DNA from: Pelistega sp.
GTDB lineage: Bacteria; Pseudomonadota; Gammaproteobacteria; Burkholderiales; Burkholderiaceae_B
NCBI GenBank assembly: GCA_030538255.1
Contig: JAUNUI010000008.1
Coordinates: 22,833 to 86,832 of the forward strand
Length of the DNA: 64,000 nucleotides
Direction: 5' to 3'
This document shows, piece by piece, positions 1 to 64,000 of this stretch. Position numbers and translations under genes: made by a program. Positions within the stretch are counted from its first letter, which is position 1. The number at the start of each line of letters is the position of its first letter. A model generated the notes under the pieces. It ran no database searches. It was not told the DNA's origin and was given only the letters and a program-made list of their open reading frames with translations.

Positions 1-438
1 TACTTACAGGTTCAGCGCTTATACTTACAGGCTTCACGCGCAAAGTTATTCAAGCAATACACGCAAAGTAATACACCTTGAAGGCCTATCCTCAATTCCC
101 TCACTCATCTCCCTTAACAAGCTATTAACACAATCAATAAAATGAACGAGCTTAATAACATTAAGCAGATTAGTGAATTGCTAAGTTTATCAACGATTTA
201 GCATAAATTGAGAATACAAGATTTTAACGAAAAAAACCTTGACTATCAAGCGCTTAGCCAAGGTTTTCGCATAATAAAGACATTCTGTGCCCTATTTCAC
301 AACAAAATAAGGCTTAATACAATCAAATCAATGAGTTAAAGTAAACAATCAGACAGCAAAATCACTTTCTAGAACTCTTACAATGGTCGAATGCTGACTT
401 GATACCAACATATTAGACAATATATCCTCTGATATCGC
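1..438. other. Gene-free stretch downstream of cmk
   Basis: No open reading frame here looks real. In related genomes rpsA follows cmk; if it is here too, it begins beyond the left edge. The stretch holds the cmk terminator (separate entry) and a short direct repeat, acttacagg, at about 2-10 and 23-31. The rest is AT-rich sequence without recognisable signals. Confidence 0.6.
229..267 (-). terminator. Rho-independent terminator after cmk
   Basis: Read on the minus strand, AAAACCTTG (267-259) pairs with CAAGGTTTT (241-233) across a 17-nt loop and runs into a T-tract. It lies about 170 bases after the cmk stop and would end the long leftward amino acid biosynthesis run before any rpsA. Confidence 0.7.
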
Positions 439-1095
439 TTACTTAGCTTGCTTGTTCTGCCATAGCTCAAGGACTTTTTGGGTGGTTTCTTCTATGCTTA
501 AATGACTCGAATCAATAATATGGGCATCAGCGGCAGGCTTCAAGGGCGCGACTGGGCGCTCCATATCTTGCTTATCACGTGCCTGCAAGTCTGCTAAAAT
601 CGCCTCAAACTGACCATCTAGCCCTAGATTTTGCAATTGACGATAGCGGCGTTGGGCGCGTTCATTGACGTCAGCCACCAGAAATATCTTTAATGGGGCT
701 TGTGGAAATATTACCGTCCCCATATCACGACCATCCGCAACGAGCCCCGGCTCCTTGGCAAATAAGCGTTGACGCTCTAATAAAGCTTGACGCAAGGCAG
801 GATAGGTCGCCACTTTCGAGGCTAATTTACCGACGGCCTCTTGACGAATCGCCTCAGTCACATCCTCGCCATCAAGAAAGACACATAAATCCTTAAATAC
901 AATCTGCATCTTTAAAGCGAGGTCCGCAATCACCGACTCTTCTGCTTGTGCTAAGCCTGCTTTCAGTGCGGCATAGGCACTCAGGCGATACAAGGCACCT
1001 GAATCAAGAATATCCCAGCCTAATGCTTGAGCGACTTTAGCGCTAATCGTCCCCTTACCTGAAGCACTCGGTCCATCAATCGTAATTACATTCAT
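439..1095 (-). CDS. cmk: Cytidylate kinase
   Basis: Phosphorylates CMP and dCMP with ATP in the cytoplasm, feeding CTP/dCTP pools. The 218-residue protein has the usual length. It starts with the P-loop GPSASGKGT (about residues 8-16), then LDSGALYR in the nucleotide-binding region, the [11 protein letters not shown] motif near residue 120, the arginine-rich RAQRRYRQL lid, and a C-terminal acidic/basic core ([13 protein letters not shown]). Its ATG overlaps the TGA stop of aroA (ATGA), so it is translationally coupled and ends the gyrA-side aromatic gene run. This position after aroA is standard in Burkholderiales. Confidence 0.97.
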
Positions 1096-2414
1096 GCTAC
1101 TAATCCTTGATAGACACTAAAGTAACGAGGAAATGTCTTAGCCACACAGTCGGGATCCAGAATACGCACCCCAACTGGTCCGAAGGTCGCTAAGGAAAAA
1201 CACATGGCCATACGATGATCATCATAGGTCTCAATTTCTGCTGTCTGCCACTGCTTAGGCGGCTCTACACGTAACCAATCAGGACCTGAACTGACTTGTG
1301 CACCCAATTTACTGAGCTCGGTGTGCATAGCTGCGATGCGATCTGTTTCTTTCACTCGCCAACTGGCAATATTGCGTAAGGTACATGGACCATCCGCATA
1401 TAAGGCCAATACGGCTGCTGTCATCGCCGCATCAGGAATTAAATTAAAATCTCGGTCAAATGCCTTAAGTGGCCGTTGTGCCACATTAAGTCCGCTGACT
1501 TCTACGTAATTATCACCCATGGTAATCTGCGCTCCCATATCAGCTAAGACATCTGCAAACTGAATATCGCCTTGGATACTTTGCGCACCGACGCCCACAA
1601 TCCTCACTGGGCCCTGACCGATAGCTCCAAGCGCCATAAAATAGGAGGCGGAGGAAGCATCCCCTTCAATCTCCAAACTTTCTGGGCTTTGGTAACTCGC
1701 ATCAGCGGCAATCGTAAACTGCTGCCAATTATCGTGTTGCACCTGAACACCAAAACGCGCCATTAAATTCAAAGTAATCGCAATATAGGGCTTTGAAATT
1801 AAATCGCCTTGCACTTCAATCTTCACTTCTTCACCGGTTTTCGCTGCGATCAGCGGTGAAACGAGTAAAAGTGCGGTCAAGAATTGACTGGAAACCGAGC
1901 CATCAATTTTGATGACTTCTTTTACCTCTAATCTCGGCGCAGCAATACGTAAAGGTGGATAGCCTGGATTCTGCTCATAAGCGATCTGACAACCAAAGCT
2001 TAGCAATGCATCAACTAAGTCCCCAATCGGACGCTCATGCATGCGCGGCACACCGTGTAAGCGATAATCACCACCGGTCAAGGCCAAGGCCGCAGTTAAG
2101 GGACGAAAAGCTGTTCCCGCATTGCCAAGGAAGATCTCGGCTTGTTTCACTGGAAACCCCTGCTGTGCGTTCGCTGCCACACCATGAATCCGAACGGCAT
2201 CTTCTGATACTCGGTCAATATGTACGCCAAGCGTCTCTAAGCCTGCTAGCATCACGCGTGTATCATCAGAATCTAAAAGCCCCGTAACTAAGCATGAACC
2301 ATGCGCAATAGCGGCAAGCAATAAAACACGATTAGAAATACTCTTGGACCCAGGTAAAACAATTTCACCTTGAGCCTGATGGCTTTTTGCAAGGTCAATA
2401 AACTCCAGCCTCAT
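1092..2414 (-). CDS. aroA: 3-phosphoshikimate 1-carboxyvinyltransferase (EPSP synthase)
   Basis: Transfers the enolpyruvyl group of PEP to shikimate-3-phosphate, sixth step of the shikimate pathway. The 440 residues include PGSKSISNR (21-29), which binds shikimate-3-phosphate and [13 protein letters not shown] (96-105), the class I signature with Phe where E. coli has Met, HERPIGDL near 127-134, and a C-terminal [13 protein letters not shown] segment with the catalytic Asp. It directly abuts tyrA (the tyrA stop begins at 2415) and overlaps cmk by 4 bases. By the class I motif it would be expected to be glyphosate-sensitive; this is inference from the family, not a measured property. Confidence 0.97.
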
Positions 2415-3308
2415 TTAATCGTTCTCCTTCCAATTGCGGCGCGCTACAGCCGCCTCTTTTAACCATTCATAGAGTTGTTGTTCATCACCCGCCGACAAGA
2501 GACGGGTTGTGCGATCAAGCTCTTGTTTAAAACCTTCTAATTGGTTGAGCATCGCGGCACGATTACTCATAAAAATATCACGCCACATTTCAGGGGATCC
2601 CGCTGCTATGCGGGTAAAGTCACGAAAACCTGTCCCACCCATGGTCAATGCTTGCCGTCCTGTACTCGTGCTATCCATAAACGACATATAACATGAAGCT
2701 AAGAAATGCGGGAAGTGACTCACGGCGGCAAAAATTTCATCATGATTTTCAGCGCGATCCAATAGCTGCACATGCGCGCCACACTCACGCCAAGCCTGCA
2801 CAATCAAATCAACGTCAGCAGGATTATTCTCAGGCAAAGGTGTCAAAATCACATTACGATTTAAAAACAAATCTAAGCGCGCTGCTGTTGGCCCTGAGGC
2901 ATGCGAACCAGCAATAGGATGACCGGGCACGAACTGACGAATTTTCTCGCCCAAGACTTCACGCGCAACCTGGATGACCCCCGTCTTGGTACTCCCAACA
3001 TCGGTTAAAATCGTACTTTCACGAAGGTGAGGCAACAAGCGCTTTAAGACAGTCGCCAAGGCCTGAACAGGCGTGGCAATCACAATCACATCGGCCTCTT
3101 GAGCCATCTGTTCAAGCTCCACTACCTCATCAATCAAACCCAAATCAATGGCCTTTAACAAGCTTTGTGGATCTCGACCAGCACCCAGGACTTTAGTGGC
3201 TTTCTTCGTATTTTTTAGAATTAAAGAAAAAGATCCACCGATCAGTCCAACACCAATAATGCCCAGTACAGGAATATGCAGGGATGAATTGCTCGTGCCT
3301 AAAATCAC
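2415..3308 (-). CDS. tyrA: Prephenate dehydrogenase
   Basis: NAD(P)-dependent oxidative decarboxylation of prephenate (or arogenate) to the tyrosine precursor. The Rossmann motif GIIGVGLIGG is at residues 16-25; GHPIAGSHASGP and ILTPLPENN are typical of the catalytic domain, and the helical C-terminal half contains the conserved HFPHFLA segment. There is no fused chorismate mutase and no ACT domain, so it is the short proteobacterial form (297 residues). The start overlaps the hisC stop by 4 bases. Feedback control probably rests elsewhere, for example on the pheA ACT domain and on DAHP synthase expression. Confidence 0.95.
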   Translation of the reverse strand: MILGTSNSSLHIPVLGIIGVGLIGGSFSLILKNTKKATKVLGAGRDPQSLLKAIDLGLIDEVVELEQMAQEADVIVIATPVQALATVLKRLLPHLRESTILTDVGSTKTGVIQVAREVLGEKIRQFVPGHPIAGSHASGPTAARLDLFLNRNVILTPLPENNPADVDLIVQAWRECGAHVQLLDRAENHDEIFAAVSHFPHFLASCYMSFMDSTSTGRQALTMGGTGFRDFTRIAAGSPEMWRDIFMSNRAAMLNQLEGFKQELDRTTRLLSAGDEQQLYEWLKEAAVARRNWKEND

Positions 3309-4438
3309 TGCGTCAAAACCTCGGTCAAAGCCTCAATAAAGCGTTGGTTTTCATGCGGCAAACCAATGGATACACGTAAGTGTTCCGGTAAACCATCACC
3401 CACCACAGGTCGCACAATCACACCCTTACGTAAAAGCTCCTGATTCACCACTAAGGCATCAGGTACCTTCACTAAGATAAAGTTACCGTAACTGGGTACA
3501 AATGATAGGCCAAGCTCGGTAAATGCCTGACTCAGCATCTCTTTACCTTGCTTATTTAATTCATAAGTACGTTGTAAAAACTCGGTATCTTGCAATGCGG
3601 CTTGCGCAGCTACTTGAGCAAATGAGTTGACATTAAACGGTTGGCGCACACGATTGAAAAAATCGGTAAGCGCTGGCCGCGCAATCGCAAAGCCAACCCG
3701 AATAGCAGCCAAGCCATAGGCCTTAGAGAAAGTTCTTAGGACCACAAGATTAGGATACTTGTTCACTAAGGCGGCACTATTAAAACGCAGCTCTGGATCT
3801 AAATATTCGTTATAGGCTTCATCGAGCACGACGGTCACCTTGAGACCATATTTTTCAAATACACGTGCCACAAAGTCCTCAATCACCTGCCCTGAGTGGA
3901 AGGTACCTGTAGGATTATTTGGGTTGGCAATAAAGACTAAGCGCGTATCTTCCTCAATCGCCTCGAACATCGCCTCTAAATTATGGCCGAAATTCTTCGC
4001 TGGCACTTGAATATGACGTGCGCCACGCGCCTGTGTAGATAGACGATAAACTACAAATGCATACTGAGAATAGACGCAAGATGTATGCTCATTCAAGAGT
4101 GCTAAGCTGACCAATTCCAATAAATCGTTAGAGCCATTACCTAAGGTAATCCAATCGCTAGCCACACCATAATGCTCACTTAAAGCTTGTTTTAAGGCGA
4201 AACCATTCGCATCAGGATAACGTCCTAAGGCTTGGCGCTCCGAGCCATCTAGTAGACCATGCAATGCTTTCTGCACCTTATCGCTATAGCCTAAGGGGTT
4301 TTCATTCGATGCAAGCTTAATAATCTCATTAGGATCCAAATTAAACTCACGCGCCAAATCTTCAATGGGCTTACCAGCTTGATAAGCTGACATAGCTTGC
4401 ACGGCAGGTGATACAGCATATTGTTTTGCGATTGACAT
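3305..4438 (-). CDS. hisC: Histidinol-phosphate / aromatic aminotransferase
   Basis: PLP-dependent class I/II aminotransferase. KLASNENPLG (41-50) and the PLP-lysine motif TFSKAYGLAAIRVG near residue 235 identify the HisC family; NPNNPTGT and DEAYNEY are the usual PLP contacts. Lying between pheA and tyrA, away from other his genes, it probably transaminates phenylpyruvate and 4-hydroxyphenylpyruvate as well as or instead of imidazole acetol phosphate (inference from context). ATG start, 22 bases after pheA, and a 4-base overlap with tyrA downstream. 377 residues, normal length. Confidence 0.93.
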   Translation of the reverse strand: MSIAKQYAVSPAVQAMSAYQAGKPIEDLAREFNLDPNEIIKLASNENPLGYSDKVQKALHGLLDGSERQALGRYPDANGFALKQALSEHYGVASDWITLGNGSNDLLELVSLALLNEHTSCVYSQYAFVVYRLSTQARGARHIQVPAKNFGHNLEAMFEAIEEDTRLVFIANPNNPTGTFHSGQVIEDFVARVFEKYGLKVTVVLDEAYNEYLDPELRFNSAALVNKYPNLVVLRTFSKAYGLAAIRVGFAIARPALTDFFNRVRQPFNVNSFAQVAAQAALQDTEFLQRTYELNKQGKEMLSQAFTELGLSFVPSYGNFILVKVPDALVVNQELLRKGVIVRPVVGDGLPEHLRVSIGLPHENQRFIEALTEVLTQ

Positions 4439-4460
4439 AATATAACCTTACCTTTATACC

Positions 4461-5549
4461 TTACTGCATTGGGTATGAACCCAAAATTTTGAAAAATGAG
4501 GACTGATCTTCAAGTTCTTTAAGAGCAAGAGCTACCGACTCTTCCTCAATATGACCTAAGATATCCACATAGAAATAATATTCCCATTGTCCTGTACGAG
4601 CAGGTCGCGACTCAAAGCGTGTCATTGACACACCATGTCGAGCAAATGGCGTAATCATATCGAGTACCGCACCGGCTCGATTTGGCACTGCAAAAATTAA
4701 ACTCGTCTGGTCTTGACCACTACGTGCTGTCGCAATCTTACCAATTGCTAAAAAACGCGTTTTATTATTGGCATCATCTTGAATACCTTCAGCCACCACT
4801 TCTAGTTGGTAAATCAATGCCGCAGGCAAGCCAGCAATCGCCGCCACATTCGAATCTAAAGAAGCCAGGCGTGCTGCTTCCGAATTACTCGCCGCCGGTA
4901 CGCGCTCTAGATGCGGATAATTAATACTCAACCATTGATAACATTGTGCTAAAGCCTGAGGATGGCCGTAGATACGATCGACCGAGCTCAGGTCGCCTGT
5001 TTTGTGTAAGAGCGAATGGCGGATTGGAATCGTACGCTCACCATGCACCTTAAGCGTGCTACTTAATAATAAATCCTGAGTTCGATTGACGGCACCTTCG
5101 GTAGAATTCTCAACCGGCACCATGCCCACATCCGCACGTCCCGCTTCAACCGCACGGAAAACCTCGTCAAAAGAGACGCAAGGTAATTTCTGTACAGCGT
5201 GACCATAAAACTCCAAAGCTGCCTGCTCGGAGAATGAGCCCTCAGGTCCTAAATAAGCCACTACCAAACCACGTTCAAGGCCACGGCAAGCAGAAATAAT
5301 TTCTGCCCAGACCGCATGTACGCCTTCTTTAGGGAAAGTCTGTTTAGCATTGAGTTCTTCTAGACGACGAATGATTTGAGCTTCGCGCTCAGGCTTTAAA
5401 ATGCTATCTTGTTGGCCAAACTCATGCTTCACTTCACCCACTTCAATGGCCGCTTGGGCACGTTGATTCAGGAGTTGTAAAATTTGTTCATCAATCGCAT
5501 CAATACGATTGCGTAAAGGTAATAACTTCGCTAATAACTCTTTATCCAT
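4461..5549 (-). CDS. pheA: Bifunctional chorismate mutase / prephenate dehydratase
   Basis: P-protein converting chorismate to prephenate and on to phenylpyruvate. Residues 1-90 are an AroQ-type chorismate mutase ([19 protein letters not shown]). [18 protein letters not shown] opens the prephenate dehydratase domain near residue 100, with the catalytic [10 protein letters not shown]. The C-terminal ACT domain carries NRAGAVLDM and the phenylalanine-binding ESRP motif, so end-product inhibition by Phe is expected. The reading frame extends to a TTG at 5561, but the ATG at 5549 gives the family-typical start [13 protein letters not shown] and overlaps the serC stop by 8 bases, so it is preferred (362 residues). 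Confidence 0.95.
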
Positions 5550-6678
5550 GCAAGCGCTCAAACTCTTTCAAATAGGCCACTAAGGCGTGAACACCCTCAA
5601 TTGGCATCGCATTATAGATAGAAGCACGCATACCACCGACTGACTTATGCCCTTTCAGAGCAACTAAACCAACCTGTTCAGCACCTTCCAAAAATTTCTT
5701 ATTTAAACTTTCATCATGTAAAACAAATGGGACATTCATGCGTGAACGATAGGCTGCTTGAATACCATTATGATAGAAACCACTTTCATCCAGTGCTGCA
5801 TATAGGGCTTGTGCCTTGGCCTTGTTCGCCTGCTCCATGGCGCTTAGACCACCTTGCTTGAGTAACCACTTAAACACTAAGCCACAGATATAAATACTAT
5901 ACGCAGGCGGCGTATTAAAACGCGAACGCTCTTTGGCGACATTCAAGTAGTCAAAAGCACTTGGACAAATCGCTTGAGCATGACCGAGTAAGTCACGACG
6001 AACAATCACCACCGTCACCCCCGCTGGACCGGCATTCTTCTGGGCACCTGCATAAATTAGACCCGCTTGCGTTACGTCTAAAGGACGCGACAAGAAATGC
6101 GAGGATACGTCTAAGGCAAGTGGTACCTCGGGAGCGCCCAGTGAGGCTGGCGCCGGCGGTTCAGCAATCTCTAAACCACCAATGGTTTCATTAGTGCAGA
6201 TATGTAAGTAAGAGGCCTCAGGATTCACTTGCCAAGTTTCCACGGGTGGTAACCAGCAACCCGCTTGATAGGTTTGGCCTTGAATTTCCTGTGTGCTTTG
6301 ATTACTCGCCACCAGATTAACCTGGCCGTAACGCGCTGCTTCCTTGTAGGATTTAGCAGACCAGATACCCGTCACTAGATAATCAGCTTGATGAGCTGGA
6401 CGTGCATGTAAGAGATTGAGGGGCACAATCGCATTCTCTGCGGTTGCCCCACCTTGCATAAACATCACTGCATAATCATCAGAAATAGTTAGCAAGCGAC
6501 GTAAATCTTCTTCGGCCTCATCACAAATTTGTGTGAACTCAGGTCCGCGATGACTCATCTCCATCACTGACATGCCACTGCCGTGCCAATCTAGCATCTC
6601 TGCAGCAGCTTGTTGTAATACCTCAGTCGGTAATTTAGAGGGGCCCGCAGAAAAATTCCATAATGCTTTATTTGCCAT
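5542..6678 (-). CDS. serC: Phosphoserine aminotransferase
   Basis: Converts 3-phosphohydroxypyruvate to phosphoserine and, in the pyridoxal pathway, makes 4-phosphohydroxythreonine. The 378 residues begin with the characteristic [22 protein letters not shown] and FMQGGAT follow, and [12 protein letters not shown] contains the PLP-binding lysine near residue 207. The ATG is preceded by GTGGAAAT on the minus strand. It sits 138 bases after gyrA and overlaps pheA by 8 bases, the first of a coupled serC-pheA-hisC-tyrA-aroA-cmk series. The serC-pheA-aroA linkage is widely conserved in proteobacteria. Confidence 0.96.
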
Positions 6679-6816
6679 ATTTCCACTTCCAATCGAATGG
6701 GCTTACACCGGCCATTCGTCTACATTCTATGATGAGGCTTATTCAGCCCCATCGGTCTATACACCCCTATTTGAGACTGATTTGATCTCAAGCATACGGG
6801 CAGGTTTATATAGCGA

Positions 6817-9516
6817 CTATTCTGCCTCGCCCTCATCGATATCATCTACGTCATCCGCTGATGAATCCGTGCTGTCCTCTGATGCTATTGGCGCCTCTAA
6901 ATCAACACGCTCTTCATCATCAAACTCAGTTTCATCCGCTTCATCTGCATCGGATTCAACCACACGACGAATACCCGAAAGTACCGTGCCTTCATCGACC
7001 TTAATTAAGGTAACGCCTTGCGTTGCACGACCCATTTCACGGACTTGATCAACCTTAGTGCGGACTAAGACGCCGCCTGTGGTGATCAGCATAATCTCAT
7101 CATCAGGTTCAACCAGAACCGCTGCCACAACTTTACCATTACGGTCGCTCGTCTGAATGGCAATCATGCCCTTGGTGCCACGACTATGACGCGTGTACTC
7201 CGCAATCGCCGTACGCTTGCCGAAACCATTCTCAGTACCCGTCAAGACACTCTTAGTTTCATCGCGAGCCACTAACATAGAGATAACGGCTTGACCTTCA
7301 TCCAAGGTCATACCCTTAACACCACGGGCATTGCGCCCCATAGAGCGCACATCAGACTCATCAAACCGAACTGCTTTACCGGCATCAGAGAATAACATCA
7401 CATCACAATGCCCATCGGTAAGATCGGCGCCGATTAAGAAGTCGCCTTCATCTAAGGTCACAGCGATGATGCCTGCTTTACGAGGATTCGAGAAGTCAGA
7501 GAGCGGTGTCTTTTTTACAGTACCTTGAGAGGTCGCCATAAACACATAGCGATCTTCAACAAACTCTTTCACTGGCAAGATAACCGTAATACGCTCACTG
7601 TCCTGTAAATTAAACAGATTAACAATCGGACGGCCACGCGAGTTACGCGTACCTTGTGGCACTTCCCAGACTTTCAACCAATAAACCCGGCCATGATTTG
7701 AGAAGCACAACATGTAATCATGTGTATTGGCAATAAATAAGGTGTCGATCCAATCATCTTCTTTCATCGTGGTCGCTTGCTTGCCACGACCGCCGCGTTT
7801 CTGCGAACGATATTCAGAAAGCGGTTGGCTCTTCACATAACCACTATTCGATAAAGTCACCACCATATCAGTTGGTGTAATCAAATCTTCCGTATCTAAT
7901 TCAGTAGCATTAAATTCAATCGTTGAGCGACGTGCATCTTTCGAGTTAAGCGCGAACTCGTTCTTAATGGCATTCAACTCATCAGAGATAATGCTTGTAA
8001 TACGTTCAGGACGGGCCAAGATATCGATTAAGTCGGCAATTTCTTCCATCACCTCTTTATATTCTTTAACAACCTTATCTTGCTCAAGACCAGTCAAGCG
8101 TTGTAGACGCATCTGTAAGATTTCTTGCGCTTGAATATCACTGAGGCGATAGAGACCATCGCTTTGCAAACCATATTGTGCTGGTAAGCCTTCAGGACGA
8201 TAAGCGGCGCTACCTCCCAGAATATTGCCCTCATCCGCACGGACCAACATCTCACGTACCAATGAAGAATCCCAAGAGCGCTGCATTAATTCTTGACGCG
8301 CAACAGGTGGCGTCGGTGACTCTTTAATGATGCGAATAAATTCATCAATATTCGCTAAGGCAACCGCTAAACCTTCAAGAATATGACCACGGTCACGTGC
8401 TTTACGTAGTTGGAAAATCGTACGACGTGTCACCACTTCACGGCGATGCTGGAGGAAATAATCCACCATCTGCTTGAGATTCAATAAGCGTGGTTGGCCA
8501 TCAACTAAGGCCACCAAGTTCATACCGAAAGTCTCTTGCAACTGAGTGTGTTTAAATAAATTGTTTAACACGACTTCAGGTACTTCACCGCGCTTAAGTT
8601 CAATTACCAAGCGCATACCGTCTTTGTCAGACTCGTCACGAATCGTCGAAATTCCTTCGATACGCTTATCATTGACCAAGTCGGCCATTTTTTCGATCAA
8701 GTTTTTCTTATTCACTTGATAAGGAATTTCATCCACCACAATCGCTTGACGACTGCCCTTCTCAAGGTCTTCAAAGTGGGTGCGCGCACGCATAATCACG
8801 CGACCACGACCAGTACGATAACCTTCACGCACGCCTTGCATACCGTAGATAATACCGCCGGTCGGGAAGTCAGGTGCGGGGATTAACTCAATCAGTTCTT
8901 CCACCGTGCACTCTGGATTGCGCAGGGCATATAAACAGCCATCAATGGTTTCATTTAAATTATGAGGCGGAATATTCGTCGCCATACCAACCGCAATACC
9001 AGAACTACCATTCACTAATAGATTAGGTAGGCGCGCAGGTAGAATCAAAGGCTCTTGCTCACTACCATCATAGTTAGGACCAAAATCAACCGTCTCTTGT
9101 TCAAGATCCGCTAATAATTCATGGGCTATCTTAGCTAGGCGAATCTCGGTATAACGCATCGCCGCAGCACTATCGCCATCAACCGAGCCAAAGTTACCCT
9201 GACCATCAACAAGCATATAGCGTAAAGAGAAGTCTTGAGCCATACGCACAATCGTGTCATAGACCGCTTGGTCGCCGTGCGGGTGGTATTTACCAATGAC
9301 ATCACCCACAATACGGGCTGACTTTTTGTAGGCTTTATTCCAATCGTTATTAAGCTCATGCATCGAAAATAAAACACGACGATGAACTGGTTTTAGACCA
9401 TCTCTGACATCGGGTAAAGCTCGACCAACGATGACACTCATTGCATAGTCTAAATAACTACGACGCATCTCCTCTTCTAACGAAATTGGGAGCGTCTCCT
9501 TAGCAAAGGATTCCAT
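6817..9516 (-). CDS. gyrA: DNA gyrase subunit A
   Basis: Breakage-reunion subunit of the type II topoisomerase that introduces negative supercoils. Numbered from the ATG at 9516 (899 residues), the catalytic tyrosine falls at 122 in [10 protein letters not shown] and the quinolone-contact positions at 83 and 87, matching E. coli numbering exactly; this supports 9516 over the TTG at 9552. Residue 83 is Gln ([10 protein letters not shown]), not the usual Ser or Thr. The GyrA box QKRGGRG near residue 560 starts the DNA-wrapping C-terminal domain. The protein ends in a long acidic tail (many Asp/Glu), common in betaproteobacterial GyrA. It heads the leftward gene run. Confidence 0.97.
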
Positions 9517-10189
9517 ATTACTCACTATTATTGATTGATTTGCAGACGTCAAAAACAGCGATAGTCGAATTTTTTAGGGCCCAAACGATCACTGCAGGGA
9601 TCATCTAGGAACACTTAAAAAGGCTTCGGGCTATTTCTTCATGCTAGTTTTTAACACCTGTAAAGTGGATAACACCTTTCGTAGGCGCAAAGTCTAGATT
9701 TTACCATTGTTCACCCCGGGTTTTAATGGCCTACGGCTTTTTAGTGAATTTAACCGCCCTATATACCGCCCCATATTTTAAATCGGCGCAGACCTACAAG
9801 GAAAAGACCACCAAATAAAAAAGCTACTCAATAAAAAACCAGAGCGTTCGACTGAACATAATCAACAAGTCGAGACTGAACATAATCAACAAGCCGACTA
9901 AGCATGTTTGATAACTCGCTTGTTTGCAGATTAACTTGGTTTGTTGCATTTTAGGCACCCTGAATCTTAAGAAAATGCTTTAACTTTACCTACATACATC
10001 TTGTCTTCGTTGTAAAAAAACTCTTTAAATAGGCAATTCACCAATCCCAGATGTGGCTTATACGCAACATATATTGCATAAAAACCACAAATTGGCGTAT
10101 ATCCTTAAAAATCTAGCATTTACTCTCTACAAATGGCAGTGAAATCACTTAATATTTAGTCAAGAACTTGGGAAAGCCGAGCAAAAGTT
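9517..10189. other. Divergent gyrA/ompA intergenic region
   Basis: A long non-coding stretch between leftward gyrA and rightward ompA. No ORF in it looks real. It should contain the gyrA promoter (minus strand) and ends at the clear ompA promoter (separate entry). It also has two copies of AACACCT about 20 bases apart near 9650-9680 and a 24-bp tandem duplication (separate entry). No recognisable RNA gene was found. Confidence 0.5.
9850..9897. repeat. 24-bp tandem duplication
   Basis: Two adjacent 24-base copies, each beginning gactgaacataatcaacaag, differing at one base. They lie in the non-coding gyrA/ompA region. One of many private short tandem repeats in this window. Confidence 0.85.
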
Positions 10190-10218
10190 TTGAAACAAGC
10201 TCAAAGCATTGCTATACT
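10190..10218 (+). promoter_or_regulatory. Promoter of ompA
   Basis: TTGAAA (10190-10195), a 17-base spacer and TATACT (10213-10218) form a near-consensus sigma-70 promoter. The transcript would carry a leader of about 70 bases before a strong ribosome-binding site, GAGGAG (10283-10288), four bases ahead of the ompA ATG. This fits a highly expressed outer membrane protein. Confidence 0.85.
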
Positions 10219-10292
10219 AACCCTGATTTCCATTCTGCGGCGTTAACGCTGCGAGTCAATTTTTTAGCTTATTTAGCTCATCGAGGAGAAAC

Positions 10293-10859
10293 ATGAACAA
10301 GCCCTCTAAATTCGCATTAGCAATCGCCGTTGCTCTATCAGCATCAGCCGGCGTAGCTCAAGCTCAAACAGTAGACAACTGGGTTAGCAACTACGGTCTA
10401 ACTTGGATGAACGGCACTAACGAATACTGCTGGCAAAACAACTTCTGGACACCTGCAACAGCCCTACAAGGTTGCGGTGGTCAGCAAGCTCCAGCTGGCA
10501 TCACAGCTAACAAAGTAACTTTCAACGCCGATACATTCTTCGACTTTGACAAAGCAACTTTGAAACCTGAAGGCCGTAACATTCTTGATCAAGTAGCTGA
10601 CCAAGTTTCTAAATTAAACCTAGAGTCTCTAATCGCTGTTGGTCACACTGACTCAGTTGGTTCTGATGCTTACAACCAACGTCTTTCTGAGCGTCGTGCT
10701 GCATCTGTTAAAAACTACCTAGTTTCTAAAGGTGTTCCAGCTGACCAAATCATCGCTTCTGGTAAAGGTGAATCTGCTCCTGTAGCTTCTAACGCTACTC
10801 GTGAAGGTCGCGCACAAAACCGTCGCGTAGAAATCGAAATCGTAGGTTCACCTAAGTAA
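10293..10859 (+). CDS. ompA: OmpA-family outer membrane protein
   Basis: Exported protein that anchors the outer membrane to peptidoglycan. A signal peptide (residues 1-24) ends with the cleavage-like AQAQT. A short N-terminal region of about 60 residues, rich in Trp, Tyr and Asn and with two Cys (NEYCWQNNFW, LQGCGG), replaces the eight-strand barrel of E. coli OmpA, as in Bordetella-type OmpA. The C-terminal half is an OmpA-like domain: TFFDFDKATLKPEG, GHTDSVGSDAYNQRLSERRA and the diaminopimelate-contact region NRRVEIEI. Strong promoter, strong ribosome-binding site and an immediate terminator indicate a monocistronic, abundant transcript. Confidence 0.93.
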   Translation: MNKPSKFALAIAVALSASAGVAQAQTVDNWVSNYGLTWMNGTNEYCWQNNFWTPATALQGCGGQQAPAGITANKVTFNADTFFDFDKATLKPEGRNILDQVADQVSKLNLESLIAVGHTDSVGSDAYNQRLSERRAASVKNYLVSKGVPADQIIASGKGESAPVASNATREGRAQNRRVEIEIVGSPK

Positions 10860-10895
10860 TTCGATTAGGCGTTAACTGCTTTGTTACGCTAAGTT

Positions 10896-10923
10896 AAAAA
10901 GCCTCCTTCAAGGGGGCTTTTTT
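10896..10923 (+). terminator. Terminator of ompA
   Basis: AAAAAGCCTCC (10896-10906) pairs with GGGGGCTTTTT (10912-10922) over a 5-base loop, followed by T residues. It lies 37 bases after the ompA stop. Confidence 0.92.
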
Positions 10924-11134
10924 ATTGCCTGCGATTTAGACTGGCATGGAAACATTGGACACTTAGGAGTCCAAACCATGACCATATCTATCCCTAGACT
11001 GGTATGGATTAGCCGTATTTAATCCCCAAATTTTCAGTATCTAGTGAATCCGCTGACCTTTTACTTTTACATACATTTTGAAGATATATAGTTAGCTTCA
11101 TCCTATGGTAAACTGAAGCTCTTTATGTTACTTG

Positions 11135-11869
11135 ATGACTATTGCTGACATGACTGCTACACCTAATGCTCAAACCAATGTTGACCAAGCTGAAATTGAT
11201 AAATTCAGTGCCTTAGCCTCTAAGTGGTGGGATCCGAATAGTGAGTTCAAACCGCTGCACGAGATTAATCCCTTGCGTCTATCGTGGATTCAAGAGCGTG
11301 TAGGCGATAGCTTACAAGGTAAGAAAATTATTGATGTCGGCTGTGGTGGCGGTATTTTGGCAGAAAGCATGGCCGTCTTGGGCGCTGATGTAACAGGCAT
11401 TGACTTGGCCCAGAAATCATTAACAGTGGCTCGCCTTCATAGCCTTGAATCTGGCGTGAAAGTGAACTACAAGCTCATTGCCGCCGAAGAGATGGCTGCA
11501 CTCGAGCCAGAACAATATGATGTAGTCACCTGCATGGAGATGTTGGAACACGTACCTGACCCTAGCTCCATTATCCGCGCCTGTAGCCAACTGGTCAAAC
11601 CAGGAGGCCATGTTATTTTCTCTACCCTAAATCGCAATCCCAAATCTTTTTTATTTGCGATTATTGGTGCGGAATATGTGCTACAACTCGTCCCCAAAGG
11701 CACGCACAGCTACAATAGTTTTATTAAGCCTAGCGAGCTTGTGGCAAGTGCTCGTCACGCGGGCTTAAAACTCGAGCAGCTCAAGGGTTTAGAATATAAT
11801 CCCATCAGTAAAGTGTATAGCCTCTCAGGCGATGTCTCAGTTAACTATATGGTGGCAACGCGCAAATGA
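11135..11869 (+). CDS. ubiG: Ubiquinone biosynthesis O-methyltransferase
   Basis: SAM-dependent methyltransferase for both O-methylations in ubiquinone synthesis. The N-terminal [20 protein letters not shown] is diagnostic of Ubi[14 protein letters not shown] is the SAM-binding motif I, followed by [11 protein letters not shown] and the EMLEHVPDP segment. [12 protein letters not shown] matches the C-terminal lid. The frame opens at TTG 11132; ATG 11135 is used here, but ATG 11150 would match the E. coli length (about 240 residues) equally well, and no clear ribosome-binding site decides between them. It overlaps gph by 4 bases (ATGA). Confidence 0.94.
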
Positions 11870-12537
11870 TCAAAACCGTCTTTTTCGACTTTGATGGCAC
11901 CTTAGCTGATACAGCCAGAGATCTTGTTGCCGCCACCAATTTACAACGTGAACGTGCGGGTCTCGAACCGATGCCTTTTGAAGAATTGCGCGGATATTCC
12001 TCACAAGGTGCAGGTGGTTTGCTCAAGAAAGCCCTAGGCCTAGAGAAAACAGATGCGGCATTTGAAGCAACACGTCAACAGTTTCTGCAAGACTATTACG
12101 CCTGCATGACCGATCAAACTGTATTATTTCCTGGCATTACTGAGCTTTTAAAACAACTTGAGAACAATGGTTACACTTGGGGCATTGTGACCAATAAAGC
12201 AGAGAACTTATCCTTCCCTATTTTCGATCACCTTGGTCTAACTCAACGCAGCATTGCAAATATCTGTGGCGATACTGCAGCACGCCCTAAACCCTATCCT
12301 GACCCTCTCTTTTTAGCAGCAGAACGGGCACAAGTTGAACCTCAGGATTGCATCTATATTGGTGATGATGCGCGCGATATTATTGCGGGTAAAGCGGCTG
12401 GCATGGCAACCATTGCTGTGCGTTATGGATATTGTGATCAACCCGAAGAAATTGCCTCTTGGCAGGCTAATATAACCGTCGATACGCCTGAGCAACTCTG
12501 GCAAGCCATTGACATACTTACCAAGGAATCTATGTAA
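11866..12537 (+). CDS. gph: Phosphoglycolate phosphatase (HAD family)
   Basis: HAD-superfamily phosphatase that removes 2-phosphoglycolate, for example from DNA repair. Motif [12 protein letters not shown] (7-17) contains the nucleophile Asp and acid/base Asp; motif II is VTNKAE, motif III the Lys of ARPKPYPDP, and motif [11 protein letters not shown]. 223 residues, typical length. Coupled to ubiG by a 4-base overlap, the usual ubiG-gph pair of proteobacteria. Confidence 0.9.
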
Positions 12538-12538
12538 C

Positions 12539-13138
12539 ATGAAGCAGCGCCTATTACTTCCAGCCAGTCTAATTGCCATCAGTGTTTTCGCGAGTGCCTG
12601 CGCGCCTTTACAAGGTAACGCTAACGGTCCTAGCTTCGGCTCAGGTAGTTTAACGGTTAAACAAGACGGCCAACCTGCCAATGTGATTAGCAATCTGGCC
12701 ACTGTCAACTGGAATGCCATGACTGAGAGCATCTTAACGCCAGCCGCCAAGAAGCAAGGCGTTGAAGTGAATCGTGTCCATGATGGCAGCCTACGTGTTC
12801 TATTACCTGCTAAAACACTATTTAGCACACGCAGCAATACGATTACGCGTCAAATGGCTCCCGTCTTGAAAACCATTGCCGAAGAGATGAAAATTCGCCA
12901 GATGCTACGTGTCAAAGTAGTTGGTCATACAGACTCAAGCGGCAGTGAAAAAGCCAATCAAAATGTTTCATTGAACCGTGCCTACACGGTAGCTCAACGC
13001 TTAATCAATGATGGCGTACGTTCAAGCCGGATTGATATTGAAGGCCGTGGCTCCATCGACCCGCTAGTCGCCAATGATACCTCTCAACGCCGTGCAGTTA
13101 ATCGTCGTGTTGAATTGTACTTATATCAATTAAAGTAA
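12539..13138 (+). CDS. OmpA-domain lipoprotein
   Basis: Outer membrane lipoprotein predicted to bind peptidoglycan. The ATG at 12539 (preceded by AAGGA at 12523-12527) gives a lipoprotein signal, MKQRLLLPASLIAISVFASA, with lipidated Cys in ASAC; the upstream in-frame start at 12509 would bury this signal, so it is rejected. Residues about 95-199 are an OmpA_C domain (VKVVGHTDSSGSEKANQ, RIDIEGRGSIDPLVAN, RRAVNRRVELYLYQLK). It starts one base after the gph stop and is probably cotranscribed with ubiG-gph. It resembles the YfiB/Pal-like class; the exact partner is unknown. Confidence 0.85.
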   Translation: MKQRLLLPASLIAISVFASACAPLQGNANGPSFGSGSLTVKQDGQPANVISNLATVNWNAMTESILTPAAKKQGVEVNRVHDGSLRVLLPAKTLFSTRSNTITRQMAPVLKTIAEEMKIRQMLRVKVVGHTDSSGSEKANQNVSLNRAYTVAQRLINDGVRSSRIDIEGRGSIDPLVANDTSQRRAVNRRVELYLYQLK

Positions 13139-13255
13139 TAAGCGTACTGCGAAAGCACATCACTTGCCATAAGGCCAAAGATAAGTGAACTGGTATGAGC
13201 AAGCTTTGTGCTTCTAAACAGTTAATAAATCCATACCACTGTACAAGCCCCAAAG

Positions 13256-13280
13256 AAAAAGGCTGCCGAAGCAGCCTTTT
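13256..13280 (-). terminator. Terminator of ssrA (may also act on the plus strand)
   Basis: On the minus strand AAAAGGCTGC, a TTCG tetraloop and GCAGCCTTTTT form a very stable hairpin with T-tract, directly after the tmRNA coding piece. The hairpin is nearly symmetric and could also stop rightward transcription from the OmpA-domain lipoprotein gene that ends at 13138. Confidence 0.88.
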
Positions 13281-13322
13281 AATCCGTTCTGTTGCCAAGT
13301 GGATCATGCTCCTAGCGGCCTG

Positions 13323-13358
13323 TTATTAGGCGGCTAATGCGTAACTTTCGTCATTTGC
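13323..13358 (-). other. tmRNA proteolysis tag reading frame
   Basis: Ten codons starting at GCA (13358-13356) encode ANDESYALAA, followed by tandem TAA TAA stops (13328-13323). The C-terminal ALAA is the usual degron read by ClpXP-type proteases, and the ANDE start matches other betaproteobacterial tags. The same frame is open a few codons upstream, but the resume codon is set by family comparison. Confidence 0.88.
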
Positions 13359-13442
13359 ATTTATAGAATTTGCTTGATTTACGGTCATCGCCTACCGGCT
13401 GCCAATCTTCCTATTTGCCCCTGTCGAAACCAATACGTCCCC

Positions 13443-13480
13443 ATCAATAAAGCACTACTTAGATAAATCCAATGCCCTAT
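13443..13480 (-). other. Intervening segment removed from pre-tmRNA
   Basis: 38 bases between the encoded CCA end of the acceptor piece and the first G of the coding piece. In two-piece tmRNAs this segment is excised by tRNA-type processing (RNase P at the 5' end of the coding piece, 3' trimming at CCA); here that is inferred from the family. Confidence 0.8.
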
Positions 13481-13635
13481 TGGTGGAGACGGCGGGAGTT
13501 GAACCCGCGTCCAGAAACCTGTCAGTTGACCAGGTATACAGCTTAAAGGTTATTTTAGCATAAATTTCAGGATTAAGACTAATTGCAAGCTTGCTATGTT
13601 GTGCAAAACAGGCAAATCAGCGGCATAAAGGTTAC

Positions 13636-14184
13636 TCAGGGTTTCAATAACTTATGCCAGCCATCTAAGCCAAGCTCTTCCATCATGGCAATATTGCGTT
13701 CGAAAATAACCGCCGCATCAGGAAATTGACTCACCGCACGGTCAATACTATCCTCTCTAATGAGATGCAAGATTGGATAGGGAGAGCGGTTGGTATAATT
13801 ACTCATATCGTCCACTTGTGTACCTGCAAATTGATACTGCGGATGAAAATTCGCAATCTGAATCTCACCCATTAAATTGAGCGCATCCAAGATCTGATCG
13901 GCCACATCAAGATAATCATTAAAGGCATAAAAACTCTCGAAGGCAAAAGGAAGGACTAATAAAGTCGTATCAATTTGCTCTGCAGGCACAGTTGCTAATT
14001 CGCTTAGCAACTCAGTTAAAACCTGGCTTATTTCGCTTAGGTCCTGCGTAGGCGTAATATGAATTTTAACCTGATCTTTAACATACACACCCTTAGCAAA
14101 AGGACATAAATTCATGCCAATAACAATATTCTCAACCCAACGACGGGTTAATGTTTCAATTTCACGCAAAGCTTCATCACTCAT
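13636..14184 (-). CDS. DUF1415 family protein
   Basis: Conserved proteobacterial protein of unknown function. Recognised by the N-terminal TRRWVENIVIGMNLCPFAK with its invariant Cys, the LLVLPFAFESFYAFNDYLD segment and the C-terminal NRSPYPILHLIREDSIDRA. No signal peptide or membrane helix; presumably cytoplasmic. The frame has a GTG at 14187 and ATG at 14184; AAAGG lies 8 bases before the ATG, which is used (182 residues). It lies upstream of ssrA on the same strand, but the tmRNA appears to have its own promoter. Confidence 0.85.
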   Translation of the reverse strand: MSDEALREIETLTRRWVENIVIGMNLCPFAKGVYVKDQVKIHITPTQDLSEISQVLTELLSELATVPAEQIDTTLLVLPFAFESFYAFNDYLDVADQILDALNLMGEIQIANFHPQYQFAGTQVDDMSNYTNRSPYPILHLIREDSIDRAVSQFPDAAVIFERNIAMMEELGLDGWHKLLKP

Positions 14185-14227
14185 CACTTATACCTTTAAT
14201 ATTTTTGAGCAGTAGACCTCTACCCCG

Positions 14228-14359
14228 AGTTCAAGCCTCTGCACTTAGTTCACGCTTCTACCCCTAATTCAAGCTTCTACACCTAGCTCAAACTTTTGCA
14301 CTTAGTTCAAGCCTCTACATTTAGTTCAAGCTTCTACTCCTAGCTCAAGCCTCCGATTT
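14228..14359. repeat. 19-bp minisatellite, about seven copies
   Basis: Seven head-to-tail units with consensus agttcaagcytctacacct, the last shortened to 18 bases, plus a weaker unit just before 14228. Several copies contain the near-palindromic TTCAAGCTT. They fill the gap between the divergent DUF1415 gene and the unknown gene at 14504. No ORF, no spacer pattern, so not CRISPR. Confidence 0.9.
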
Positions 14360-14503
14360 GAACTCACTGTAAGGCTTAAGATCTATTGCTCATAGTGACT
14401 CAGAAGGAACACCACACTCCCCTGCCCCAAGTACAGAGTAAAACTCAAGACGGATGTGCTCTCATGGTAGAATGCTAATTAAATTTATTTATTCTAATTA
14501 TAT

Positions 14504-15196
14504 ATGAGCACCGCATTTATTATTCCTTGCGCGATTAACAATTCTCGCGATACTGAACTTGCCCTAAACCAAGTTTTGCATACCCTGCAAAGCATTCATA
14601 GCGCCGCCCCTAAGGCCAATACCGCTTTAGTGGAATACTCTTTACAAGCACTCAGCCCAGAACAGAAAAACAGCTTACTGGAAGCCTCCTCTTTGCTCGC
14701 GGAATATCAACAAATCGAACGCATTCAAGATATTGAGATCCAGCATGACTTACTTAAAGCCGATGCTGTAAGCGCAATCGCCTCACTGGCCTGGTTTTTT
14801 GGCTTATGCCAACGCGACAAACTGTTTCAACAGACCAAGCATATTGTTATTATGCAAGCAGGTGCCGCATTAGATCAGGCGACCCTTGCGGCCATAGAAG
14901 AGAATGAAAGTGGAAAATTTATCTTCTCTCCACCTGAAAATAGTTCACAAGATGAACCAGCCTCAGTAGGAAGTGCTGGAATGCGCTTTAATACCGCAAT
15001 CTGGAGCCTGCCTACTGAACAACTCGACAATTTAGTGCAAGCACTTTGGCAATCTTTAGATTATGCCTTCGAGCGTATTCAAACTGGTGGCTATAGTGAT
15101 TTAGGTTTGGCGCTGTACAAGTATCTCGATTCCAGTGAAATCTTTTATATTAAAAATCTCTGCCAACAAGCCTTTGCATCCACCAAAAGCCATTAA
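14504..15196 (+). CDS. Hypothetical protein, possibly glycosyltransferase-like
   Basis: I do not firmly recognise this 230-residue protein. It has no signal peptide or membrane helix. The start FIIPCAINN with a following helix NQVLHTLQSIHSAAP and ALVEYSL resembles a group of proteins with a nucleotide-sugar-like fold (IxxAIN ... QTLxSIxxxxPxAxIxLxE), and a central SLAWFFGL segment plus IVIMQAGAALD would fit the next Rossmann strand; this is a weak memory-based likeness only. A -10-like TAGAAT lies near 14467; the ATG has no clear ribosome-binding site. The nearby rmlD-like gene would fit a surface polysaccharide role, but that is speculation. Confidence 0.6.
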   Translation: MSTAFIIPCAINNSRDTELALNQVLHTLQSIHSAAPKANTALVEYSLQALSPEQKNSLLEASSLLAEYQQIERIQDIEIQHDLLKADAVSAIASLAWFFGLCQRDKLFQQTKHIVIMQAGAALDQATLAAIEENESGKFIFSPPENSSQDEPASVGSAGMRFNTAIWSLPTEQLDNLVQALWQSLDYAFERIQTGGYSDLGLALYKYLDSSEIFYIKNLCQQAFASTKSH

Positions 15197-15279
15197 ACAC
15201 GTGGCATTGTGGCACACTCTGATACTGATTTCTGATACTAAAGACCTGTATTGATTTAAGACTTCTTGCGCTATATTTA

Positions 15280-16641
15280 TTACGCATGTATAAACGCATG
15301 CAATGACTCGCGCCAAGTGGGCAGCGCCGCATTTAAGGTATGCTTCAGCTTAGTATTATCTAATACCGCATAAGCAGGTCGAGCCGCTGCAGCACCCTGC
15401 CCTTGATTCTTCGCCACCATGCTCTCTTGGTACTGATGATAGCTTTGCCCAAGGATTTCTTTCAACCGCAAAGTTTCTCCCGCGATGCTTAATTCCTGAG
15501 CAATAGCTTGGGCGAATTCAAACCAAGTGCATACACCATCAGGAACCACATGAAAAAGGCCCTGAGCCCCTTGTTGCTGCAACTGCCAAGTATACCGCAC
15601 AAGAAAGTCCACACTCGTCGGTACTCCCCATTGATCATCGACCACGCTGATATGCGTTTGCTGCTGCATGAGGCGATGCATAGTGTTAAAAAAATTATGG
15701 CCCGAAACACTATACAACCAACTTGTACGAATAAGCAGCACTGGCAAGCCACTGCGCAACACAGCCTGCTCACCAGCAAGCTTACTTAAACCATAAGTAT
15801 TAATGGGCTCCGTGATAGCATCCTCAGCGCACTTTCTTAAACCATAAGTATTCATGGACTTAGCGACAGTATCCTCACTGCGCTCACTTAATCCATGGGT
15901 ATTAATAGATTCAGCGACAGCTTCCTCACCGCACTTACTTAAACCATAAGTACTCATGGGATCAATGATGGACTCAGCAAAAGCATCCTCACCGCACTTG
16001 ACTAAACCATTATGTGTCAATGGCTCTAGCTGCCCATTTCCAACGTACGGAATAGTTTTATCTGCTTGTATAGCAAGCGTTTCATAATTAGGATTAAAGA
16101 CGTAGTCTGTAGAAAAATGAATTAAGCGCCCCTGCCATTGCGCCAATATTTTAAGCAAGCGCTCTGGCAAGATGGCATTCAGCTGAAAGGCCTTTTCAGG
16201 TTCTTGTTCTGCATGGTCTACTGCTGTGTAGGCTGCAGCATTAATCACTATGCTAGGTCTATGCTCTAGCAAATAGCGTTCTAAGGCCTGTAGACCATGC
16301 TCAGTGGATAAATCAGGACCGCCTTGACTTGGACCAGGCAAAGTCAAAACAGATTCACTTGTTCGCTTATATCTGTTCTGAGTTTGTATGCAGACCTGCT
16401 CAAGCTGTTTATACTTATCGCTACCAGTGGCCGTAGGTCCGCCTTGGTCTTGCGCGCTTGCTAGATCTGAACACCTCTGTATGTGCCCAACGCTTGCCTG
16501 TACGTAATCTTCCACGAAATCTTGTTGAGCAGAAGAAGTTGAGGCCTCAAACATGCGGGCAAAAGCTTGCCCAAGCTGACCATTTGCCCCGAGGATTAAT
16601 ATTTTCTGCGGAGCTGTATGTATATGGTCTAACTTGGGCAT
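15280..16641 (-). CDS. rfbD: dTDP-4-dehydrorhamnose reductase-like, repeat-expanded
   Basis: Short-chain dehydrogenase of the RmlD family, last step of dTDP-L-rhamnose synthesis. ILILGANGQLGQAFARMF (13-30) is the NAD(P) motif, VINAAAYTAVDHAE and LIHFSTDYVF are family signatures, and INTYGLSKLAGEQAV carries the YxxxK catalytic pair. At 453 residues it is about 150 longer than usual (near 300). Two inserts explain this: a low-complexity block around residues 35-105 containing QGGP twice, and a tandem array in front of the catalytic motif whose units (STYGLSKCGEEAVAESI and relatives) are degenerate copies of it. The reading frame is intact throughout. No rmlA, rmlB or rmlC is in the window. Whether it is active cannot be told from sequence. 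Confidence 0.85.
   Translation of the reverse strand: MPKLDHIHTAPQKILILGANGQLGQAFARMFEASTSSAQQDFVEDYVQASVGHIQRCSDLASAQDQGGPTATGSDKYKQLEQVCIQTQNRYKRTSESVLTLPGPSQGGPDLSTEHGLQALERYLLEHRPSIVINAAAYTAVDHAEQEPEKAFQLNAILPERLLKILAQWQGRLIHFSTDYVFNPNYETLAIQADKTIPYVGNGQLEPLTHNGLVKCGEDAFAESIIDPMSTYGLSKCGEEAVAESINTHGLSERSEDTVAKSMNTYGLRKCAEDAITEPINTYGLSKLAGEQAVLRSGLPVLLIRTSWLYSVSGHNFFNTMHRLMQQQTHISVVDDQWGVPTSVDFLVRYTWQLQQQGAQGLFHVVPDGVCTWFEFAQAIAQELSIAGETLRLKEILGQSYHQYQESMVAKNQGQGAAAARPAYAVLDNTKLKHTLNAALPTWRESLHAFIHA
15790..16005 (-). repeat. 51-bp coding minisatellite inside rfbD
   Basis: Three units of exactly 51 bases (15790-15840, 15841-15891, 15892-15942) and a fourth of 63 bases with a 12-base insertion (15943-16005), followed by part of a fifth. 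Each encodes a 17-residue version of NTYGLSKCGEEAVAESI, in frame. The unit derives from the enzyme's own YGLSKLAGEQAV catalytic segment, which follows the array in the protein. Confidence 0.92.
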
Positions 16642-16723
16642 AAAGAATTACATCTCAAACTATCACGACTATCTTACTTACGAAAACCTCACTACCTTAG
16701 CAAGGACTGGTCCAGACCAAATG

Positions 16724-18985
16724 CTACGGTGCTTGCACTTGCACTAAGTCTGCCGCAATATTGGCTGATTCACGTGCAATTGCATCAATATTATCCTTGC
16801 GCTTTTTCTCATCTTCAAGCTCTTGCTTTAAATTACCCTCGCCCATCGCTAGGCCATCATCTAGCTTAAAGGTGGCAACATCGCCTTCGCCCAACTGCTT
16901 ACGACGCTCAGCAAATTCTTTATAGGTTTCACTCATCTGCTCACGCTCTGCCTGACGTGTATTGAGATTTAATGAGTACGTTTTGCGTTGCGATAAACCC
17001 AAGGCATATTTGGTTTCATCTAACATGAGTTTCCAGCTACCCGATGTCGCTGTACGTTCTTCATGCTGCTGCTGTAATTGAGCAATAGTCTTGTCCAAGC
17101 TAGAGAATTTCTCATACTCCGCAGCTTGAATCTGCGACCATGGCATCACATTCTCATAACTTGACTCACCCAATTCTTTCGGGTCAAACATGGATGGGAA
17201 GATAATATCTGGGGTTACGCCCTTAACCTGGGTTGAACTACCGTTAACACGGAAAAACTTCTGGATCGTCCATTTTAGAGAACCTAAATCCTCATTCTCT
17301 GGATTACGCAAGAACTCATTTAAGGCGCGGAAGGTCTGTACCGTGCCCTTACCCCAGGTTGGGTCACCCACCACCACACCACGGTTGTAGTCTTGCATAG
17401 CAGCCGCAAAAATTTCCGCTGCTGATGCTGAGATACGATTGACGATCACAACCACAGGCTTATCCCACACTTGTTCAATGCCTGAACTACGAACATTCGA
17501 GACGCGACCTTCAGCAGTGCGTACTTGCACCACGCTCTTCTGGTTGCCAATAAATAAGCCGCTGAGGTTTGCCGCCTGATTCAAGGAACCACCACCATTA
17601 TCACGCATATCTAAGACAACTGCATCAACCCCTTCTTTCGCATACGTCTCAAGGATTTTACGTACATCTGCAGTCACATTCTTATAGCCAGAATCGCCAT
17701 TAATGCGGGCATCAAAGTCCTCATAGAATGAAGGAACGGTAATCAGCCCAATTTTCTTGGTCACACCATTGACCGTCGTATCTAAAACTTTAGAACGTGC
17801 AGCCTGATCTTCCATCATGACTTTTTCACGGACTAAGCGGATCGTGCGATGTTCACCATCTAAGCCGCCTTCAGCGGGAATGACTTCGACACGTACGACA
17901 CTGCCGCGTTTGCCACGAATTTTCTTAACAATATCATCAAGACGCCAATCAACCACATCTTCCATAGGTCCAGACTCGCCTTGGCCGACCGCAACGATAC
18001 GATCACCAGGATGCAATTGGCCTGAACGTGCTGCTGGACCACCTGCGACAACTTCGCGAATCTGACCGTATTCATCACGTTTTTGTAAAACTGCACCGAT
18101 ACCCTCAACCGACAAGCTCAATTGCACATCAAAATTCTTCGCTGAGGTTGGGCTATAGTAAGTCGTATGCGGATCCGTGCTATCCGAATAAGCATTCAAA
18201 AATAACTCGGCCACTTCTTCACTATTCATGCGGAGAATTTGATTCCGGTTATTCACATAGCGCTTACGCAAAGTATCGCGAATTTTCGTTTCATCGGTAC
18301 CAGCGAGCTTTAAGCGTAAAAAGTCATTTTTTAAGCGACGGCGCCAAACATCATTCACCTGCTCCACTGTTGTGGCGCGGTCCATTTTCTTGCGTTCAAT
18401 GCTGAACGACTCATCCACCTCGAAATCAAATGGCCGCTCAAGTTCTTTCAGGACATAATCATAACGCTCTTCAACGCGCTGACGATAGAGCCTAAAAATA
18501 TCGAAAGGAATATTCAAGGAACCCTTTAAGATCATCTCACTAAATAGCGGTTGATATTGACGGAACTGCTCAATATCACTCTCAAGGAAATACATCTTCT
18601 GGGGATCAAGTTTCTTGAAATACTCATCAAAGATTCTGTTCGCCATGGCAAGATCCAATGGCTTCTTATCGTATTCAAAACGCGTCAGAATATTCGCAAT
18701 AATAATTGAGGCCTTACTAAAACTCACCTCAGGTGCTATCGACTTAATTTCGGGTAAGCGCGTACTGCTATGCGGCTTCACCTCGCTCGGCGCACGATTC
18801 TCAGCGATCAGTGATGCTGAGTTAGCAAGGGTCTTATCTTGTGAAACAGCAGTTACAGGTGTAGCCTGAGTACTTGCGTGCAATTGTTCAATTCGCTCAT
18901 GTGTCTGTTTATCAGCGTAGACACAGGCAGAGAGAATCGTCAATGAAGCGGCTAAGAATAGAGTTTTTAACTTCATATTTTTCAT
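16724..18985 (-). CDS. prc: Carboxy-terminal processing (tail-specific) protease
   Basis: Periplasmic serine protease of family S41 (Prc/Tsp/Ctp). The N-terminal signal MKNMKLKTLFLAAS ... ILSAC includes a lipobox, so it may be lipid-anchored. A helical N-domain is followed by a PDZ domain (GPAARSGQLHPGDRIVAVGQG), the S41 core with VIVNRISASAAEIFAAAMQ (nucleophile Ser) and GDPTWGKGTVQ (catalytic Lys), and the C-terminal DUF3340-type region. The frame opens at TTG 19012; ATGs at 18991, 18985 and 18976 all fit the signal peptide and no strong ribosome-binding site decides, so 18985 is a compromise. Divergent from the mltB-type gene. Confidence 0.93.
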   Translation of the reverse strand: MKNMKLKTLFLAASLTILSACVYADKQTHERIEQLHASTQATPVTAVSQDKTLANSASLIAENRAPSEVKPHSSTRLPEIKSIAPEVSFSKASIIIANILTRFEYDKKPLDLAMANRIFDEYFKKLDPQKMYFLESDIEQFRQYQPLFSEMILKGSLNIPFDIFRLYRQRVEERYDYVLKELERPFDFEVDESFSIERKKMDRATTVEQVNDVWRRRLKNDFLRLKLAGTDETKIRDTLRKRYVNNRNQILRMNSEEVAELFLNAYSDSTDPHTTYYSPTSAKNFDVQLSLSVEGIGAVLQKRDEYGQIREVVAGGPAARSGQLHPGDRIVAVGQGESGPMEDVVDWRLDDIVKKIRGKRGSVVRVEVIPAEGGLDGEHRTIRLVREKVMMEDQAARSKVLDTTVNGVTKKIGLITVPSFYEDFDARINGDSGYKNVTADVRKILETYAKEGVDAVVLDMRDNGGGSLNQAANLSGLFIGNQKSVVQVRTAEGRVSNVRSSGIEQVWDKPVVVIVNRISASAAEIFAAAMQDYNRGVVVGDPTWGKGTVQTFRALNEFLRNPENEDLGSLKWTIQKFFRVNGSSTQVKGVTPDIIFPSMFDPKELGESSYENVMPWSQIQAAEYEKFSSLDKTIAQLQQQHEERTATSGSWKLMLDETKYALGLSQRKTYSLNLNTRQAEREQMSETYKEFAERRKQLGEGDVATFKLDDGLAMGEGNLKQELEDEKKRKDNIDAIARESANIAADLVQVQAP

Positions 18986-19156
18986 TATCATGGCGTTAAG
19001 CAATGTACCCAAAGTAAAGGAAACAAGAGGTATTTTAGCAAGACTTCCTTGCTTAGAACGTAATTCTGTATTCTAGTTCCCTTCATGGGCAGAATGCAGC
19101 AAAAAGCTTTAAAATGAGCAAATTCCTATTTCACCTGATTTCTTTGAGGCCTTTGT

Positions 19157-20371
19157 ATGCGTAAGTCTACACGTTTTTTCCTAAAAGCTTTAACTACAAC
19201 GACAATTGCTGCCGCAAGCATGCAAATTGCTTCCGCCCAAACCGCTAACTTCGCAGCTTGTTTAGCAGGCCTTGAAGAACAAGCAAGTAAAGCGGGTATT
19301 GCTAGACACACATATCGTGATTTAACATCCGGTTTGACGCCTGACTTAAGCATCTTAGAGAAATTAGACTATCAACCTGAGTTTCGCTTAGCTATCTGGG
19401 ATTACCTTGCTGCTCTGGTTGACCAAGAACGCGTGGATGATGGTATGCAGATGCTGTCAGAACACGCCAGTGTCTTACAACGTGTACAGAATCAGTATGG
19501 CGTTGACCCTGCAACGGTAGTCGCCGTATGGGGGGTTGAAAGCAATTACGGTATGACCCAGGGCAAATATCCCTTAGTGCAAGCGCTAGGTACCTTAAGC
19601 TGCATGGGACGTCGTCAGGATTACTTCCGCAAAGAATTCTTTGCAACCATGCGAATTATCCAATCTGGCGATATTGCCCAAGAGCGCTTAATCGGTTCTT
19701 GGGCAGGAGCCTTTGGCCACACCCAATTTATGCCAACCACCTTCGAGCGCTTGGCGGTTGATTTCGATGGTGATGGTCGCCGAGACCTCATGGACAATGT
19801 CAACGATGCCCTCGCCTCAACCGCTAATTACCTCAAGCGCAACGGCTGGCAAACTGGTCAACCATGGGGTGTTGAGGTTAAACTCCCTGCCGGCTTTAAT
19901 ACCAAGGGCGAAGGACGCCGTGCGAAAAAGACCATCAGCAACTGGGCTAGCCGTGGTGTCACGTTAGCCGACGGCAGCGCCTTATCGAATTTTGCATCAG
20001 GTACACAACAAGCTGGACTTGTGACACCAGCGGGTCAAAGCGGCCCCGCCTTTTTAACCTTCAAGAACTTTGATGTGATCTACAGCTATAATGCGGCTGA
20101 AAGCTATGCTTTAGCGATTAGTCATCTTGCCGATCGTCTACGCGGAGGCGGTGAATTTGTCACGCCTTGGCCAACCGATGATTTAGGCTTATCAAGAGCT
20201 GAACGCAAAGAGCTTCAAACCTTATTAATTCAACGTGGTCATGATATTGGCGAGGTCGATGGTTTAATTGGCTCGAAGACTCGTGAAGCTGTTAAAGTAG
20301 AGCAAGCCCGTCTTGGCATGAAAGTCGACGGTCACCCTGGTCAGAAAATTCTAAAAGCATTACAGCAGTAA
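19157..20371 (+). CDS. mltB: Lytic murein transglycosylase, MltB family
   Basis: Cleaves peptidoglycan glycan strands to 1,6-anhydromuropeptides in the periplasm. Signal peptide residues 1-28 ends ASAQT. The SLT_2 domain has the catalytic Glu in VWGVESNYG (about residue 119), the GAFGHTQFMPTTFERLAVDFDG segment and FDGDGRRDLMDNVNDALAS. The last 60 residues are a PG_binding_1 domain (LQTLLIQRGHDIGEVDGLIG). GAGG precedes the ATG by 7 bases. The protein has no lipobox, so it is likely soluble rather than outer-membrane anchored. 404 residues. It is 8 bases upstream of the ABC-F gene and probably cotranscribed. Confidence 0.9.
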   Translation: MRKSTRFFLKALTTTTIAAASMQIASAQTANFAACLAGLEEQASKAGIARHTYRDLTSGLTPDLSILEKLDYQPEFRLAIWDYLAALVDQERVDDGMQMLSEHASVLQRVQNQYGVDPATVVAVWGVESNYGMTQGKYPLVQALGTLSCMGRRQDYFRKEFFATMRIIQSGDIAQERLIGSWAGAFGHTQFMPTTFERLAVDFDGDGRRDLMDNVNDALASTANYLKRNGWQTGQPWGVEVKLPAGFNTKGEGRRAKKTISNWASRGVTLADGSALSNFASGTQQAGLVTPAGQSGPAFLTFKNFDVIYSYNAAESYALAISHLADRLRGGGEFVTPWPTDDLGLSRAERKELQTLLIQRGHDIGEVDGLIGSKTREAVKVEQARLGMKVDGHPGQKILKALQQ

Positions 20372-20379
20372 ATTCTATT

Positions 20380-22272
20380 ATGTCAGTTCAAACTTTAATT
20401 ACCTTAAGCAATGCCCACTTAGCCTTTGGTCATCATGCTCTCTTAGATGGTGCGAATTTAAGTATTCAAGAAGGCGAACGTATCGGTTTAATTGGTCGCA
20501 ATGGCTCAGGTAAATCTTCACTATTACGTATCTTGGACGGCCGTATTCAAGCCGATGATGGCGAGGTTTCACGCCTAAGCTCCCTACGCAGTATTACGGT
20601 CGAACAAGAACCGGTATTACTTGAAGATAAAACTGTCTATGAAAATCTTGTGGGCAATATTCTTGAAAGCGAAGATTGGTCGCGCCCTGCCCGCGCGCAA
20701 GCGATCATTGACCGTCTCGGCCTAGACCCTGAGAGTATTGTGAAATCCCTATCGGGTGGTACCCGTAAGCGCATTGCCTTGGCTCGCGGTTTTCTTGAAG
20801 AGCCTGACCTACTGCTCTTAGACGAGCCGACCAACCACCTCGATTTTGACGGTATTTTGTGGTTGGAAGAACTCATCCGCAATAGTCGCAGTGCATGTGT
20901 GATTATCACCCACGATCGCCGCTTCTTGGATGCGGTGACTACACGTATCGTTGAGTTAGACCGTGGCATCTTACATAGTTTCCCTGGCAACTTTAGCAAG
21001 TGGCAAGAGCAAAAAGCTGCCTGGTTAGCCGCTGAGCAATTACAGAATGAACGCTTTGACAAATTCCTCGCTCAAGAGGAAGTCTGGATTCGCAAGGGCG
21101 TTGAAGCACGTCGCACCCGTAACGAAGGACGCGTACGCCGCTTAGAAAGCTTGCGCCGTGAACGCAGCGAGCGTCGTGAGCGTGTCGGTAATGTTAACTT
21201 CGCTATCGCCTCAGGTGAGCGTAGCGGCAAGTTAGTTGCTGAGCTGAAGAATATCCATCATGCTTTTGGCGATAAAGTGGTGGTGAATGATTATTCAACG
21301 ACGATTATGCGCGGCGACCGTATCGGTTTAATTGGTCCTAACGGTGCCGGTAAAACCACTCTTTTAAAAATCATCTTAGGTCTGCTTCAGCCAGACCAAG
21401 GTGATGTTAAGCTAGGCACTAATTTATCGATCGCCTACTTTGATCAGATGCGCGAACAACTGGATGAGAATGCTCCACTCACAGATGTGATTAATCCTGG
21501 TAGTGAATGGATTGAAATCGGTAATCAGCGTAAGCATGTGATGAGTTACTTAGGGGATTTTCTCTTCTCCCCAGCACGGGCGCAATCTCCTGTACATAGC
21601 TTATCAGGCGGAGAACGCGCTCGCCTACTTTTGGCACGATTATTTGCCCGCCCTGCAAATGTCTTGGTGATGGATGAACCCACTAATGACCTCGATATTG
21701 AGACCTTAGAGTTGCTTGAAGAACTCTTACAGGCTTTTGACGGAACCGTGTTACTGGTGAGCCACGACCGTAGTTTCCTCGATAATGTCATTACTCAAAC
21801 CATCGCTTATGAAGGTTCGGGCCGTTGGCATGATTATGTCGGTGGTTATGATGATTGGTTAGCGCAACGCCCAGAACCTGTTGCTGAGTTGAGCAAAGCG
21901 GTGATGGCTGACTCAAACAGCAAGGCACAAGCTGACGGCACCTCAAGCAAAAATGCAGCAAGTGGCTCCGGCACTTCAGACACAAGCAAAGGCGTAGCAA
22001 GTGCTCATGAAACCGCTACTCAGGCTAAAGCTCGAACTGCCAAACCAGGTCGTTTAAGTACCTGGGAGCAGAAAGAACTTGATGATTTGCCAAATAAAAT
22101 TGCAGCCTTAGAGAAAGAGCAGCATGACTTAAGTGATCAATTGGCCAATCCAGATTTATATGCTGCAGGCAATGAGAAGGCACAAGGTATTAATGATCGC
22201 TTAGCGAAGATCGATGATGAGTTAATGGCTTTATTTGAGCGTTGGGAAGTGTTGGAAGCGAAAATTGCTTAG
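20380..22272 (+). CDS. uup: ABC-F family ATPase, Uup type
   Basis: Cytoplasmic twin-ATPase protein of the ABC-F class, associated with ribosomes and DNA rather than transport. First cassette: GRNGSGKSS, SLSGGTRKRIALARG, LLLDEPTNHLD. Second: GPNGAGKTT, SLSGGERARLLLARL, VMDEPTNDLD. The last 70 residues form the coiled-coil C-terminal domain typical of Uup (WEQKELDDLPNKIAALEKEQ ... LMALFERWEVLEA). Between cassette two and the coiled coil is an Ala/Ser/Gly-rich linker of about 50 residues (SSKNAASGSGTSDTSKG), probably disordered. 630 residues, normal for Uup. Confidence 0.93.
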   Translation: MSVQTLITLSNAHLAFGHHALLDGANLSIQEGERIGLIGRNGSGKSSLLRILDGRIQADDGEVSRLSSLRSITVEQEPVLLEDKTVYENLVGNILESEDWSRPARAQAIIDRLGLDPESIVKSLSGGTRKRIALARGFLEEPDLLLLDEPTNHLDFDGILWLEELIRNSRSACVIITHDRRFLDAVTTRIVELDRGILHSFPGNFSKWQEQKAAWLAAEQLQNERFDKFLAQEEVWIRKGVEARRTRNEGRVRRLESLRRERSERRERVGNVNFAIASGERSGKLVAELKNIHHAFGDKVVVNDYSTTIMRGDRIGLIGPNGAGKTTLLKIILGLLQPDQGDVKLGTNLSIAYFDQMREQLDENAPLTDVINPGSEWIEIGNQRKHVMSYLGDFLFSPARAQSPVHSLSGGERARLLLARLFARPANVLVMDEPTNDLDIETLELLEELLQAFDGTVLLVSHDRSFLDNVITQTIAYEGSGRWHDYVGGYDDWLAQRPEPVAELSKAVMADSNSKAQADGTSSKNAASGSGTSDTSKGVASAHETATQAKARTAKPGRLSTWEQKELDDLPNKIAALEKEQHDLSDQLANPDLYAAGNEKAQGINDRLAKIDDELMALFERWEVLEAKIA

Positions 22273-22643
22273 GTTAGAATCGCTTAAGATGAAGATGGTT
22301 TGGTGGTAATTTCTTAGGCAAACATTCTTTAATTTGTGTTTACATCGCAAAGATAAGCTAAACATAGGCTAAATTAATGAAAGCGTGAAGCAGAAGTCAA
22401 ATCCAAGCACAAAGATTAGCTATATGTATGGAGCATGGCAAACTATCGAAAGTTTTATTATTGCGAACTTAATTGTTGTGAGCTTAATTATCGAGAGATA
22501 AATTATTGCAAGCTAAAATATCGTGAGTATAAACATCAAGCACATAAAGATTCTTCTGATTGTATTGGTTTGAATATACAGGTGTAACAGAGCATATTTT
22601 GTCGATAAAAACCCACAATCAATGGGCATATTCTAAAAAAAGT
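22273..22643. other. Gene-free stretch with degenerate repeats after uup
   Basis: No credible ORF. Just after the uup stop a 15-base stretch repeats imperfectly (attgcttaggttaga, atcgcttaagatgaa), so the copy includes the stop codon region. Between about 22450 and 22530 a 15-18 base element recurs four or five times in degenerate form (ttgttgtgagcttaa, ttattgcaagctaaa, atatcgtgagtataa). The tRNA promoter follows. Confidence 0.6.
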
Positions 22644-22672
22644 TTGACCCCACTACAATATTACGCTATAGT
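22644..22672 (+). promoter_or_regulatory. Promoter of the tRNA gene
   Basis: TTGACC (22644-22649), a 17-base spacer and TATAGT (22667-22672), placed 22 bases ahead of the mature tRNA 5' end: a standard stable-RNA sigma-70 promoter. Confidence 0.85.
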
Positions 22673-22694
22673 TATCGTCTTAGGTAGTTCAGTT

Positions 22695-22771
22695 GGCTCT
22701 TTAGCTCAGTCGGTTAGAGCGACGGAATCATAATCCGCAGGTCCCCCGTTCGAATCGGGGAAGAGCCACCA
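22695..22771 (+). tRNA. tRNA with CAT anticodon, probably elongator tRNA-Met
   Basis: 77 nucleotides with encoded CCA. Acceptor GGCTCTT pairs with AAGAGCC; D-arm GCTCAGTCGGTTAGAGC; anticodon loop ATCATAA with CAT at 34-36; T-arm CCCCGTTCGAATCGGGG. The first pair of the anticodon stem (27-43) is A-C, a mismatch. G1-C72 excludes the initiator tRNA. A CAT anticodon could also mean tRNA-Ile with lysidine at position 34; sequence similarity to elongator Met is my judgement and not certain. Confidence 0.9.
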
Positions 22772-22789
22772 AGAAACCTAAATCAAATC

Positions 22790-22821
22790 AACCGCTTAGC
22801 AGATTGCTTAAGCGGTTTTTT
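22790..22821 (+). terminator. Terminator of the tRNA gene
   Basis: AACCGCTTA (22790-22798) pairs with TAAGCGGTT (22809-22817) with a run of T to 22821. It lies 19 bases past the CCA end. Beyond it, to 22982, are degenerate copies of tctaagygctat and no gene. Confidence 0.88.
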
Positions 22822-22982
22822 AATTTCTAAGCGCTATAAATCTCTAAGTACTATAGCGCTACAACTTCTAAGTGCTATGAGTTTCCAAGCCCCCGCCCTC
22901 ATTTAACCGTGCCCAAAACGTGACCGAGCTCTTATCGTCGACCAGGTCCTGAACATCCCATTGAGCGGACTTATAGGGACCC

Positions 22983-24284
22983 TTACAACACCGCACTCCC
23001 CAGCAAGAAACCAAATAAGACACTTAAGAATGTGGCTACCACCCCAGGTATTAGGAAGGGATGATTAAAAACAAACTTGCCAATTCGCGTTGAACCCGTA
23101 TCATCAATCTCTACTGCAGCTAATAACGTTGGATACGTCGGCAGCACAAATAGAGCCGAAACCGCGGCAAATGAAGCAATCATCGCCACAGGTGAAACCC
23201 CAAGGGCAAATGCCGCTGGATACAAGGCCTTAGCCGTTGCCGCTTGAGAGTACAATAAGGTACCTGCAATAAACAGCACCACAGCCAACATCCACGGATA
23301 GCTATCAAGAAAATCCGCCGAAACCACTTTAATCTCCTCGATATGCGCACCCACGAAGGTATTTCCCAGCCATGCCACACCCATCACACAGATAGCCGCT
23401 GACATGCCTGATTTGAAGGTCGCTGCTGAGGTTACTTGTAAACTATCCACCTTGCACAGCATCACAATTAAGGCGGCTGCACTTAACATAATCGCAATAA
23501 TTGCATTATCACGGCTCATTACTGGGTTCTCAATTAAACCCACATTCTTACTAATCGCCGTCGCATAGAACATCACCGCCACAATCGACATCAGGAAGAT
23601 CAATACAGAACGTTTGGCATGCGGCAAAATTGTGATATTTAAAGCACCACGTTGCTTAATTAAACCCTTAGCTAAACGATCTTGATAAACAGGATCGTCT
23701 TTGAGCTCCTTGCCTAAGAAATTACAAACAAAAGCCGTAATCATACAGGCGGCAAAAGTAGTAGGAATCCAAATACCTAGCAACTCTAAATAACCGATAC
23801 CAAAATTCTTCTCAATTTCACCCGATAAGAAAACAACAGCGGCAGAGATAGGCGATGCCGTAATAGCGATTTGTGAGGCAACTGTCGCTATGGATAAAGG
23901 ACGCGATGGACGAATCCCCTGCTCCTTCGCCACTTCGGCAATTACAGGTAAAGTTGAAAAAGCCGTATGGCCAGTACCCGCCATAATCGTCATAAAATAC
24001 GTCACAGCTGGCGCTAAGAACGTAATATGTTTAGGATGGCTACGTAGAATTTGCTCAGCTAACTTCACCAAGTAGTCCATACCACCTGCCACTTGCATAG
24101 TCGCAATCGCCACAATGACAGCCATGATAATGGAAATCACATCAAAGGGAATCACCCCAGGCTCAACGCCAAAAGCCGCTAGTGCAATGACCCCAAGACC
24201 ACCTGCAAAGCCGATGCCGATACCCCCCAACCGAGTACCTAAGAAAATAAAAAATAAGACAATAAGAAGATGCAACCAGACCAT
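22983..24284 (-). CDS. dcuA: Anaerobic C4-dicarboxylate transporter, DcuA/DcuB family
   Basis: Inner membrane carrier for fumarate, succinate, malate and aspartate exchange. The N-terminal LFFIFLGTRLGGIGIGFAGG, the PFDVISIIMAVIVAIATMQVAGG segment, PVIAEVAKEQGIRPSRPLS and QIAITASPISAAVVFLSG match the Dcu family throughout, with about ten hydrophobic helices. The frame opens at TTG 24308, but ATG 24284 (GAG nine bases upstream) gives 433 residues, the length I recall for E. coli DcuA. Single gene; the 28-bp palindrome at 24398-24425 lies 114 bases upstream and may be its operator. DcuA versus DcuB is not certain. Confidence 0.88.
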   Translation of the reverse strand: MVWLHLLIVLFFIFLGTRLGGIGIGFAGGLGVIALAAFGVEPGVIPFDVISIIMAVIVAIATMQVAGGMDYLVKLAEQILRSHPKHITFLAPAVTYFMTIMAGTGHTAFSTLPVIAEVAKEQGIRPSRPLSIATVASQIAITASPISAAVVFLSGEIEKNFGIGYLELLGIWIPTTFAACMITAFVCNFLGKELKDDPVYQDRLAKGLIKQRGALNITILPHAKRSVLIFLMSIVAVMFYATAISKNVGLIENPVMSRDNAIIAIMLSAAALIVMLCKVDSLQVTSAATFKSGMSAAICVMGVAWLGNTFVGAHIEEIKVVSADFLDSYPWMLAVVLFIAGTLLYSQAATAKALYPAAFALGVSPVAMIASFAAVSALFVLPTYPTLLAAVEIDDTGSTRIGKFVFNHPFLIPGVVATFLSVLFGFLLGSAVL

Positions 24285-24397
24285 AATAGCCAACTCATAA
24301 AGATACAAAATTTCGATTTTTCTTCAACATAAGCAGCGCTTCACCCGTTCCCCTCCGATGGGTAATGCATTAATTTTATGAGTTTCTGTTATGTTTC

Positions 24398-24425
24398 AAA
24401 GGGTAATGTATATACATTACCCTTT
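24398..24425. promoter_or_regulatory. 28-bp perfect palindrome upstream of dcuA
   Basis: Half-site AAAGGGTAATGTAT (24398-24411) is followed without a loop by its exact reverse complement. A related half-site, gggtaatgcattaat, lies at about 24359-24373. No T-tract follows on either strand, so an operator for a dimeric regulator is more likely than a terminator. Position between divergent dcuA and the SHOCT gene would allow control of either. Confidence 0.7.
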
Positions 24426-24596
24426 GTGAATAATTTCGCCTTGATGCAACGCAAAGAACATTCACTGCACCGCCAAATAAACATGATAAAGTGTAGAAAT
24501 GACAGCTTTACTGCAAAGCAATAAACTAGCAAGGTGAAGAACTAAGACTCTGCTGTATGTGTTGCTAAAATAATTCATATAAGAAAGGAAATCTCA

Positions 24597-25280
24597 ATGA
24601 GCTACACCAATACAAACTTTTTGTATTCGCCTCTGTCTCCCGGCGAAATGAAGGGCGTCCGCACTTTTATCAATTTGCTTCGCTTCAGCTTTATCTTTAA
24701 CATCTTTGTTTTATTTAGCATTTTCTTTTTTATAGCACTAGGATCAAACCCGCTTTTGACGTTTGCCATAATTATATTAGTCTTTACACCGAGTATTCTG
24801 CTATTACACAGCATAAACCGTATAGAGAAAAACAAAAAAGAGTTTGCTTATTTACAATGGTCGCTTAGATTGGCAAAACTATTATTAGTTCTATTAACCC
24901 TTTTGTTTAGTGTGCAATTTTATTTATTTACGAAATTCATTCACGAGAATATATTCTCAGGCGCTGGTACGGTAGATTCCTCCTGGCCCGTCGTCATGGC
25001 TTCATTTCTGGTACTTTCATGGCTAGCCATTGACTATTTATTCTATAAACCATTATCTCGCCATCGCTTGTGGATCACCCACAATGGCATATTTGCCAGC
25101 CAAGCCTTAGAAGGCAATCCACCCGCCCCGAGTCAGGAAGAACTTACTTCAAATCTGTCCATAGAAGAACAGCTTGCTAAGTGGGAAGAATTGCTCAAAG
25201 CCCATCATATTAGCCCTCGAGAATTCAAAAAGGTCAAGCAGGAGCTTTTAAAGAATTCATCTGCAAATAAAGAGCGATAG
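24597..25280 (+). CDS. Four-helix membrane protein with SHOCT-like C-terminus
   Basis: Unknown function. Four predicted membrane segments: FSFIFNIFVLFSIFFFIALG (about 26-45), LLTFAIIILVFTPSILLL, KLLLVLLTLLFSVQFYLF and VVMASFLVLSWLAIDYLF. A cytoplasmic tail follows; its last 35 residues (LAKWEELLKAHHISPREFKK) look like a SHOCT domain, a short helical motif found at protein C-termini and thought to mediate oligomerisation. The ATG at 24597 has AAAGGA nine bases upstream. AT-rich and with many Phe/Leu/Ile codons compared with neighbours. Convergent with the brxL remnant. Confidence 0.7.
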   Translation: MSYTNTNFLYSPLSPGEMKGVRTFINLLRFSFIFNIFVLFSIFFFIALGSNPLLTFAIIILVFTPSILLLHSINRIEKNKKEFAYLQWSLRLAKLLLVLLTLLFSVQFYLFTKFIHENIFSGAGTVDSSWPVVMASFLVLSWLAIDYLFYKPLSRHRLWITHNGIFASQALEGNPPAPSQEELTSNLSIEEQLAKWEELLKAHHISPREFKKVKQELLKNSSANKER

Positions 25281-25290
25281 CATGTATACC

Positions 25291-25595
25291 TTATGCAGGT
25301 CTGAATGTACTAGCGATCCAAGCCATCATCAATCTACCCGCCAACGATTTAAAGATCGCATCAACAGGCTCTGCATAAAAACTAGTTTGAAACTTCATAA
25401 AGAGCTCCATAGGAATCGTTCGGATGTCCACCGCACTACTCATAGGTAAGGCGATTTTCTTGGCAGCCGCATCGAAAGCTACTTGCAAACATTCAGCAAT
25501 ACTTTCTACCACCATCACCGAGCCACCCAAACTCATATCGCCTAAGACAAGCAACTGGTTTTGTACTGATTTACCAGCAAGCCTGAAGCAAATGC
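25291..25595 (-). pseudogene. Remnant of BREX brxL (Lon-like protease, C-terminal end)
   Basis: The translation LVLGDMSLGGSVMVVES, LQVAFDAAAKKIALPMSSAVD and FQTSFYAEPVDAIFKSL matches the C-terminal end of BrxL-type Lon-like proteases of BREX phage-defence systems (from memory: GDMSxGG, LPMSSxxDIxTxPxELFxKFQxSFYxDPVDAVFKAL). Only about 90 residues remain. Upstream the frame is broken: SLGAFASG in a neighbouring frame appears to continue the homology, then stops intervene. The C-terminal GRLMMAWIAS is read-through past the natural end. No other brx or pgl gene is present. It is a decayed relic, not a working gene. Confidence 0.7.
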
Positions 25596-25880
25596 GCCCA
25601 AACTAGAAACTGTCAGATGAGATTTAAACTTCTACACTTCATATCCCCTCACCCCTTTACTTCCCACACCAATCAGCTAGACTATACAAATCCGCCTTAA
25701 ATTATGCTCGTTCTTCGTTCGACAATCGCCTGTTTAGCGAAGTTTAATGTTTCTTGTCAGCGTTATATAAGATTAGCAAGACTAGACATATGGGTTATAT
25801 GTACGTTATATGATCCCTTAATGCTTCCTTCATAACTTAAGGCCCTGTATCACTCCATTCATCCAAGACGTATACAAACC

Positions 25881-26804
25881 ATGCAAGCCCCTTCTGACTC
25901 ATCATCCTCAGTGCTAACAGGTATCACTTTTATGATTACCTCACTATTCACTTTATCAGTGCTAGATGGGACGGGGAAATGGTTAATGGCGATTGGTCTA
26001 CCTCTGCTCGTCTTATGTTGGATTCGATACTCGGTCCACTCGCTCTTAGTACTGGCGATTATTCTGCCTAAGAACGGAGTCAAGGCCTTGCATACGGCCA
26101 AGCCGATAACGCAAATTCTGCGCGGCACAATTATGCTCGCGTCTACGCTGTGTTTCTTCACGACCTTACGCTACCTACCGCAAGCGGAAGCCACGGCGAT
26201 TAATTTTATTGCGCCGCTGATTGTTCTAGCGATTGCACCCTACTTGCTTAAAGAGAAGACTCAAATGGCTCGCTGGATCGCCGCCATTATTGGTTTCATG
26301 GGCATCCTCTTAATTATTCGCCCCAGTGCGGGTTTGAATATGACGGGGGTTTTCTTTGGACTATTTAATGCAGTACTATTTTCCATCCAATTTATTGTCA
26401 CCCGTCGCTTAGCCAGTGAGAACCCTATGACGACCTTGGTCTGGAGTGGTCTCTGTGGCACACTTATGCTCTGCGCCTACACGCTGTTCAATTTCGATTA
26501 TGTTTTGCACGCGCTTGGGCAACTCACAACATGGCAATGGCTGCTGCTAATCTCCACAGGAATCAGCGGTGGGCTTGGTCATCTCTTGCAAATTCAAGCC
26601 TATCGTTATGCACCCGCCTCCATGTTAGCCCCCTTCACCTATATGCAGATTATCAGTGCGACCGCCCTAGGTTGGATTGTCTGGCGCCAATTCCCAGATA
26701 TGCTCACTTGGCTCGGCATTGCCATTATCTGCGCCAGTGGTGTTGGCATTGCCTTGAAAGAGCTACGTCAACAAGGCCGTATGGCCAAACCCAGAGCTGA
26801 ATAA
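25881..26804 (+). CDS. DMT-family (EamA) transporter
   Basis: Inner membrane carrier of the drug/metabolite transporter superfamily with ten hydrophobic helices in two EamA repeats. First repeat includes LRGTIMLASTLCFFTTLRYL and EATAINFIAPLIVLAIAPYLLKEK, the typical EamA signature; second includes ISGGLGHLLQIQAYRYAPAS and PFTYMQIISATALGWIVW. 307 residues, typical length. Substrate unknown; close relatives include RhaT/YdcZ-like and amino-acid exporters. Monocistronic by spacing. No clear ribosome-binding site precedes the ATG. Confidence 0.88.
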   Translation: MQAPSDSSSSVLTGITFMITSLFTLSVLDGTGKWLMAIGLPLLVLCWIRYSVHSLLVLAIILPKNGVKALHTAKPITQILRGTIMLASTLCFFTTLRYLPQAEATAINFIAPLIVLAIAPYLLKEKTQMARWIAAIIGFMGILLIIRPSAGLNMTGVFFGLFNAVLFSIQFIVTRRLASENPMTTLVWSGLCGTLMLCAYTLFNFDYVLHALGQLTTWQWLLLISTGISGGLGHLLQIQAYRYAPASMLAPFTYMQIISATALGWIVWRQFPDMLTWLGIAIICASGVGIALKELRQQGRMAKPRAE

Positions 26805-27045
26805 GAACACATATGAAAAATTGATATAAGCAGCCAGTCAATTTAGGCTAGACTAGGGTAAATAGCCGAGCGACACGGTAAACTGATAACCTAGCGACAG
26901 GAAGCACAAAGCAAAGCAGTAGATATGTAAAACGACATGAGAAACTTATCGCAAGATAACAAGGTTAACAAAGCACTCTACCCTTAAAGCACCTATCGCC
27001 TATATCCGCTAAACTATAGCATCACATAAAACTGGAACTCCTCTT

Positions 27046-28227
27046 ATGACTGCGTATCCTGCTAACCCGATTGATTGGACGAAAAAGCTGGTGTCTTTTG
27101 ATACCACGAGCCGCTTATCTAACTTGGCCTTAATCCATTATGTGGCGGATTACTTGGCGAGTGTCGGCCTAAAAGCGCAGCTCACGTTTAATACAGAGCA
27201 AACCAAGGCCAATCTCTGGGCTAGTATTCCCGATGCTCAGGGGAATACCACAGGCGGTCTAGTACTATCAGGTCATACCGATGTCGTTCCCGTCGATGGT
27301 CAGAACTGGAGCAGTGATCCTTTTAATCCTGAAATACGTGGTGATAAACTATACGGACGCGGTACCTGCGATATGAAGGGTTTTATCGGCACTGTCTTAA
27401 GCCTAGTGCCGACCTTCCTTAGCACTCCCTTGCGTGAGCCGATTCATCTGGCTTTTTCCTATGATGAAGAGATTGGTTGTTTAGGTGTCGGCAGTATGCT
27501 CGCGGCCATGCAAGCCCAAGGGATTAATCCGCAAGGTTGTATTGTCGGTGAGCCTAGTAGTATGCGACCCGTAGTTGCGCATAAGAGTATCAATACCTAT
27601 CGTTGCCTCGTCCACGGTTGTGCCGCTCACTCTTCGCTCACGTCCAAGGGCTCGAATGCGATTGAATATGCCGCGCGCTTTATCTGTATGTTCCGTGATT
27701 TAACCGATAAGATTAAAGCCACAGGGCCTTTTGATGAATTTTTCGATGTGCCATATACCACGGGGCAGACCAGTACTATCCGCGGCGGGAGTGCGATCAA
27801 TATCGTACCAGCGGAATGTGAGTTTGAATTTGAATTCCGCACCTTACCAACACAATCGCCTGAGGAAATTCACCAGCAGCTACAAGCCTATATTGATGAT
27901 GTCTTAATTCCACAGATGCAAGCTGAATATCCGCAAGCGGGAATTGAGCTCATCCGCATCGCGGCAAGTCCTGGTATGGACACCGCTGAACAAGAAGCCA
28001 TTACCCAATTGGTGCGAGCCTTAACCGCCGATACAGCAACCCGTAAAGTGGCTTATGCAACCGAGGGTGGTCTATTTCAACATGCAGGTGTGCCAACGGT
28101 GATTTGTGGTCCTGGCTCCATTGAGCAAGCGCATCGCCCCGATGAATTTATTGAGTTGGATCAGCTAGCCCAATGTGAACGCTTTCTCCTAGCCGTGCTA
28201 CAAGCGCAAGCCTCATCTCAACTGTAA
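27046..28227 (+). CDS. argE: Acetylornithine deacetylase
   Basis: M20-family metallohydrolase that releases ornithine from N-acetylornithine in arginine synthesis. VLSGHTDVVPVDGQNW contains the first zinc-ligand His and catalytic Asp; LYGRGTCDMKGFIG the bridging Asp; FSYDEEIGCLG the general base Glu and its Glu partner; and VCGPGSIEQAHRPDEFI-like ICGPGSIEQAHRPDEF the C-terminal His ligand. The N-terminal WTKKLVSFDTTSRLSN is typical of ArgE rather than DapE. 393 residues. It stands alone without other arg genes. A 240-base gap upstream holds no gene. Confidence 0.92.
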   Translation: MTAYPANPIDWTKKLVSFDTTSRLSNLALIHYVADYLASVGLKAQLTFNTEQTKANLWASIPDAQGNTTGGLVLSGHTDVVPVDGQNWSSDPFNPEIRGDKLYGRGTCDMKGFIGTVLSLVPTFLSTPLREPIHLAFSYDEEIGCLGVGSMLAAMQAQGINPQGCIVGEPSSMRPVVAHKSINTYRCLVHGCAAHSSLTSKGSNAIEYAARFICMFRDLTDKIKATGPFDEFFDVPYTTGQTSTIRGGSAINIVPAECEFEFEFRTLPTQSPEEIHQQLQAYIDDVLIPQMQAEYPQAGIELIRIAASPGMDTAEQEAITQLVRALTADTATRKVAYATEGGLFQHAGVPTVICGPGSIEQAHRPDEFIELDQLAQCERFLLAVLQAQASSQL

Positions 28228-28320
28228 AATAATGCTTTCAGACAATCATTTATCGGAAAACATATAATTCAAACTTAATTTTTATTACTGCAAGCTCTAT
28301 CCAGACAATCACGTCAAACA

Positions 28321-28346
28321 GGCAGTTTACGTATTAATAAACTGCC
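28321..28346 (+). other. Hairpin in the leader of the MFS gene
   Basis: GGCAGTTTA (28321-28329) and TAAACTGCC (28338-28346) form a perfect 9-bp stem with an 8-base loop, ending 20 bases before the MFS start codon. No T-tract follows, so it is not a clear terminator of argE; it could be an operator or affect translation of the downstream gene. Confidence 0.6.
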
Positions 28347-28366
28347 CAGCCACAAGAAACGAAATA

Positions 28367-29572
28367 ATGAATACTTCAGTGCCGTCAACTCCTTATTTAT
28401 CCACACCAATTCTGCTCTTGATGGCTGTGGCCTGTGGCTTATGTGCGGGTGGTAATTACTTTAATCAACCACTCTTAAACTCCATTGCCCAGGACTTGCA
28501 AATCAGTGAAGCAACTGCCTCGCTAACCGTCACGGTTGCGCAAGTCAGTTATGCACTCGGCTTACTTTTTATCGTGCCCTTGGGTGATATGTTTGAGCGT
28601 CGACGTTTGGTCTTCGTCTTAATGTTGTTGGCAGCAATGGGGCAATTTACCAGTGCCTTAGCCATGAATAGTGAAATCTTATTCATCGGCATGGGTGCCG
28701 CGGGTTTGTTTTCAGTGGCGGCCCAAGTCTTGGTGCCTCTTGCTGCGATGCTCTCTGCTCCAGAATCAAGTGGCCGAGCAGTCGGTATTGTGATGAGTGG
28801 TTTGCTTACAGGCATCTTACTTGCACGTAGCGCTGCTGGTTTACTCTCTACAGTGGGTGGTTGGCAAACAGTCTATTGGCTGGCCGGAGGCTTAATGGTA
28901 TTGATCGCCATTATCCTGTGGCTCAGCTTACCTAACTCACGCAGCCCAAAGAAGATTTCCTATGCTGCGGTATTCCGCTCTATGCTGACGCTACTTAAGC
29001 AACACTCGATTTTGCGGACACGTTCGCTACTAGGGGCCTTATGCTTTGCCTCAGTCAGCACCCTATTCTCGACCATGGCGCTCTTACTTGCAGGCCCAGA
29101 ACATGGTCTGAATGACTCAGAAATTGGTCTCGTTGGCTTAATTGGTGTTGCGGGTGCTTTAATGGCATCATACGCTGGACGCTTATATGACAAAGGATAT
29201 GGGCAGCAGGTCACTAAAGCTGGCTTAGTTATTTTTGTCTTTAGTTGGGTGATGTTATATATGGGTGGTAGCAGTTTGGGCTGGTTTATTGCAGGTTTGC
29301 TATTTATCGATCTGGCCCTACAAGGCATGCATATCTGTAATCAAAATATGGTGTATAAACTGGCCCCTGAAGCGCGTTCACGCATTAATTCGGTCTATAT
29401 GACAAGTTATTTTTGTGGTGCCGCACTCGGTTCAACGCTAGGCACGATAGCTTGGAATTACTATGCTTGGCATGGCGTGTGCATACTCGGGTCGGTATTC
29501 GTGGCCTTAGCAGCACTTGTCTTTTGGTGCGAACGTAGACAATCTAACGCAACAGTAACTTCACTGGTTTAG
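28367..29572 (+). CDS. MFS transporter
   Basis: Twelve-helix major facilitator superfamily carrier of 401 residues. GNYFNQPLLNSIAQDLQIS at the N-terminus and FIVPLGDMFERRRLVFVLML (motif A) between helices 2 and 3 resemble the proton-coupled efflux group that includes YnfM-like and arabinose-exporter-like proteins; GLLTGILLARSAAGLL is motif C-like. Substrate unknown. The start codon follows a 9-bp hairpin. It converges with barstar, and the gap is filled by a 37-bp repeat that begins at its stop codon. Confidence 0.88.
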   Translation: MNTSVPSTPYLSTPILLLMAVACGLCAGGNYFNQPLLNSIAQDLQISEATASLTVTVAQVSYALGLLFIVPLGDMFERRRLVFVLMLLAAMGQFTSALAMNSEILFIGMGAAGLFSVAAQVLVPLAAMLSAPESSGRAVGIVMSGLLTGILLARSAAGLLSTVGGWQTVYWLAGGLMVLIAIILWLSLPNSRSPKKISYAAVFRSMLTLLKQHSILRTRSLLGALCFASVSTLFSTMALLLAGPEHGLNDSEIGLVGLIGVAGALMASYAGRLYDKGYGQQVTKAGLVIFVFSWVMLYMGGSSLGWFIAGLLFIDLALQGMHICNQNMVYKLAPEARSRINSVYMTSYFCGAALGSTLGTIAWNYYAWHGVCILGSVFVALAALVFWCERRQSNATVTSLV

Positions 29573-29682
29573 GCTTGAGCGGGCGAATCATCTAAAACAT
29601 CAAATCTAAACTTGAGCAGAAAAATCTTCTAAGACCTCAAATTTAGGCTTTAGCAGGCGTATTTTCAGACTCATCAAGCACA
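29572..29682. repeat. 37-bp tandem repeat joining two gene ends
   Basis: Three imperfect 37-base units: 29572-29608, 29609-29645 and 29646-29682. The first starts at the last base of the MFS stop codon; the third lies inside the barstar coding sequence and encodes its C-terminal residues. The non-coding units therefore look like copies of the barstar 3' end. Confidence 0.85.
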
Positions 29683-30002
29683 ATCTGTGCGTCTGCACGC
29701 TCTTGTGCGATTGCTCTAAAAATATCAATCAAACCTTCGTAATATAACTCGCCTAATTTATCAGCACTCGTAGCATGGTCTAGCCAGATAATTTTAAAAG
29801 GCCCAGGCACGTCAGTGCCTAAGCTATTGTAAAGTGCATCTAAATTACGGCCAAAGTATTTCGGCAGGCAAATCGTCTCTAATAAGCGGTCATAGACATC
29901 ATCGACTGACTGGATATTCTTCAGTTCGCAGACGCGCAAATGCGGACGTACATCTTTCTTCTGTTTCTTCTTTAATTGGCGTGGGTTATGTTTTACTGGC
30001 AT
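29643..30002 (-). CDS. Barstar-family ribonuclease inhibitor
   Basis: Cytoplasmic inhibitor predicted to neutralise the barnase-type RNase encoded immediately upstream. The barstar signature is CLPKYFGRNLDALYNSLGTD (about residues 46-65), with the Tyr, Asn, Asp and Ala that pack against the barnase active site in the known complex. A basic N-terminal extension (KKKQKKD) precedes it. 119 residues. The start codon overlaps the end of the RNase gene by 10 bases, so the pair is coupled. The last dozen codons fall in a 37-bp repeat. Confidence 0.9.
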   Translation of the reverse strand: MPVKHNPRQLKKKQKKDVRPHLRVCELKNIQSVDDVYDRLLETICLPKYFGRNLDALYNSLGTDVPGPFKIIWLDHATSADKLGELYYEGLIDIFRAIAQERADAQIVLDESENTPAKA

Positions 30003-30628
30003 GTTGGCACCTTTTTAAAGCTGTCATAATGATCAATGGTGACATAGCGCTCACCATCGCGACTAAAGACGATTCGTTTTGCATTACGTTTCTTGCCTCG
30101 ATAATCGAGGTCTGCTTCTTGCCATTGGCCTTGGGGAAGACGGCGCTCAAAGTTACCAAAGCGGTCACCACCTATAGATTTGCCACGCAAGGCAGGCACG
30201 GAATTAAAATAGGTACCAGGGCTCCAACCCAATTCAGCCGCTTGCTTTTTCGTGACAAAATAATTCGGCAAGCGCTTATGGGCATCAAGGTGTCGCACAA
30301 TCTCACTTAATTGCGCCACATCAATCTGTTGCTTTAACTCTTGCTGATTGAAGTTAGCCAAGACGAGTTCACAAGCATTCGCTGACGCTCCCTTCCCTCC
30401 TGACGCGCCTTGAACTCCCTTCCCTCCTGAGCTACTTGCAGCATCACGCTTGGTATCTTGCTTCGCAGCTTGCGCAGCTTGCTTCTCTGCCTCATTAGGT
30501 GCCTTACCCATAGCCCATACAGGAGACGCAATACTTGATAAACCTAAGGCAAGACACAGCACGCCAAGACCTACTGTCTTAGCGTATCTGCGCTCAGCTT
30601 GTTTTAGGAAAGATTGAGTACCTAACAC
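29993..30628 (-). CDS. Secreted barnase-type guanyl-specific ribonuclease
   Basis: Exported RNase of the N1/T1/barnase family. A signal peptide (TVGLGVLCLALGLSSIA ... VWA) precedes an Ala/Lys/Gly-rich linker with GGKG twice. The catalytic domain (about residue 95 on) aligns with barnase: RLPNYFVTKKQAAELGW, GKSIGGDRFGNFERRLP, WQEADLDY with catalytic Glu, RNAKRIVF with the conserved Arg, and TIDHYDSF with catalytic His. All four key residues (Lys, Glu, Arg, His) are present. The frame opens at TTG 30640; GTG 30628 is chosen as the better start, not certain. Function may be nutrient scavenging or competition. Confidence 0.88.
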   Translation of the reverse strand: MLGTQSFLKQAERRYAKTVGLGVLCLALGLSSIASPVWAMGKAPNEAEKQAAQAAKQDTKRDAASSSGGKGVQGASGGKGASANACELVLANFNQQELKQQIDVAQLSEIVRHLDAHKRLPNYFVTKKQAAELGWSPGTYFNSVPALRGKSIGGDRFGNFERRLPQGQWQEADLDYRGKKRNAKRIVFSRDGERYVTIDHYDSFKKVPTCQ

Positions 30629-30924
30629 CGTGCCACCCAAAGAATAAGAAAAATTCCCACTAGTATAAGCGATTTCTATGTAGTCTTGATGGCAATGCTT
30701 AGGCTATTCTGTTGTACAAAAGCCACCAATATACGGCTATCATATAGCGTATGATAAGGACTGCCTTATTGTCTTTAGTATGCGAAGCGTATGGCTCTGC
30801 TTATAAAGTCTATGTCTGCGCATATGAAACCTCGCACATAAAACCTATGTACCTATGACTGCAGATATAAAACCTATTCCTCTATATTTGAAATATAGTA
30901 AAGATCGCAAAGTTGGAACCAAAT

Positions 30925-32199
30925 ATGGCCTCACAATTCTCACTTCTAGGCTCTCGTCTTTTTGCCCCCTTTTTCTGGGTTCAGTTCGGTGGCGCTAGTA
31001 ATGATAACTTGTTTAAGTTTGGTGTAACCTTACTCTTAACTTATCAACTACCAACGACACTTTTTGATAGTTCTTTGGCTGGTGTGGTGATTGGTGGGCT
31101 GTTTATTCTTCCCTTCTTACTCTTCTCAGCCACTGCGGGTCAATTGGCCGACTACTACCCCAGTGATTTAATTATGCGTCGAGTGAAAGATCTCGAGATT
31201 CTCATTATGGCTATCGCAATTTGGGGCTTCTACGCGGAGCAGGCTTGGATTCTCTTGCTGTGCATTTTCTTAATGGGCCTGCATTCAACATTTTTCGGTC
31301 CGGTGAAATATGCCTATCTGCCGCAAACTTTAGCTAAGGAACAATTAATGGGCGCCAATGCTCTGGTGCAAATGGGTACATTCTTAGCTATTTTGATCGG
31401 TAATTTACTCGCCGGCATCTTCCTAAGTTTGCCACAACAAGGAATTCTATTCTTGGCTTTAGCATGTTTTCTACTCGCCTTATTAGGGCGTGTCATGGCA
31501 CAGTTTCTGCCTCGTGCCAGCGATAAAGTGGCTACCGAGCGTATTAACTGGAATCCCATCTCTGAAATCAGTAAAAACTTAAAACTCGCCTATCAACAAA
31601 AAACTCTCTTTATCACCATGCTGCTGATCAGCTGGATGTGGTTCTTTGGTGCGGTCTATCTAAATTTATTTCCTATACTTAGTAAGGACATACTGCGTGC
31701 AGATGAATCGGTCGCCAGTTTAATCCTCGCGATTTTTGCTATCGGTATAGGCCTAGGTGCTTTATTCTGTGAACGCCTAGCACAAAGAAAGTGGCCATTA
31801 TCCTTGCTTGGCGCACTAGGTATGAGCTTATTCTCCTGTACTTTGTATTGGCTCATTCAAGCAAAACAGTCGGCAGATTTAATCAATATCATGCCATTTA
31901 TCGTCAATCGAGATAATTGGCCACTTCTCATTGCGTTTCTAGGTTTGAGTATCAGCATAGGTCTCTTTATCGTCCCCTTATATACCCAGTTACAGCAAAC
32001 CAGTGAGCGTCGATTTGTCGCCAGAATCATTGCCGCAAATAATATTTTAAATTCAATCTATTTAATTGCAAGTTCTTTAATTGTCGGCTTCTTATTAAGC
32101 GCGAATTTTACCGTACAAGAAATTTTTCTAGGCTTAGGTTTAATTAATTTAATTTATTGTTTTGTGCTGCTTAATCAACTTCAACGACTCAGAACCTGA
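30925..32199 (+). CDS. lplT: Lysophospholipid transporter LplT-like MFS protein
   Basis: Twelve-helix MFS protein of the LplT family, which flips lysophospholipids inward across the inner membrane. WVQFGGASNDNLFKFGVTLL at the N-terminus, STFFGPVKYAYLPQTLAKEQ and GANALVQMGTFLAILIGNLL are diagnostic. In many bacteria LplT works with, or is fused to, the Aas acyltransferase; here there is no aas next to it and the protein ends at 424 residues without an acyltransferase domain. The frame opens at TTG 30913, but ATG 30925 has GGAA upstream and fits the family. The 280-base gap before it has no gene. Confidence 0.85.
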   Translation: MASQFSLLGSRLFAPFFWVQFGGASNDNLFKFGVTLLLTYQLPTTLFDSSLAGVVIGGLFILPFLLFSATAGQLADYYPSDLIMRRVKDLEILIMAIAIWGFYAEQAWILLLCIFLMGLHSTFFGPVKYAYLPQTLAKEQLMGANALVQMGTFLAILIGNLLAGIFLSLPQQGILFLALACFLLALLGRVMAQFLPRASDKVATERINWNPISEISKNLKLAYQQKTLFITMLLISWMWFFGAVYLNLFPILSKDILRADESVASLILAIFAIGIGLGALFCERLAQRKWPLSLLGALGMSLFSCTLYWLIQAKQSADLINIMPFIVNRDNWPLLIAFLGLSISIGLFIVPLYTQLQQTSERRFVARIIAANNILNSIYLIASSLIVGFLLSANFTVQEIFLGLGLINLIYCFVLLNQLQRLRT

Positions 32200-32570
32200 A
32201 TAGCTTAAGATCCACTACGCACTCAGACTAGATTCAGGTTGAGCCGCTACCTTGAATCCTTGAATTCCACGCTGTGAGCAAAAAGGCGCAGATGTTCACC
32301 AACCTAATATTGCCTGAATATATGACACTAATTTATGACTCTAATTTATGTCTCCTCAGGATCAACACTTACTGCAAACACTTACGAATACATACGACTG
32401 GTTTCATCACATTGCAAAAAACATGATTTAAGGGTATCCATACAAAACGTATGAGTTTATAATGCAGAGATTGAGGTGCTAATTAACAATGCTTATCACT
32501 TCACATCTAACGACTCAATATTTATAGGTGTGCACAACACCATGCTCTACCCGTTATACGAAGGACCGTA
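32193..32570. other. Gene-free stretch before 32571, with inverted repeat and promoter
   Basis: The end of lplT (AACCTGAAT, 32193-32201) is repeated in inverted form at 32232-32240, giving a 9-bp stem with a 30-base loop. Near 32320-32350 the 13-14 base element tgacactaattta recurs twice. TATAAT at 32458-32463 is a perfect -10 box (weak -35) and probably serves the gene at 32571. CATAC and GTATG form a small inverted repeat just ahead of it. Confidence 0.55.
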
Positions 32571-33062
32571 ATGAAATCATTTGGCAAATTCCTGCTATTG
32601 TTGGCGTTTATTGGCGCATTAATTCTAATTTCTTGGAAACTACTCGATAGTTCCTTGTTTGACACTGAGGAGGATCCACCAGCACTTACCTCGAGTCAAA
32701 CATTGCCTAGTGAAGCGCCCAAGCCAGTGGAGCCACCAACGCTCTCAAGCGACGATGTCTATTCCAGTACCTCCGCTGATGATTCCAATATTGCGCCATC
32801 GCCTAATCTAACCTGCGAAGCGGCGGACGAAATTGTTGGACAATTATATGATTTACGTATAGCCGACAAGACTGAGGAAGACGTTGCTGGCTTTATTACG
32901 AATGACGATAATATTCCTGATGAGCAAGTTGATTCTTTCTTGAATTTTGCCAAGAGCCTTTGGGCTACACCTAAAGATCAATTGGTCGCTCGTGACGCCT
33001 TTATTCAGCAGTTTATGCAACAGTGCCGTGGTATTGAGCAAGAGAATCAATCAGCTCAATAA
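32571..33062 (+). CDS. Hypothetical membrane-anchored protein
   Basis: Not recognised. An N-terminal membrane anchor (FLLLLAFIGALILISWKLL, residues 7-25) is followed by a Pro/Ser/Asp-rich, probably disordered linker (about 30-80) and a small helical domain with two cysteines (TCEAADEIVGQLYDLRIADK ... FIQQFMQQC) that could form a disulfide in the periplasm. 163 residues. Single gene with its own -10 box upstream and a terminator downstream. Likely a lineage-specific envelope protein. Confidence 0.65.
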   Translation: MKSFGKFLLLLAFIGALILISWKLLDSSLFDTEEDPPALTSSQTLPSEAPKPVEPPTLSSDDVYSSTSADDSNIAPSPNLTCEAADEIVGQLYDLRIADKTEEDVAGFITNDDNIPDEQVDSFLNFAKSLWATPKDQLVARDAFIQQFMQQCRGIEQENQSAQ

Positions 33063-33187
33063 GCCTTGATTAATATATATATTGATCAATAGCTTATCGA
33101 TTACTCTTATACTCTAAACCCACCTATATATTGATATCCAAGCATGTACTCAGTGCTTTATCCTCATCAATATTCGTTCAATATACT

Positions 33188-33248
33188 AAAGCCCTTAATC
33201 CAATCGCTCCCATAAGAGTAAAAGATTAAGGGCTTTTTCATTGAAACC
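33188..33248. terminator. Bidirectional terminator
   Basis: AAAGCCCTTAATC (33188-33200) pairs with GATTAAGGGCTTT (33234-33246) and is followed by T residues. It lies between the convergent genes at 33062 and 33363 and could serve both. Confidence 0.8.
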
Positions 33249-33362
33249 ACAAAAGTGTAAATCTACGAATTTGAATTAAGGCCTGGACATGCATTAAGGC
33301 CTGAACACTCCGGTGCAAATTGAATTATAGCAGTACCGATAATATTGGCCAGACACCTCAAA

Positions 33363-35054
33363 TCACGACTCCGTCACAATGGGCACCACCTTAGGTTTAG
33401 GTTGGAAACGATAGATTTCATTGAGTTGATGTAGCATACTTTGTTCCGTACCTGAGGGGCTAAATGAGTCCGCCTTAGCAAGCGGCCAAGCCACTTCGTA
33501 TAAACGGAAACGATAGTTCCCCTTCAATAAATCCCCTTCCTCTAATGCAGGATAAATCGCCGAAAGTAACTTTACGTCCGTTGCAGAAACACGCCGTACG
33601 ATATGGTGAGCGCGTAAAGAGCAAGGATGCTTTAAACCAGCCGCTTCAAGGATTTCAGATAAGGCATGAAGTGTATTACGATGAAAATTATAAACACGTT
33701 GTGATTTATCACCAACATCCAAGCCTTGAACACGCGCTGGATCCTGAGTTGCCACCCCTGTTGGGCACTTACCTGTATGACAGACCTGCGCTTGAATACA
33801 ACCAACCGCAAACATAAAACCACGTGCGCTATTACACCAATCGGCCCCTAATGCCATGGTACGCGCAATGTCAAAAGCCGAGATAATCTTACCTGCCGCA
33901 CCAATCTTAATGTGCTGACGTATGCCAATACCGACCAAGGTATTATGAACGATACGTAAGCCTTCACGTAAGGGTGTGCCCACATGGTCAGAGAACTCCA
34001 CAGGGGCTGCACCTGTTCCCCCTTCAGCACCATCAACCACGATAAAATCAGGATAAATTTGCGTCTCAAGCATGGCCTTAGCAATCGCAAAGAACTCCCA
34101 AGCATGGCCAATACATAGTTTAAAGCCTACAGGCTTGCCGCCTGATAAATTACGTAGGTGCTGGATAAAATGCAATAAGCCAATCGGTGAGTCAAATTCA
34201 GGGTGTGCTGATGGTGAGATACAATCTTCACCAATAGGGACGCCACGTGCAAGTGAAATTTCAGCGGTCACTTTAGCGCCTGGCAGAATACCGCCCTGAC
34301 CTGGCTTAGCACCCTGCGACAACTTAAGTTCAATCATCTTCACGTTCGGATGCGCAGACTTCTCAGCAAATACTTTATCATTAAAGCGTCCATTCAGATC
34401 ACGACAGCCAAAGTACCCGGAGCCGATATTCCAAATAAGGTCACCACCCCCATCAAGGTGATAACGGCTGATACCACCCTCGCCCGTATCATGCGCAAAA
34501 CCACCTAATTTGGCGCCAATATTTAAGGCCGAAATCGCATTCGATGATAAGGCCCCAAAGCTCATGGCTGACACATTGAAAATTGACATGCTATACGGTT
34601 GCTTGCATTGTGGTCCACCTATCTGAATACGAAAGTCAGTATCCTCTATCTTGCTTGGATGCATTGAATGGTTAATCCACTCATAATTATCCTCATAGAC
34701 CCCTTTGATCGTACCGAAGGGGCGCTTATCAATCTGCTGCTTAGCACGCTGATAGACAATTGAGCGCTGCACCCGTGAGAAAGGTAGATTCTCTGTATCA
34801 TCCTCAATAAAATATTGGCGGATTTCCGGGCGAATTGCTTCAAAGATAAAGCGTAGATTACCGATAACAGGATAATTCCGTCGTACCGAGTGCTTGCTTT
34901 GAATAAGGTCATAAATCCCCACCAAAGTCAGTAAACCGCAAGGGATAGCAAGGAATAGCCATGACAGCTTATAGAAACTTAGAATCAGTCCAATAATAAA
35001 ACCAATGATAAGTAAGGCAAAAACTAAATAGCGTGAGAATAGACGATTCAGCAT
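33363..35054 (-). CDS. FMN-binding glutamate synthase family protein
   Basis: Membrane-anchored relative of the FMN/iron-sulfur core of glutamate synthase (GltB central domain), without the glutamine amidotransferase part. Two N-terminal helices (YLVFALLIIGFIIGLILSFY, LSWLFLAIPCGLLTLVGIYD) are followed by the TIM-barrel: FNVSAMSFGALSSNAISAL, KLSQGAKPGQGGILPGAKVT, FIVVDGAEGGTGAAPVEFSD, and the cysteine cluster VGCIQAQVCHTGKCPTGVAT for a 3Fe-4S-type centre. The frame opens at TTG 35123; ATG 35054 (GGA nine bases upstream) starts right before the first helix and is chosen (563 residues). Physiological substrate unknown. Confidence 0.85.
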   Translation of the reverse strand: MLNRLFSRYLVFALLIIGFIIGLILSFYKLSWLFLAIPCGLLTLVGIYDLIQSKHSVRRNYPVIGNLRFIFEAIRPEIRQYFIEDDTENLPFSRVQRSIVYQRAKQQIDKRPFGTIKGVYEDNYEWINHSMHPSKIEDTDFRIQIGGPQCKQPYSMSIFNVSAMSFGALSSNAISALNIGAKLGGFAHDTGEGGISRYHLDGGGDLIWNIGSGYFGCRDLNGRFNDKVFAEKSAHPNVKMIELKLSQGAKPGQGGILPGAKVTAEISLARGVPIGEDCISPSAHPEFDSPIGLLHFIQHLRNLSGGKPVGFKLCIGHAWEFFAIAKAMLETQIYPDFIVVDGAEGGTGAAPVEFSDHVGTPLREGLRIVHNTLVGIGIRQHIKIGAAGKIISAFDIARTMALGADWCNSARGFMFAVGCIQAQVCHTGKCPTGVATQDPARVQGLDVGDKSQRVYNFHRNTLHALSEILEAAGLKHPCSLRAHHIVRRVSATDVKLLSAIYPALEEGDLLKGNYRFRLYEVAWPLAKADSFSPSGTEQSMLHQLNEIYRFQPKPKVVPIVTES

Positions 35055-35421
35055 GGGGAAAATCCAAGAGAAAATACAGATAATGGCAAAGCATGAATGC
35101 CATATGCCACTGTTAGTTAACAAGCAGCTGACGAAGCCGCGGTGTTGTGAGAAATAGTATCATATGCCACTAATGCCAAGCAATGAGGCGTTACAGCATA
35201 ACGCTTTATGATGACAGCTTGATGGAAATAGAAAAAACCTTACCCTGTTCAGTGGTTTAATAGGAACTGTAGGGGATAGAGACGTTTATGGGATAGAGAC
35301 TCTTATCGGGCAGAAACGGATATAGTTATGCTTACGACCTAGCTTATGACTATATAGTTATGCTTACGACCTAGGCTCTTAAGTATCGAATAAAGCCAAA
35401 TCACGCCAAACCCGCAAACAT
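35055..35421. other. Gene-free stretch with short repeats
   Basis: No ORF of note. Direct repeat tatagttatgcttacgacc occurs at about 35320-35340 and again near 35352-35372; ggatagagac occurs twice near 35275-35300. The region should include the promoter of the glutamate-synthase-like gene on the minus strand. Confidence 0.5.
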
Positions 35422-35454
35422 AAAAAATCCCTGTCTTGAAGACAGGGATTTTTT
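35422..35454. terminator. Strong terminator after the lipoprotein gene
   Basis: AAAAAATCCCTGTC (35422-35435) and GACAGGGATTTTTT (35441-35454) form a perfect 14-bp stem with a 5-base loop and T-tracts on both strands. It ends the minus-strand lipoprotein gene at 35522. Confidence 0.93.
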
Positions 35455-35521
35455 GGCGAGAGTAGAGTTCTAGGCTTGTCGATAGACTTCGCTAAAGAAC
35501 AATTCTACTAAGCAGGCCTAA

Positions 35522-36004
35522 TTATTGTGCTTGTTGACCAGCTACTGCACCAACGATAGCTTGTGCTGTTTGGGCGTCACGAGTCAAGAACATGAAGTCT
35601 GTACCTTGTGTTACACCACTTAGTGAAGCAACTTGACCACCGATAACGGTTACATAGCCTTGGTTTTGAGGTACTTTACCTAGGGCATTAACACCTTCAG
35701 CATTCAAACCTAGGCGCACAAAGTGACGGCCTTGGTTGTCTTGAATTGGCTCAATCGCTGTCAAGTGGGCACGTGTTAATGTTGGCTCTTGAGCAACATA
35801 GATCACTTGTTGTTCAGAGATACGAACTGGACGATAGCCTGTTACTTGGCGATCAGAAGCAGCATACACTTCAACAGCTGCGCCTTGTTGTTGAGTTTGA
35901 GCGGCTGGGTCAGTAGCAGCAGTGCTAGAACCTGTTGTCTGACAACCCGCTAAAACAGCAGCTAAAGGTAAAACCACAAGAGCTAATTTGCGTGATAATT
36001 TCAT
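35522..36004 (-). CDS. Lipoprotein, possible SecD-head-like domain
   Basis: Outer membrane or periplasmic lipoprotein of unknown function. The signal MKLSRKLALVVLPLAAVLAG ends in lipobox LAGC. A Gln/Ala/Thr-rich linker follows, then about 110 residues (TLTRAHLTAIEPIQDN, VRLGLNAEGVNALGK, TVIGGQVASLSGVTQG, DAQTAQAIVG) whose pattern resembles the head of the SecD P1 domain (LxLNxEGxxxL ... GxVxSxPxI). The likeness is by eye. ATG 36004 is preceded by GGATTGGAT and preferred to TTG 36010. It is followed by a strong terminator and preceded by a related lipoprotein gene. Confidence 0.75.
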   Translation of the reverse strand: MKLSRKLALVVLPLAAVLAGCQTTGSSTAATDPAAQTQQQGAAVEVYAASDRQVTGYRPVRISEQQVIYVAQEPTLTRAHLTAIEPIQDNQGRHFVRLGLNAEGVNALGKVPQNQGYVTVIGGQVASLSGVTQGTDFMFLTRDAQTAQAIVGAVAGQQAQ

Positions 36005-36122
36005 ATCCAATCCTTTTTTGTAAGAAATATTCTCTAAAGTATAACAAACTGTCTTAAAAACAAAACTATAAATAAGTAATTTTTGTAAAGAAAGTGTATC
36101 TTAAAGTATGCACTAAAGCTAA

Positions 36123-36683
36123 CTATTTGTTTTTACGAATTAAGTCAGCTGCATCACGAGCCGCTAAGAGCGTAGGCATTGGTAATAATAATACACCATC
36201 TTCAAGTTTTGCACCTGAACTATTGACAGTTGAGAACACAGAGTCATTCATACTGGCTAATACGGTAGCCGCTTTCACTTGTTTTAAGGCTGAGTTTAAA
36301 CGAGCATTACCCGCATCATTCAAGCGTAATGCTAGCGCTGGTTGGTCTAAAGCAGTTTTGGCAACGAACGCAGTGCGCACATCTTCTTGACTCACTACTG
36401 GGCCCGTTGTGTAATACGTCACATTGCCAGAGTTCACCGCTACGTCTTGCTTAACTGTATTGCTTGTGGTTTTTTTGCCTTTCTTCGTGGTGTTAGTTAC
36501 CGTACCCTTGGTAGTAGAACCAACGTATAGTTGAAATTTATTGGCGGATTTGCCAGATTTCGCAACCACTGGCGCTGGTGTCGCATCGCCAACTGTGCTG
36601 CTTTGGCCATTACTACCTGTAGCCAAGCAGGCGCTCAATAAACTAGATAAACCAGCTAGCACTAAAACACGAGTAACTTTCAT
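36123..36683 (-). CDS. Lipoprotein, probable distant paralogue of its neighbour
   Basis: The signal MKVTRVLVLAGLSSLLSA ends in lipobox LSAC. A Lys/Thr-rich middle (TTKGTVTNTTKKGKKTTSN) precedes a domain (VVSQEDVRTAFVAKTALDQ, LALRLNDAGNARLNSALKQ, DGVLLLPMPTLLAARDAADL) with the same layout as the lipoprotein encoded downstream: a leading strand/helix, LxLNxxGxxxL, a central strand pair and a final helix. They are probably ancient duplicates, but identity is low. ATG 36683 with GGAAGA upstream is preferred to TTG 36689. Function unknown. Confidence 0.72.
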   Translation of the reverse strand: MKVTRVLVLAGLSSLLSACLATGSNGQSSTVGDATPAPVVAKSGKSANKFQLYVGSTTKGTVTNTTKKGKKTTSNTVKQDVAVNSGNVTYYTTGPVVSQEDVRTAFVAKTALDQPALALRLNDAGNARLNSALKQVKAATVLASMNDSVFSTVNSSGAKLEDGVLLLPMPTLLAARDAADLIRKNK

Positions 36684-36780
36684 AAACAATCTTCCAAAAA
36701 ATATAAAGCTATAAAACTAAGAACTAAGATAAAACAAAAATACCAGATAGTAGTGTTAACAAATGAATTGAACAATACTC

Positions 36781-36809
36781 AATAATGCTATGAATTATAT
36801 AGCATTATT
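36781..36809. other. Hairpin upstream of the lipoprotein pair
   Basis: AATAATGCTAT (36781-36791) pairs with ATAGCATTATT (36799-36809) across a 7-base loop. It lies about 100 bases upstream of the lipoprotein start at 36683, inside a 296-base gene-free gap. No T-tract follows on the plus strand. An operator or structured 5' leader are both possible. Confidence 0.55.
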
Positions 36810-36979
36810 ATGAAAAAATACTACCTTTATTTTGTTAAAAACACGTTTACAACGTTAAACTTAGTAAAACTGAATCGCATCTAAGTAAGGGGCGAGTAAT
36901 TAGCTGTCATACAGCGTGATACAGTTAACGCCCTCCCCGCTTATAAACGGCAGAGTTTTACTTCGATGGCTGCTAAAAC

Positions 36980-37534
36980 TCAATGAAAATAGCCAGGACA
37001 ACGATGTTGTTGGTTCAAATCAATCGTATGTGTGGCAGCATCTAAGCGTACACGCTGTGCTAACAAACCACCATACTGCACAGGTCCCCTAGCTGGTTTA
37101 GTATCCATCCAGTAAAGCCGTGTTGTTAAATAATACTCACCTTTAGGTACGTTGCTAAAGGCAAATTGACCATAGCTATTCGTCTTCGCTAAATAGCGGC
37201 GACGCTCGTAATTAGGATCGACAGGCCCCGTTAAAACCTTGCCACGTCGGCACACCTCTTGATACCACTGCTCACTCGCCTTAGACACAGGATTTAAGAC
37301 CACATCAACCAAGTTAGCCACACGCTCTTGGAATTGGTCACCTAAATAGGCTCTACCCACCAACATAGTCGTACCACTACCTTGAACGATATCAGATGGA
37401 TTGAAGGCCACACGTTGCACTTGAGTACGCTTAGGGTGTACCAATGAAGTGTCTCGCTTAGAGGTAGTACCACAAGCCGTCAAAATAACGGCGAGACTAG
37501 CGATAGCAAGTACACGATACGATGAGATAGACAT
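36980..37534 (-). CDS. Lipoprotein with carboxypeptidase-regulatory-like fold
   Basis: Signal MSISSYRVLAIASLAVILTA with lipobox LTAC. The C-terminal half contains TNSYGQFAFSNVPKGEYYLT, the classic strand-turn pattern of a transthyretin-like carboxypeptidase regulatory domain (xTNxxGxFxFxxVPxGxY). Two further cysteines (EVCRRGK, HRCPGY) could form a disulfide. Starts at ATG 37534 rather than TTG 37546. I recognise similar Alcaligenaceae lipoproteins but know no function. 184 residues, single gene. Confidence 0.72.
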   Translation of the reverse strand: MSISSYRVLAIASLAVILTACGTTSKRDTSLVHPKRTQVQRVAFNPSDIVQGSGTTMLVGRAYLGDQFQERVANLVDVVLNPVSKASEQWYQEVCRRGKVLTGPVDPNYERRRYLAKTNSYGQFAFSNVPKGEYYLTTRLYWMDTKPARGPVQYGGLLAQRVRLDAATHTIDLNQQHRCPGYFH

Positions 37535-37768
37535 ACTAATTTTCAAATTTAAATGTGTTTTTGATGGCTACTATTGTACGCTGTTTTATAATAAGGACAG
37601 GAATTTGAAATATAATTTTAGTCTTTTTTATCTGGTGCTTTTTAGAGACACATACACTTAATCAGTGAGGCTCAACCATCTACTAAGTATTATTTGTTTC
37701 TGCCTTATTTTTATTATCTTACTCTCTGCTCAAGCACCATCTCTTTATCGTCTCACTTGGAGTCAATA

Positions 37769-38473
37769 ATGCAAAAAGTTCGTGTTTGGGATCTTCCTCT
37801 CAGGCTATTTCATTGGTCTTTGGCGCTTGCCGTCATCGGTGCATTTATCTGTATCAAGGCCGCCGCTCAATCAAGTGGCTGGTTTGCGAATGCGGGTATT
37901 GATTGGATGTATTGGCATACGCTATTAGGTTACACAACGGTCGCCTTAATTTTATTCCGCCTCATATGGGGCATTATTGGTCCTAAATACGCACGCTTTA
38001 CGCAATTTATCCGCGGCCCTGGTGCCATCTTAGCCTATCTGCGTGGTGATTATCAGGGCTTAGGACATAACCCACTCGGTGCGCTCTCGGTGATTGCACT
38101 CCTAGTGGTCTTTGGCTTTCAAGGATTCTCTGGTTTATTTATTGATGATTTTCTCTGGCCTGGTCCATTGGCTTATTTAAGTTCGGCTTGGAGCAAGACC
38201 TTAACCTCACTGCACCGCCAAAATGAAATCATTATGATTATTCTCTTTGTCTTACATATTGGCGCCATTCTCTACTATCGCCTGTTTAAGCAAAAAAATC
38301 TTGTGCCTGCGATGATGACGGGTGATGCGCTAGCCTTAAGCTCGCAAAGCCACTTAGCAATTCGTGACAATCTTGCTGTATTTGTGCGTGGTCTGATCGT
38401 CTTTGCAATTTGTGCTGGCTTTGTCTATTACTTGACAACCCTAGGGGGTGCATCAGTCGACTCATTTATGTGA
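37769..38473 (+). CDS. Cytochrome b561 family protein
   Basis: Inner membrane di-haem cytochrome b that passes electrons from quinol to periplasmic acceptors. The ATG at 37769 (GGAG seven bases upstream) gives the family start VRVWDLPLRLFHWSLALAVI; candidate haem-ligand histidines are in LFHW, YWHTLLGY, SLHRQNE and VLHIGAI. Five hydrophobic helices, including one after the last His near the C-terminus (LIVFAICAGFVYYLTTLGG). The frame extends upstream to 37694, but that part has no helix or ribosome-binding site. The convergent cytochrome c' gene is a likely redox partner (inference). Confidence 0.88.
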   Translation: MQKVRVWDLPLRLFHWSLALAVIGAFICIKAAAQSSGWFANAGIDWMYWHTLLGYTTVALILFRLIWGIIGPKYARFTQFIRGPGAILAYLRGDYQGLGHNPLGALSVIALLVVFGFQGFSGLFIDDFLWPGPLAYLSSAWSKTLTSLHRQNEIIMIILFVLHIGAILYYRLFKQKNLVPAMMTGDALALSSQSHLAIRDNLAVFVRGLIVFAICAGFVYYLTTLGGASVDSFM

Positions 38474-38497
38474 GTTCTAATCAGCACCGCTAAGAGT

Positions 38498-38651
38498 CTC
38501 ACATAAGCTGCTAGCTGAGTATTAAATCTCTCATAAGACTTCCTGCTCAGTACTGACTCTCTCATAAACTCTTAACTGAGTATTGAATCACTCATAAGAC
38601 TTCTAGCTCAGTACTAACTCCCTCATAAGGCTTCTGGCTAAGTGTTCATGG
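38498..38651. repeat. 30-32 bp minisatellite, five copies
   Basis: Five degenerate units, each beginning ctcataag or ctcataaa and containing ctgagtaytgaatc or gctcagtactaactc (38498-38529, 38530-38560, 38561-38590, 38591-38621, 38622-38651). It starts 25 bases after the cytochrome b561 stop. Alternate copies differ in a systematic way, so the array may have grown as pairs. Confidence 0.85.
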
Positions 38652-38734
38652 TGCTCAGCTATGCAGTCATTTAGTCAGGAGACTCTGATTCCTCACGGTA
38701 TTTAGCGTCACGTCATCCTTAAGCGCCCATAAAT

Positions 38735-38769
38735 AAACCGTTGCTAAGTTTCAACTTTAGCAACGGTTT
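38735..38769. terminator. Bidirectional terminator between cytochrome genes
   Basis: AAACCGTTGCTAA (38735-38747) pairs perfectly with TTAGCAACGGTTT (38757-38769) over a 9-base loop. T-rich sequence follows on both strands. It separates the convergent cytochrome b561 and cytochrome c' genes. Confidence 0.85.
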
Positions 38770-38903
38770 CTAATTCCATGTCTACGAATCGCTTCTAGAC
38801 CATACCCTACTATCAATGCACCAATTGATGCAAAACTATAAGCACAGAGTGGAATGATCTACCTGAGGGTAGGCTCTAAAATAAACCCCATAGTCGCCTA
38901 GAA

Positions 38904-39353
38904 TTAATCCTTACGGTATGCATCATGGCAAGAACGGCATGATTGACCAGCTTTACCGAATGCCGCTTTAAACTTATCAAGCTCACCCGAGTTTGCTGCT
39001 ACCGATAAGGCTTCAATTTGCGTTCTAAAATTCGTACGCTCATCCTCAAAACCCTTCGCATTACTCCAAATCTCAGGCTTAGCATTACCGCCCTCAGTAC
39101 CAGGAGCAAATGCAGGCCATGGCAATGCTGCCAATACCTTCACAATCTCTACATTGCTCTTAATACTTTCTGCATCATACTCAGCTTGACCACGGGCCAC
39201 TGGCGCCATACGACCAAAGTGAGAACCCAGCAAAAGCTTGGCTGCTTGACGATATTCAATCGCTTCTTCTGGTTTTTGGAATTGGGCATTAGCAGCACCT
39301 GCAGCCAATAGGCTAGAACAGGCCAATACGACAAGTGATAGTGACTTTTTCAT
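38904..39353 (-). CDS. Cytochrome c'
   Basis: Periplasmic four-helix-bundle haem protein. Signal peptide MKKSLSLVVLACSSLLAAGA ends ANAQF. The haem motif CRSCH is near the C-terminus (residues 141-145), as in cytochromes c'; QAEYDAESIKSNVEIVKVL and KPEIWSNAKGFEDE fit the family. 149 residues. Proposed roles of the family are electron transfer and nitric oxide binding. GGAG precedes the ATG by 5 bases. Confidence 0.92.
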   Translation of the reverse strand: MKKSLSLVVLACSSLLAAGAANAQFQKPEEAIEYRQAAKLLLGSHFGRMAPVARGQAEYDAESIKSNVEIVKVLAALPWPAFAPGTEGGNAKPEIWSNAKGFEDERTNFRTQIEALSVAANSGELDKFKAAFGKAGQSCRSCHDAYRKD

Positions 39354-39430
39354 TATTTCTCCATATGGTTTGGTTGAATATTATGCATTACTAATAATAC
39401 TTTATATGCATTAAACTTCCATGACAAGCA

Positions 39431-39470
39431 AAAACCCGCGAAATACAATTTTTCATATATTCACGGGTTT
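39431..39470 (-). terminator. Terminator of purB
   Basis: On the minus strand AAACCCGTGAA (39470-39460) pairs with TTCGCGGGTTT (39442-39432), including one G-T pair, and continues in T residues. It lies about 40 bases after the purB stop. Confidence 0.8.
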
Positions 39471-39508
39471 CGATAGATAATTTAAATAAGCTTTAAGGCA
39501 AATTTAAA

Positions 39509-40906
<1,398 letters not shown>

Positions 40907-42019
40907 TTAATAAATAATGCCACCACCAAGACAGATATCATCTTGATATAGCACGGCCGACTGACCAGGCGTCACCGCCCATTGTGCTTGGTGAAAATCC
41001 AGTGTTAGGCTTTGCATCGTGGCTTGCGCTAAGCGGCAAGCGGCATCTTGTTGGCGGTACCGAGTCTTGGCTCCGTACTCACCGAGCTCTGGTGCATAGC
41101 CTGCGACCCAGCTTACATCCTCAGCTTGTAATTGCGCTTGCAATAGCCATGGATGATCATGACCGCTCACTACATACAAGGTATTGTTTTGTAAATCTTT
41201 ACGCGCCACATACCATGCATCCGCCGTACCATCTTGTGCTTGATAGCCCTTAACGCCACCAATACCCAGACCCTTGCGTTGCCCTAAGGTGTAAAAAGCC
41301 AAGCCCGCATGCTCACCAATTTGCTTACCTTCATCAGTAAGAATCGGACCTGGTTTAGTCGGCAAGTAACGGTTTAAGAACTCACGAAAGGGGCGTTCAC
41401 CAATAAAGCAAATACCCGTCGAGTCTTTCTTGGCCGCATTTGGCAACTTAAGGTCCTGGGCGATTTCTCGCACTTGGGTCTTATTAATCTCGCCTAGTGG
41501 GAAGATCGTCTTACTGAGCTGGGCTTGATTTAAGCGATGCAAGAAATAGCTTTGATCCTTGCTCGCATCAAGCCCCTTAAGAAGTTGATATTCGGTACGT
41601 CCATTATTCTGCACCGAGCGCACGCGCGCGTAATGGCCTGTCGCGATATACTCAGCGCCTAAGCCCATGGCATGATCTAAAAAAGCTTTAAATTTAATTT
41701 CAGCATTACACAAGACATCGGGATTCGGTGTGCGACCTGCGGAATATTCACGCAGAAACTCCGCAAACACGCGATCCTTATATTCAGCAGAGAAGTTAAC
41801 TGCTTCGATATCAATATCTAATAAATCGGCCACGCTCGCCGCATCAATCCAGTCTTGTCGAGTGGAGCAATATTCAGAGTCATCGTCGTCTTCCCAGTTT
41901 TTCATAAACAGACCGACCACCTCATAGCCTTGCTGCTTTAATAGCCAAGCGCTAACCGAGGAGTCAACTCCGCCCGATAAACCGATAACGACACGAGGTT
42001 TAGTAGTAGTAGAATTCAT
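40907..42019 (-). CDS. mnmA: tRNA-specific 2-thiouridylase MnmA
   Basis: Adds sulfur to the wobble uridine (U34) of tRNA-Lys, Glu and Gln. The PP-loop [17 protein letters not shown] (residues 11-27) binds ATP; the nucleophile Cys is in [14 protein letters not shown] and the second catalytic Cys in [20 protein letters not shown] and DQSYFLHRL complete the signature. ATG start, 370 residues. First gene of the mnmA-purB pair. Confidence 0.96.
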
Positions 42020-42292
42020 GGCGCTATTTTAACGCTAAGCGCTAACAATAGGCGAAAAAAAATGGTATTTGCGATGAATCGTCTGCGCCAATACCATTCT
42101 TTGAGAAACAAGTTCGCTTTATCTGTTCTGAAGGCACTTTAATGCCAATAACTCTTTATAAAACACCCTAGAACAGATAGTAAACTTCAACACTCATCAA
42201 TACTCTCTACCACACTGCGCCTTACTTCTCTTTACGAGAAATGCGCTCAGGGTTCAATGCTCTCTAACACACCGCACTTAATAAGCTATGAA
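42020..42292. other. Gene-free gap between aroG and mnmA
   Basis: No gene. Two loosely similar stretches (tactctctaccacactgcgccttac and tgctctctaacacaccgcactta, around 42202-42228 and 42259-42283) look like a degenerate 57-base duplication close to the aroG stop. No convincing terminator with T-tract was seen. Confidence 0.45.
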
Positions 42293-43351
42293 TTAGGCCT
42301 TCTGACGGCGATTAATCACCGCTTGAGCCAAGCGCTCTAACACTTGCTCGGTTGAGTCCCAACCAATACAACCATCCGTAATACTCTGACCGTAAGTCAG
42401 TGCTTGACCTTCAACTTGGTCTTGGCGACCTGCGACTAAGTGCGACTCAATCATCACGCCAAAAATGCGCAGATCACCTGCTTCCATCTGCTGGGCCACA
42501 TCCTCAAGAACGGCGGGTTGATTCTCAGGTTTCTTGCTACTGTTCGCATGGCTTGAGTCAATCATAATACGTGGCAAGATGCCAGCTTTCTCAAGTTCTA
42601 CACTGGTTTGCTCAACGAATTCAGCTTGGTAGTTAGGTGCTTTACCGCCACGTAAAATAATATGGCAGTCTTTATTACCAAGGGTCTTCACAATCGCTGA
42701 GTGGCCACCCTTAGTTACTGATAAGAAATGGTGTGGCTGAGAAGCGGCTTTAATGGCATCAATTGCAATGCGGATATTACCGTCGGTACCGTTCTTAAAG
42801 CCAACTGGACATGATAAACCTGAAGCTAACTCACGGTGTACTTGGCTTTCTGTCGTACGTGCACCAATCGCGCCCCATGAAACGAGGTCAGCAATATATT
42901 GCGGCGTAATCATATCTAAGTATTCACAGCCTGCTGGTAGACCCTTGGCATTAATCGTCAAGAGTAACTCACGTGCCATACGTAGACCCTTATTAATGTT
43001 GTAGCTATTATCAAGGTCTGGGTCATTGATTAAGCCCTTCCAACCTACAGTGGTGCGCGGCTTCTCGAAATACACGCGCATCACCACCTCAAGCTCACCC
43101 GCGTATTTATCACGTAAGACTTTTAATTTGTCAGCATACTCGAGAGCGGCCTTAGTATCATGGATTGAGCAAGGACCCACCACCACCACTAAGCGGTCAT
43201 CTTCACCTTGTAATACCTTATGAATTGCTTGACGTGCATTGTAAACGACATCAGTAACGCCATTCGCTGCTGGGTACTCACGCATCAAATGTGATGGTGG
43301 GCTTAATTCTTTAATTTCATGGATACGAATATCATCAGTATTGTAAGACAC
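42293..43351 (-). CDS. aroG: 3-deoxy-7-phosphoheptulonate (DAHP) synthase
   Basis: Condenses PEP and erythrose-4-phosphate, the committing step of aromatic amino acid synthesis. Class I-alpha signatures: VVVVGPCSIHDTKAALEYA, VMRVYFEKPRTTVGWKG (PEP/metal site), PVGFKNGTDGNIRIA, FLSVTKGGHSAIVKT and DSSHANSSKKPENQ. 352 residues, as AroG/AroF/AroH. Start codon is GTG at 43351 with AAGGAG eight bases upstream. Upstream lies an attenuator with an aromatic-rich leader peptide (separate entries), so transcription should respond to charging of Phe, Tyr and Trp tRNAs. Allosteric specificity (Phe, Tyr or Trp) cannot be told by eye. Confidence 0.95.
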   Translation of the reverse strand: MSYNTDDIRIHEIKELSPPSHLMREYPAANGVTDVVYNARQAIHKVLQGEDDRLVVVVGPCSIHDTKAALEYADKLKVLRDKYAGELEVVMRVYFEKPRTTVGWKGLINDPDLDNSYNINKGLRMARELLLTINAKGLPAGCEYLDMITPQYIADLVSWGAIGARTTESQVHRELASGLSCPVGFKNGTDGNIRIAIDAIKAASQPHHFLSVTKGGHSAIVKTLGNKDCHIILRGGKAPNYQAEFVEQTSVELEKAGILPRIMIDSSHANSSKKPENQPAVLEDVAQQMEAGDLRIFGVMIESHLVAGRQDQVEGQALTYGQSITDGCIGWDSTEQVLERLAQAVINRRQKA

Positions 43352-43470
43352 GCTAGAAACTCCTTGTTGATTTGGCCAATTATAAAACCAGTAAAACGAT
43401 TAATTGCAATAATTCCTTGTTCGCCGTCAATGCAGTCAAGAAAATCAGCGCTATTCTAAGGCGGCCAAAT

Positions 43471-43498
43471 AAAAAAAAACCGCCCTATTCCTAGGCGG
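43471..43498 (-). terminator. Attenuator terminator of aroG, with alternative antiterminator
   Basis: On the minus strand CCGCCTA (43498-43492), loop GGAA, TAGGGCGG (43487-43480) and nine T (43479-43471) form a strong intrinsic terminator about 120 bases before the aroG start. The 5' arm extended by GG (CCGCCTAGG, 43498-43490) can instead pair with CCTAGTGCGG (43556-43547) inside the leader peptide ORF: 9 bp with one bulged T. The two structures are mutually exclusive, the layout of ribosome-mediated attenuation. Confidence 0.88.
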
Positions 43499-43520
43499 CT
43501 CTTTCAGGTTCTTGCTGTTT

Positions 43521-43592
43521 TTAACGACTGCACGATGTCCTTCTCTCCGCACTAGGCTTCGAAAACCAGAAGTAATAAAAGAAGAAAGACAT
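43521..43592 (-). CDS. Aromatic-rich leader peptide controlling aroG
   Basis: A 23-codon ORF starting ATG 43592 and ending TAA 43523-43521. It begins MSFFFYYFWF: eight consecutive aromatic codons (five Phe, two Tyr, one Trp; 43586-43563), followed by SKPSAERRTSCSR. An in-frame ATG at 43607 would add MKNLV in front. Neither start has a clear ribosome-binding site. Coding for all three aromatic amino acids immediately before an antiterminator arm and upstream of DAHP synthase marks it as a control peptide: shortage of any charged aromatic tRNA would stall the ribosome on this run. Too short for ordinary gene finding. Confidence 0.88.
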   Translation of the reverse strand: MSFFFYYFWFSKPSAERRTSCSR

Positions 43593-43676
43593 AACTAAAT
43601 TTTTCATACTGTTAATGCTATCACAGCTTTATGACAGTTTTAATAAAAAATGCTGCTAGTGCACAAAAAAGACACA

Positions 43677-43690
43677 CTTTTCATGAAAAG
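43677..43690. promoter_or_regulatory. 14-bp palindrome upstream of the aroG leader
   Basis: CTTTTCATGAAAAG is a perfect palindrome about 85 bases upstream of the leader ATG. TTGTGC (43666-43661, minus strand) and a TATTAA-like -10 box about 16 bases on form a weak promoter just downstream. It may be an operator; it does not resemble the TyrR box. Confidence 0.4.
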
Positions 43691-43762
43691 CGAGGGTTTT
43701 CATTAGCTTAAGTTCTTTAAAAACGCTCGCTTAGTCAAGCCCACCCTTGCAATGGAGCTTTA

Positions 43763-43874
43763 AACCCTCGCTTAAAACCCTCGTTTAAGACCCTCGCTAA
43801 TGACGGTATCAATATATACAAGTTATAAACACACTATCATTAAGCGAAGCATTAACATTAAGCGAAGCATTAAC
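43763..43874. repeat. Two short tandem repeats between aroG leader and tldD
   Basis: A 13-base unit (aaaccctcgctta and variants) occurs three times at 43763-43800, with a related gcgagggtttt in inverse orientation near 43690-43700. An 18-base unit, attaagcgaagcattaac, is perfectly duplicated at 43839-43856 and 43857-43874, ending 21 bases before the tldD stop. Confidence 0.85.
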
Positions 43875-43895
43875 GCCTCACTTAATGCTAGAGTA

Positions 43896-45362
43896 TTAAG
43901 ATGTACCACCCACCGTTAAACCATCAATACGAATGGTCGGCATGCCTACACCAACTGGCACACCTTGGCCTTCTTTACCACATGTACCAACACCTGAGTC
44001 GAGCGCCATATCGTTACCAATCATACCCACCTTATTCATGGAGTCAGGACCGTTACCAATTAAGGTGGCGCCCTTAACAGGATAAGTAATCTTGCCATTC
44101 TCAATCATATAGGCTTCAGAAGCAGAGAAAACAAATTTACCACTGGTAATATCAACTTGGCCACCCGCGAAGTTCGCCGCGTAAATACCCTTCTTGACCG
44201 AAGCAATAATTTCTTGTGGATCCTTATCGCCATTCAGCATAAAGGTATTGGTCATACGTGGCATAGGAAGGTGTGCATACGACTCACGGCGCCCATTCCC
44301 TGTCACCGCAGTCTTCATCAGGCGTGCATTCATGCTGTCTTGCATATAGCCGCGCAAGATACCATCCTCAATCAGCACATTACGTTGTGTCGGATTGCCT
44401 TCATCGTCCATATTCAAGGAGCCGCGTCGATCGGCAATCGTGCCATCATCCACCACGGTCACGCCCTTAGAGGCGACACGCTCACCAATGCGACCTGAGA
44501 AGACGCTTGAACCCTTACGGTTAAAGTCGCCTTCAAGACCATGACCCACGGCTTCGTGCAGTAGAATGCCTGGCCAACCACTACCTAAAACCACAGTCAT
44601 CTCACCCGCTGGAGCAGCTTTCGCCTCAAGATTCACCAAGGCCTCAGAGACCGCTTTATCGACATACGACTGAAGTAAGTCTTCAGTGAAATAGTTCAAA
44701 CCTAAACGGCCGCCACCACCTGAATTACCCACCTCACGGCGTCCCTTAGATTCAGCGATCACGGTGAGTGATAAGCGCACTAATGGACGAATATCAGCTT
44801 GTAAGCGACCGTCACTCCCAGCGACCATCACCACATCATATTCAGAGCCAAGGCCTGCCATCACTTGTACGATGCGCGGATCTTTAGCACGCGCAAGTTG
44901 CTCAACACGCTCTAATAAAGCAATCTTATCAGAGGTGTCTACACTACCCGTAGGGTCAATCGGGGCATAAAGCTTATGTGGTTCAGGTAAGGTCTTGGCA
45001 ATCTTTGCCTTACCTTGCCCTTGTCGCGCAATAGTCTTCACGGCCGCTGCGGCTTTTAACAAGGCCTTAGGTGATAGCTCATCGGAATAAGCAAATGCGG
45101 TCTTGTCGCCTGCCACTGCACGCACGCCCACCCCTTGAGAGATACTAAAACTACCGGTTTTAACAATCCCCTCTTCCAAGCCCCAGCTCTCGCTGCGTGT
45201 ATATTGGAAATATAAATCGGCATAGTCGGCCTTATGGCTAAAAATATCCGCTAAGGCTCGCGCCAAATGGCGGTCCTGTAAACCATGTGGCTCAAGTAAA
45301 AGAGCTTGTGCCACCTCAAGTGGGGTGCTATTTGCCATATTTGCTGTACTACTATTCATCAT
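43896..45362 (-). CDS. tldD: Metalloprotease TldD
   Basis: Subunit of the TldD/TldE zinc protease that processes peptides such as microcin B17 and CcdA. The HExxxH-type motif is LLHEAVGHGLEGD near residue 258 of the reading frame; NSGGGGRLGLNYF, DEGNPTQRNVLIEDG and the C-terminal GVGTCGKEGQGVPVGVG with its conserved Cys are characteristic of TldD (not TldE). The frame opens at TTG 45380; two adjacent ATGs at 45362 and 45359 fit better, and a third at 45338 is possible. No tldE in the window; the two are often unlinked. Confidence 0.94.
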   Translation of the reverse strand: MMNSSTANMANSTPLEVAQALLLEPHGLQDRHLARALADIFSHKADYADLYFQYTRSESWGLEEGIVKTGSFSISQGVGVRAVAGDKTAFAYSDELSPKALLKAAAAVKTIARQGQGKAKIAKTLPEPHKLYAPIDPTGSVDTSDKIALLERVEQLARAKDPRIVQVMAGLGSEYDVVMVAGSDGRLQADIRPLVRLSLTVIAESKGRREVGNSGGGGRLGLNYFTEDLLQSYVDKAVSEALVNLEAKAAPAGEMTVVLGSGWPGILLHEAVGHGLEGDFNRKGSSVFSGRIGERVASKGVTVVDDGTIADRRGSLNMDDEGNPTQRNVLIEDGILRGYMQDSMNARLMKTAVTGNGRRESYAHLPMPRMTNTFMLNGDKDPQEIIASVKKGIYAANFAGGQVDITSGKFVFSASEAYMIENGKITYPVKGATLIGNGPDSMNKVGMIGNDMALDSGVGTCGKEGQGVPVGVGMPTIRIDGLTVGGTS

Positions 45363-45467
45363 CAATCTATACGCTTTCAATCATTAAGAGGTTTACAAGA
45401 ACCTAGGACTGGTTCTTAAATGCCTAAAGCTTCGCACGAAGCAAAAAGAAAGTTCAACCAGAGAAAC

Positions 45468-45547
45468 CGCTTGCTTTACAAGGCGCTTACTTTGAAAGAC
45501 ACTTGCTTTAAAAGGCACTTGCTTCAAGAAACACGTGTTCCAAGAAC
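45468..45547. repeat. 16-bp minisatellite, four to five copies
   Basis: Units start at 45468, 45484, 45500, 45516 and (decayed) 45532; consensus cacttgctttaaaagg. It lies between tldD and the DUF4136 lipoprotein, in a 230-base gap otherwise without features. Confidence 0.8.
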
Positions 45548-45593
45548 TACTTATTTCTCTGAAAGAACATTCACATTCGCGGGTATCTTAATC

Positions 45594-46271
45594 TCAGTTC
45601 ACCTTGGCTTTGGGAGCTTGCTTAGTCGGAATATTCGCTTTTTTGCTAGCATCCACATCGAATGTGATTTGTTTCACTTGGCCATTGGCAAGTGGGAAAT
45701 CATCTAAGACCGAGGCGGCTAAATAAGGCATCACTTGGCTTAGCAAACTACGACTTGAGTCAGCCACCGCGGTCGCTTGATACACGGGCTTACCCGCTTT
45801 CTCACTAATCTTTAGGTCTAAAGCATAGCGATTATAGCGCACTGGGTATGTCGAAACACGTGGTGTATACATCATACTCATGCCACCGTACCAAGGTCCA
45901 CCGCCCCAGCCAAAATTATTCCAACCGAAATAAGGTGAGAACATCCATGGGTCATTATAGACATCTTGGACAATTTGTTCTCGTTCTTCAACGCGAACAT
46001 CGAAGTCCACTAAATAATGGGCACGCTGGGGATTGATGGCCAAATCTAAACCCGTACGCCACATCTGTTGCGAAATTGCGTCCGCATAGGTTTTCAATTC
46101 CAGATTCTGTTCGATATTCTTGCTGAAGGCATAGGTCTTGCCTTGTGCATTGCTGGGCCAATCTTGGAACACATTCACTTGTGTTGTAAAGGTATTGGTC
46201 GTGCTGCATGCGGCCAATGCTAGCACCGACATACTGAGCGAAACACGCTTCGCCTTTTGCCAAAAAGACAT
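45594..46271 (-). CDS. DUF4136 lipoprotein
   Basis: Envelope lipoprotein of unknown function. The start at ATG 46271 has GAGGAG six bases upstream and gives the signal RVSLSMSVLALAACSTTNTF with lipobox LAAC; the longer frame to 46307 is rejected. The central QMWRTGLDLAINPQRAHYLVDFDVRV pattern and a Gly/Trp/Tyr-rich segment (FGWNNFGWGGGPWYGG) are typical of DUF4136 proteins. The Gly-rich part may be flexible or surface exposed. 225 residues. Divergent from pepN. Confidence 0.82.
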   Translation of the reverse strand: MSFWQKAKRVSLSMSVLALAACSTTNTFTTQVNVFQDWPSNAQGKTYAFSKNIEQNLELKTYADAISQQMWRTGLDLAINPQRAHYLVDFDVRVEEREQIVQDVYNDPWMFSPYFGWNNFGWGGGPWYGGMSMMYTPRVSTYPVRYNRYALDLKISEKAGKPVYQATAVADSSRSLLSQVMPYLAASVLDDFPLANGQVKQITFDVDASKKANIPTKQAPKAKVN

Positions 46272-46413
46272 CTCAATCTCCTCATCACGTAGATTCCTCA
46301 GGGACAATCCCCTGCCAAAAACTACGTACTCACGCTAGGTTTAACCTAAGCGCACTCAAAATAAACACATATCACCTATAATAAACTGTTTTTCTCAACG
46401 TTAAAGTTAAAAA

Positions 46414-49269
46414 ATGTCTACTCGCTCCGAAACTATTTACCGCCACGATTATCAAGCCTATCCATTTGCGATTCACAAGGTGGATTTACATTTCGCCTTG
46501 GAACCCAAACTAACACGTGTTACCAACACGATGCAAATCAGTGCATTATCAGCGCAGGTGCAAGATTTAGTCCTCGATGGCGAAGATATTCAGCTAGAGC
46601 ACATCTACCTTAATGGAGAGCGCTTTAACAATTATAGTTATGCGGATAATCAGCTAGTTTTAAAGGATTTGCAAGGGCAGTTTGAGTTAAAAATCATTTC
46701 AACATGTTCCCCAGCAAGCAATACCACCTTAATGGGACTGTATGTTTCGGGACAGAGTTTCTTTACCCAATGTGAGGCCGAGGGTTTTCGTCGCATTACC
46801 TTCTTCCCTGATCGCCCAGATGTCATGAGTGAATATTTCGTGACCTTAGAAGCGGATAAGGCCTTATATCCTTACCTGCTCTCGAATGGTAATTTGCTCT
46901 CTACCCAAGACTTAGATAATGGCCGCCATCAAGCGGTCTGGCACGATCCCTTTTTAAAACCAAGTTATTTATTTGCGCTGGTGGCTGGCGACTTTGATAT
47001 TCGCGAAAAAACTTGCCAAACCCAAAGCGGGCGCGATGTTCTTTTGCAAGTGTATAGCGATCGCGGCAATGGCGAACAAACCTTATGGGCCTTAGATTGT
47101 CTTGAGCGTTCTATGCGTTGGGATGAGCAACGCTTCGGTTTAGAGTTAGACCTTGACCGCTTTATGATCGTTGCTGTGCGTGACTTTAATATGGGTGCCA
47201 TGGAAAATAAGGGCTTGAATATCTTCAATGCTGCTTATGTTTTGGCTGACCCAGAGACTGCCACCGATACCAACTTCGAAGACATTGAATCGGTCATTGG
47301 CCATGAGTACTTCCACAACTGGACTGGCAACCGCATTACATGTCGTGACTGGTTTCAGTTAAGCTTAAAGGAAGGTCTGACGGTATTCCGCGACCAAGAA
47401 TTCTCAGCCGATATGATGGCGCAAGGACTGTCTGAGGCAGCGGCCCAAAGCGCCCGTGCGGTAAAGCGCATCGACGATGTGAGCCGCTTACGCGCTGCTC
47501 AATTCCCTGAAGATGCAGGCCCCATGGCACACCCTATCCGTCCTGAGAACTATCAAGAGATCTCGAATTTCTACACCGCCACGATTTATGAAAAAGGCGC
47601 TGAAGTGATTCGTATGCAACATACCTTATTAGGAGAAGCAGGCTTTCGTGCAGGCATGGACGAGTACTTCCGTCGTCACGATGGACAAGCCGTCACCTGC
47701 GATGACTTTGTGAATGCCATGGAATCGGTGTATAGCCAACAAAACCCAGGTAAAGATCTCAGCGTGTTCCGTCACTGGTACTCACAAGCAGGCACACCTC
47801 ATGTGCACGTACAAACTGAGTACGATGCTATTGCGCAAACTTACACGATTCATCTTGAGCAGTCTTGTGAAAAAGTCGGTATCGAAAAAACGTATACAGA
47901 CTTCACGAAGAAGCCCTTCCATATCCCCTTCCATATTGGTTTATTAAGTGAGCAAGGAGAACCACTGAAACTTGATATTACCGGCTTGGAGAATGCTAGC
48001 TTAAGTAACCATGGCGACGGGGTTATTTTAGCGTTAAAAGAAGCCTCAGCAAGTTGGACAATCCAAGGGGTGATCGTTGATCCAAATGCAAATACTCAAG
48101 GTAAAGCGAGTGGAAGCACTCAAACGAGCAGTGCAGCAGGCGATCGCCTTAATCCTGAAGTGAGCACTGTAGACCTGGCAGACGCCAGTACTCGAGCTAA
48201 GGCGCCAATCCTTTCAGTCCTTCGCGATTTTTCAGCACCTGTGATTGTTAGTTATGATCGCCCAAATTCAGAGCTGGCGGTTTTATGTGCGCATGACACG
48301 AATCACTTCGCCCGTTGGGAAGCGGTTCAGGAATTCTGCTCACGCGAAATTTTACGTTTAATGCAGGCGATTCTCGATAAGCAAGCGCTCAGTCTCGACC
48401 CTCTCTTAAGCCAAGTATGGCTCACCAACATACAAGACCCACAGATTGATGCCGCTTACCGTAGTTGCCTCTTAAGCCTGCCTGCAGAGAAGGAGCTGAA
48501 AGAACGCGTTGCAGGTCCTTTGCAACCACTGGCCTTATTTGAAGCGCGTGAGTTTGTGCGCAAGCAATTAGCCAGCGATCATCGGGCTTATTGGCAAGCT
48601 GTTTATCAGCGCAATCATCAGCCTGCCTTCAGCCAAGATGGCACAGTCTCGGCGTATAGCCCTGATGCACTGAGCATTGGTCACCGCAGCCTGAAAAATC
48701 TCGCCCTGGCCTACCTCTTGAGTATTCAAGATTCACAAGCATTAGCCTGGGCACAGCTGCAATATGCACAAGCGCAACATATGACTGACCGTATGGGCGC
48801 CTTAAATGCACTCATGCCCTATGCGCAAGAAGCCCTTATCCAAGCCGTCTTGGGCAGTTTCTATGAACGCTTTGCAGACAATCCACTGGTTGTCGATAAG
48901 TGGTTTGCGCTCCAGGCCTGCTCACCTAAGTCAGGACTAGCGCAGATACAACAGCTACTCCAACATCCTGCTTTCACTTTACGTAACCCCAACCGTGCCC
49001 GCGCTTTGGTCTTCCAGTTTTGCTTAAATAACACACCTGGATTCCATCAAGCTGACGGTGCGGCCTATGATTTCTGGGCCGATCAAGTACTTGCGCTTGA
49101 TGCCTTAAACCCTGAAATCGCGGCGCGCTTAGCACGCACCTTAGACAATTGGGCACGCTTCGCCGACCCGCATAAAGCACTTATGCATAAAGCGCTTAAT
49201 AAAGTGGCGAGCAGTAGTACACTATCGAAAAACACGCAAGAAATTATTCAAAAAGCCTTAGCAATATAG
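46414..49269 (+). CDS. pepN: Aminopeptidase N
   Basis: M1-family zinc aminopeptidase of the cytoplasm, removing N-terminal residues from peptides. The exopeptidase motif NMGAMENKGLNIFN lies near residue 255-270, the zinc site VIGHEYFHNWTGNRITC (HExxH plus Glu in LSLKEGLTVF) near 295-320. PepN of E. coli is about 870 residues; this one has 951, partly because of a Thr/Ser/Ala-rich insert (GKASGSTQTSSAAGDRLNPE) near residues 565-595 between the middle and C-terminal domains. A perfect -10 box TATAAT lies at 46377-46382. The 3' end is partly copied downstream (49258-49350). Confidence 0.95.
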   Translation: MSTRSETIYRHDYQAYPFAIHKVDLHFALEPKLTRVTNTMQISALSAQVQDLVLDGEDIQLEHIYLNGERFNNYSYADNQLVLKDLQGQFELKIISTCSPASNTTLMGLYVSGQSFFTQCEAEGFRRITFFPDRPDVMSEYFVTLEADKALYPYLLSNGNLLSTQDLDNGRHQAVWHDPFLKPSYLFALVAGDFDIREKTCQTQSGRDVLLQVYSDRGNGEQTLWALDCLERSMRWDEQRFGLELDLDRFMIVAVRDFNMGAMENKGLNIFNAAYVLADPETATDTNFEDIESVIGHEYFHNWTGNRITCRDWFQLSLKEGLTVFRDQEFSADMMAQGLSEAAAQSARAVKRIDDVSRLRAAQFPEDAGPMAHPIRPENYQEISNFYTATIYEKGAEVIRMQHTLLGEAGFRAGMDEYFRRHDGQAVTCDDFVNAMESVYSQQNPGKDLSVFRHWYSQAGTPHVHVQTEYDAIAQTYTIHLEQSCEKVGIEKTYTDFTKKPFHIPFHIGLLSEQGEPLKLDITGLENASLSNHGDGVILALKEASASWTIQGVIVDPNANTQGKASGSTQTSSAAGDRLNPEVSTVDLADASTRAKAPILSVLRDFSAPVIVSYDRPNSELAVLCAHDTNHFARWEAVQEFCSREILRLMQAILDKQALSLDPLLSQVWLTNIQDPQIDAAYRSCLLSLPAEKELKERVAGPLQPLALFEAREFVRKQLASDHRAYWQAVYQRNHQPAFSQDGTVSAYSPDALSIGHRSLKNLALAYLLSIQDSQALAWAQLQYAQAQHMTDRMGALNALMPYAQEALIQAVLGSFYERFADNPLVVDKWFALQACSPKSGLAQIQQLLQHPAFTLRNPNRARALVFQFCLNNTPGFHQADGAAYDFWADQVLALDALNPEIAARLARTLDNWARFADPHKALMHKALNKVASSSTLSKNTQEIIQKALAI

Positions 49270-49352
49270 AAAATCATATGACCTCAAGCAAGCAACGAGT
49301 ATTCGCAAAAGGGTCTTAGTGATATAGGAAAGATAGAGGAAATCATATGCCC
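49258..49352. repeat. Imperfect copy of the pepN 3' end
   Basis: The end of pepN and what follows (ttagcaatatagaaaatcat, from 49258) recurs about 58 bases later as ttagtgatataggaaagata followed by gaggaaatcatatgccc. Both copies contain the same tag-type stop and the following aaatcatatg. Alignment has small gaps. Confidence 0.7.
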
Positions 49353-49513
49353 CTAAAGTAAGCCTAAGGAGCGCTAAAATACCTAGCTATCCTTAGGAAT
49401 ACGTTAAAATTTTAGCGACAACAGAATTTCAGCCATAACAGAATACTTAATTACACAAAACAAATTAATCATCAAATTGCGTCATTCACGCAGAGATTTA
49501 ATAAGGATTTAAT

Positions 49514-50515
49514 GTGAAAAAAACCCTCACCCAATATTTAGTTGAACAACAACGTCAAAATAATCTGATTCCTTCTGAAGTACGCTTACTGATTGAAGTA
49601 ATCGCTCGTGCTTGTAAGACCATTGGCCATCACGTTGGCAAGGGGGCACTGGGCGGTGTATTAGGCAGCCTAGGCAGTGAGAATGTACAAGGCGAAGTAC
49701 AAAAGAAATTGGACGTCATTTCGAATGAAATTCTCTTAGAGGCCAATGAATGGGGTGGTCAATTAGCGGCAATCGCCTCAGAAGAGATGGAAACCATCCA
49801 CCGTATTCCTAACCCTTATCCAAAAGGCGAATACCTCTTATTGTTTGACCCACTGGATGGCTCTTCGAATATTGATGTGAATGTCTCGATTGGTACGATT
49901 TTCTCGATTCTTAAAGCGCCATCGGATATAACAGGTCGTGAAGCCACTGAACAAGACTTCCTACAACCAGGCGCAAAACAAGTCGCTGCGGGCTACGCTG
50001 TGTATGGCCCACAGACTATCTTAGTATTGACCGTGGGTAATGGGGTTGTGAGCTTCACCTTAGATCGTGAGCTAGGTTCGTGGGTACTCACACAAGAGAA
50101 TATTCAAATCCCAGCAGACACCAAAGAGTTCGCGATCAATATGTCGAATATGCGTCACTGGGATGAGCCGATTGTAAACTATGTACAAGACTGCTTAGCC
50201 GGTAGCACAGGCCCACGTGGCAAAGACTTCAATATGCGCTGGGTGGCCTCTATGGTCGCTGATGTACATCGCATCTTATCGCGTGGCGGTGTCTTCCTGT
50301 ATCCATGGGATAAGCGTGAACCGAATAAGCCAGGTAAATTACGCCTAATGTATGAAGCCAATCCAATGAGCATGATTGTTGAACAAGCTGGCGGTGCCGC
50401 AGTTGATACGACTAATCGCATCTTGGATATCCAGCCAACTGAATTACATCAGCGCGTGAGTGTGATTCTTGGCTCGAAAAATGAAGTCGAGAAAGTGCAA
50501 AGCTATTTTAAATAA
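49514..50515 (+). CDS. fbp: Fructose-1,6-bisphosphatase, class I
   Basis: Gluconeogenic phosphatase. Metal and substrate motifs [20 protein letters not shown] (about residues 112-131) with the class I DPLDGSS signature, the [16 protein letters not shown] segment, and the C-terminal [19 protein letters not shown] are present. GTG start at 49514 with AAGGAT upstream; an ATG at 49512 is out of frame and meets a stop at once. 333 residues. Followed by a strong terminator shared with qor. Confidence 0.95.
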
Positions 50516-50621
50516 TATTGTTCGCTCAGCCTTGTTTGACAAAGCAAGGGCTGAGGCTTGATGAAATAGCCGGACTTAGTTGAGCTTGATGAAATAGTAA
50601 AGACTTAGTTTAATCAGCAAA

Positions 50622-50665
50622 ATCCCCAAGAATTTACAAGCCAGAGGCTTAATTCTTGGGGATTA
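50622..50665. terminator. Bidirectional terminator between fbp and qor
   Basis: AATCCCCAAGAATT (50622-50635) pairs with AATTCTTGGGGATT (50652-50665), a perfect 14-bp stem; the loop itself folds (AAGCC with GGCTT). It lies between convergent fbp and qor. Confidence 0.85.
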
Positions 50666-50753
50666 TTTACAGACTCTCTTACGAGCCTGCATCAGACCCA
50701 ACACGCTCATTGAATCAACCTATTCGTGTTGGACTGCACAGTATCTCTAATAT

Positions 50754-51734
50754 CTATAGCGTTAAAATCGTTGCACCTGTTGTCTTACGCGACGCTAAGT
50801 CAATATGCGCTTGTGCCACATCTTGCATCGGCACACGCTGATCAATTTGAATTTTGATCTTACCTGCCAGTACTAAATCAAATAATTCCTTAGAAGCGGC
50901 TTGCATCTTCTCAATCGTATCCACATGTGTAGCAAGAACGGGACGGGTCACATACAAGGAACCCTTGCTCGCCAAGATACCCAAATTCACGCCAGTCACC
51001 GCACCAGAAGCATTACCATAGCTAACCATCAAACCACGCGGCTGTAAGCAGTCAAGTGAAGTTTCCCAGGTGTCCTTACCCACACCGTCGTATACCACGG
51101 GCACTTTCTTACCATCGGTTAATTCAAACACACGCTTTGCTACATCTTCATGCGAATAATTAATTGTTTCCCAAGCACCCATCTGTTTCGCTAAGGCGGC
51201 TTTCTCAGGACTTGAAACCGTACCAATGAGCTTCACGCCAAGCGCCTTGGCCCATTGGCAAGCGATAAGACCGACACCACCAGCCGCCGCATGCAATAAG
51301 ATCGTCTCGCCTTCTTGTAAGCGATAGCTTTGACGGAATAAGTATTGCACGGTGAGGCCCTTCAACATCATCGCCGCACCTTCTTCAAAACTAATGCCTT
51401 CAGGCAATTGCACCACTTGATGGGCGGGTACATTACGTACCTCTGCATAAGCGCCCAGTGGACTCTGACCATAAGCAACACGATCGCCAACACGTAGATG
51501 CGTGACCTCACTGCCAACAGCACTGACAATACCCGCTCCTTCAAATCCTAAACCATGGGGTAGCGGTGCTGTATAAAGTCCTGTGCGGAAATACGTATCA
51601 ATAAAATTCAAGCCTACCGCTTTTTGCTCAATTTGCACTTCGTTCGCCGCAGGTGCCGGCACATCAATCTCACGTAGCAGCATCTTCTCAGGGCCGCCAT
51701 GCTCCTCAATTAGAATCACTTTTGATTTTGTCAT
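50754..51734 (-). CDS. qor: NADPH:quinone oxidoreductase, zinc-independent MDR family
   Basis: Medium-chain dehydrogenase/reductase that reduces quinones with NADPH. VGLNFIDTYFRTGLYTAPLP and the ILLHAAAGGVGLIACQWAKA nucleotide-binding motif (AxxGGVG, near residue 150) are typical of QorA/CRYZ; zinc ligands are absent. ATG 51734 has GAGG five bases upstream and starts MTKSKVILIEEHGGPE as in the family, so the TTG at 51797 is rejected (326 residues). Divergent from the marR gene with mar-type operator sites between them, suggesting redox or phenolic stress control. Confidence 0.9.
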   Translation of the reverse strand: MTKSKVILIEEHGGPEKMLLREIDVPAPAANEVQIEQKAVGLNFIDTYFRTGLYTAPLPHGLGFEGAGIVSAVGSEVTHLRVGDRVAYGQSPLGAYAEVRNVPAHQVVQLPEGISFEEGAAMMLKGLTVQYLFRQSYRLQEGETILLHAAAGGVGLIACQWAKALGVKLIGTVSSPEKAALAKQMGAWETINYSHEDVAKRVFELTDGKKVPVVYDGVGKDTWETSLDCLQPRGLMVSYGNASGAVTGVNLGILASKGSLYVTRPVLATHVDTIEKMQAASKELFDLVLAGKIKIQIDQRVPMQDVAQAHIDLASRKTTGATILTL

Positions 51735-51909
51735 CATTACCTCATATTGCAGTTTAAATTTGCTTCTCAACGACCTAGAAAATAGCTCAATCAGCACATA
51801 AGTCCTTAGGCTGTTCTCAGGTTTCCGTGTTCATAGTGTATCTGAATTGCTGCAGATATTAAGCGATTCCCCGCGTGGACTAGGCCTTTGTCGCAAATAA
51901 CGCACGTTC

Positions 51910-51954
51910 TGCCTAGGCAATTATTTTTAAAAAACATAATCCTTATAGGGATTA
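51910..51954. promoter_or_regulatory. Candidate MarR operator site near qor
   Basis: TGCCTAGGCA (51910-51919) is a perfect palindrome closely matching the core of the second site TTGCCTAAGCAA at 52003-52014. Near it lies another inverted repeat, TAATCC ttatag GGATTA (51937-51954). Both lie in the divergent qor/marR region. Confidence 0.65.
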
Positions 51955-51992
51955 GTGCTCCCTATAATTAAAAACTCACGTACAATATAGCT

Positions 51993-52020
51993 TTGACAGA
52001 TATTGCCTAAGCAATATTAT
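51993..52020 (+). promoter_or_regulatory. marR promoter with overlapping operator
   Basis: TTGACA (51993-51998), a 16-base spacer and TATTAT (52015-52020) form a near-consensus promoter. The inverted repeat ATATTGC ctaa GCAATAT (52000-52017) fills the spacer, so a bound dimer would exclude RNA polymerase. The core resembles the E. coli marO sites (TTGCCtggGCAA-type, from memory). Autorepression is the natural reading. Confidence 0.85.
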
Positions 52021-52080
52021 CGTAGGCCCTTAATTGCCTATATCAATTAAATTAAACCCTTTTGCATTTTTCTTATATTT

Positions 52081-52608
52081 ATGAGCATTTACGACTACGA
52101 AAACAACCCCGTTATGCTTGAGCGTGGTATTGACAATATCGGCTATATGATCAAGCTGCTTAATGATAATTTAGGTAATCTAATTGATGAGCAGATGAAA
52201 GATTTTGATCTTACTGCTGCCCAATGGTATCCCATCGTGACGATTGGACTCGGCCAAGGTGATACTCCCGCAGAATTGGCACGATTAATTGAAGTAGATA
52301 CAGGGGCGATGACCCGCATGCTTGACCGCCTTGAAGCGAAGAATTTCCTCTACCGTACACGTTGCGAGAAAGATCGCCGTGTAGTCAAATTGTGCCTGAC
52401 TGAAAAAGGCCAAGCGGTAACGGATAAACTCTTTCCTGCTTGCTCCAACGCCCTGAACGCCATGCTTAAAGGCATTACCCAGGAGGAGTTTAAACTCTTT
52501 CAAGGGCTGCTTATTCGCATGCTGCTGAATATTCGCCCTGATCTCCTAGAAATGCTTCAAGCCAAGCGCGGCGAGAGGAAAGTTAATTCAGTGATCAATA
52601 ATAAATAA
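52081..52608 (+). CDS. MarR-family transcriptional regulator
   Basis: Winged-helix repressor, 175 residues. Helices around FDLTAAQWYPIVTIGLGQGD, then recognition region TPAELARLIEVDTGAMTRML and wing RTRCEKDRRVVKLCLTEKG (the DxRxxxLxLTxxG signature). Two Cys (RCEKD, KLCL) lie in or next to the wing and one in PACSNAL; these might serve redox sensing, but that is inference. Its own promoter overlaps a mar-type operator, and a second site lies toward divergent qor. The likely regulon is itself and qor. The gene is followed by repeats and a terminator. Confidence 0.92.
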   Translation: MSIYDYENNPVMLERGIDNIGYMIKLLNDNLGNLIDEQMKDFDLTAAQWYPIVTIGLGQGDTPAELARLIEVDTGAMTRMLDRLEAKNFLYRTRCEKDRRVVKLCLTEKGQAVTDKLFPACSNALNAMLKGITQEEFKLFQGLLIRMLLNIRPDLLEMLQAKRGERKVNSVINNK

Positions 52609-52612
52609 TTAA

Positions 52613-52815
52613 ACTAAGTTACACGGCGAAATCAAACTAAGCTGCATGCCCTTATTAAGCTAAGCGAGATGTCCACATCAAGCTAAGTCTCGAGTAAAAA
52701 TCATGTTAAACGGCCTGCCCTTATCAAGCTTAACGAGATGTCCATGTCAAGCTAAGCAAGCAGAGCTACCGCAACTGATATGACTGATCCTGATATGACT
52801 GATCCTGATAATTAA
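52613..52815. repeat. Mixed tandem repeats after marR
   Basis: A block of about 42 bases (tgcccttattaagctaagcg ... caagctaag) near 52646-52687 recurs at about 52714-52757 in slightly changed form; aactaag/agctaag motifs recur through the stretch. At 52777-52812 the 15-base unit ctgatatgactgatc occurs twice plus ctgata. No ORF. Confidence 0.8.
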
Positions 52816-52843
52816 CTCTGATTGCATTTCAATGCTAAGAAAA

Positions 52844-52880
52844 ACATAAGGCCATAAGCGTGACACTTATGGCCTTATGT
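52844..52880. terminator. Hairpin terminator after marR
   Basis: ACATAAGGCCATAAG (52844-52858) pairs perfectly with CTTATGGCCTTATGT (52866-52880), 15 bp with a 7-base loop. A short T-rich stretch follows. It lies between the convergent marR and YjgR-like genes. Confidence 0.75.
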
Positions 52881-52964
52881 GTTTATCGGAATTCGCCTTA
52901 AATCCTCGTCCTTCAAGCGAGGAGGACGTCGACACTCAAGCAGATACTAATCCAACAAGACACA

Positions 52965-53114
52965 TTCGCTGCGATGTTTACGTCCAATTAACAAAACGAA
53001 TGCTCCACATACTCATTGAGAAATTATTTACGCCCAATTAAAGAACCTAAAACACCACGAATTAATTGAGAAATTATTTGCGCCCAATTAATGAACCTAA
53101 AACACCACGAATTA
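52965..53114. repeat. 50-bp repeat copied from the 3' end of the YjgR-like gene
   Basis: The last coding bases and stop of the gene (53065-53114) are duplicated next to it at 53015-53064 with only two differences in 50 bases; a third, decayed copy lies at 52965-53014 (tttacgtccaattaac and neighbours). The copied segment encodes [12 protein letters not shown] and the stop. Confidence 0.9.
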
Positions 53115-54555
53115 ATTGACGAGTAGTACTGCGAACTTGGTTCTTGACCATCTGTTGCAAGATACCGTCACGCTTACCACCACGTGGTCCAGTCGAGCCG
53201 ATCATCATATCTTTCACCGCGCCCCACACACCATCAGTCTGTGGTTGGGCAGCAGCAGCTTGCTCAGCATTCTTCTGTTCAGCACGGCGTTGTAGGACTT
53301 CGAATGCCGACTCTCTATCCACTTGCCTATCGTACTTGCCCGTAAACATGGAGCTATTACGAATCGCTTGTCTCTCAGCCTCCGTGGCTGGACCAATACG
53401 ACTACCTGGTGCCGCAATCCAAGCACGCTCAGTAATACTCGGGCTACCCTTAGCATCAAGGAAAGAGACTAATGCCTCACCGACCCCTAACTCAGTAATC
53501 GCATCGGAAGTTTTAAAATTAGGATTCGGGCGCATCGTATCAGCCGCTGTTTTCACTGCTTTCTGATCACGTGGTGTGAATGCACGCAAAGCATGTTGGA
53601 CACGATTACCTAATTGGCCTAGGATTTTTTCCGGTATATCCAGTGGATTCTGCGTCACGAAGAACACGCCAACGCCTTTTGAACGCACTAAGCGCACAAT
53701 CTGTTCAATCCGCTCGACTAAGACAGCCGGTGCACCATCAAATAATAAGTGGGCCTCATCAAAGAAGAAAACAAACTTAGGTTGATCAGGATCTCCCACC
53801 TCAGGCAAGCTCTCATACAACTCGGCTAATAACCATAAAAGGAAGACCGCATATAACTTAGGTGACTGCATTAATTTATCAGCCGCCAAGATATTGACAA
53901 TGCCCTTACCTTGGCTATTCGTACGGATGAGATCGAAAATATCCAACATCGGCTCACCGAAGAAGCGATCAGCGCCTTGACTCTCTAGGGCCAAAATCGC
54001 GCGTTGAATCGCGCCTACTGTAGCTGGCGAGACATTACCGTAATTTTGACGTAACTCAGAGGCACGCTCAGACACGTTCTGCAGCATGGCACGTAAATCC
54101 TTAATATCCAGTAACAATTGACCTTCGTCGTCAGCCACCTTAAATACTAAGTGTAGAACCCCAGTCTGCGTATCATTCAAATCTAAAATACGTGCCAGAA
54201 GCAATGGCCCCATATCACTAATGGTGGCACGAATCGGATGACCTTGCTCTCCGAACACATCCCAGAATACGCTTGGACAGCCACCAAACTCAGGCTGTGG
54301 TAAGCCAAGCTTAGTTAAGCGCTCCTGCAATTTAGGATTATCCGTTGCCGCTTGTGAAATACCGCTTAAATCACCTTTAATATCCGATAAGAACACAGGT
54401 GTACCAATATTCGAGAAGGCCTGCGCTAAGACTTGCAAGGTTACCGTCTTACCGGTACCTGTAGCACCCGTAATACAACCGTGGCGATTGGAGAGTTTAG
54501 GCAATATGCAGACATCATGATCGGGACTTTTGGCGATAAAAATTGGCTCAGCCAT
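53074..54555 (-). CDS. HerA/YjgR-like ATPase (DUF853)
   Basis: P-loop ATPase of the HerA/FtsK branch, function unclear. [20 protein letters not shown] (Walker A GATGTGKT, about residues 29-36), [15 protein letters not shown], and [19 protein letters not shown] (Walker B) are diagnostic of the E. coli YjgR group. An Ala/Gln-rich stretch ([12 protein letters not shown]) precedes the C-terminal basic tail. ATG 54555 (AGGA nine bases upstream) starts [10 protein letters not shown] as in homologues; the TTG at 54609 is rejected. 493 residues. Its 3' end has been tandemly copied downstream. Confidence 0.87.
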
Positions 54556-54708
54556 GTGGTATTTTCCTATGTGATTCAAGCGGTCAATATGAGTCTTTCT
54601 AGGACTCATTGCGAGTTCTAGTCAATATTCTATAAAAGATTTCTGAAGACTTGGTAAAATTAAGGCTTTCCTCACTTTTATTAATAGTCTTACAAGAAGA
54701 GATAGATA

Positions 54709-55443
54709 ATGGCAGGTCACAGTAAATGGGCTAATATTCAGCACCGCAAAGGTCGTCAAGACGCAAAACGCGGTAAAATTTGGACAAAAATCATTCGTGA
54801 AATCCAAGTCGCAGCACGCGCTGGAGGTCCTGACCCTAATGCCAACCCCGCTCTACGTCTAGCATGGGATAAAGCAACTGCTTCGAACATGCCCAAAGAC
54901 AATATCCTACGCGCAGTACAACGTGGTGCTGGTGCAGCGGACGGCGAAAACTACGAATCAATTCGCTACGAGGGTTACGGCCCAAGCGGTGCCGCCGTGA
55001 TTGTGGATTGTATGACCGATAACCGCACCCGCACGGTTTCTGATGTACGTCATGCCTTGAGTAAACATGGTGGCAACTTAGGCCAAGATGGTTCTGTCGC
55101 CTTTATGTTTAAGCACTGCGGTCAATTTATTTTTGCCCCAGGCAGTAACGAAGATAAAATCATGGAAATCGCACTCGAGGCAGGTGCTGAAGATATTCTC
55201 ACCGATGAAGATGGCATGATTGAAGTCATCAGCGATCCAACTGATTATGCTCAAGTGCGTGATGCGCTTGAAGCCGCAGGATTACAACCTGAAGTGCAGG
55301 CCATCATTATGAAACCCTTGAACGAAACGGTTCTTGAGGGTGATGATGCGATCAAAATGCAGAAAATCTTAGATATGCTAGAAGGCTTGGATGATGTTCA
55401 AGAAGTCCACACCACAGCGGTCTTTGATGAATCTGAACAGTAA
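54709..55443 (+). CDS. yebC: YebC/PmpR (TACO1) family protein
   Basis: Conserved protein described as a DNA-binding regulator or, more recently, a translation factor for proline-rich stretches. The N-terminus [20 protein letters not shown] and [14 protein letters not shown], and [20 protein letters not shown] are invariant family features; ATEEVEVxT-type C-terminal strands complete it. 244 residues, full length. First gene of a rightward cluster with purD ten bases downstream. GAAGAG precedes the ATG. Confidence 0.95.
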
Positions 55444-55458
55444 ATAAGGTTTATGCTC

Positions 55459-56748
55459 ATGAAAGTATTAGTAATTGGTGGTGGTGGCCGTGAACATGCA
55501 ATTGCTTGGCGCGTCGCCCAATCACCACGTGTAGAACATGTCTTCGTCGCGCCTGGCAACGGTGGCACTGCCATCGACCCACGCCTACAGAACGTGGCCT
55601 TATCGAGCAATGAAGAACTTTTACAGTTTGCGCTTGATGAGGGTATTGCTTTGACCGTTGTTGGTCCTGAAGCACCGCTTGCCGCAGGTGTTGTAGACGC
55701 CTTCCGCGCTAAAGGTTTAAAGATTTTCGGTCCAACGCAAGCAGCAGCGCAATTAGAGAGCTCTAAAGATTACGCCAAAGCCTTTATGGTGCGTCATCAG
55801 ATTCCTACTGCCGCTTATGCCACCTTCACCGATGCTGAGCAAGCACATGCCTATATTGAACAACAAGGTGCTCCTATCGTGGTTAAGGCTGATGGCCTAG
55901 CCGCTGGCAAGGGCGTTGTGGTCGCCGAAACTCTCGAACAAGCGCATCAAGCCATTGATGATATGATTGGCGGCGCCAAGCTGGGTGCCGCAGGTGCTCG
56001 CGTCGTTATTGAAGGCTTTTTACAAGGTGAAGAAGCTAGCTTTATTGTCATGGTCGACGGTAAGAACGTCTTGCCCTTAGCGAGCAGTCAAGACCATAAA
56101 CGCCAACTCGATAATGACCAAGGACCGAATACTGGCGGTATGGGTGCTTATTCACCCGCGCCAATTGTGACGGATGCATTACATCAACGCATTATGCAAG
56201 AAGTCATCTATCCCACCGTGCAAGGTATGGCAGCTGATGGTATCGAATACACCGGTTTCTTATATGCTGGCCTGATGATTGATGATGGTGATGATGCCAC
56301 CCGCCCTATCAAGGTGCTTGAATTCAACTGCCGCATGGGTGACCCAGAAACCCAACCTATTATGATGCGTATCCGTAGCGATTATGTTGATGTCTTAGAG
56401 CAAGCTATTGATGGTCAACTTGACCAAGCGCAAATTGATTGGGATCCTCGCACCACATTAGGTGTTGTGATGGCCTCAGAGAATTACCCTGAATCACCAC
56501 GTACAGGCGACGAAATCACAGGAATACCAGCCAGTACCGCCGATTGCGTCACTTTCCATGCGGGCACCACACTTAAGGATAGTAAATTACTTACTAGCGG
56601 TGGCCGCGTATTATGCGTTACTGCCATTGGTGATACCGTAGAAATTGCACGTGACAATGCCTATCAGGCTGTTAAGCAAATTCAATTCCGTGGTCAACAA
56701 TATCGCACAGATATTGCTTGGCGCGCTTTGAAAGCACAGGACGCCTAG
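55459..56748 (+). CDS. purD: Phosphoribosylamine-glycine ligase
   Basis: ATP-grasp enzyme of the second step of purine synthesis (GARS). MKVLVIGGGGREHAIAWRV opens the N-domain; IVVKADGLAAGKGVVVAET, ASFIVMVDGKNVLPLASSQD and EFNCRMGDPETQPIMMRI are ATP-grasp and metal motifs. ATGs at 55453 and 55459: AAGG lies nine bases before 55459, which also gives the family start, so it is used (429 residues). Its TAG stop overlaps the nadD GTG by one base. Confidence 0.95.
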   Translation: MKVLVIGGGGREHAIAWRVAQSPRVEHVFVAPGNGGTAIDPRLQNVALSSNEELLQFALDEGIALTVVGPEAPLAAGVVDAFRAKGLKIFGPTQAAAQLESSKDYAKAFMVRHQIPTAAYATFTDAEQAHAYIEQQGAPIVVKADGLAAGKGVVVAETLEQAHQAIDDMIGGAKLGAAGARVVIEGFLQGEEASFIVMVDGKNVLPLASSQDHKRQLDNDQGPNTGGMGAYSPAPIVTDALHQRIMQEVIYPTVQGMAADGIEYTGFLYAGLMIDDGDDATRPIKVLEFNCRMGDPETQPIMMRIRSDYVDVLEQAIDGQLDQAQIDWDPRTTLGVVMASENYPESPRTGDEITGIPASTADCVTFHAGTTLKDSKLLTSGGRVLCVTAIGDTVEIARDNAYQAVKQIQFRGQQYRTDIAWRALKAQDA

Positions 56749-57374
56749 TGAGCGAGTGTAAGTTAAGCGCTGGCGCAAGAAAGATTGGGCTTTTTGGGGG
56801 GAGCTTTAATCCCATCCATAATGCCCACTTGCGCCTAGCCTTAAGTGCTTGGCAATTCTTAGACTTAGCCCAAGTACAATTATTACCTGCAGGTCAACCT
56901 TGGCAGAAAAAACCTCTCCAAGTCAGCGCTGAGAATCGCTTAGCCATGTTGCGTCTGGCCATACAAGACATGCCTCAGCTACGGATTAATACGATGGAAA
57001 TTGAGCGCGATGGGCCTACTTACACCATCGATACCTTAAAAAGCCTGCCACCAGACGCTAACTATTACTGGTTAATGGGTAGCGATCAATTAAATAATTT
57101 CTGTACCTGGAATGCTTGGCAAGAAATTCTGGATTACGTCCAATTAGTCGTGGTTCAACGCCCTGGCTATCAAGCTCAAGTGCCACCTGAATTAGAAGAC
57201 GAGTTAAGACACAAGAACGACCACTTAATTATGATGCCATTCGATGAGTTAGATATTTCATCGAGTGAAATCCGACAAAAACTCTCTTATAAGCAAGATG
57301 TGAGCACTCTAGTTCCTGCAGCAGTGCTAGACTATATCAAAGCGAGGGGCTTATACCAAAGCCACGAATCTTAA
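56748..57374 (+). CDS. nadD: Nicotinate-nucleotide adenylyltransferase
   Basis: Joins NaMN and ATP to deamido-NAD, in NAD synthesis. IGLFGGSFNPIHNAHLRLAL contains the GxFxPxHxxH nucleotidyltransferase motif; DELDISSSEIRQKL near the C-terminus is the ISSTxIR signature. GTG at 56748 overlaps the purD stop (TAGTG) and has AGGA seven bases upstream; the longer frame from TTG 56718 is rejected. 208 residues. The following rsfS-rlmH pair matches the common nadD-rsfS-rlmH order. Confidence 0.93.
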   Translation: MSECKLSAGARKIGLFGGSFNPIHNAHLRLALSAWQFLDLAQVQLLPAGQPWQKKPLQVSAENRLAMLRLAIQDMPQLRINTMEIERDGPTYTIDTLKSLPPDANYYWLMGSDQLNNFCTWNAWQEILDYVQLVVVQRPGYQAQVPPELEDELRHKNDHLIMMPFDELDISSSEIRQKLSYKQDVSTLVPAAVLDYIKARGLYQSHES

Positions 57375-57512
57375 GGAACAAGATTTTGCAGCAAATAGCA
57401 AGGAAGACTAAAATGGTAAGAACCTGCTAGAAGATTAAGACAGCTCATACGATACTAGTCATCCGCTGCTTGAAACAGACAAACTCATTAATACTGACTA
57501 CATTAAACAACT

Positions 57513-57923
57513 ATGAATATACAAAAACTGCAGAGACTTGTGATTGATGCTTTAGAAGATGTGAAAGCACAAGACATTAAAGTCTTTAACACCACACACT
57601 TAACCGGTTTATTTGACCGTGTGATTATTGCCAGCGGTCAATCGAATCGCCAAACTCGCTCACTCGCACGTAGCGTGATTGATGCGGTACGCGCACATGG
57701 TATTGAGATTGTGGCCCTTGAGGGCGAAGACAGTGGTGAATGGGTACTCTTGGATATCGGTGATATTGTGATTCACTGTATGCAACCAGCTATTCGTACC
57801 TACTACAATCTTGAAGCGATCTGGGGCGATAAACCTGTCCGTGTTAAACTCTTGCCCCAATCGACACAAGTACCCATGAGTGCACAGACTTACGATCCAC
57901 ACGACATCAGTGACGACGAGTGA
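57513..57923 (+). CDS. rsfS: Ribosomal silencing factor RsfS
   Basis: Binds L14 of the large subunit and blocks subunit joining during starvation. [52 protein letters not shown] and [14 protein letters not shown] are characteristic. 136 residues. It overlaps rlmH by 4 bases (GTGA). A 138-base gap to nadD has no clear promoter. Confidence 0.95.
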
Positions 57924-58390
57924 AACTAATTATTATTGCCGTTGGTTTACGCATGCCTGACTGGGTCGAGACGGCCTGGCAGGATTATGCTAAACGTATG
58001 CCAGCTGATTGTGCGATTGAACTTAAAGAAGTTAAACCAGAACCTCGCACCAGTGGTAAGACACCTGCTCAGATGATGCAGGCTGAAGCTAAGCGAATTG
58101 AAGCCGCCATCCCAGCCAATGCACTGACTATTGTCTTAGATGAGCGTGGCAAGGACATCACGACCATGCAATTAGCCAAGACGATGCAGACCTGGCGTGA
58201 TAGTGGTCAAGATGTAGCCATTCTGATTGGTGGGCCTGATGGTTTAGATGCAGAGCTCAAAAATCGCTATCCAAATAAGTTACGCTTGTCTTCCTTAACC
58301 CTGCCCCACCCTATGGTTCGCGTACTGCTTGCTGAGCAACTATATCGTGCGTGGGCGATTACAGTGAGTCACCCTTATCATCGTGCTTAA
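57920..58390 (+). CDS. rlmH: 23S rRNA pseudouridine-1915 N3-methyltransferase
   Basis: SPOUT-family methyltransferase acting on assembled 70S ribosomes. [58 protein letters not shown] and [20 protein letters not shown], ending in the HPYHRA tail, match RlmH fully. GTG start inside the rsfS stop. 156 residues. The stop codon region seeds a 23-bp repeat downstream. Confidence 0.96.
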
Positions 58391-58477
58391 GTAAACTCAC
58401 TGGTCGCACTTAAGTAAACTCAATAACTCCACTTAAGTAAACTCAATAATTGCACTTAAATAAACCCCAACACCATT
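58386..58477. repeat. 23-bp tandem repeat starting at the rlmH stop
   Basis: Four units, each starting cttaagtaaactca or a variant (58386-58408, 58409-58431, 58432-58454, 58455-58477). The first contains the TAA stop of rlmH, so the array apparently grew from the gene's end. Confidence 0.9.
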
Positions 58478-58491
58478 AAGATCTCTTCATT

Positions 58492-59115
58492 ATGAACGCA
58501 TCTTCTCCCTCCACCGCGCTGCCTAATTTTCCATTAATTTATCTCGCCTCAGCCAGTCCTCGTCGCCATGAGTTACTAAAGCAAATTAATGTAGAGCATG
58601 AGATTTTACGACTACCCGAAGTCGATGGGGAAGATGAACCGCGCTTGGACAATGAGCCTGCAGCTGATTATGTCAAGCGAACAGCACTGGAAAAAGCCCA
58701 ACGTGCAATGCAATACATCACCGAACAAGAACTCTTAAAGCGCCCTATTCTCAGTGCTGACACCGCGGTCATATACGAAAATCTAGTACTTGGTAAACCA
58801 CAAGATGAGATCGATGTGGCACAAACACTCTCATTACTTTCAGGTAAACAACACGAAGTGCATACGGCTATTGTCTTAGCCCATCATGGCGAGTTTTACC
58901 AGGATGTATGCATCAGTAAAGTTTATATGCGCAATATTACCGCACGAGAAATCGCTATGTATGTGGCTAGCGGTCAAGCTCAAGGCAAGGCAGGCGCTTA
59001 TGCTATTCAAGGCTTGGCATCAATTTTTATTGAGAAGATTGAAGGCAGTTATAGCGGAATTATGGGCTTGCCGCTATTTGAAACCTGGCGGCTGTTGCAG
59101 CAACTTCTGAAGTAA
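58492..59115 (+). CDS. maf: Maf-family nucleotide pyrophosphatase (dTTP/UTP type)
   Basis: House-cleaning pyrophosphatase that hydrolyses non-canonical nucleotides or dTTP/UTP. YLASASPRRHELLKQI is the conserved start; ILSADTAVIYENLVLGKP has the catalytic Asp and Lys; QGKAGAYAIQGLASIFIEKI and GIMGLPLF are the family C-terminal motifs. The GxAGxYAIQG form suggests the YhdE class. 207 residues. Confidence 0.9.
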   Translation: MNASSPSTALPNFPLIYLASASPRRHELLKQINVEHEILRLPEVDGEDEPRLDNEPAADYVKRTALEKAQRAMQYITEQELLKRPILSADTAVIYENLVLGKPQDEIDVAQTLSLLSGKQHEVHTAIVLAHHGEFYQDVCISKVYMRNITAREIAMYVASGQAQGKAGAYAIQGLASIFIEKIEGSYSGIMGLPLFETWRLLQQLLK

Positions 59116-59126
59116 ATGTAGACTGG

Positions 59127-59227
59127 CTCTTAAAGTACTAGGCACAACAAGAGATTTCAATCTAGATAAACTCTTAAAGCACTAGGCACAACAAGAGATT
59201 TCAATCTAAATAGGCTCTTTAAACACC
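59127..59227. repeat. 44-bp tandem repeat after maf
   Basis: Two nearly identical 44-base units (59127-59170, 59171-59214) beginning ctcttaaagyactaggcaca, and the first 13 bases of a third (59215-59227). It starts 12 bases after the maf stop. Confidence 0.92.
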
Positions 59228-59229
59228 AA

Positions 59230-59256
59230 GGGCGTACATTTTTTATATGCACGCCC
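59230..59256. terminator. Candidate terminator between maf and maiA
   Basis: GGGCGT (59230-59235) pairs with ACGCCC (59251-59256), extended inward by CAT/ATG after a mismatch. No good T-tract on either strand, so only a candidate for the convergent genes. Confidence 0.4.
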
Positions 59257-59335
59257 ATTGCTCTATTGCTTTAGAGTTAAAACAAGAAAATAAGGAAGAA
59301 CATTTCTCTCATTACCCTGCCTTACATTTCTCTCA

Positions 59336-59977
59336 TTACTCCGCATCACTTTGGTTCTCAGGCATGGCACGAATAAAGGCCTCTTCCTTGCGGCACGCCT
59401 CTTCAATACGTGCAATGGTGCGCCATTGCTTTACATCCAAACCAAATCGGTGCGCATTAAGAATCTGTGGAAACAGGTAAACATCAGCCATCGTCGGTGT
59501 GTCACCATGACAGAAAATACCGGTGTCTGGACTTGAGGCTAATAATTTCTCTAGAGCATCAAAACCAGTCTTAATCCAATGAGCAGCCCAAGTTTTCGTT
59601 CCTTCATCATCAATCTTGAAATTATGCTCCAGGTACTGCATCACCCGTAAGTTTTGTAATGGATGAATATCACAAGCCACCATCTGCGCAATCGCACGTA
59701 CACGTGCACGACCCGCATAGGTGCTTGGTAAAATCGCTGGCTCTGGATAGCGATCCTCTAAATACTCAATAATCGCTAGAGACTGACCCACACTCACCAT
59801 ATCGTCCACATAGAATGGCACCATGGACATTGGATTTAGCTTGAGATATTCTTCAGTTTTATGCTGACCTTTACGTAGATGTACGGACACCGTATCATAC
59901 GAAATTTTCTTAAGATTTAAAGCAATGCGCACGCGAAATGCCGCTGAACTACGAAAAAAGCCATACAGCGTAGCCAT
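59336..59977 (-). CDS. maiA: Maleylacetoacetate isomerase / zeta-class glutathione S-transferase
   Basis: Glutathione-dependent isomerase of the tyrosine degradation type, or a related GST. FFRSSAAFRVRIALNLKKI is the zeta-class motif SSxxSxRVRIAL (second Ser replaced by Ala); GQSLAIIEYLEDRYPEPAIL binds glutathione; CDIHPLQNLRVMQYLE and DTPTMADVYLFPQILNAHRF are zeta-class helices. 213 residues. No fumarylacetoacetase or homogentisate dioxygenase is nearby, so the actual substrate is open. Confidence 0.85.
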   Translation of the reverse strand: MATLYGFFRSSAAFRVRIALNLKKISYDTVSVHLRKGQHKTEEYLKLNPMSMVPFYVDDMVSVGQSLAIIEYLEDRYPEPAILPSTYAGRARVRAIAQMVACDIHPLQNLRVMQYLEHNFKIDDEGTKTWAAHWIKTGFDALEKLLASSPDTGIFCHGDTPTMADVYLFPQILNAHRFGLDVKQWRTIARIEEACRKEEAFIRAMPENQSDAE

Positions 59978-60020
59978 TAACGTCTCCTCCTTATCAGATT
60001 TAATATAAACTTATTCGTGC

Positions 60021-60962
60021 TTAAACTTTGCGCGAAAGTTCTTTGGGAAGAGGAAAAGAAACATTCTCTTCAATACCCGCAACTTTACGCACAGATAAAG
60101 CGCCCAATTCTTTGAGTCGTTGGATCACATCTTGAACGAGAACTTCAGGCGCTGAAGCACCAGCCGTGATACCAATCGTTTGTTTACCCTCTAGCCACTT
60201 TGGCTCAATCGACTCTGGACCATCAATCAAGTATGAAGGGCAATCTAAACGCTCGGCAACTTCACGCAGACGATTAGAGTTTGAACTATTCACGCTACCC
60301 ACGACAAAAAAGATATCGCAATTAGGTGCCATCATCTTAACTGCATCTTGGCGATTCTGAGTGGCATAGCAGATATCACTTTTCTTGGGCGCAACAATAT
60401 TCGGAAAGCGACTCTTTAAGGCTTGCGTAACCATGGCAGCATCATCAACTGACAAGGTAGTTTGTGTCACGAAGGCCAAGTTCTCAGGGTTCTCAACCTG
60501 GAGTTGTTCAACATCTTCAGGGGTCTCAACCAAGTACATGCGACCGCGCGCTTGACCAAGTGTGCCTTCAACTTCTGGGTGACCACGATGACCAATCATG
60601 ACAATTTCATGACCTGCATCATGCATCTTCTTGACTTCAATATGCACCTTAGTCACGAGTGGACAGGTTGCATCAAAGACTTTCAAACCACGCTCTTCAG
60701 CCTCTTGACGCACAGCTAAAGAAACACCATGCGCAGAGAACACGACAATTGAGCCTGTCGGCGCTTGGTCTAGTTCATCAATAAAGACGGCGCCCTTATC
60801 ACGTAAGGATTGAACGACAAAGCGGTTATGCACAATCTCATGACGCACATAAATCGGCGCACCATGAATTTCTAAGGCACGTTCAACAATATCAATCGCG
60901 CGGTCAACGCCAGCACAAAAACCACGAGGTTCCGCTAAAAGAATTTGTGCATCTGTACTCAT
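60021..60962 (-). CDS. ispH: 4-hydroxy-3-methylbut-2-enyl diphosphate reductase
   Basis: Last enzyme of the MEP isoprenoid pathway, making IPP and DMAPP. The iron-sulfur ligand cysteines are in [14 protein letters not shown] (Cys near 16), [12 protein letters not shown] and the third in [29 protein letters not shown] and [17 protein letters not shown] complete it. 313 residues. The ATG overlaps the fkpB stop by one base (TAATG), the usual fkpB-ispH coupling. Confidence 0.97.
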
Positions 60963-61417
60963 TACAACACCCCAATAATTGAAACTTCAACCTTCAAATC
61001 AACACCGGCGAGTGGATGATTAAAGTCAAATACCGCCTTATCACCCTCATAGTATTTAAACAAGCCAGAGAATTTGCCTCCATTGGGCGCCGTAAATTCC
61101 ACCAAATCATTCTCATTAAATTCAGTCGTTTCACCTGCATTCTCCGCCAACATCTCGCGTGTGATGGCTTGCAATAAATCTGGATTTCGTTCACCGAAAG
61201 CATCGGACGCTACTAGCTCATAGCTGAACTCATCACCCTCACTACGACCCAACAAAGGTTGTTCTAAAGACTCTGGCCACTGACCCGTACCTAATTGCAA
61301 GGTACCAGGACGACCATCATAGGTATCAATAAATACATTTCCCTTGCCTTCACCTGAATTTAAGGTGATGCGGTAGTTCAGGGTTAAGTAGGAATGCGGA
61401 AGGACAATTTTATTCAC
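60962..61417 (-). CDS. fkpB: FKBP-type peptidyl-prolyl isomerase FkpB/SlyD-like
   Basis: Cytoplasmic prolyl isomerase. [20 protein letters not shown] opens the FKBP domain; [20 protein letters not shown] and [13 protein letters not shown] flank the flap, [18 protein letters not shown] is the C-terminal FKBP strand. There is no His/Cys-rich metal tail, so it is FkpB rather than SlyD. 151 residues, GTG start. Divergent from radC across a 76-base gap. Confidence 0.93.
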
Positions 61418-61493
61418 TTTGCTATATTTTCCATGAAAAATCGCACATGCTTATACGTACGACAAACAAACTTAAAAGGCTATTTTACCGATT

Positions 61494-62210
61494 ATGCAAC
61501 TACTTCGCTCAGATTCACGCCAAGACCGCTCAAGAGAGCGCCTAATTTCCGACTCAGGACAGGAACTTCCACGCGAGCGACTGATTCAACACGGCCCTCA
61601 AGTCCTTACAACCGCTGAACTTCTCGCGATTATTCTTGGTACAGGTCCCAGAGGCGATAATGTGGTGAATTTTACCACTCAACTGCTTAAACACTTTGGT
61701 AGTTTACGTGCTTTACTCAGTGCTAGCCCGCAAGAACTTACCCAAATTAGGGGCTTAGGCATCGCTAAAAGTAGCCAGATCATGGCTTTGCACGAGTTAG
61801 CCATTCGGTCATTGGAGGAACAACTGCGTCAAAATAATGTCCTAAACCAGTCTCATCTGGTCAAAAAATATTGCGCAAGACAGTTGGGACACCATACGAT
61901 TGAATACTGCCACGCCCTCTTCTTGGACAAAAGCTACCGACTTCTCCATACCGAAGTCGTAGCCAAGGGCACGATTGACCAAGCCTCAGTCTATCCACGA
62001 GAAATCGTGAAGGCAGCACTGAAACACCATGCAAGCCATGTCATCTTGGCGCACAACCACCCCTCGGGCTCCTTAAGCCCAAGTGCAGCTGACATTAACT
62101 TAACAGAGCATCTAAAAAATGCCTTATCGCTAGTCGATATTCAACTTATCGACCATTTAATTGTTGCTGCTGGCAAAGCCGTCTCATTAGCGGAGATGGG
62201 ACATATGTGA
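61494..62210 (+). CDS. radC: RadC/JAB-domain protein
   Basis: Family protein with a helix-hairpin-helix and a C-terminal JAB metalloprotease-like domain. LPRERLIQHGPQVLTTAELL and LSASPQELTQIRGLGIAKSS are the N-domain; VILAHNHPSGSLSPSAADI is the HxH..D (JAMM) metal site; IQLIDHLIVAAG follows. The role in repair is doubtful in general. Residues 6-18 (SDSRQDRSRERLI) and 19-31 (SDSGQELPRERLI) are a tandem duplication of the normal start. 238 residues. Confidence 0.94.
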   Translation: MQLLRSDSRQDRSRERLISDSGQELPRERLIQHGPQVLTTAELLAIILGTGPRGDNVVNFTTQLLKHFGSLRALLSASPQELTQIRGLGIAKSSQIMALHELAIRSLEEQLRQNNVLNQSHLVKKYCARQLGHHTIEYCHALFLDKSYRLLHTEVVAKGTIDQASVYPREIVKAALKHHASHVILAHNHPSGSLSPSAADINLTEHLKNALSLVDIQLIDHLIVAAGKAVSLAEMGHM

Positions 62211-62432
62211 TACAAGACCCTAGCAATACGGTAATGGCTTGATTAATTAAAAATGAAGTTTTAGGGGACAACTCGCTCTATGTGAAGTTTAGTCAAGCGC
62301 CATAATCCTGATTAAATTGTCACTTTAAGTACAGTTATAATGTCATTAATTTGGTAAATCTATACAATAGTTGGCAATAAGCTTATATAAAGCTTTTCTC
62401 CTTATATTTATTCCTCACATAAAGCGAACAAT

Positions 62433-62753
62433 ATGCGTAGCAATGTAACAATAATTTTTAGTCCGAATGAGCAACTTGTTTACGATAGCGTAATCCCAGC
62501 TGAGAACGTTAATCCTGAAGAAGCACGCAAGTGGTTAATTGACAAGTGGACCGAGCTCGAATGCGAACCTATCCGCCAAAGCGGTAAGGTACTCCTATTG
62601 GACCGTATCCTAGGGATTGCCGATCAAATTGGTTATACCTGGATGAAAGACCACCCAGAGAGATCCGCTGAATTTGCTGAGAAGTGCTCTATTGCCTTGG
62701 ATTCTGAAATCGTTAAGATTGATCTTCCTGGCGGCTCAATCACATCAGCTTAA
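62433..62753 (+). CDS. Hypothetical small protein
   Basis: Not recognised. 106 residues, no signal or membrane helix, mixed alpha/beta by eye: VTIIFSPNEQLVYDSVIP, EEARKWLIDKWTELECEPIR, GKVLLLDRILGIADQIGYTW, EKCSIALDSEIVKIDLPGG. A perfect -10 box TATAAT lies at 62336-62341 with a weak -35. Codon use is like its neighbours. Single gene between radC and rpmE2; likely a real, lineage-conserved cytoplasmic protein. Confidence 0.7.
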   Translation: MRSNVTIIFSPNEQLVYDSVIPAENVNPEEARKWLIDKWTELECEPIRQSGKVLLLDRILGIADQIGYTWMKDHPERSAEFAEKCSIALDSEIVKIDLPGGSITSA

Positions 62754-62937
62754 TTGTTGCCCTCATACAACTGAATCATAACTTTTTGGCTTAAGACGCT
62801 TTTTTTCTAAAATAAACCCATAGAAAACTTAACCTTAAGTCAAATTTACGTTAAAATGCTGGATTCAATCTTGGACACGTTGCTCATCATAAATTGATGT
62901 GAGCTGGCGACCCGTTATACCTTTAAGGAAAAATCAA

Positions 62938-63198
62938 ATGAAAGAAGGCATTCACCCAGAATACCGTGATGTTGTGTTCTTAGACCAACAAACAGGCAAT
63001 AACTTCATTATTCGCTCTACAGTGAATACACGCGAAACAACAGAGATCGACGGTAAAACATACCCATTGTTTAAATGTGACGTGACTTCTGAGTCTCATC
63101 CTTTCTACACTGGCGCACAAACACGTATCGTTGAAACTGGTCGCGTTGAGAAATTCCGCGCCCGTTTTGCTCGCACTACTGGTGCCATCAAGAAGTAA
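62938..63198 (+). CDS. rpmE2: Ribosomal protein L31 type B
   Basis: Large-subunit protein L31, zinc-independent (C-) form: [20 protein letters not shown], then [20 protein letters not shown] with only one Cys of the zinc ribbon, and [16 protein letters not shown] 62938 has AAGGA nine bases upstream; the upstream in-frame start at 62899 is rejected. 86 residues. In some bacteria the C- form is repressed by Zur when zinc is plentiful; I see no clear Zur box here. Confidence 0.95.
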
Positions 63199-63245
63199 GC
63201 CAATTCCTGTGGCACACTTTAGTGCCAATTCAATTGCGCAAAGAG

Positions 63246-63279
63246 AAAGCAGCCTTTATGATGTAAAGGCTGCTTTTTT
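63246..63279 (+). terminator. Terminator of rpmE2
   Basis: AAAGCAGCCTTTA (63246-63258) pairs perfectly with TAAAGGCTGCTTT (63264-63276), followed by T to 63279. Confidence 0.93.
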
Positions 63280-63295
63280 GTGCTTTAATACTAGC

Positions 63296-63363
63296 TTGAC
63301 ACGTCAAAACTAGCTTTCGTTATAATGCTCGCCTAATGCATTAAAGCTAGCATGCAATATAAT
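63296..63363 (+). promoter_or_regulatory. Promoter region with duplicated -10 segment
   Basis: TTGACA (63296-63301) and TATAAT (63321-63326) are separated by 19 bases. TATAATGCTC recurs at 63358-63367, so the -10 and what follows appear duplicated with a 37-base period (TATAATGCTCgccTAAT and TATAATGCTCactTAAT). The second -10 lacks a good -35. Probably drives the glycosyltransferase gene at 63408. Confidence 0.65.
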
Positions 63364-63407
63364 GCTCACTTAATACTTTAACAAACCTTTAAATCTATTC
63401 ATCCGCC

Positions 63408-64000
63408 GTGCCATTGAGTCAAACCAAAACGCCCGCTCGATTAACTGAGCCCGCAACTCGTAAATTGCCTCGCAATATTTTATTTTGGCTGATGTCTGCC
63501 TATATCTTGGCTGGACTGTTTTGGCGCGACCCATGGAAAACCGATGACATTACAGGTTTAGCCACCATGCTAAGCCTCTTAGAGCAGCCAAATACTTGGT
63601 TAACGACCCATGTTGGCAGTATGCCACTTACGCAAGAAGGTCCCTTAACGACCTGGATTGGCGCTCTGTTTATTGCCCTTTTCTCACCTATCTTTGGGCT
63701 TTTTATTGACCCCTTTGAAGCGAAAATTGCCGCCTCACGTCTACCGAATTTGCTGTATTTCTTCGGGCTGATGTGGGGTATCTGGTATGGCACCTACTTA
63801 TTAGCACGCCGCCCCGAAGCACAACCCCTGCCCTTACCGTTTGGTGGTGAGCCGAACCCACGAGATTATGGCCGCATGATGGCCGATGTCGCTTTTTTAT
63901 TTACGATTGCGACCGCTGGTATCATCGTCAAAATCCATGAAACCAGCCCCTTCCCTCTGATTCTTGTACTGCACTCATTGGCTTTCTATGGCTTTGTGCG
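63408..64000 (+). CDS. ArnT-like glycosyltransferase (family 39), 5' part
   Basis: Reading frame runs off the right edge; about 197 residues visible. Start GTG 63408 is chosen because the frame closes at 63390 upstream; TTG 63414 is possible. NILFWLMSAYILAGLFWRDP is the first membrane helix, followed by the catalytic-loop region WKTDDITGLATML with paired Asp, a second helix WIGALFIALFSPIFGLFI, another near LLYFFGLMWGIWYGTYLLA, and ARRPEAQPLPLPFGGEPNPRDYG, all as in Alcaligenaceae proteins of the ArnT/PMT (GT-C) family that transfer sugars from polyprenyl phosphate. Substrate unknown. Confidence 0.85.
   Translation, partial: MPLSQTKTPARLTEPATRKLPRNILFWLMSAYILAGLFWRDPWKTDDITGLATMLSLLEQPNTWLTTHVGSMPLTQEGPLTTWIGALFIALFSPIFGLFIDPFEAKIAASRLPNLLYFFGLMWGIWYGTYLLARRPEAQPLPLPFGGEPNPRDYGRMMADVAFLFTIATAGIIVKIHETSPFPLILVLHSLAFYGFV

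Follow-up and report, generated by a model that had tools for sequence, protein, structure and literature searches.

A predicted multivalent peptide-leader attenuator upstream of the DAHP synthase gene aroG in Pelistega sp. and other proteobacteria

The window, that is, the whole 64,000-nt stretch of a Pelistega sp. genome that was analysed, carries on its minus strand aroG, encoding a type I DAHP synthase (42293..43351; GTG start at 43351, with AAGGAG at 43365-43360). The upstream neighbour of the aroG leader region, on the same strand, is tldD (43896..45380). Between the two genes, read 5' to 3' along the minus strand, lie a promoter-like pair of hexamers, an ATG at 43607, a second ATG at 43592, the codons of the peptide stretch FFFYYFWF, the arm CCTAGTGCGG, a purine-rich stretch, a TAA stop codon read directly at 43523-43521, the arm CCGCCTAGG, a hairpin and nine T. 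The end of tldD is about 390 nt upstream of the hairpin. The GTG of aroG is 119 nt downstream of the T run, in line with the earlier estimate of some 120 bases.

The short ORF of this region had been placed by a first-pass annotation at 43592-43521, where it encodes 23 aa (MSFFFYYFWFSKPSAERRTSCSR), and both this frame and its aromatic run at 43586-43563 are read directly from the window. The start codon, however, probably lies further upstream. An in-frame ATG at 43607, 15 nt upstream of the one at 43592, yields a peptide of 28 aa beginning with MKNLVMSFFFYYFWF (43521..43607, minus strand; in full MKNLVMSFFFYYFWFSKPSAERRTSCSR), and 43607 is the likelier start because of the promoter position in the comparison of relatives. 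The eight codons F F F Y Y F W F (43563..43586, minus strand) are taken as control codons on the basis of the sequence and of the codon-position composition in relatives. When the 450 nt upstream of aroG were shuffled preserving dinucleotides, an ORF with at least eight aromatic residues in 10 codons appeared in 1 of 2000 shuffles; on this ground, and on that of the conservation in relatives, a chance ORF was rejected.

The segments of a possible switch are also present on the minus strand. Segment 2, CCTAGTGCGG (43547..43556), just downstream of the aromatic run, is the predicted 5' arm of an antiterminator, and segment 3, CCGCCTAGG (43490..43498), is common to the antiterminator and the terminator. 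The predicted intrinsic terminator (43471..43505) comprises the 3:4 hairpin and the nine T at 43479-43471; it is called by a terminator scan at 43505-43473 and recurs in relatives. Both arms and the terminator had been proposed before and were found in place. Segment 1, at the start of the leader ORF (43578..43609), would pair with segment 1' at its end (43530..43548) to form a protector stem 1:2, as judged by the predicted fold, the pairing test and the pair counts.

To characterize conservation, we used 151 genomes of the window's family, drawn from a larger group, of which 146 had an aroG match. These yielded 141 upstream regions, the other five lying outside the matches listed or being broken by a contig end. 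An ATG-initiated ORF with at least five Phe, Tyr or Trp in 10 codons was found in 122 of the 141 regions and in 37 of 40 genera, and at least seven aromatic residues in 10 codons in 110 of 141, compared with 0 of 987 shuffles. A terminator-like hairpin with a T run follows the aromatic run in all 122 leader-bearing loci. Upstream of the aroG orthologues of the family, where the first-pass annotation had proposed to look, both the aromatic short ORFs and the alternative hairpins are kept. Examples of family leaders are MYRASQFFFFYFFAFPKPLVEEGKRCTQ (L145) and MKFASPAFYFYFFGFLKPLAEEGTRSI (L143), and Bordetella genomosp. 2 (L031), within the family, has the same leader peptide as family member G081.

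The leader is absent from all six loci of genus g8 (genomes of 0.7-0.8 Mb), all six of g26, the single locus of g15, five of six in g23, and from L005, a member of the window's own genus. Among the loci tallied as lacking the leader is L165 (genus g26), where a weakened one, with few aromatic codons (FYKYGY), and a hairpin with a T run stand before aroG; this is possibly an attenuator in decay. In L005 and L013, the leader is gone and a promoter-like TGTGGTAGGAT or TATGCTAGGAT directly precedes aroG, so that the attenuator has apparently been lost and the promoter kept. Two further genomes of the window's genus, G023 and G058 (1.6-1.7 Mb), have no match to the window AroG and are possibly aromatic amino acid auxotrophs.

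A probable promoter precedes the leader at 43615..43643 (minus strand). It consists of a -35-like TTAAAA (43643-43638), 17 nt, and a -10-like TAGCAT (43620-43615) preceded by TGTGA, and the ATG at 43607 begins 7 nt past the -10-like element. A simple promoter scan of the window made no call within 43300-43800. In the family, the best -10-like hexamer ends 6-9 nt upstream of the leader ATG in 115 of 122 leaders and, by median, in 35 of 37 genera. A -35-like hexamer (at least 4 of 6 bases) lies 16-18 nt upstream of the -10 in 80 of the 114 leaders with TANNNT, against 9% in shuffled sequences. An AGGA-like four-base core before the leader ATG was counted in 47 of 122 leaders, the listed cores mostly belonging to a TAGGAT -10 itself, and such cases were not tallied apart. 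Given the spacing of the -10 and -35 to the ATG, the transcript should start within a few bases of the leader ATG and be translated without a Shine-Dalgarno site; the leader ORF would then be read from a leaderless or nearly leaderless transcript.

Outside the family, we considered 116 loci: the best 80 of 589 matches, with 23 and then 13 added, eight of the last 13 being second copies. With the second copies excluded, an ATG-initiated ORF with at least five aromatic residues in 10 codons was found in 73 of 108 aroG regions, among which L031 and L033 repeat family loci; since the loci are those nearest to the query, this fraction is no measure of the phylum as a whole. None of the eight second-copy DAHP synthases has such a leader. 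Comparable elements lie ahead of aroG in Burkholderiaceae, Oxalobacteraceae, Xanthomonadales and Rhizobiales. Of the seven Enterobacterales aroG loci fetched, six lack an aromatic leader and L096 has only a five-residue ORF unlike the rest. The set of 73 outside loci used below for pairing, modelling, composition and Trp differs slightly from the 73 just counted: it omits L031 and L033 as repeats of family members and L088 and L096 for ORFs unlike the rest, and it adds L063, L072, L101 and L136, which have four aromatic residues or a GTG start and the same layout. L054 and L089 were retained, although the terminator finder picked a wrong or doubtful hairpin there.

A covariance model built from the family has the window site as its sole confident match in its own genome (E 1.2e-12). 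The second match (L259, E 0.885) is weak and has no DAHP synthase beside it, and it was rejected as a further copy of the element. Over 299 genomes of the phylum, the model gave 38 matches at E 0.001 or better. Thirty of these were fetched, own genome included, and 28 have a DAHP synthase just downstream, 27 of them with an aromatic ATG-initiated ORF; in the remaining one (L267), no such ORF was detected by the script. The two fetched matches lacking a DAHP synthase are L284 and L287. A quick tree was made from 137 AroG proteins. The sampled Xanthomonadales and Rhizobiales, mostly with leader, stand there beside the window's family (support 93) and apart from the other Gammaproteobacteria sampled. 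Leader presence on this tree requires 19 changes, compared with a mean of 34.9 for shuffled labels. This suggests that aroG and its leader moved together between classes, the support being modest, as near-copies inflate the clustering and the search was seeded by the window AroG.

Folded alone, the window sequence is unexceptional (z -1.56, 13 of 200 shuffles being as good), and the evidence is that of the relatives. For each arm, the duplex energy obtained with its own partner was set against that obtained with partners taken from other genera. In the family, stem 1:2 had -16.3 kcal/mol with its own partner versus -12.8 kcal/mol with those of other genera, the own partner being better in 34 of 37 genera (p 1.8e-7). 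For 3:4, the own partner was better in 25 of 37 genera (p 1.2e-3), and for 2:3 in 24 of 37 (p 0.02), a weak result because CTGGYGG and CCGCCAG are nearly invariant. The p values of three control pairings were 0.39, 0.22 and 0.04, the last for segment 1' with segment 3. Outside the family (73 loci in 48 groups, some of them close kin, such as L051 and L131 with identical proteins), where the tests lean towards the motif because the loci were chosen by eye, the own partner was better in 28 groups for 1:2 (p 0.019, weak), 36 for 2:3 (p 2.3e-4) and 45 for 3:4 (p 1.7e-9), with controls at 0.6, 0.36 and 0.4. For both sets together (85 groups), the numbers were 70 (p 3.6e-11), 51 (p 4.6e-4) and 82 (p 2.1e-15), with flat controls (p 0.78 and 0.88); all these p values are guides, as the groups are phylogenetically non-independent.

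Column counts were made on a 46-sequence alignment. The columns of 1:2 are paired in 62.0% of cells, compared with 57.7% when shuffled and 32-47% when slid, and pairs changed on both sides are not raised (11 versus 10.9 shuffled). For 2:3, 85.6% of cells are paired versus 82.8% shuffled, with five pairs changed on both sides, a number reached in 21 of 500 shuffles; the 3:4 columns are paired in all cells (100%). By the duplex comparison, the 1:2, 2:3 and 3:4 pairings vary in concert between lineages. In addition, a GGGAA at the end of the leader ORF can pair with a TTCCC that is common ahead of the terminator (columns 101-106 with 155-159; 71% of cells paired), which would lengthen the antiterminator.

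In order to locate the predicted switch point, we modelled a ribosome by masking the RNA as far as 12 nt beyond the first A-site base, folding the unmasked RNA up to the end of segment 3 and scoring the probability that segment 3 has an upstream partner. In the window, this antiterminator probability is 0.30 at codon 2, 0.85-0.86 from codon 3 to W14 and 0.80 at F15, and past the run it falls to 0.57 at S16, 0.22 at K17 and 0.14 at the stop. The mean over the 122 family leaders is 0.67-0.68 over the eight codons before the last aromatic codon, 0.64 at that codon, 0.44 and 0.23 at the two codons following it, and 0.12 at the stop. The fall is softer outside the family (73 loci; 0.69, 0.58, 0.43, then 0.16 at the stop). 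As controls, E. coli pheL gave 0.84 within its Phe run and 0.74 at the final Phe, then 0.43 at the next codon and 0.10 at the stop, and E. coli trpL gave 0.62 at both Trp codons and the next one, then 0.50, 0.03 and, at the stop, 0.01. Thus, in the model the antiterminator disappears by the second codon after the final aromatic one, and the profiles of pheL and trpL are similar.

The same calculations set limits on the switch. When segment 4 is included, the terminator prevails in all modelled states (0.93 in the window, family class means of 0.94-0.99), and antitermination must therefore be kinetic. Protection by 1:2 is incomplete in the model, since with the ribosome absent and before segment 4 is made the antiterminator still has a mean of 0.50 in the family; the value is 0.56 outside it, 0.12 for pheL and 0.30 for trpL. 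A modelled stall at codons 3-7 of the window, before the run, frees segment 2 likewise (0.85-0.86), so that specificity would rest on the codons rather than on position.

Upstream of a biosynthetic gene we thus find a short ORF rich in end-product codons, an intrinsic terminator between ORF and gene, an antiterminator that excludes it and has its 5' arm just past the control codons, and a protector stem 1:2 involving the leader ORF, the protection being only partial in the model. These are the features of an attenuator, and as its run codes for several end products, it is of the multivalent ilv/thr type. From the comparison of sequences, we consider it very probable that a ribosome-mediated transcription attenuator of the classical type governs aroG. 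This is the mechanism that had been proposed at first reading, and the conserved run, the codon constraint, the co-varying pairings, the switch point and the position before aroG all argue for it. In kind, the element appears to be a multivalent peptide-leader attenuator at a new gene.

With the ORF, the codon constraint, the terminator, the alternative pairings and the promoter spacing in place ahead of aroG, we infer leaderless initiation, stalling and read-through at the leader, as follows. The transcript would begin with the ATG at 43607 or a few bases from it, and translation of the leader peptide would follow immediately. If charged tRNA-Phe or tRNA-Tyr (here also tRNA-Trp) were scarce, the ribosome would stall in the FFFYYFWF run, opening the 1:2 stem and leaving segment 2 (43556-43547) bare; segment 2 would then pair with segment 3 (43498-43490) while segment 4 is still to be transcribed, allowing read-through into aroG. 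With all three charged tRNAs plentiful, the ribosome would reach the stop at 43523-43521 and cover segment 2, so that 3:4 would form and transcription end in the T run. If the leader were not translated, the 1:2 stem would tend to hide segment 2, and termination would be favoured again.

Which amino acids are read is less certain. The first-pass annotation had the switch integrate all three aromatic amino acids, a claim that fits the window and the 40 of 73 outside-family runs carrying all three residues but not most of the family, as Trp occurs in only 17 of its 122 runs. Summed over the family, the runs have 623 codons for Phe, 232 for Tyr and 17 for Trp, and both Phe and Tyr are found in all 122. 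Trp-bearing leaders come from 5 of 37 genera: g1 (3 of 4 leaders), g32 (6 of 6), g34 (6 of 6), g36 (1 of 6) and g11 (1 of 2). These genera include that of the window, in which Trp is present in three of four leaders, at different places. Outside the family, 42 of 73 runs have Trp, and the runs include FYFYFFWYL in Paraburkholderia, SFYFWYYGF in Xanthomonas and YFWYF in Bradyrhizobium. The three-way reading therefore fits the window sequence and many relatives, and the common sensor in the family would be one of Phe and Tyr.

It is quite conceivable, if somewhat short of an even chance, that the attenuator works as proposed but is in effect a Phe/Tyr sensor, to which the lone Trp codon makes no measurable contribution. 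The 105 of 122 family leaders without Trp in the run point in this direction, as does trpE of the same genome, which has a leader-like ORF of its own with W-R-W-W. Against it stand the genera where Trp is held (three of four leaders in the window's genus, all of g32 and g34), the frequency of Trp and of all three residues outside the family, and the modelled antiterminator probability of 0.86 for a stall at W14. In the three-way reading, the lone Trp codon of the window would be strong enough to matter.

The short RNA or peptide could also act in trans, like the attenuator RNA rnTrpL and the peptide peTrpL, which do so in Sinorhizobium meliloti according to PMC10117765. The predicted layout is the same, the RNA being terminated and having a leaderless sORF as its 5' part, and S. 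meliloti trpL is described there as leaderless, like the start predicted here (PMC10117765). Cis control suffices to explain the conservation, however, and we regard action in trans as unlikely.

Still less probable is that the run serves as a U-rich RNA arm whose coding is incidental, another signal, protein or metabolite, setting the switch. The run is indeed pyrimidine-rich and in the predicted fold partly pairs with the purine-rich end of the ORF. But the base use of 96 distinct family runs shows a strong codon periodicity: T makes up 85% and C about 1% (1.3%) of first codon positions, T 61% and A 23% of second positions, and T or C 94% and A or G 6% of third positions. Moreover, the modelled switch point follows the last aromatic codon, and neither a riboswitch nor a T-box family matches the window at Rfam cut-offs. 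By its composition, then, the run is under selection as codons, since base use has a period of three, unlike that of a merely U-rich arm; an arm of this sort with no coding role was rejected on account of the periodicity. That the hairpin is a mere 3' terminator of tldD, which lies upstream on the same strand and ends some 390 nt before it, with the ORF there by chance, is hardly credible, given that 37 of 40 genera retain the ORF, the run and the hairpin, that a promoter-like motif precedes the ATG and that similar elements precede aroG outside the family; on account of this conservation, a plain tldD terminator was rejected.

The proposed aroG attenuator was compared with known systems. No Rfam family matches the aroG leader of the window at cut-off, and a known Rfam leader family was rejected as a candidate on this ground. 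Phe_leader (RF01859) is not found in the window, and its best score in six loci is 27.5 bits (L016), the cut-off being 55. At the cut-offs, Rfam matches in the window are to tmRNA and tRNA families only. Among them is a beta_tmRNA at 13254-13590 on the minus strand (161 bits), which a permuted tmRNA model matches too. Our literature search yielded no description of the aroG element, in agreement with the earlier remark that the arrangement was not known to have been described for aroG in this group; the survey of proteobacterial attenuators by Vitreschak (2004) lay outside this search and may mention it. In a term search, the main text of a broad terminator survey (PMC2965389) did not name aroG, aroF or DAHP.

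The E. coli pheA leader (pheL, RF01859) is alike in its Phe-rich leader peptide, its terminator and its modelled switch profile. It has arms 1 to 4, as does the window element. The latter differs in being at the committing step rather than in the Phe branch, and in its mixed Phe/Tyr/Trp codons. The trp leaders of E. coli and S. meliloti (trpL) use ribosome-mediated attenuation as proposed here, but they precede trpE, not aroG, and have Trp codons only. The ilvGMEDA and thr leaders combine codons of several end products in one peptide, so that multivalency as such has precedents; those codons are branched-chain or Thr/Ile ones, and the genes are unrelated. Like the window element, the uORFC-13-1 motif before aroF of Acholeplasma consists of a short ORF, containing one or more Phe codons, and a terminator ahead of a DAHP synthase gene; its 24 examples are from Acholeplasma and environmental sequences only, and the proposed sensed residue is Phe (according to PMC8632094). 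For E. coli aroF-tyrA, also with a DAHP synthase gene, attenuation was proposed by Camakaris (1980; as cited in PMC8632094 and PMC2659441), but in response to Tyr. The mode is thus a known one, that of pheA and trp, and what appears to be new is the aroG target and the mixed aromatic specificity.

The window AroG matches the NCBIfam AroG equivalog at 598.5 bits (cut-off 568), and its solved relatives include the Phe-regulated E. coli enzyme. It shares with the latter the stretch FLSVTK, which we take to be a mark of Phe-inhibited enzymes. If this mark holds, the enzyme would sense Phe and the attenuator would add Tyr and Trp. In the 2.95 Mb genome, AroG is the only match to its own protein, and the type II DAHP synthase family PF01474 has no match there. 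Neither has PF18024, presumably the TyrR domain, for which the E. coli control was positive. No DNA similarity to plasmids was found.

Elsewhere in this genome, trpE (L292, G000:C9) has, upstream of 33785-35197, a leader-like ORF MATYITSYYAYYWRWWCSSAGFAR with a TTG start as called, in which Tyr codons stand beside the Trp codons and behind which there is a GC-rich hairpin with a T run; this is a probable trp attenuator. For pheA of this genome, the 400 nt searched showed no aromatic leader.

It is DAHP synthase that commits carbon to Phe, Tyr and Trp alike. In E. coli, three isoenzymes and the repressors TyrR and TrpR share in its control, and these two repressors regulate DAHP synthase genes in gammaproteobacteria (according to PMC5343134). 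Taken together, the results allow a joint reading that we consider evenly balanced. According to it, one uncatalogued attenuator family would stand where aromatic synthesis begins, in a large part of the Betaproteobacteria, the Gammaproteobacteria (Xanthomonadales) and the Alphaproteobacteria (Rhizobiales). It would be translated from a leaderless transcript, gauge Phe, Tyr and, in many lineages, Trp in a single peptide, have moved between classes with aroG, and replace control by TyrR and TrpR; in the window's genome, the only DAHP synthase, probably inhibited by Phe, would through it come under the wider control of all three amino acids.

The element provides an alignment and a covariance model for an Rfam-style family, and it offers a ready test of how a single ribosome-read sensor weighs several amino acids. 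In a genome with one DAHP synthase and no PF18024 match, a single short peptide could sense two or three end products at once, and such an element would explain the control of aroG in many proteobacteria.
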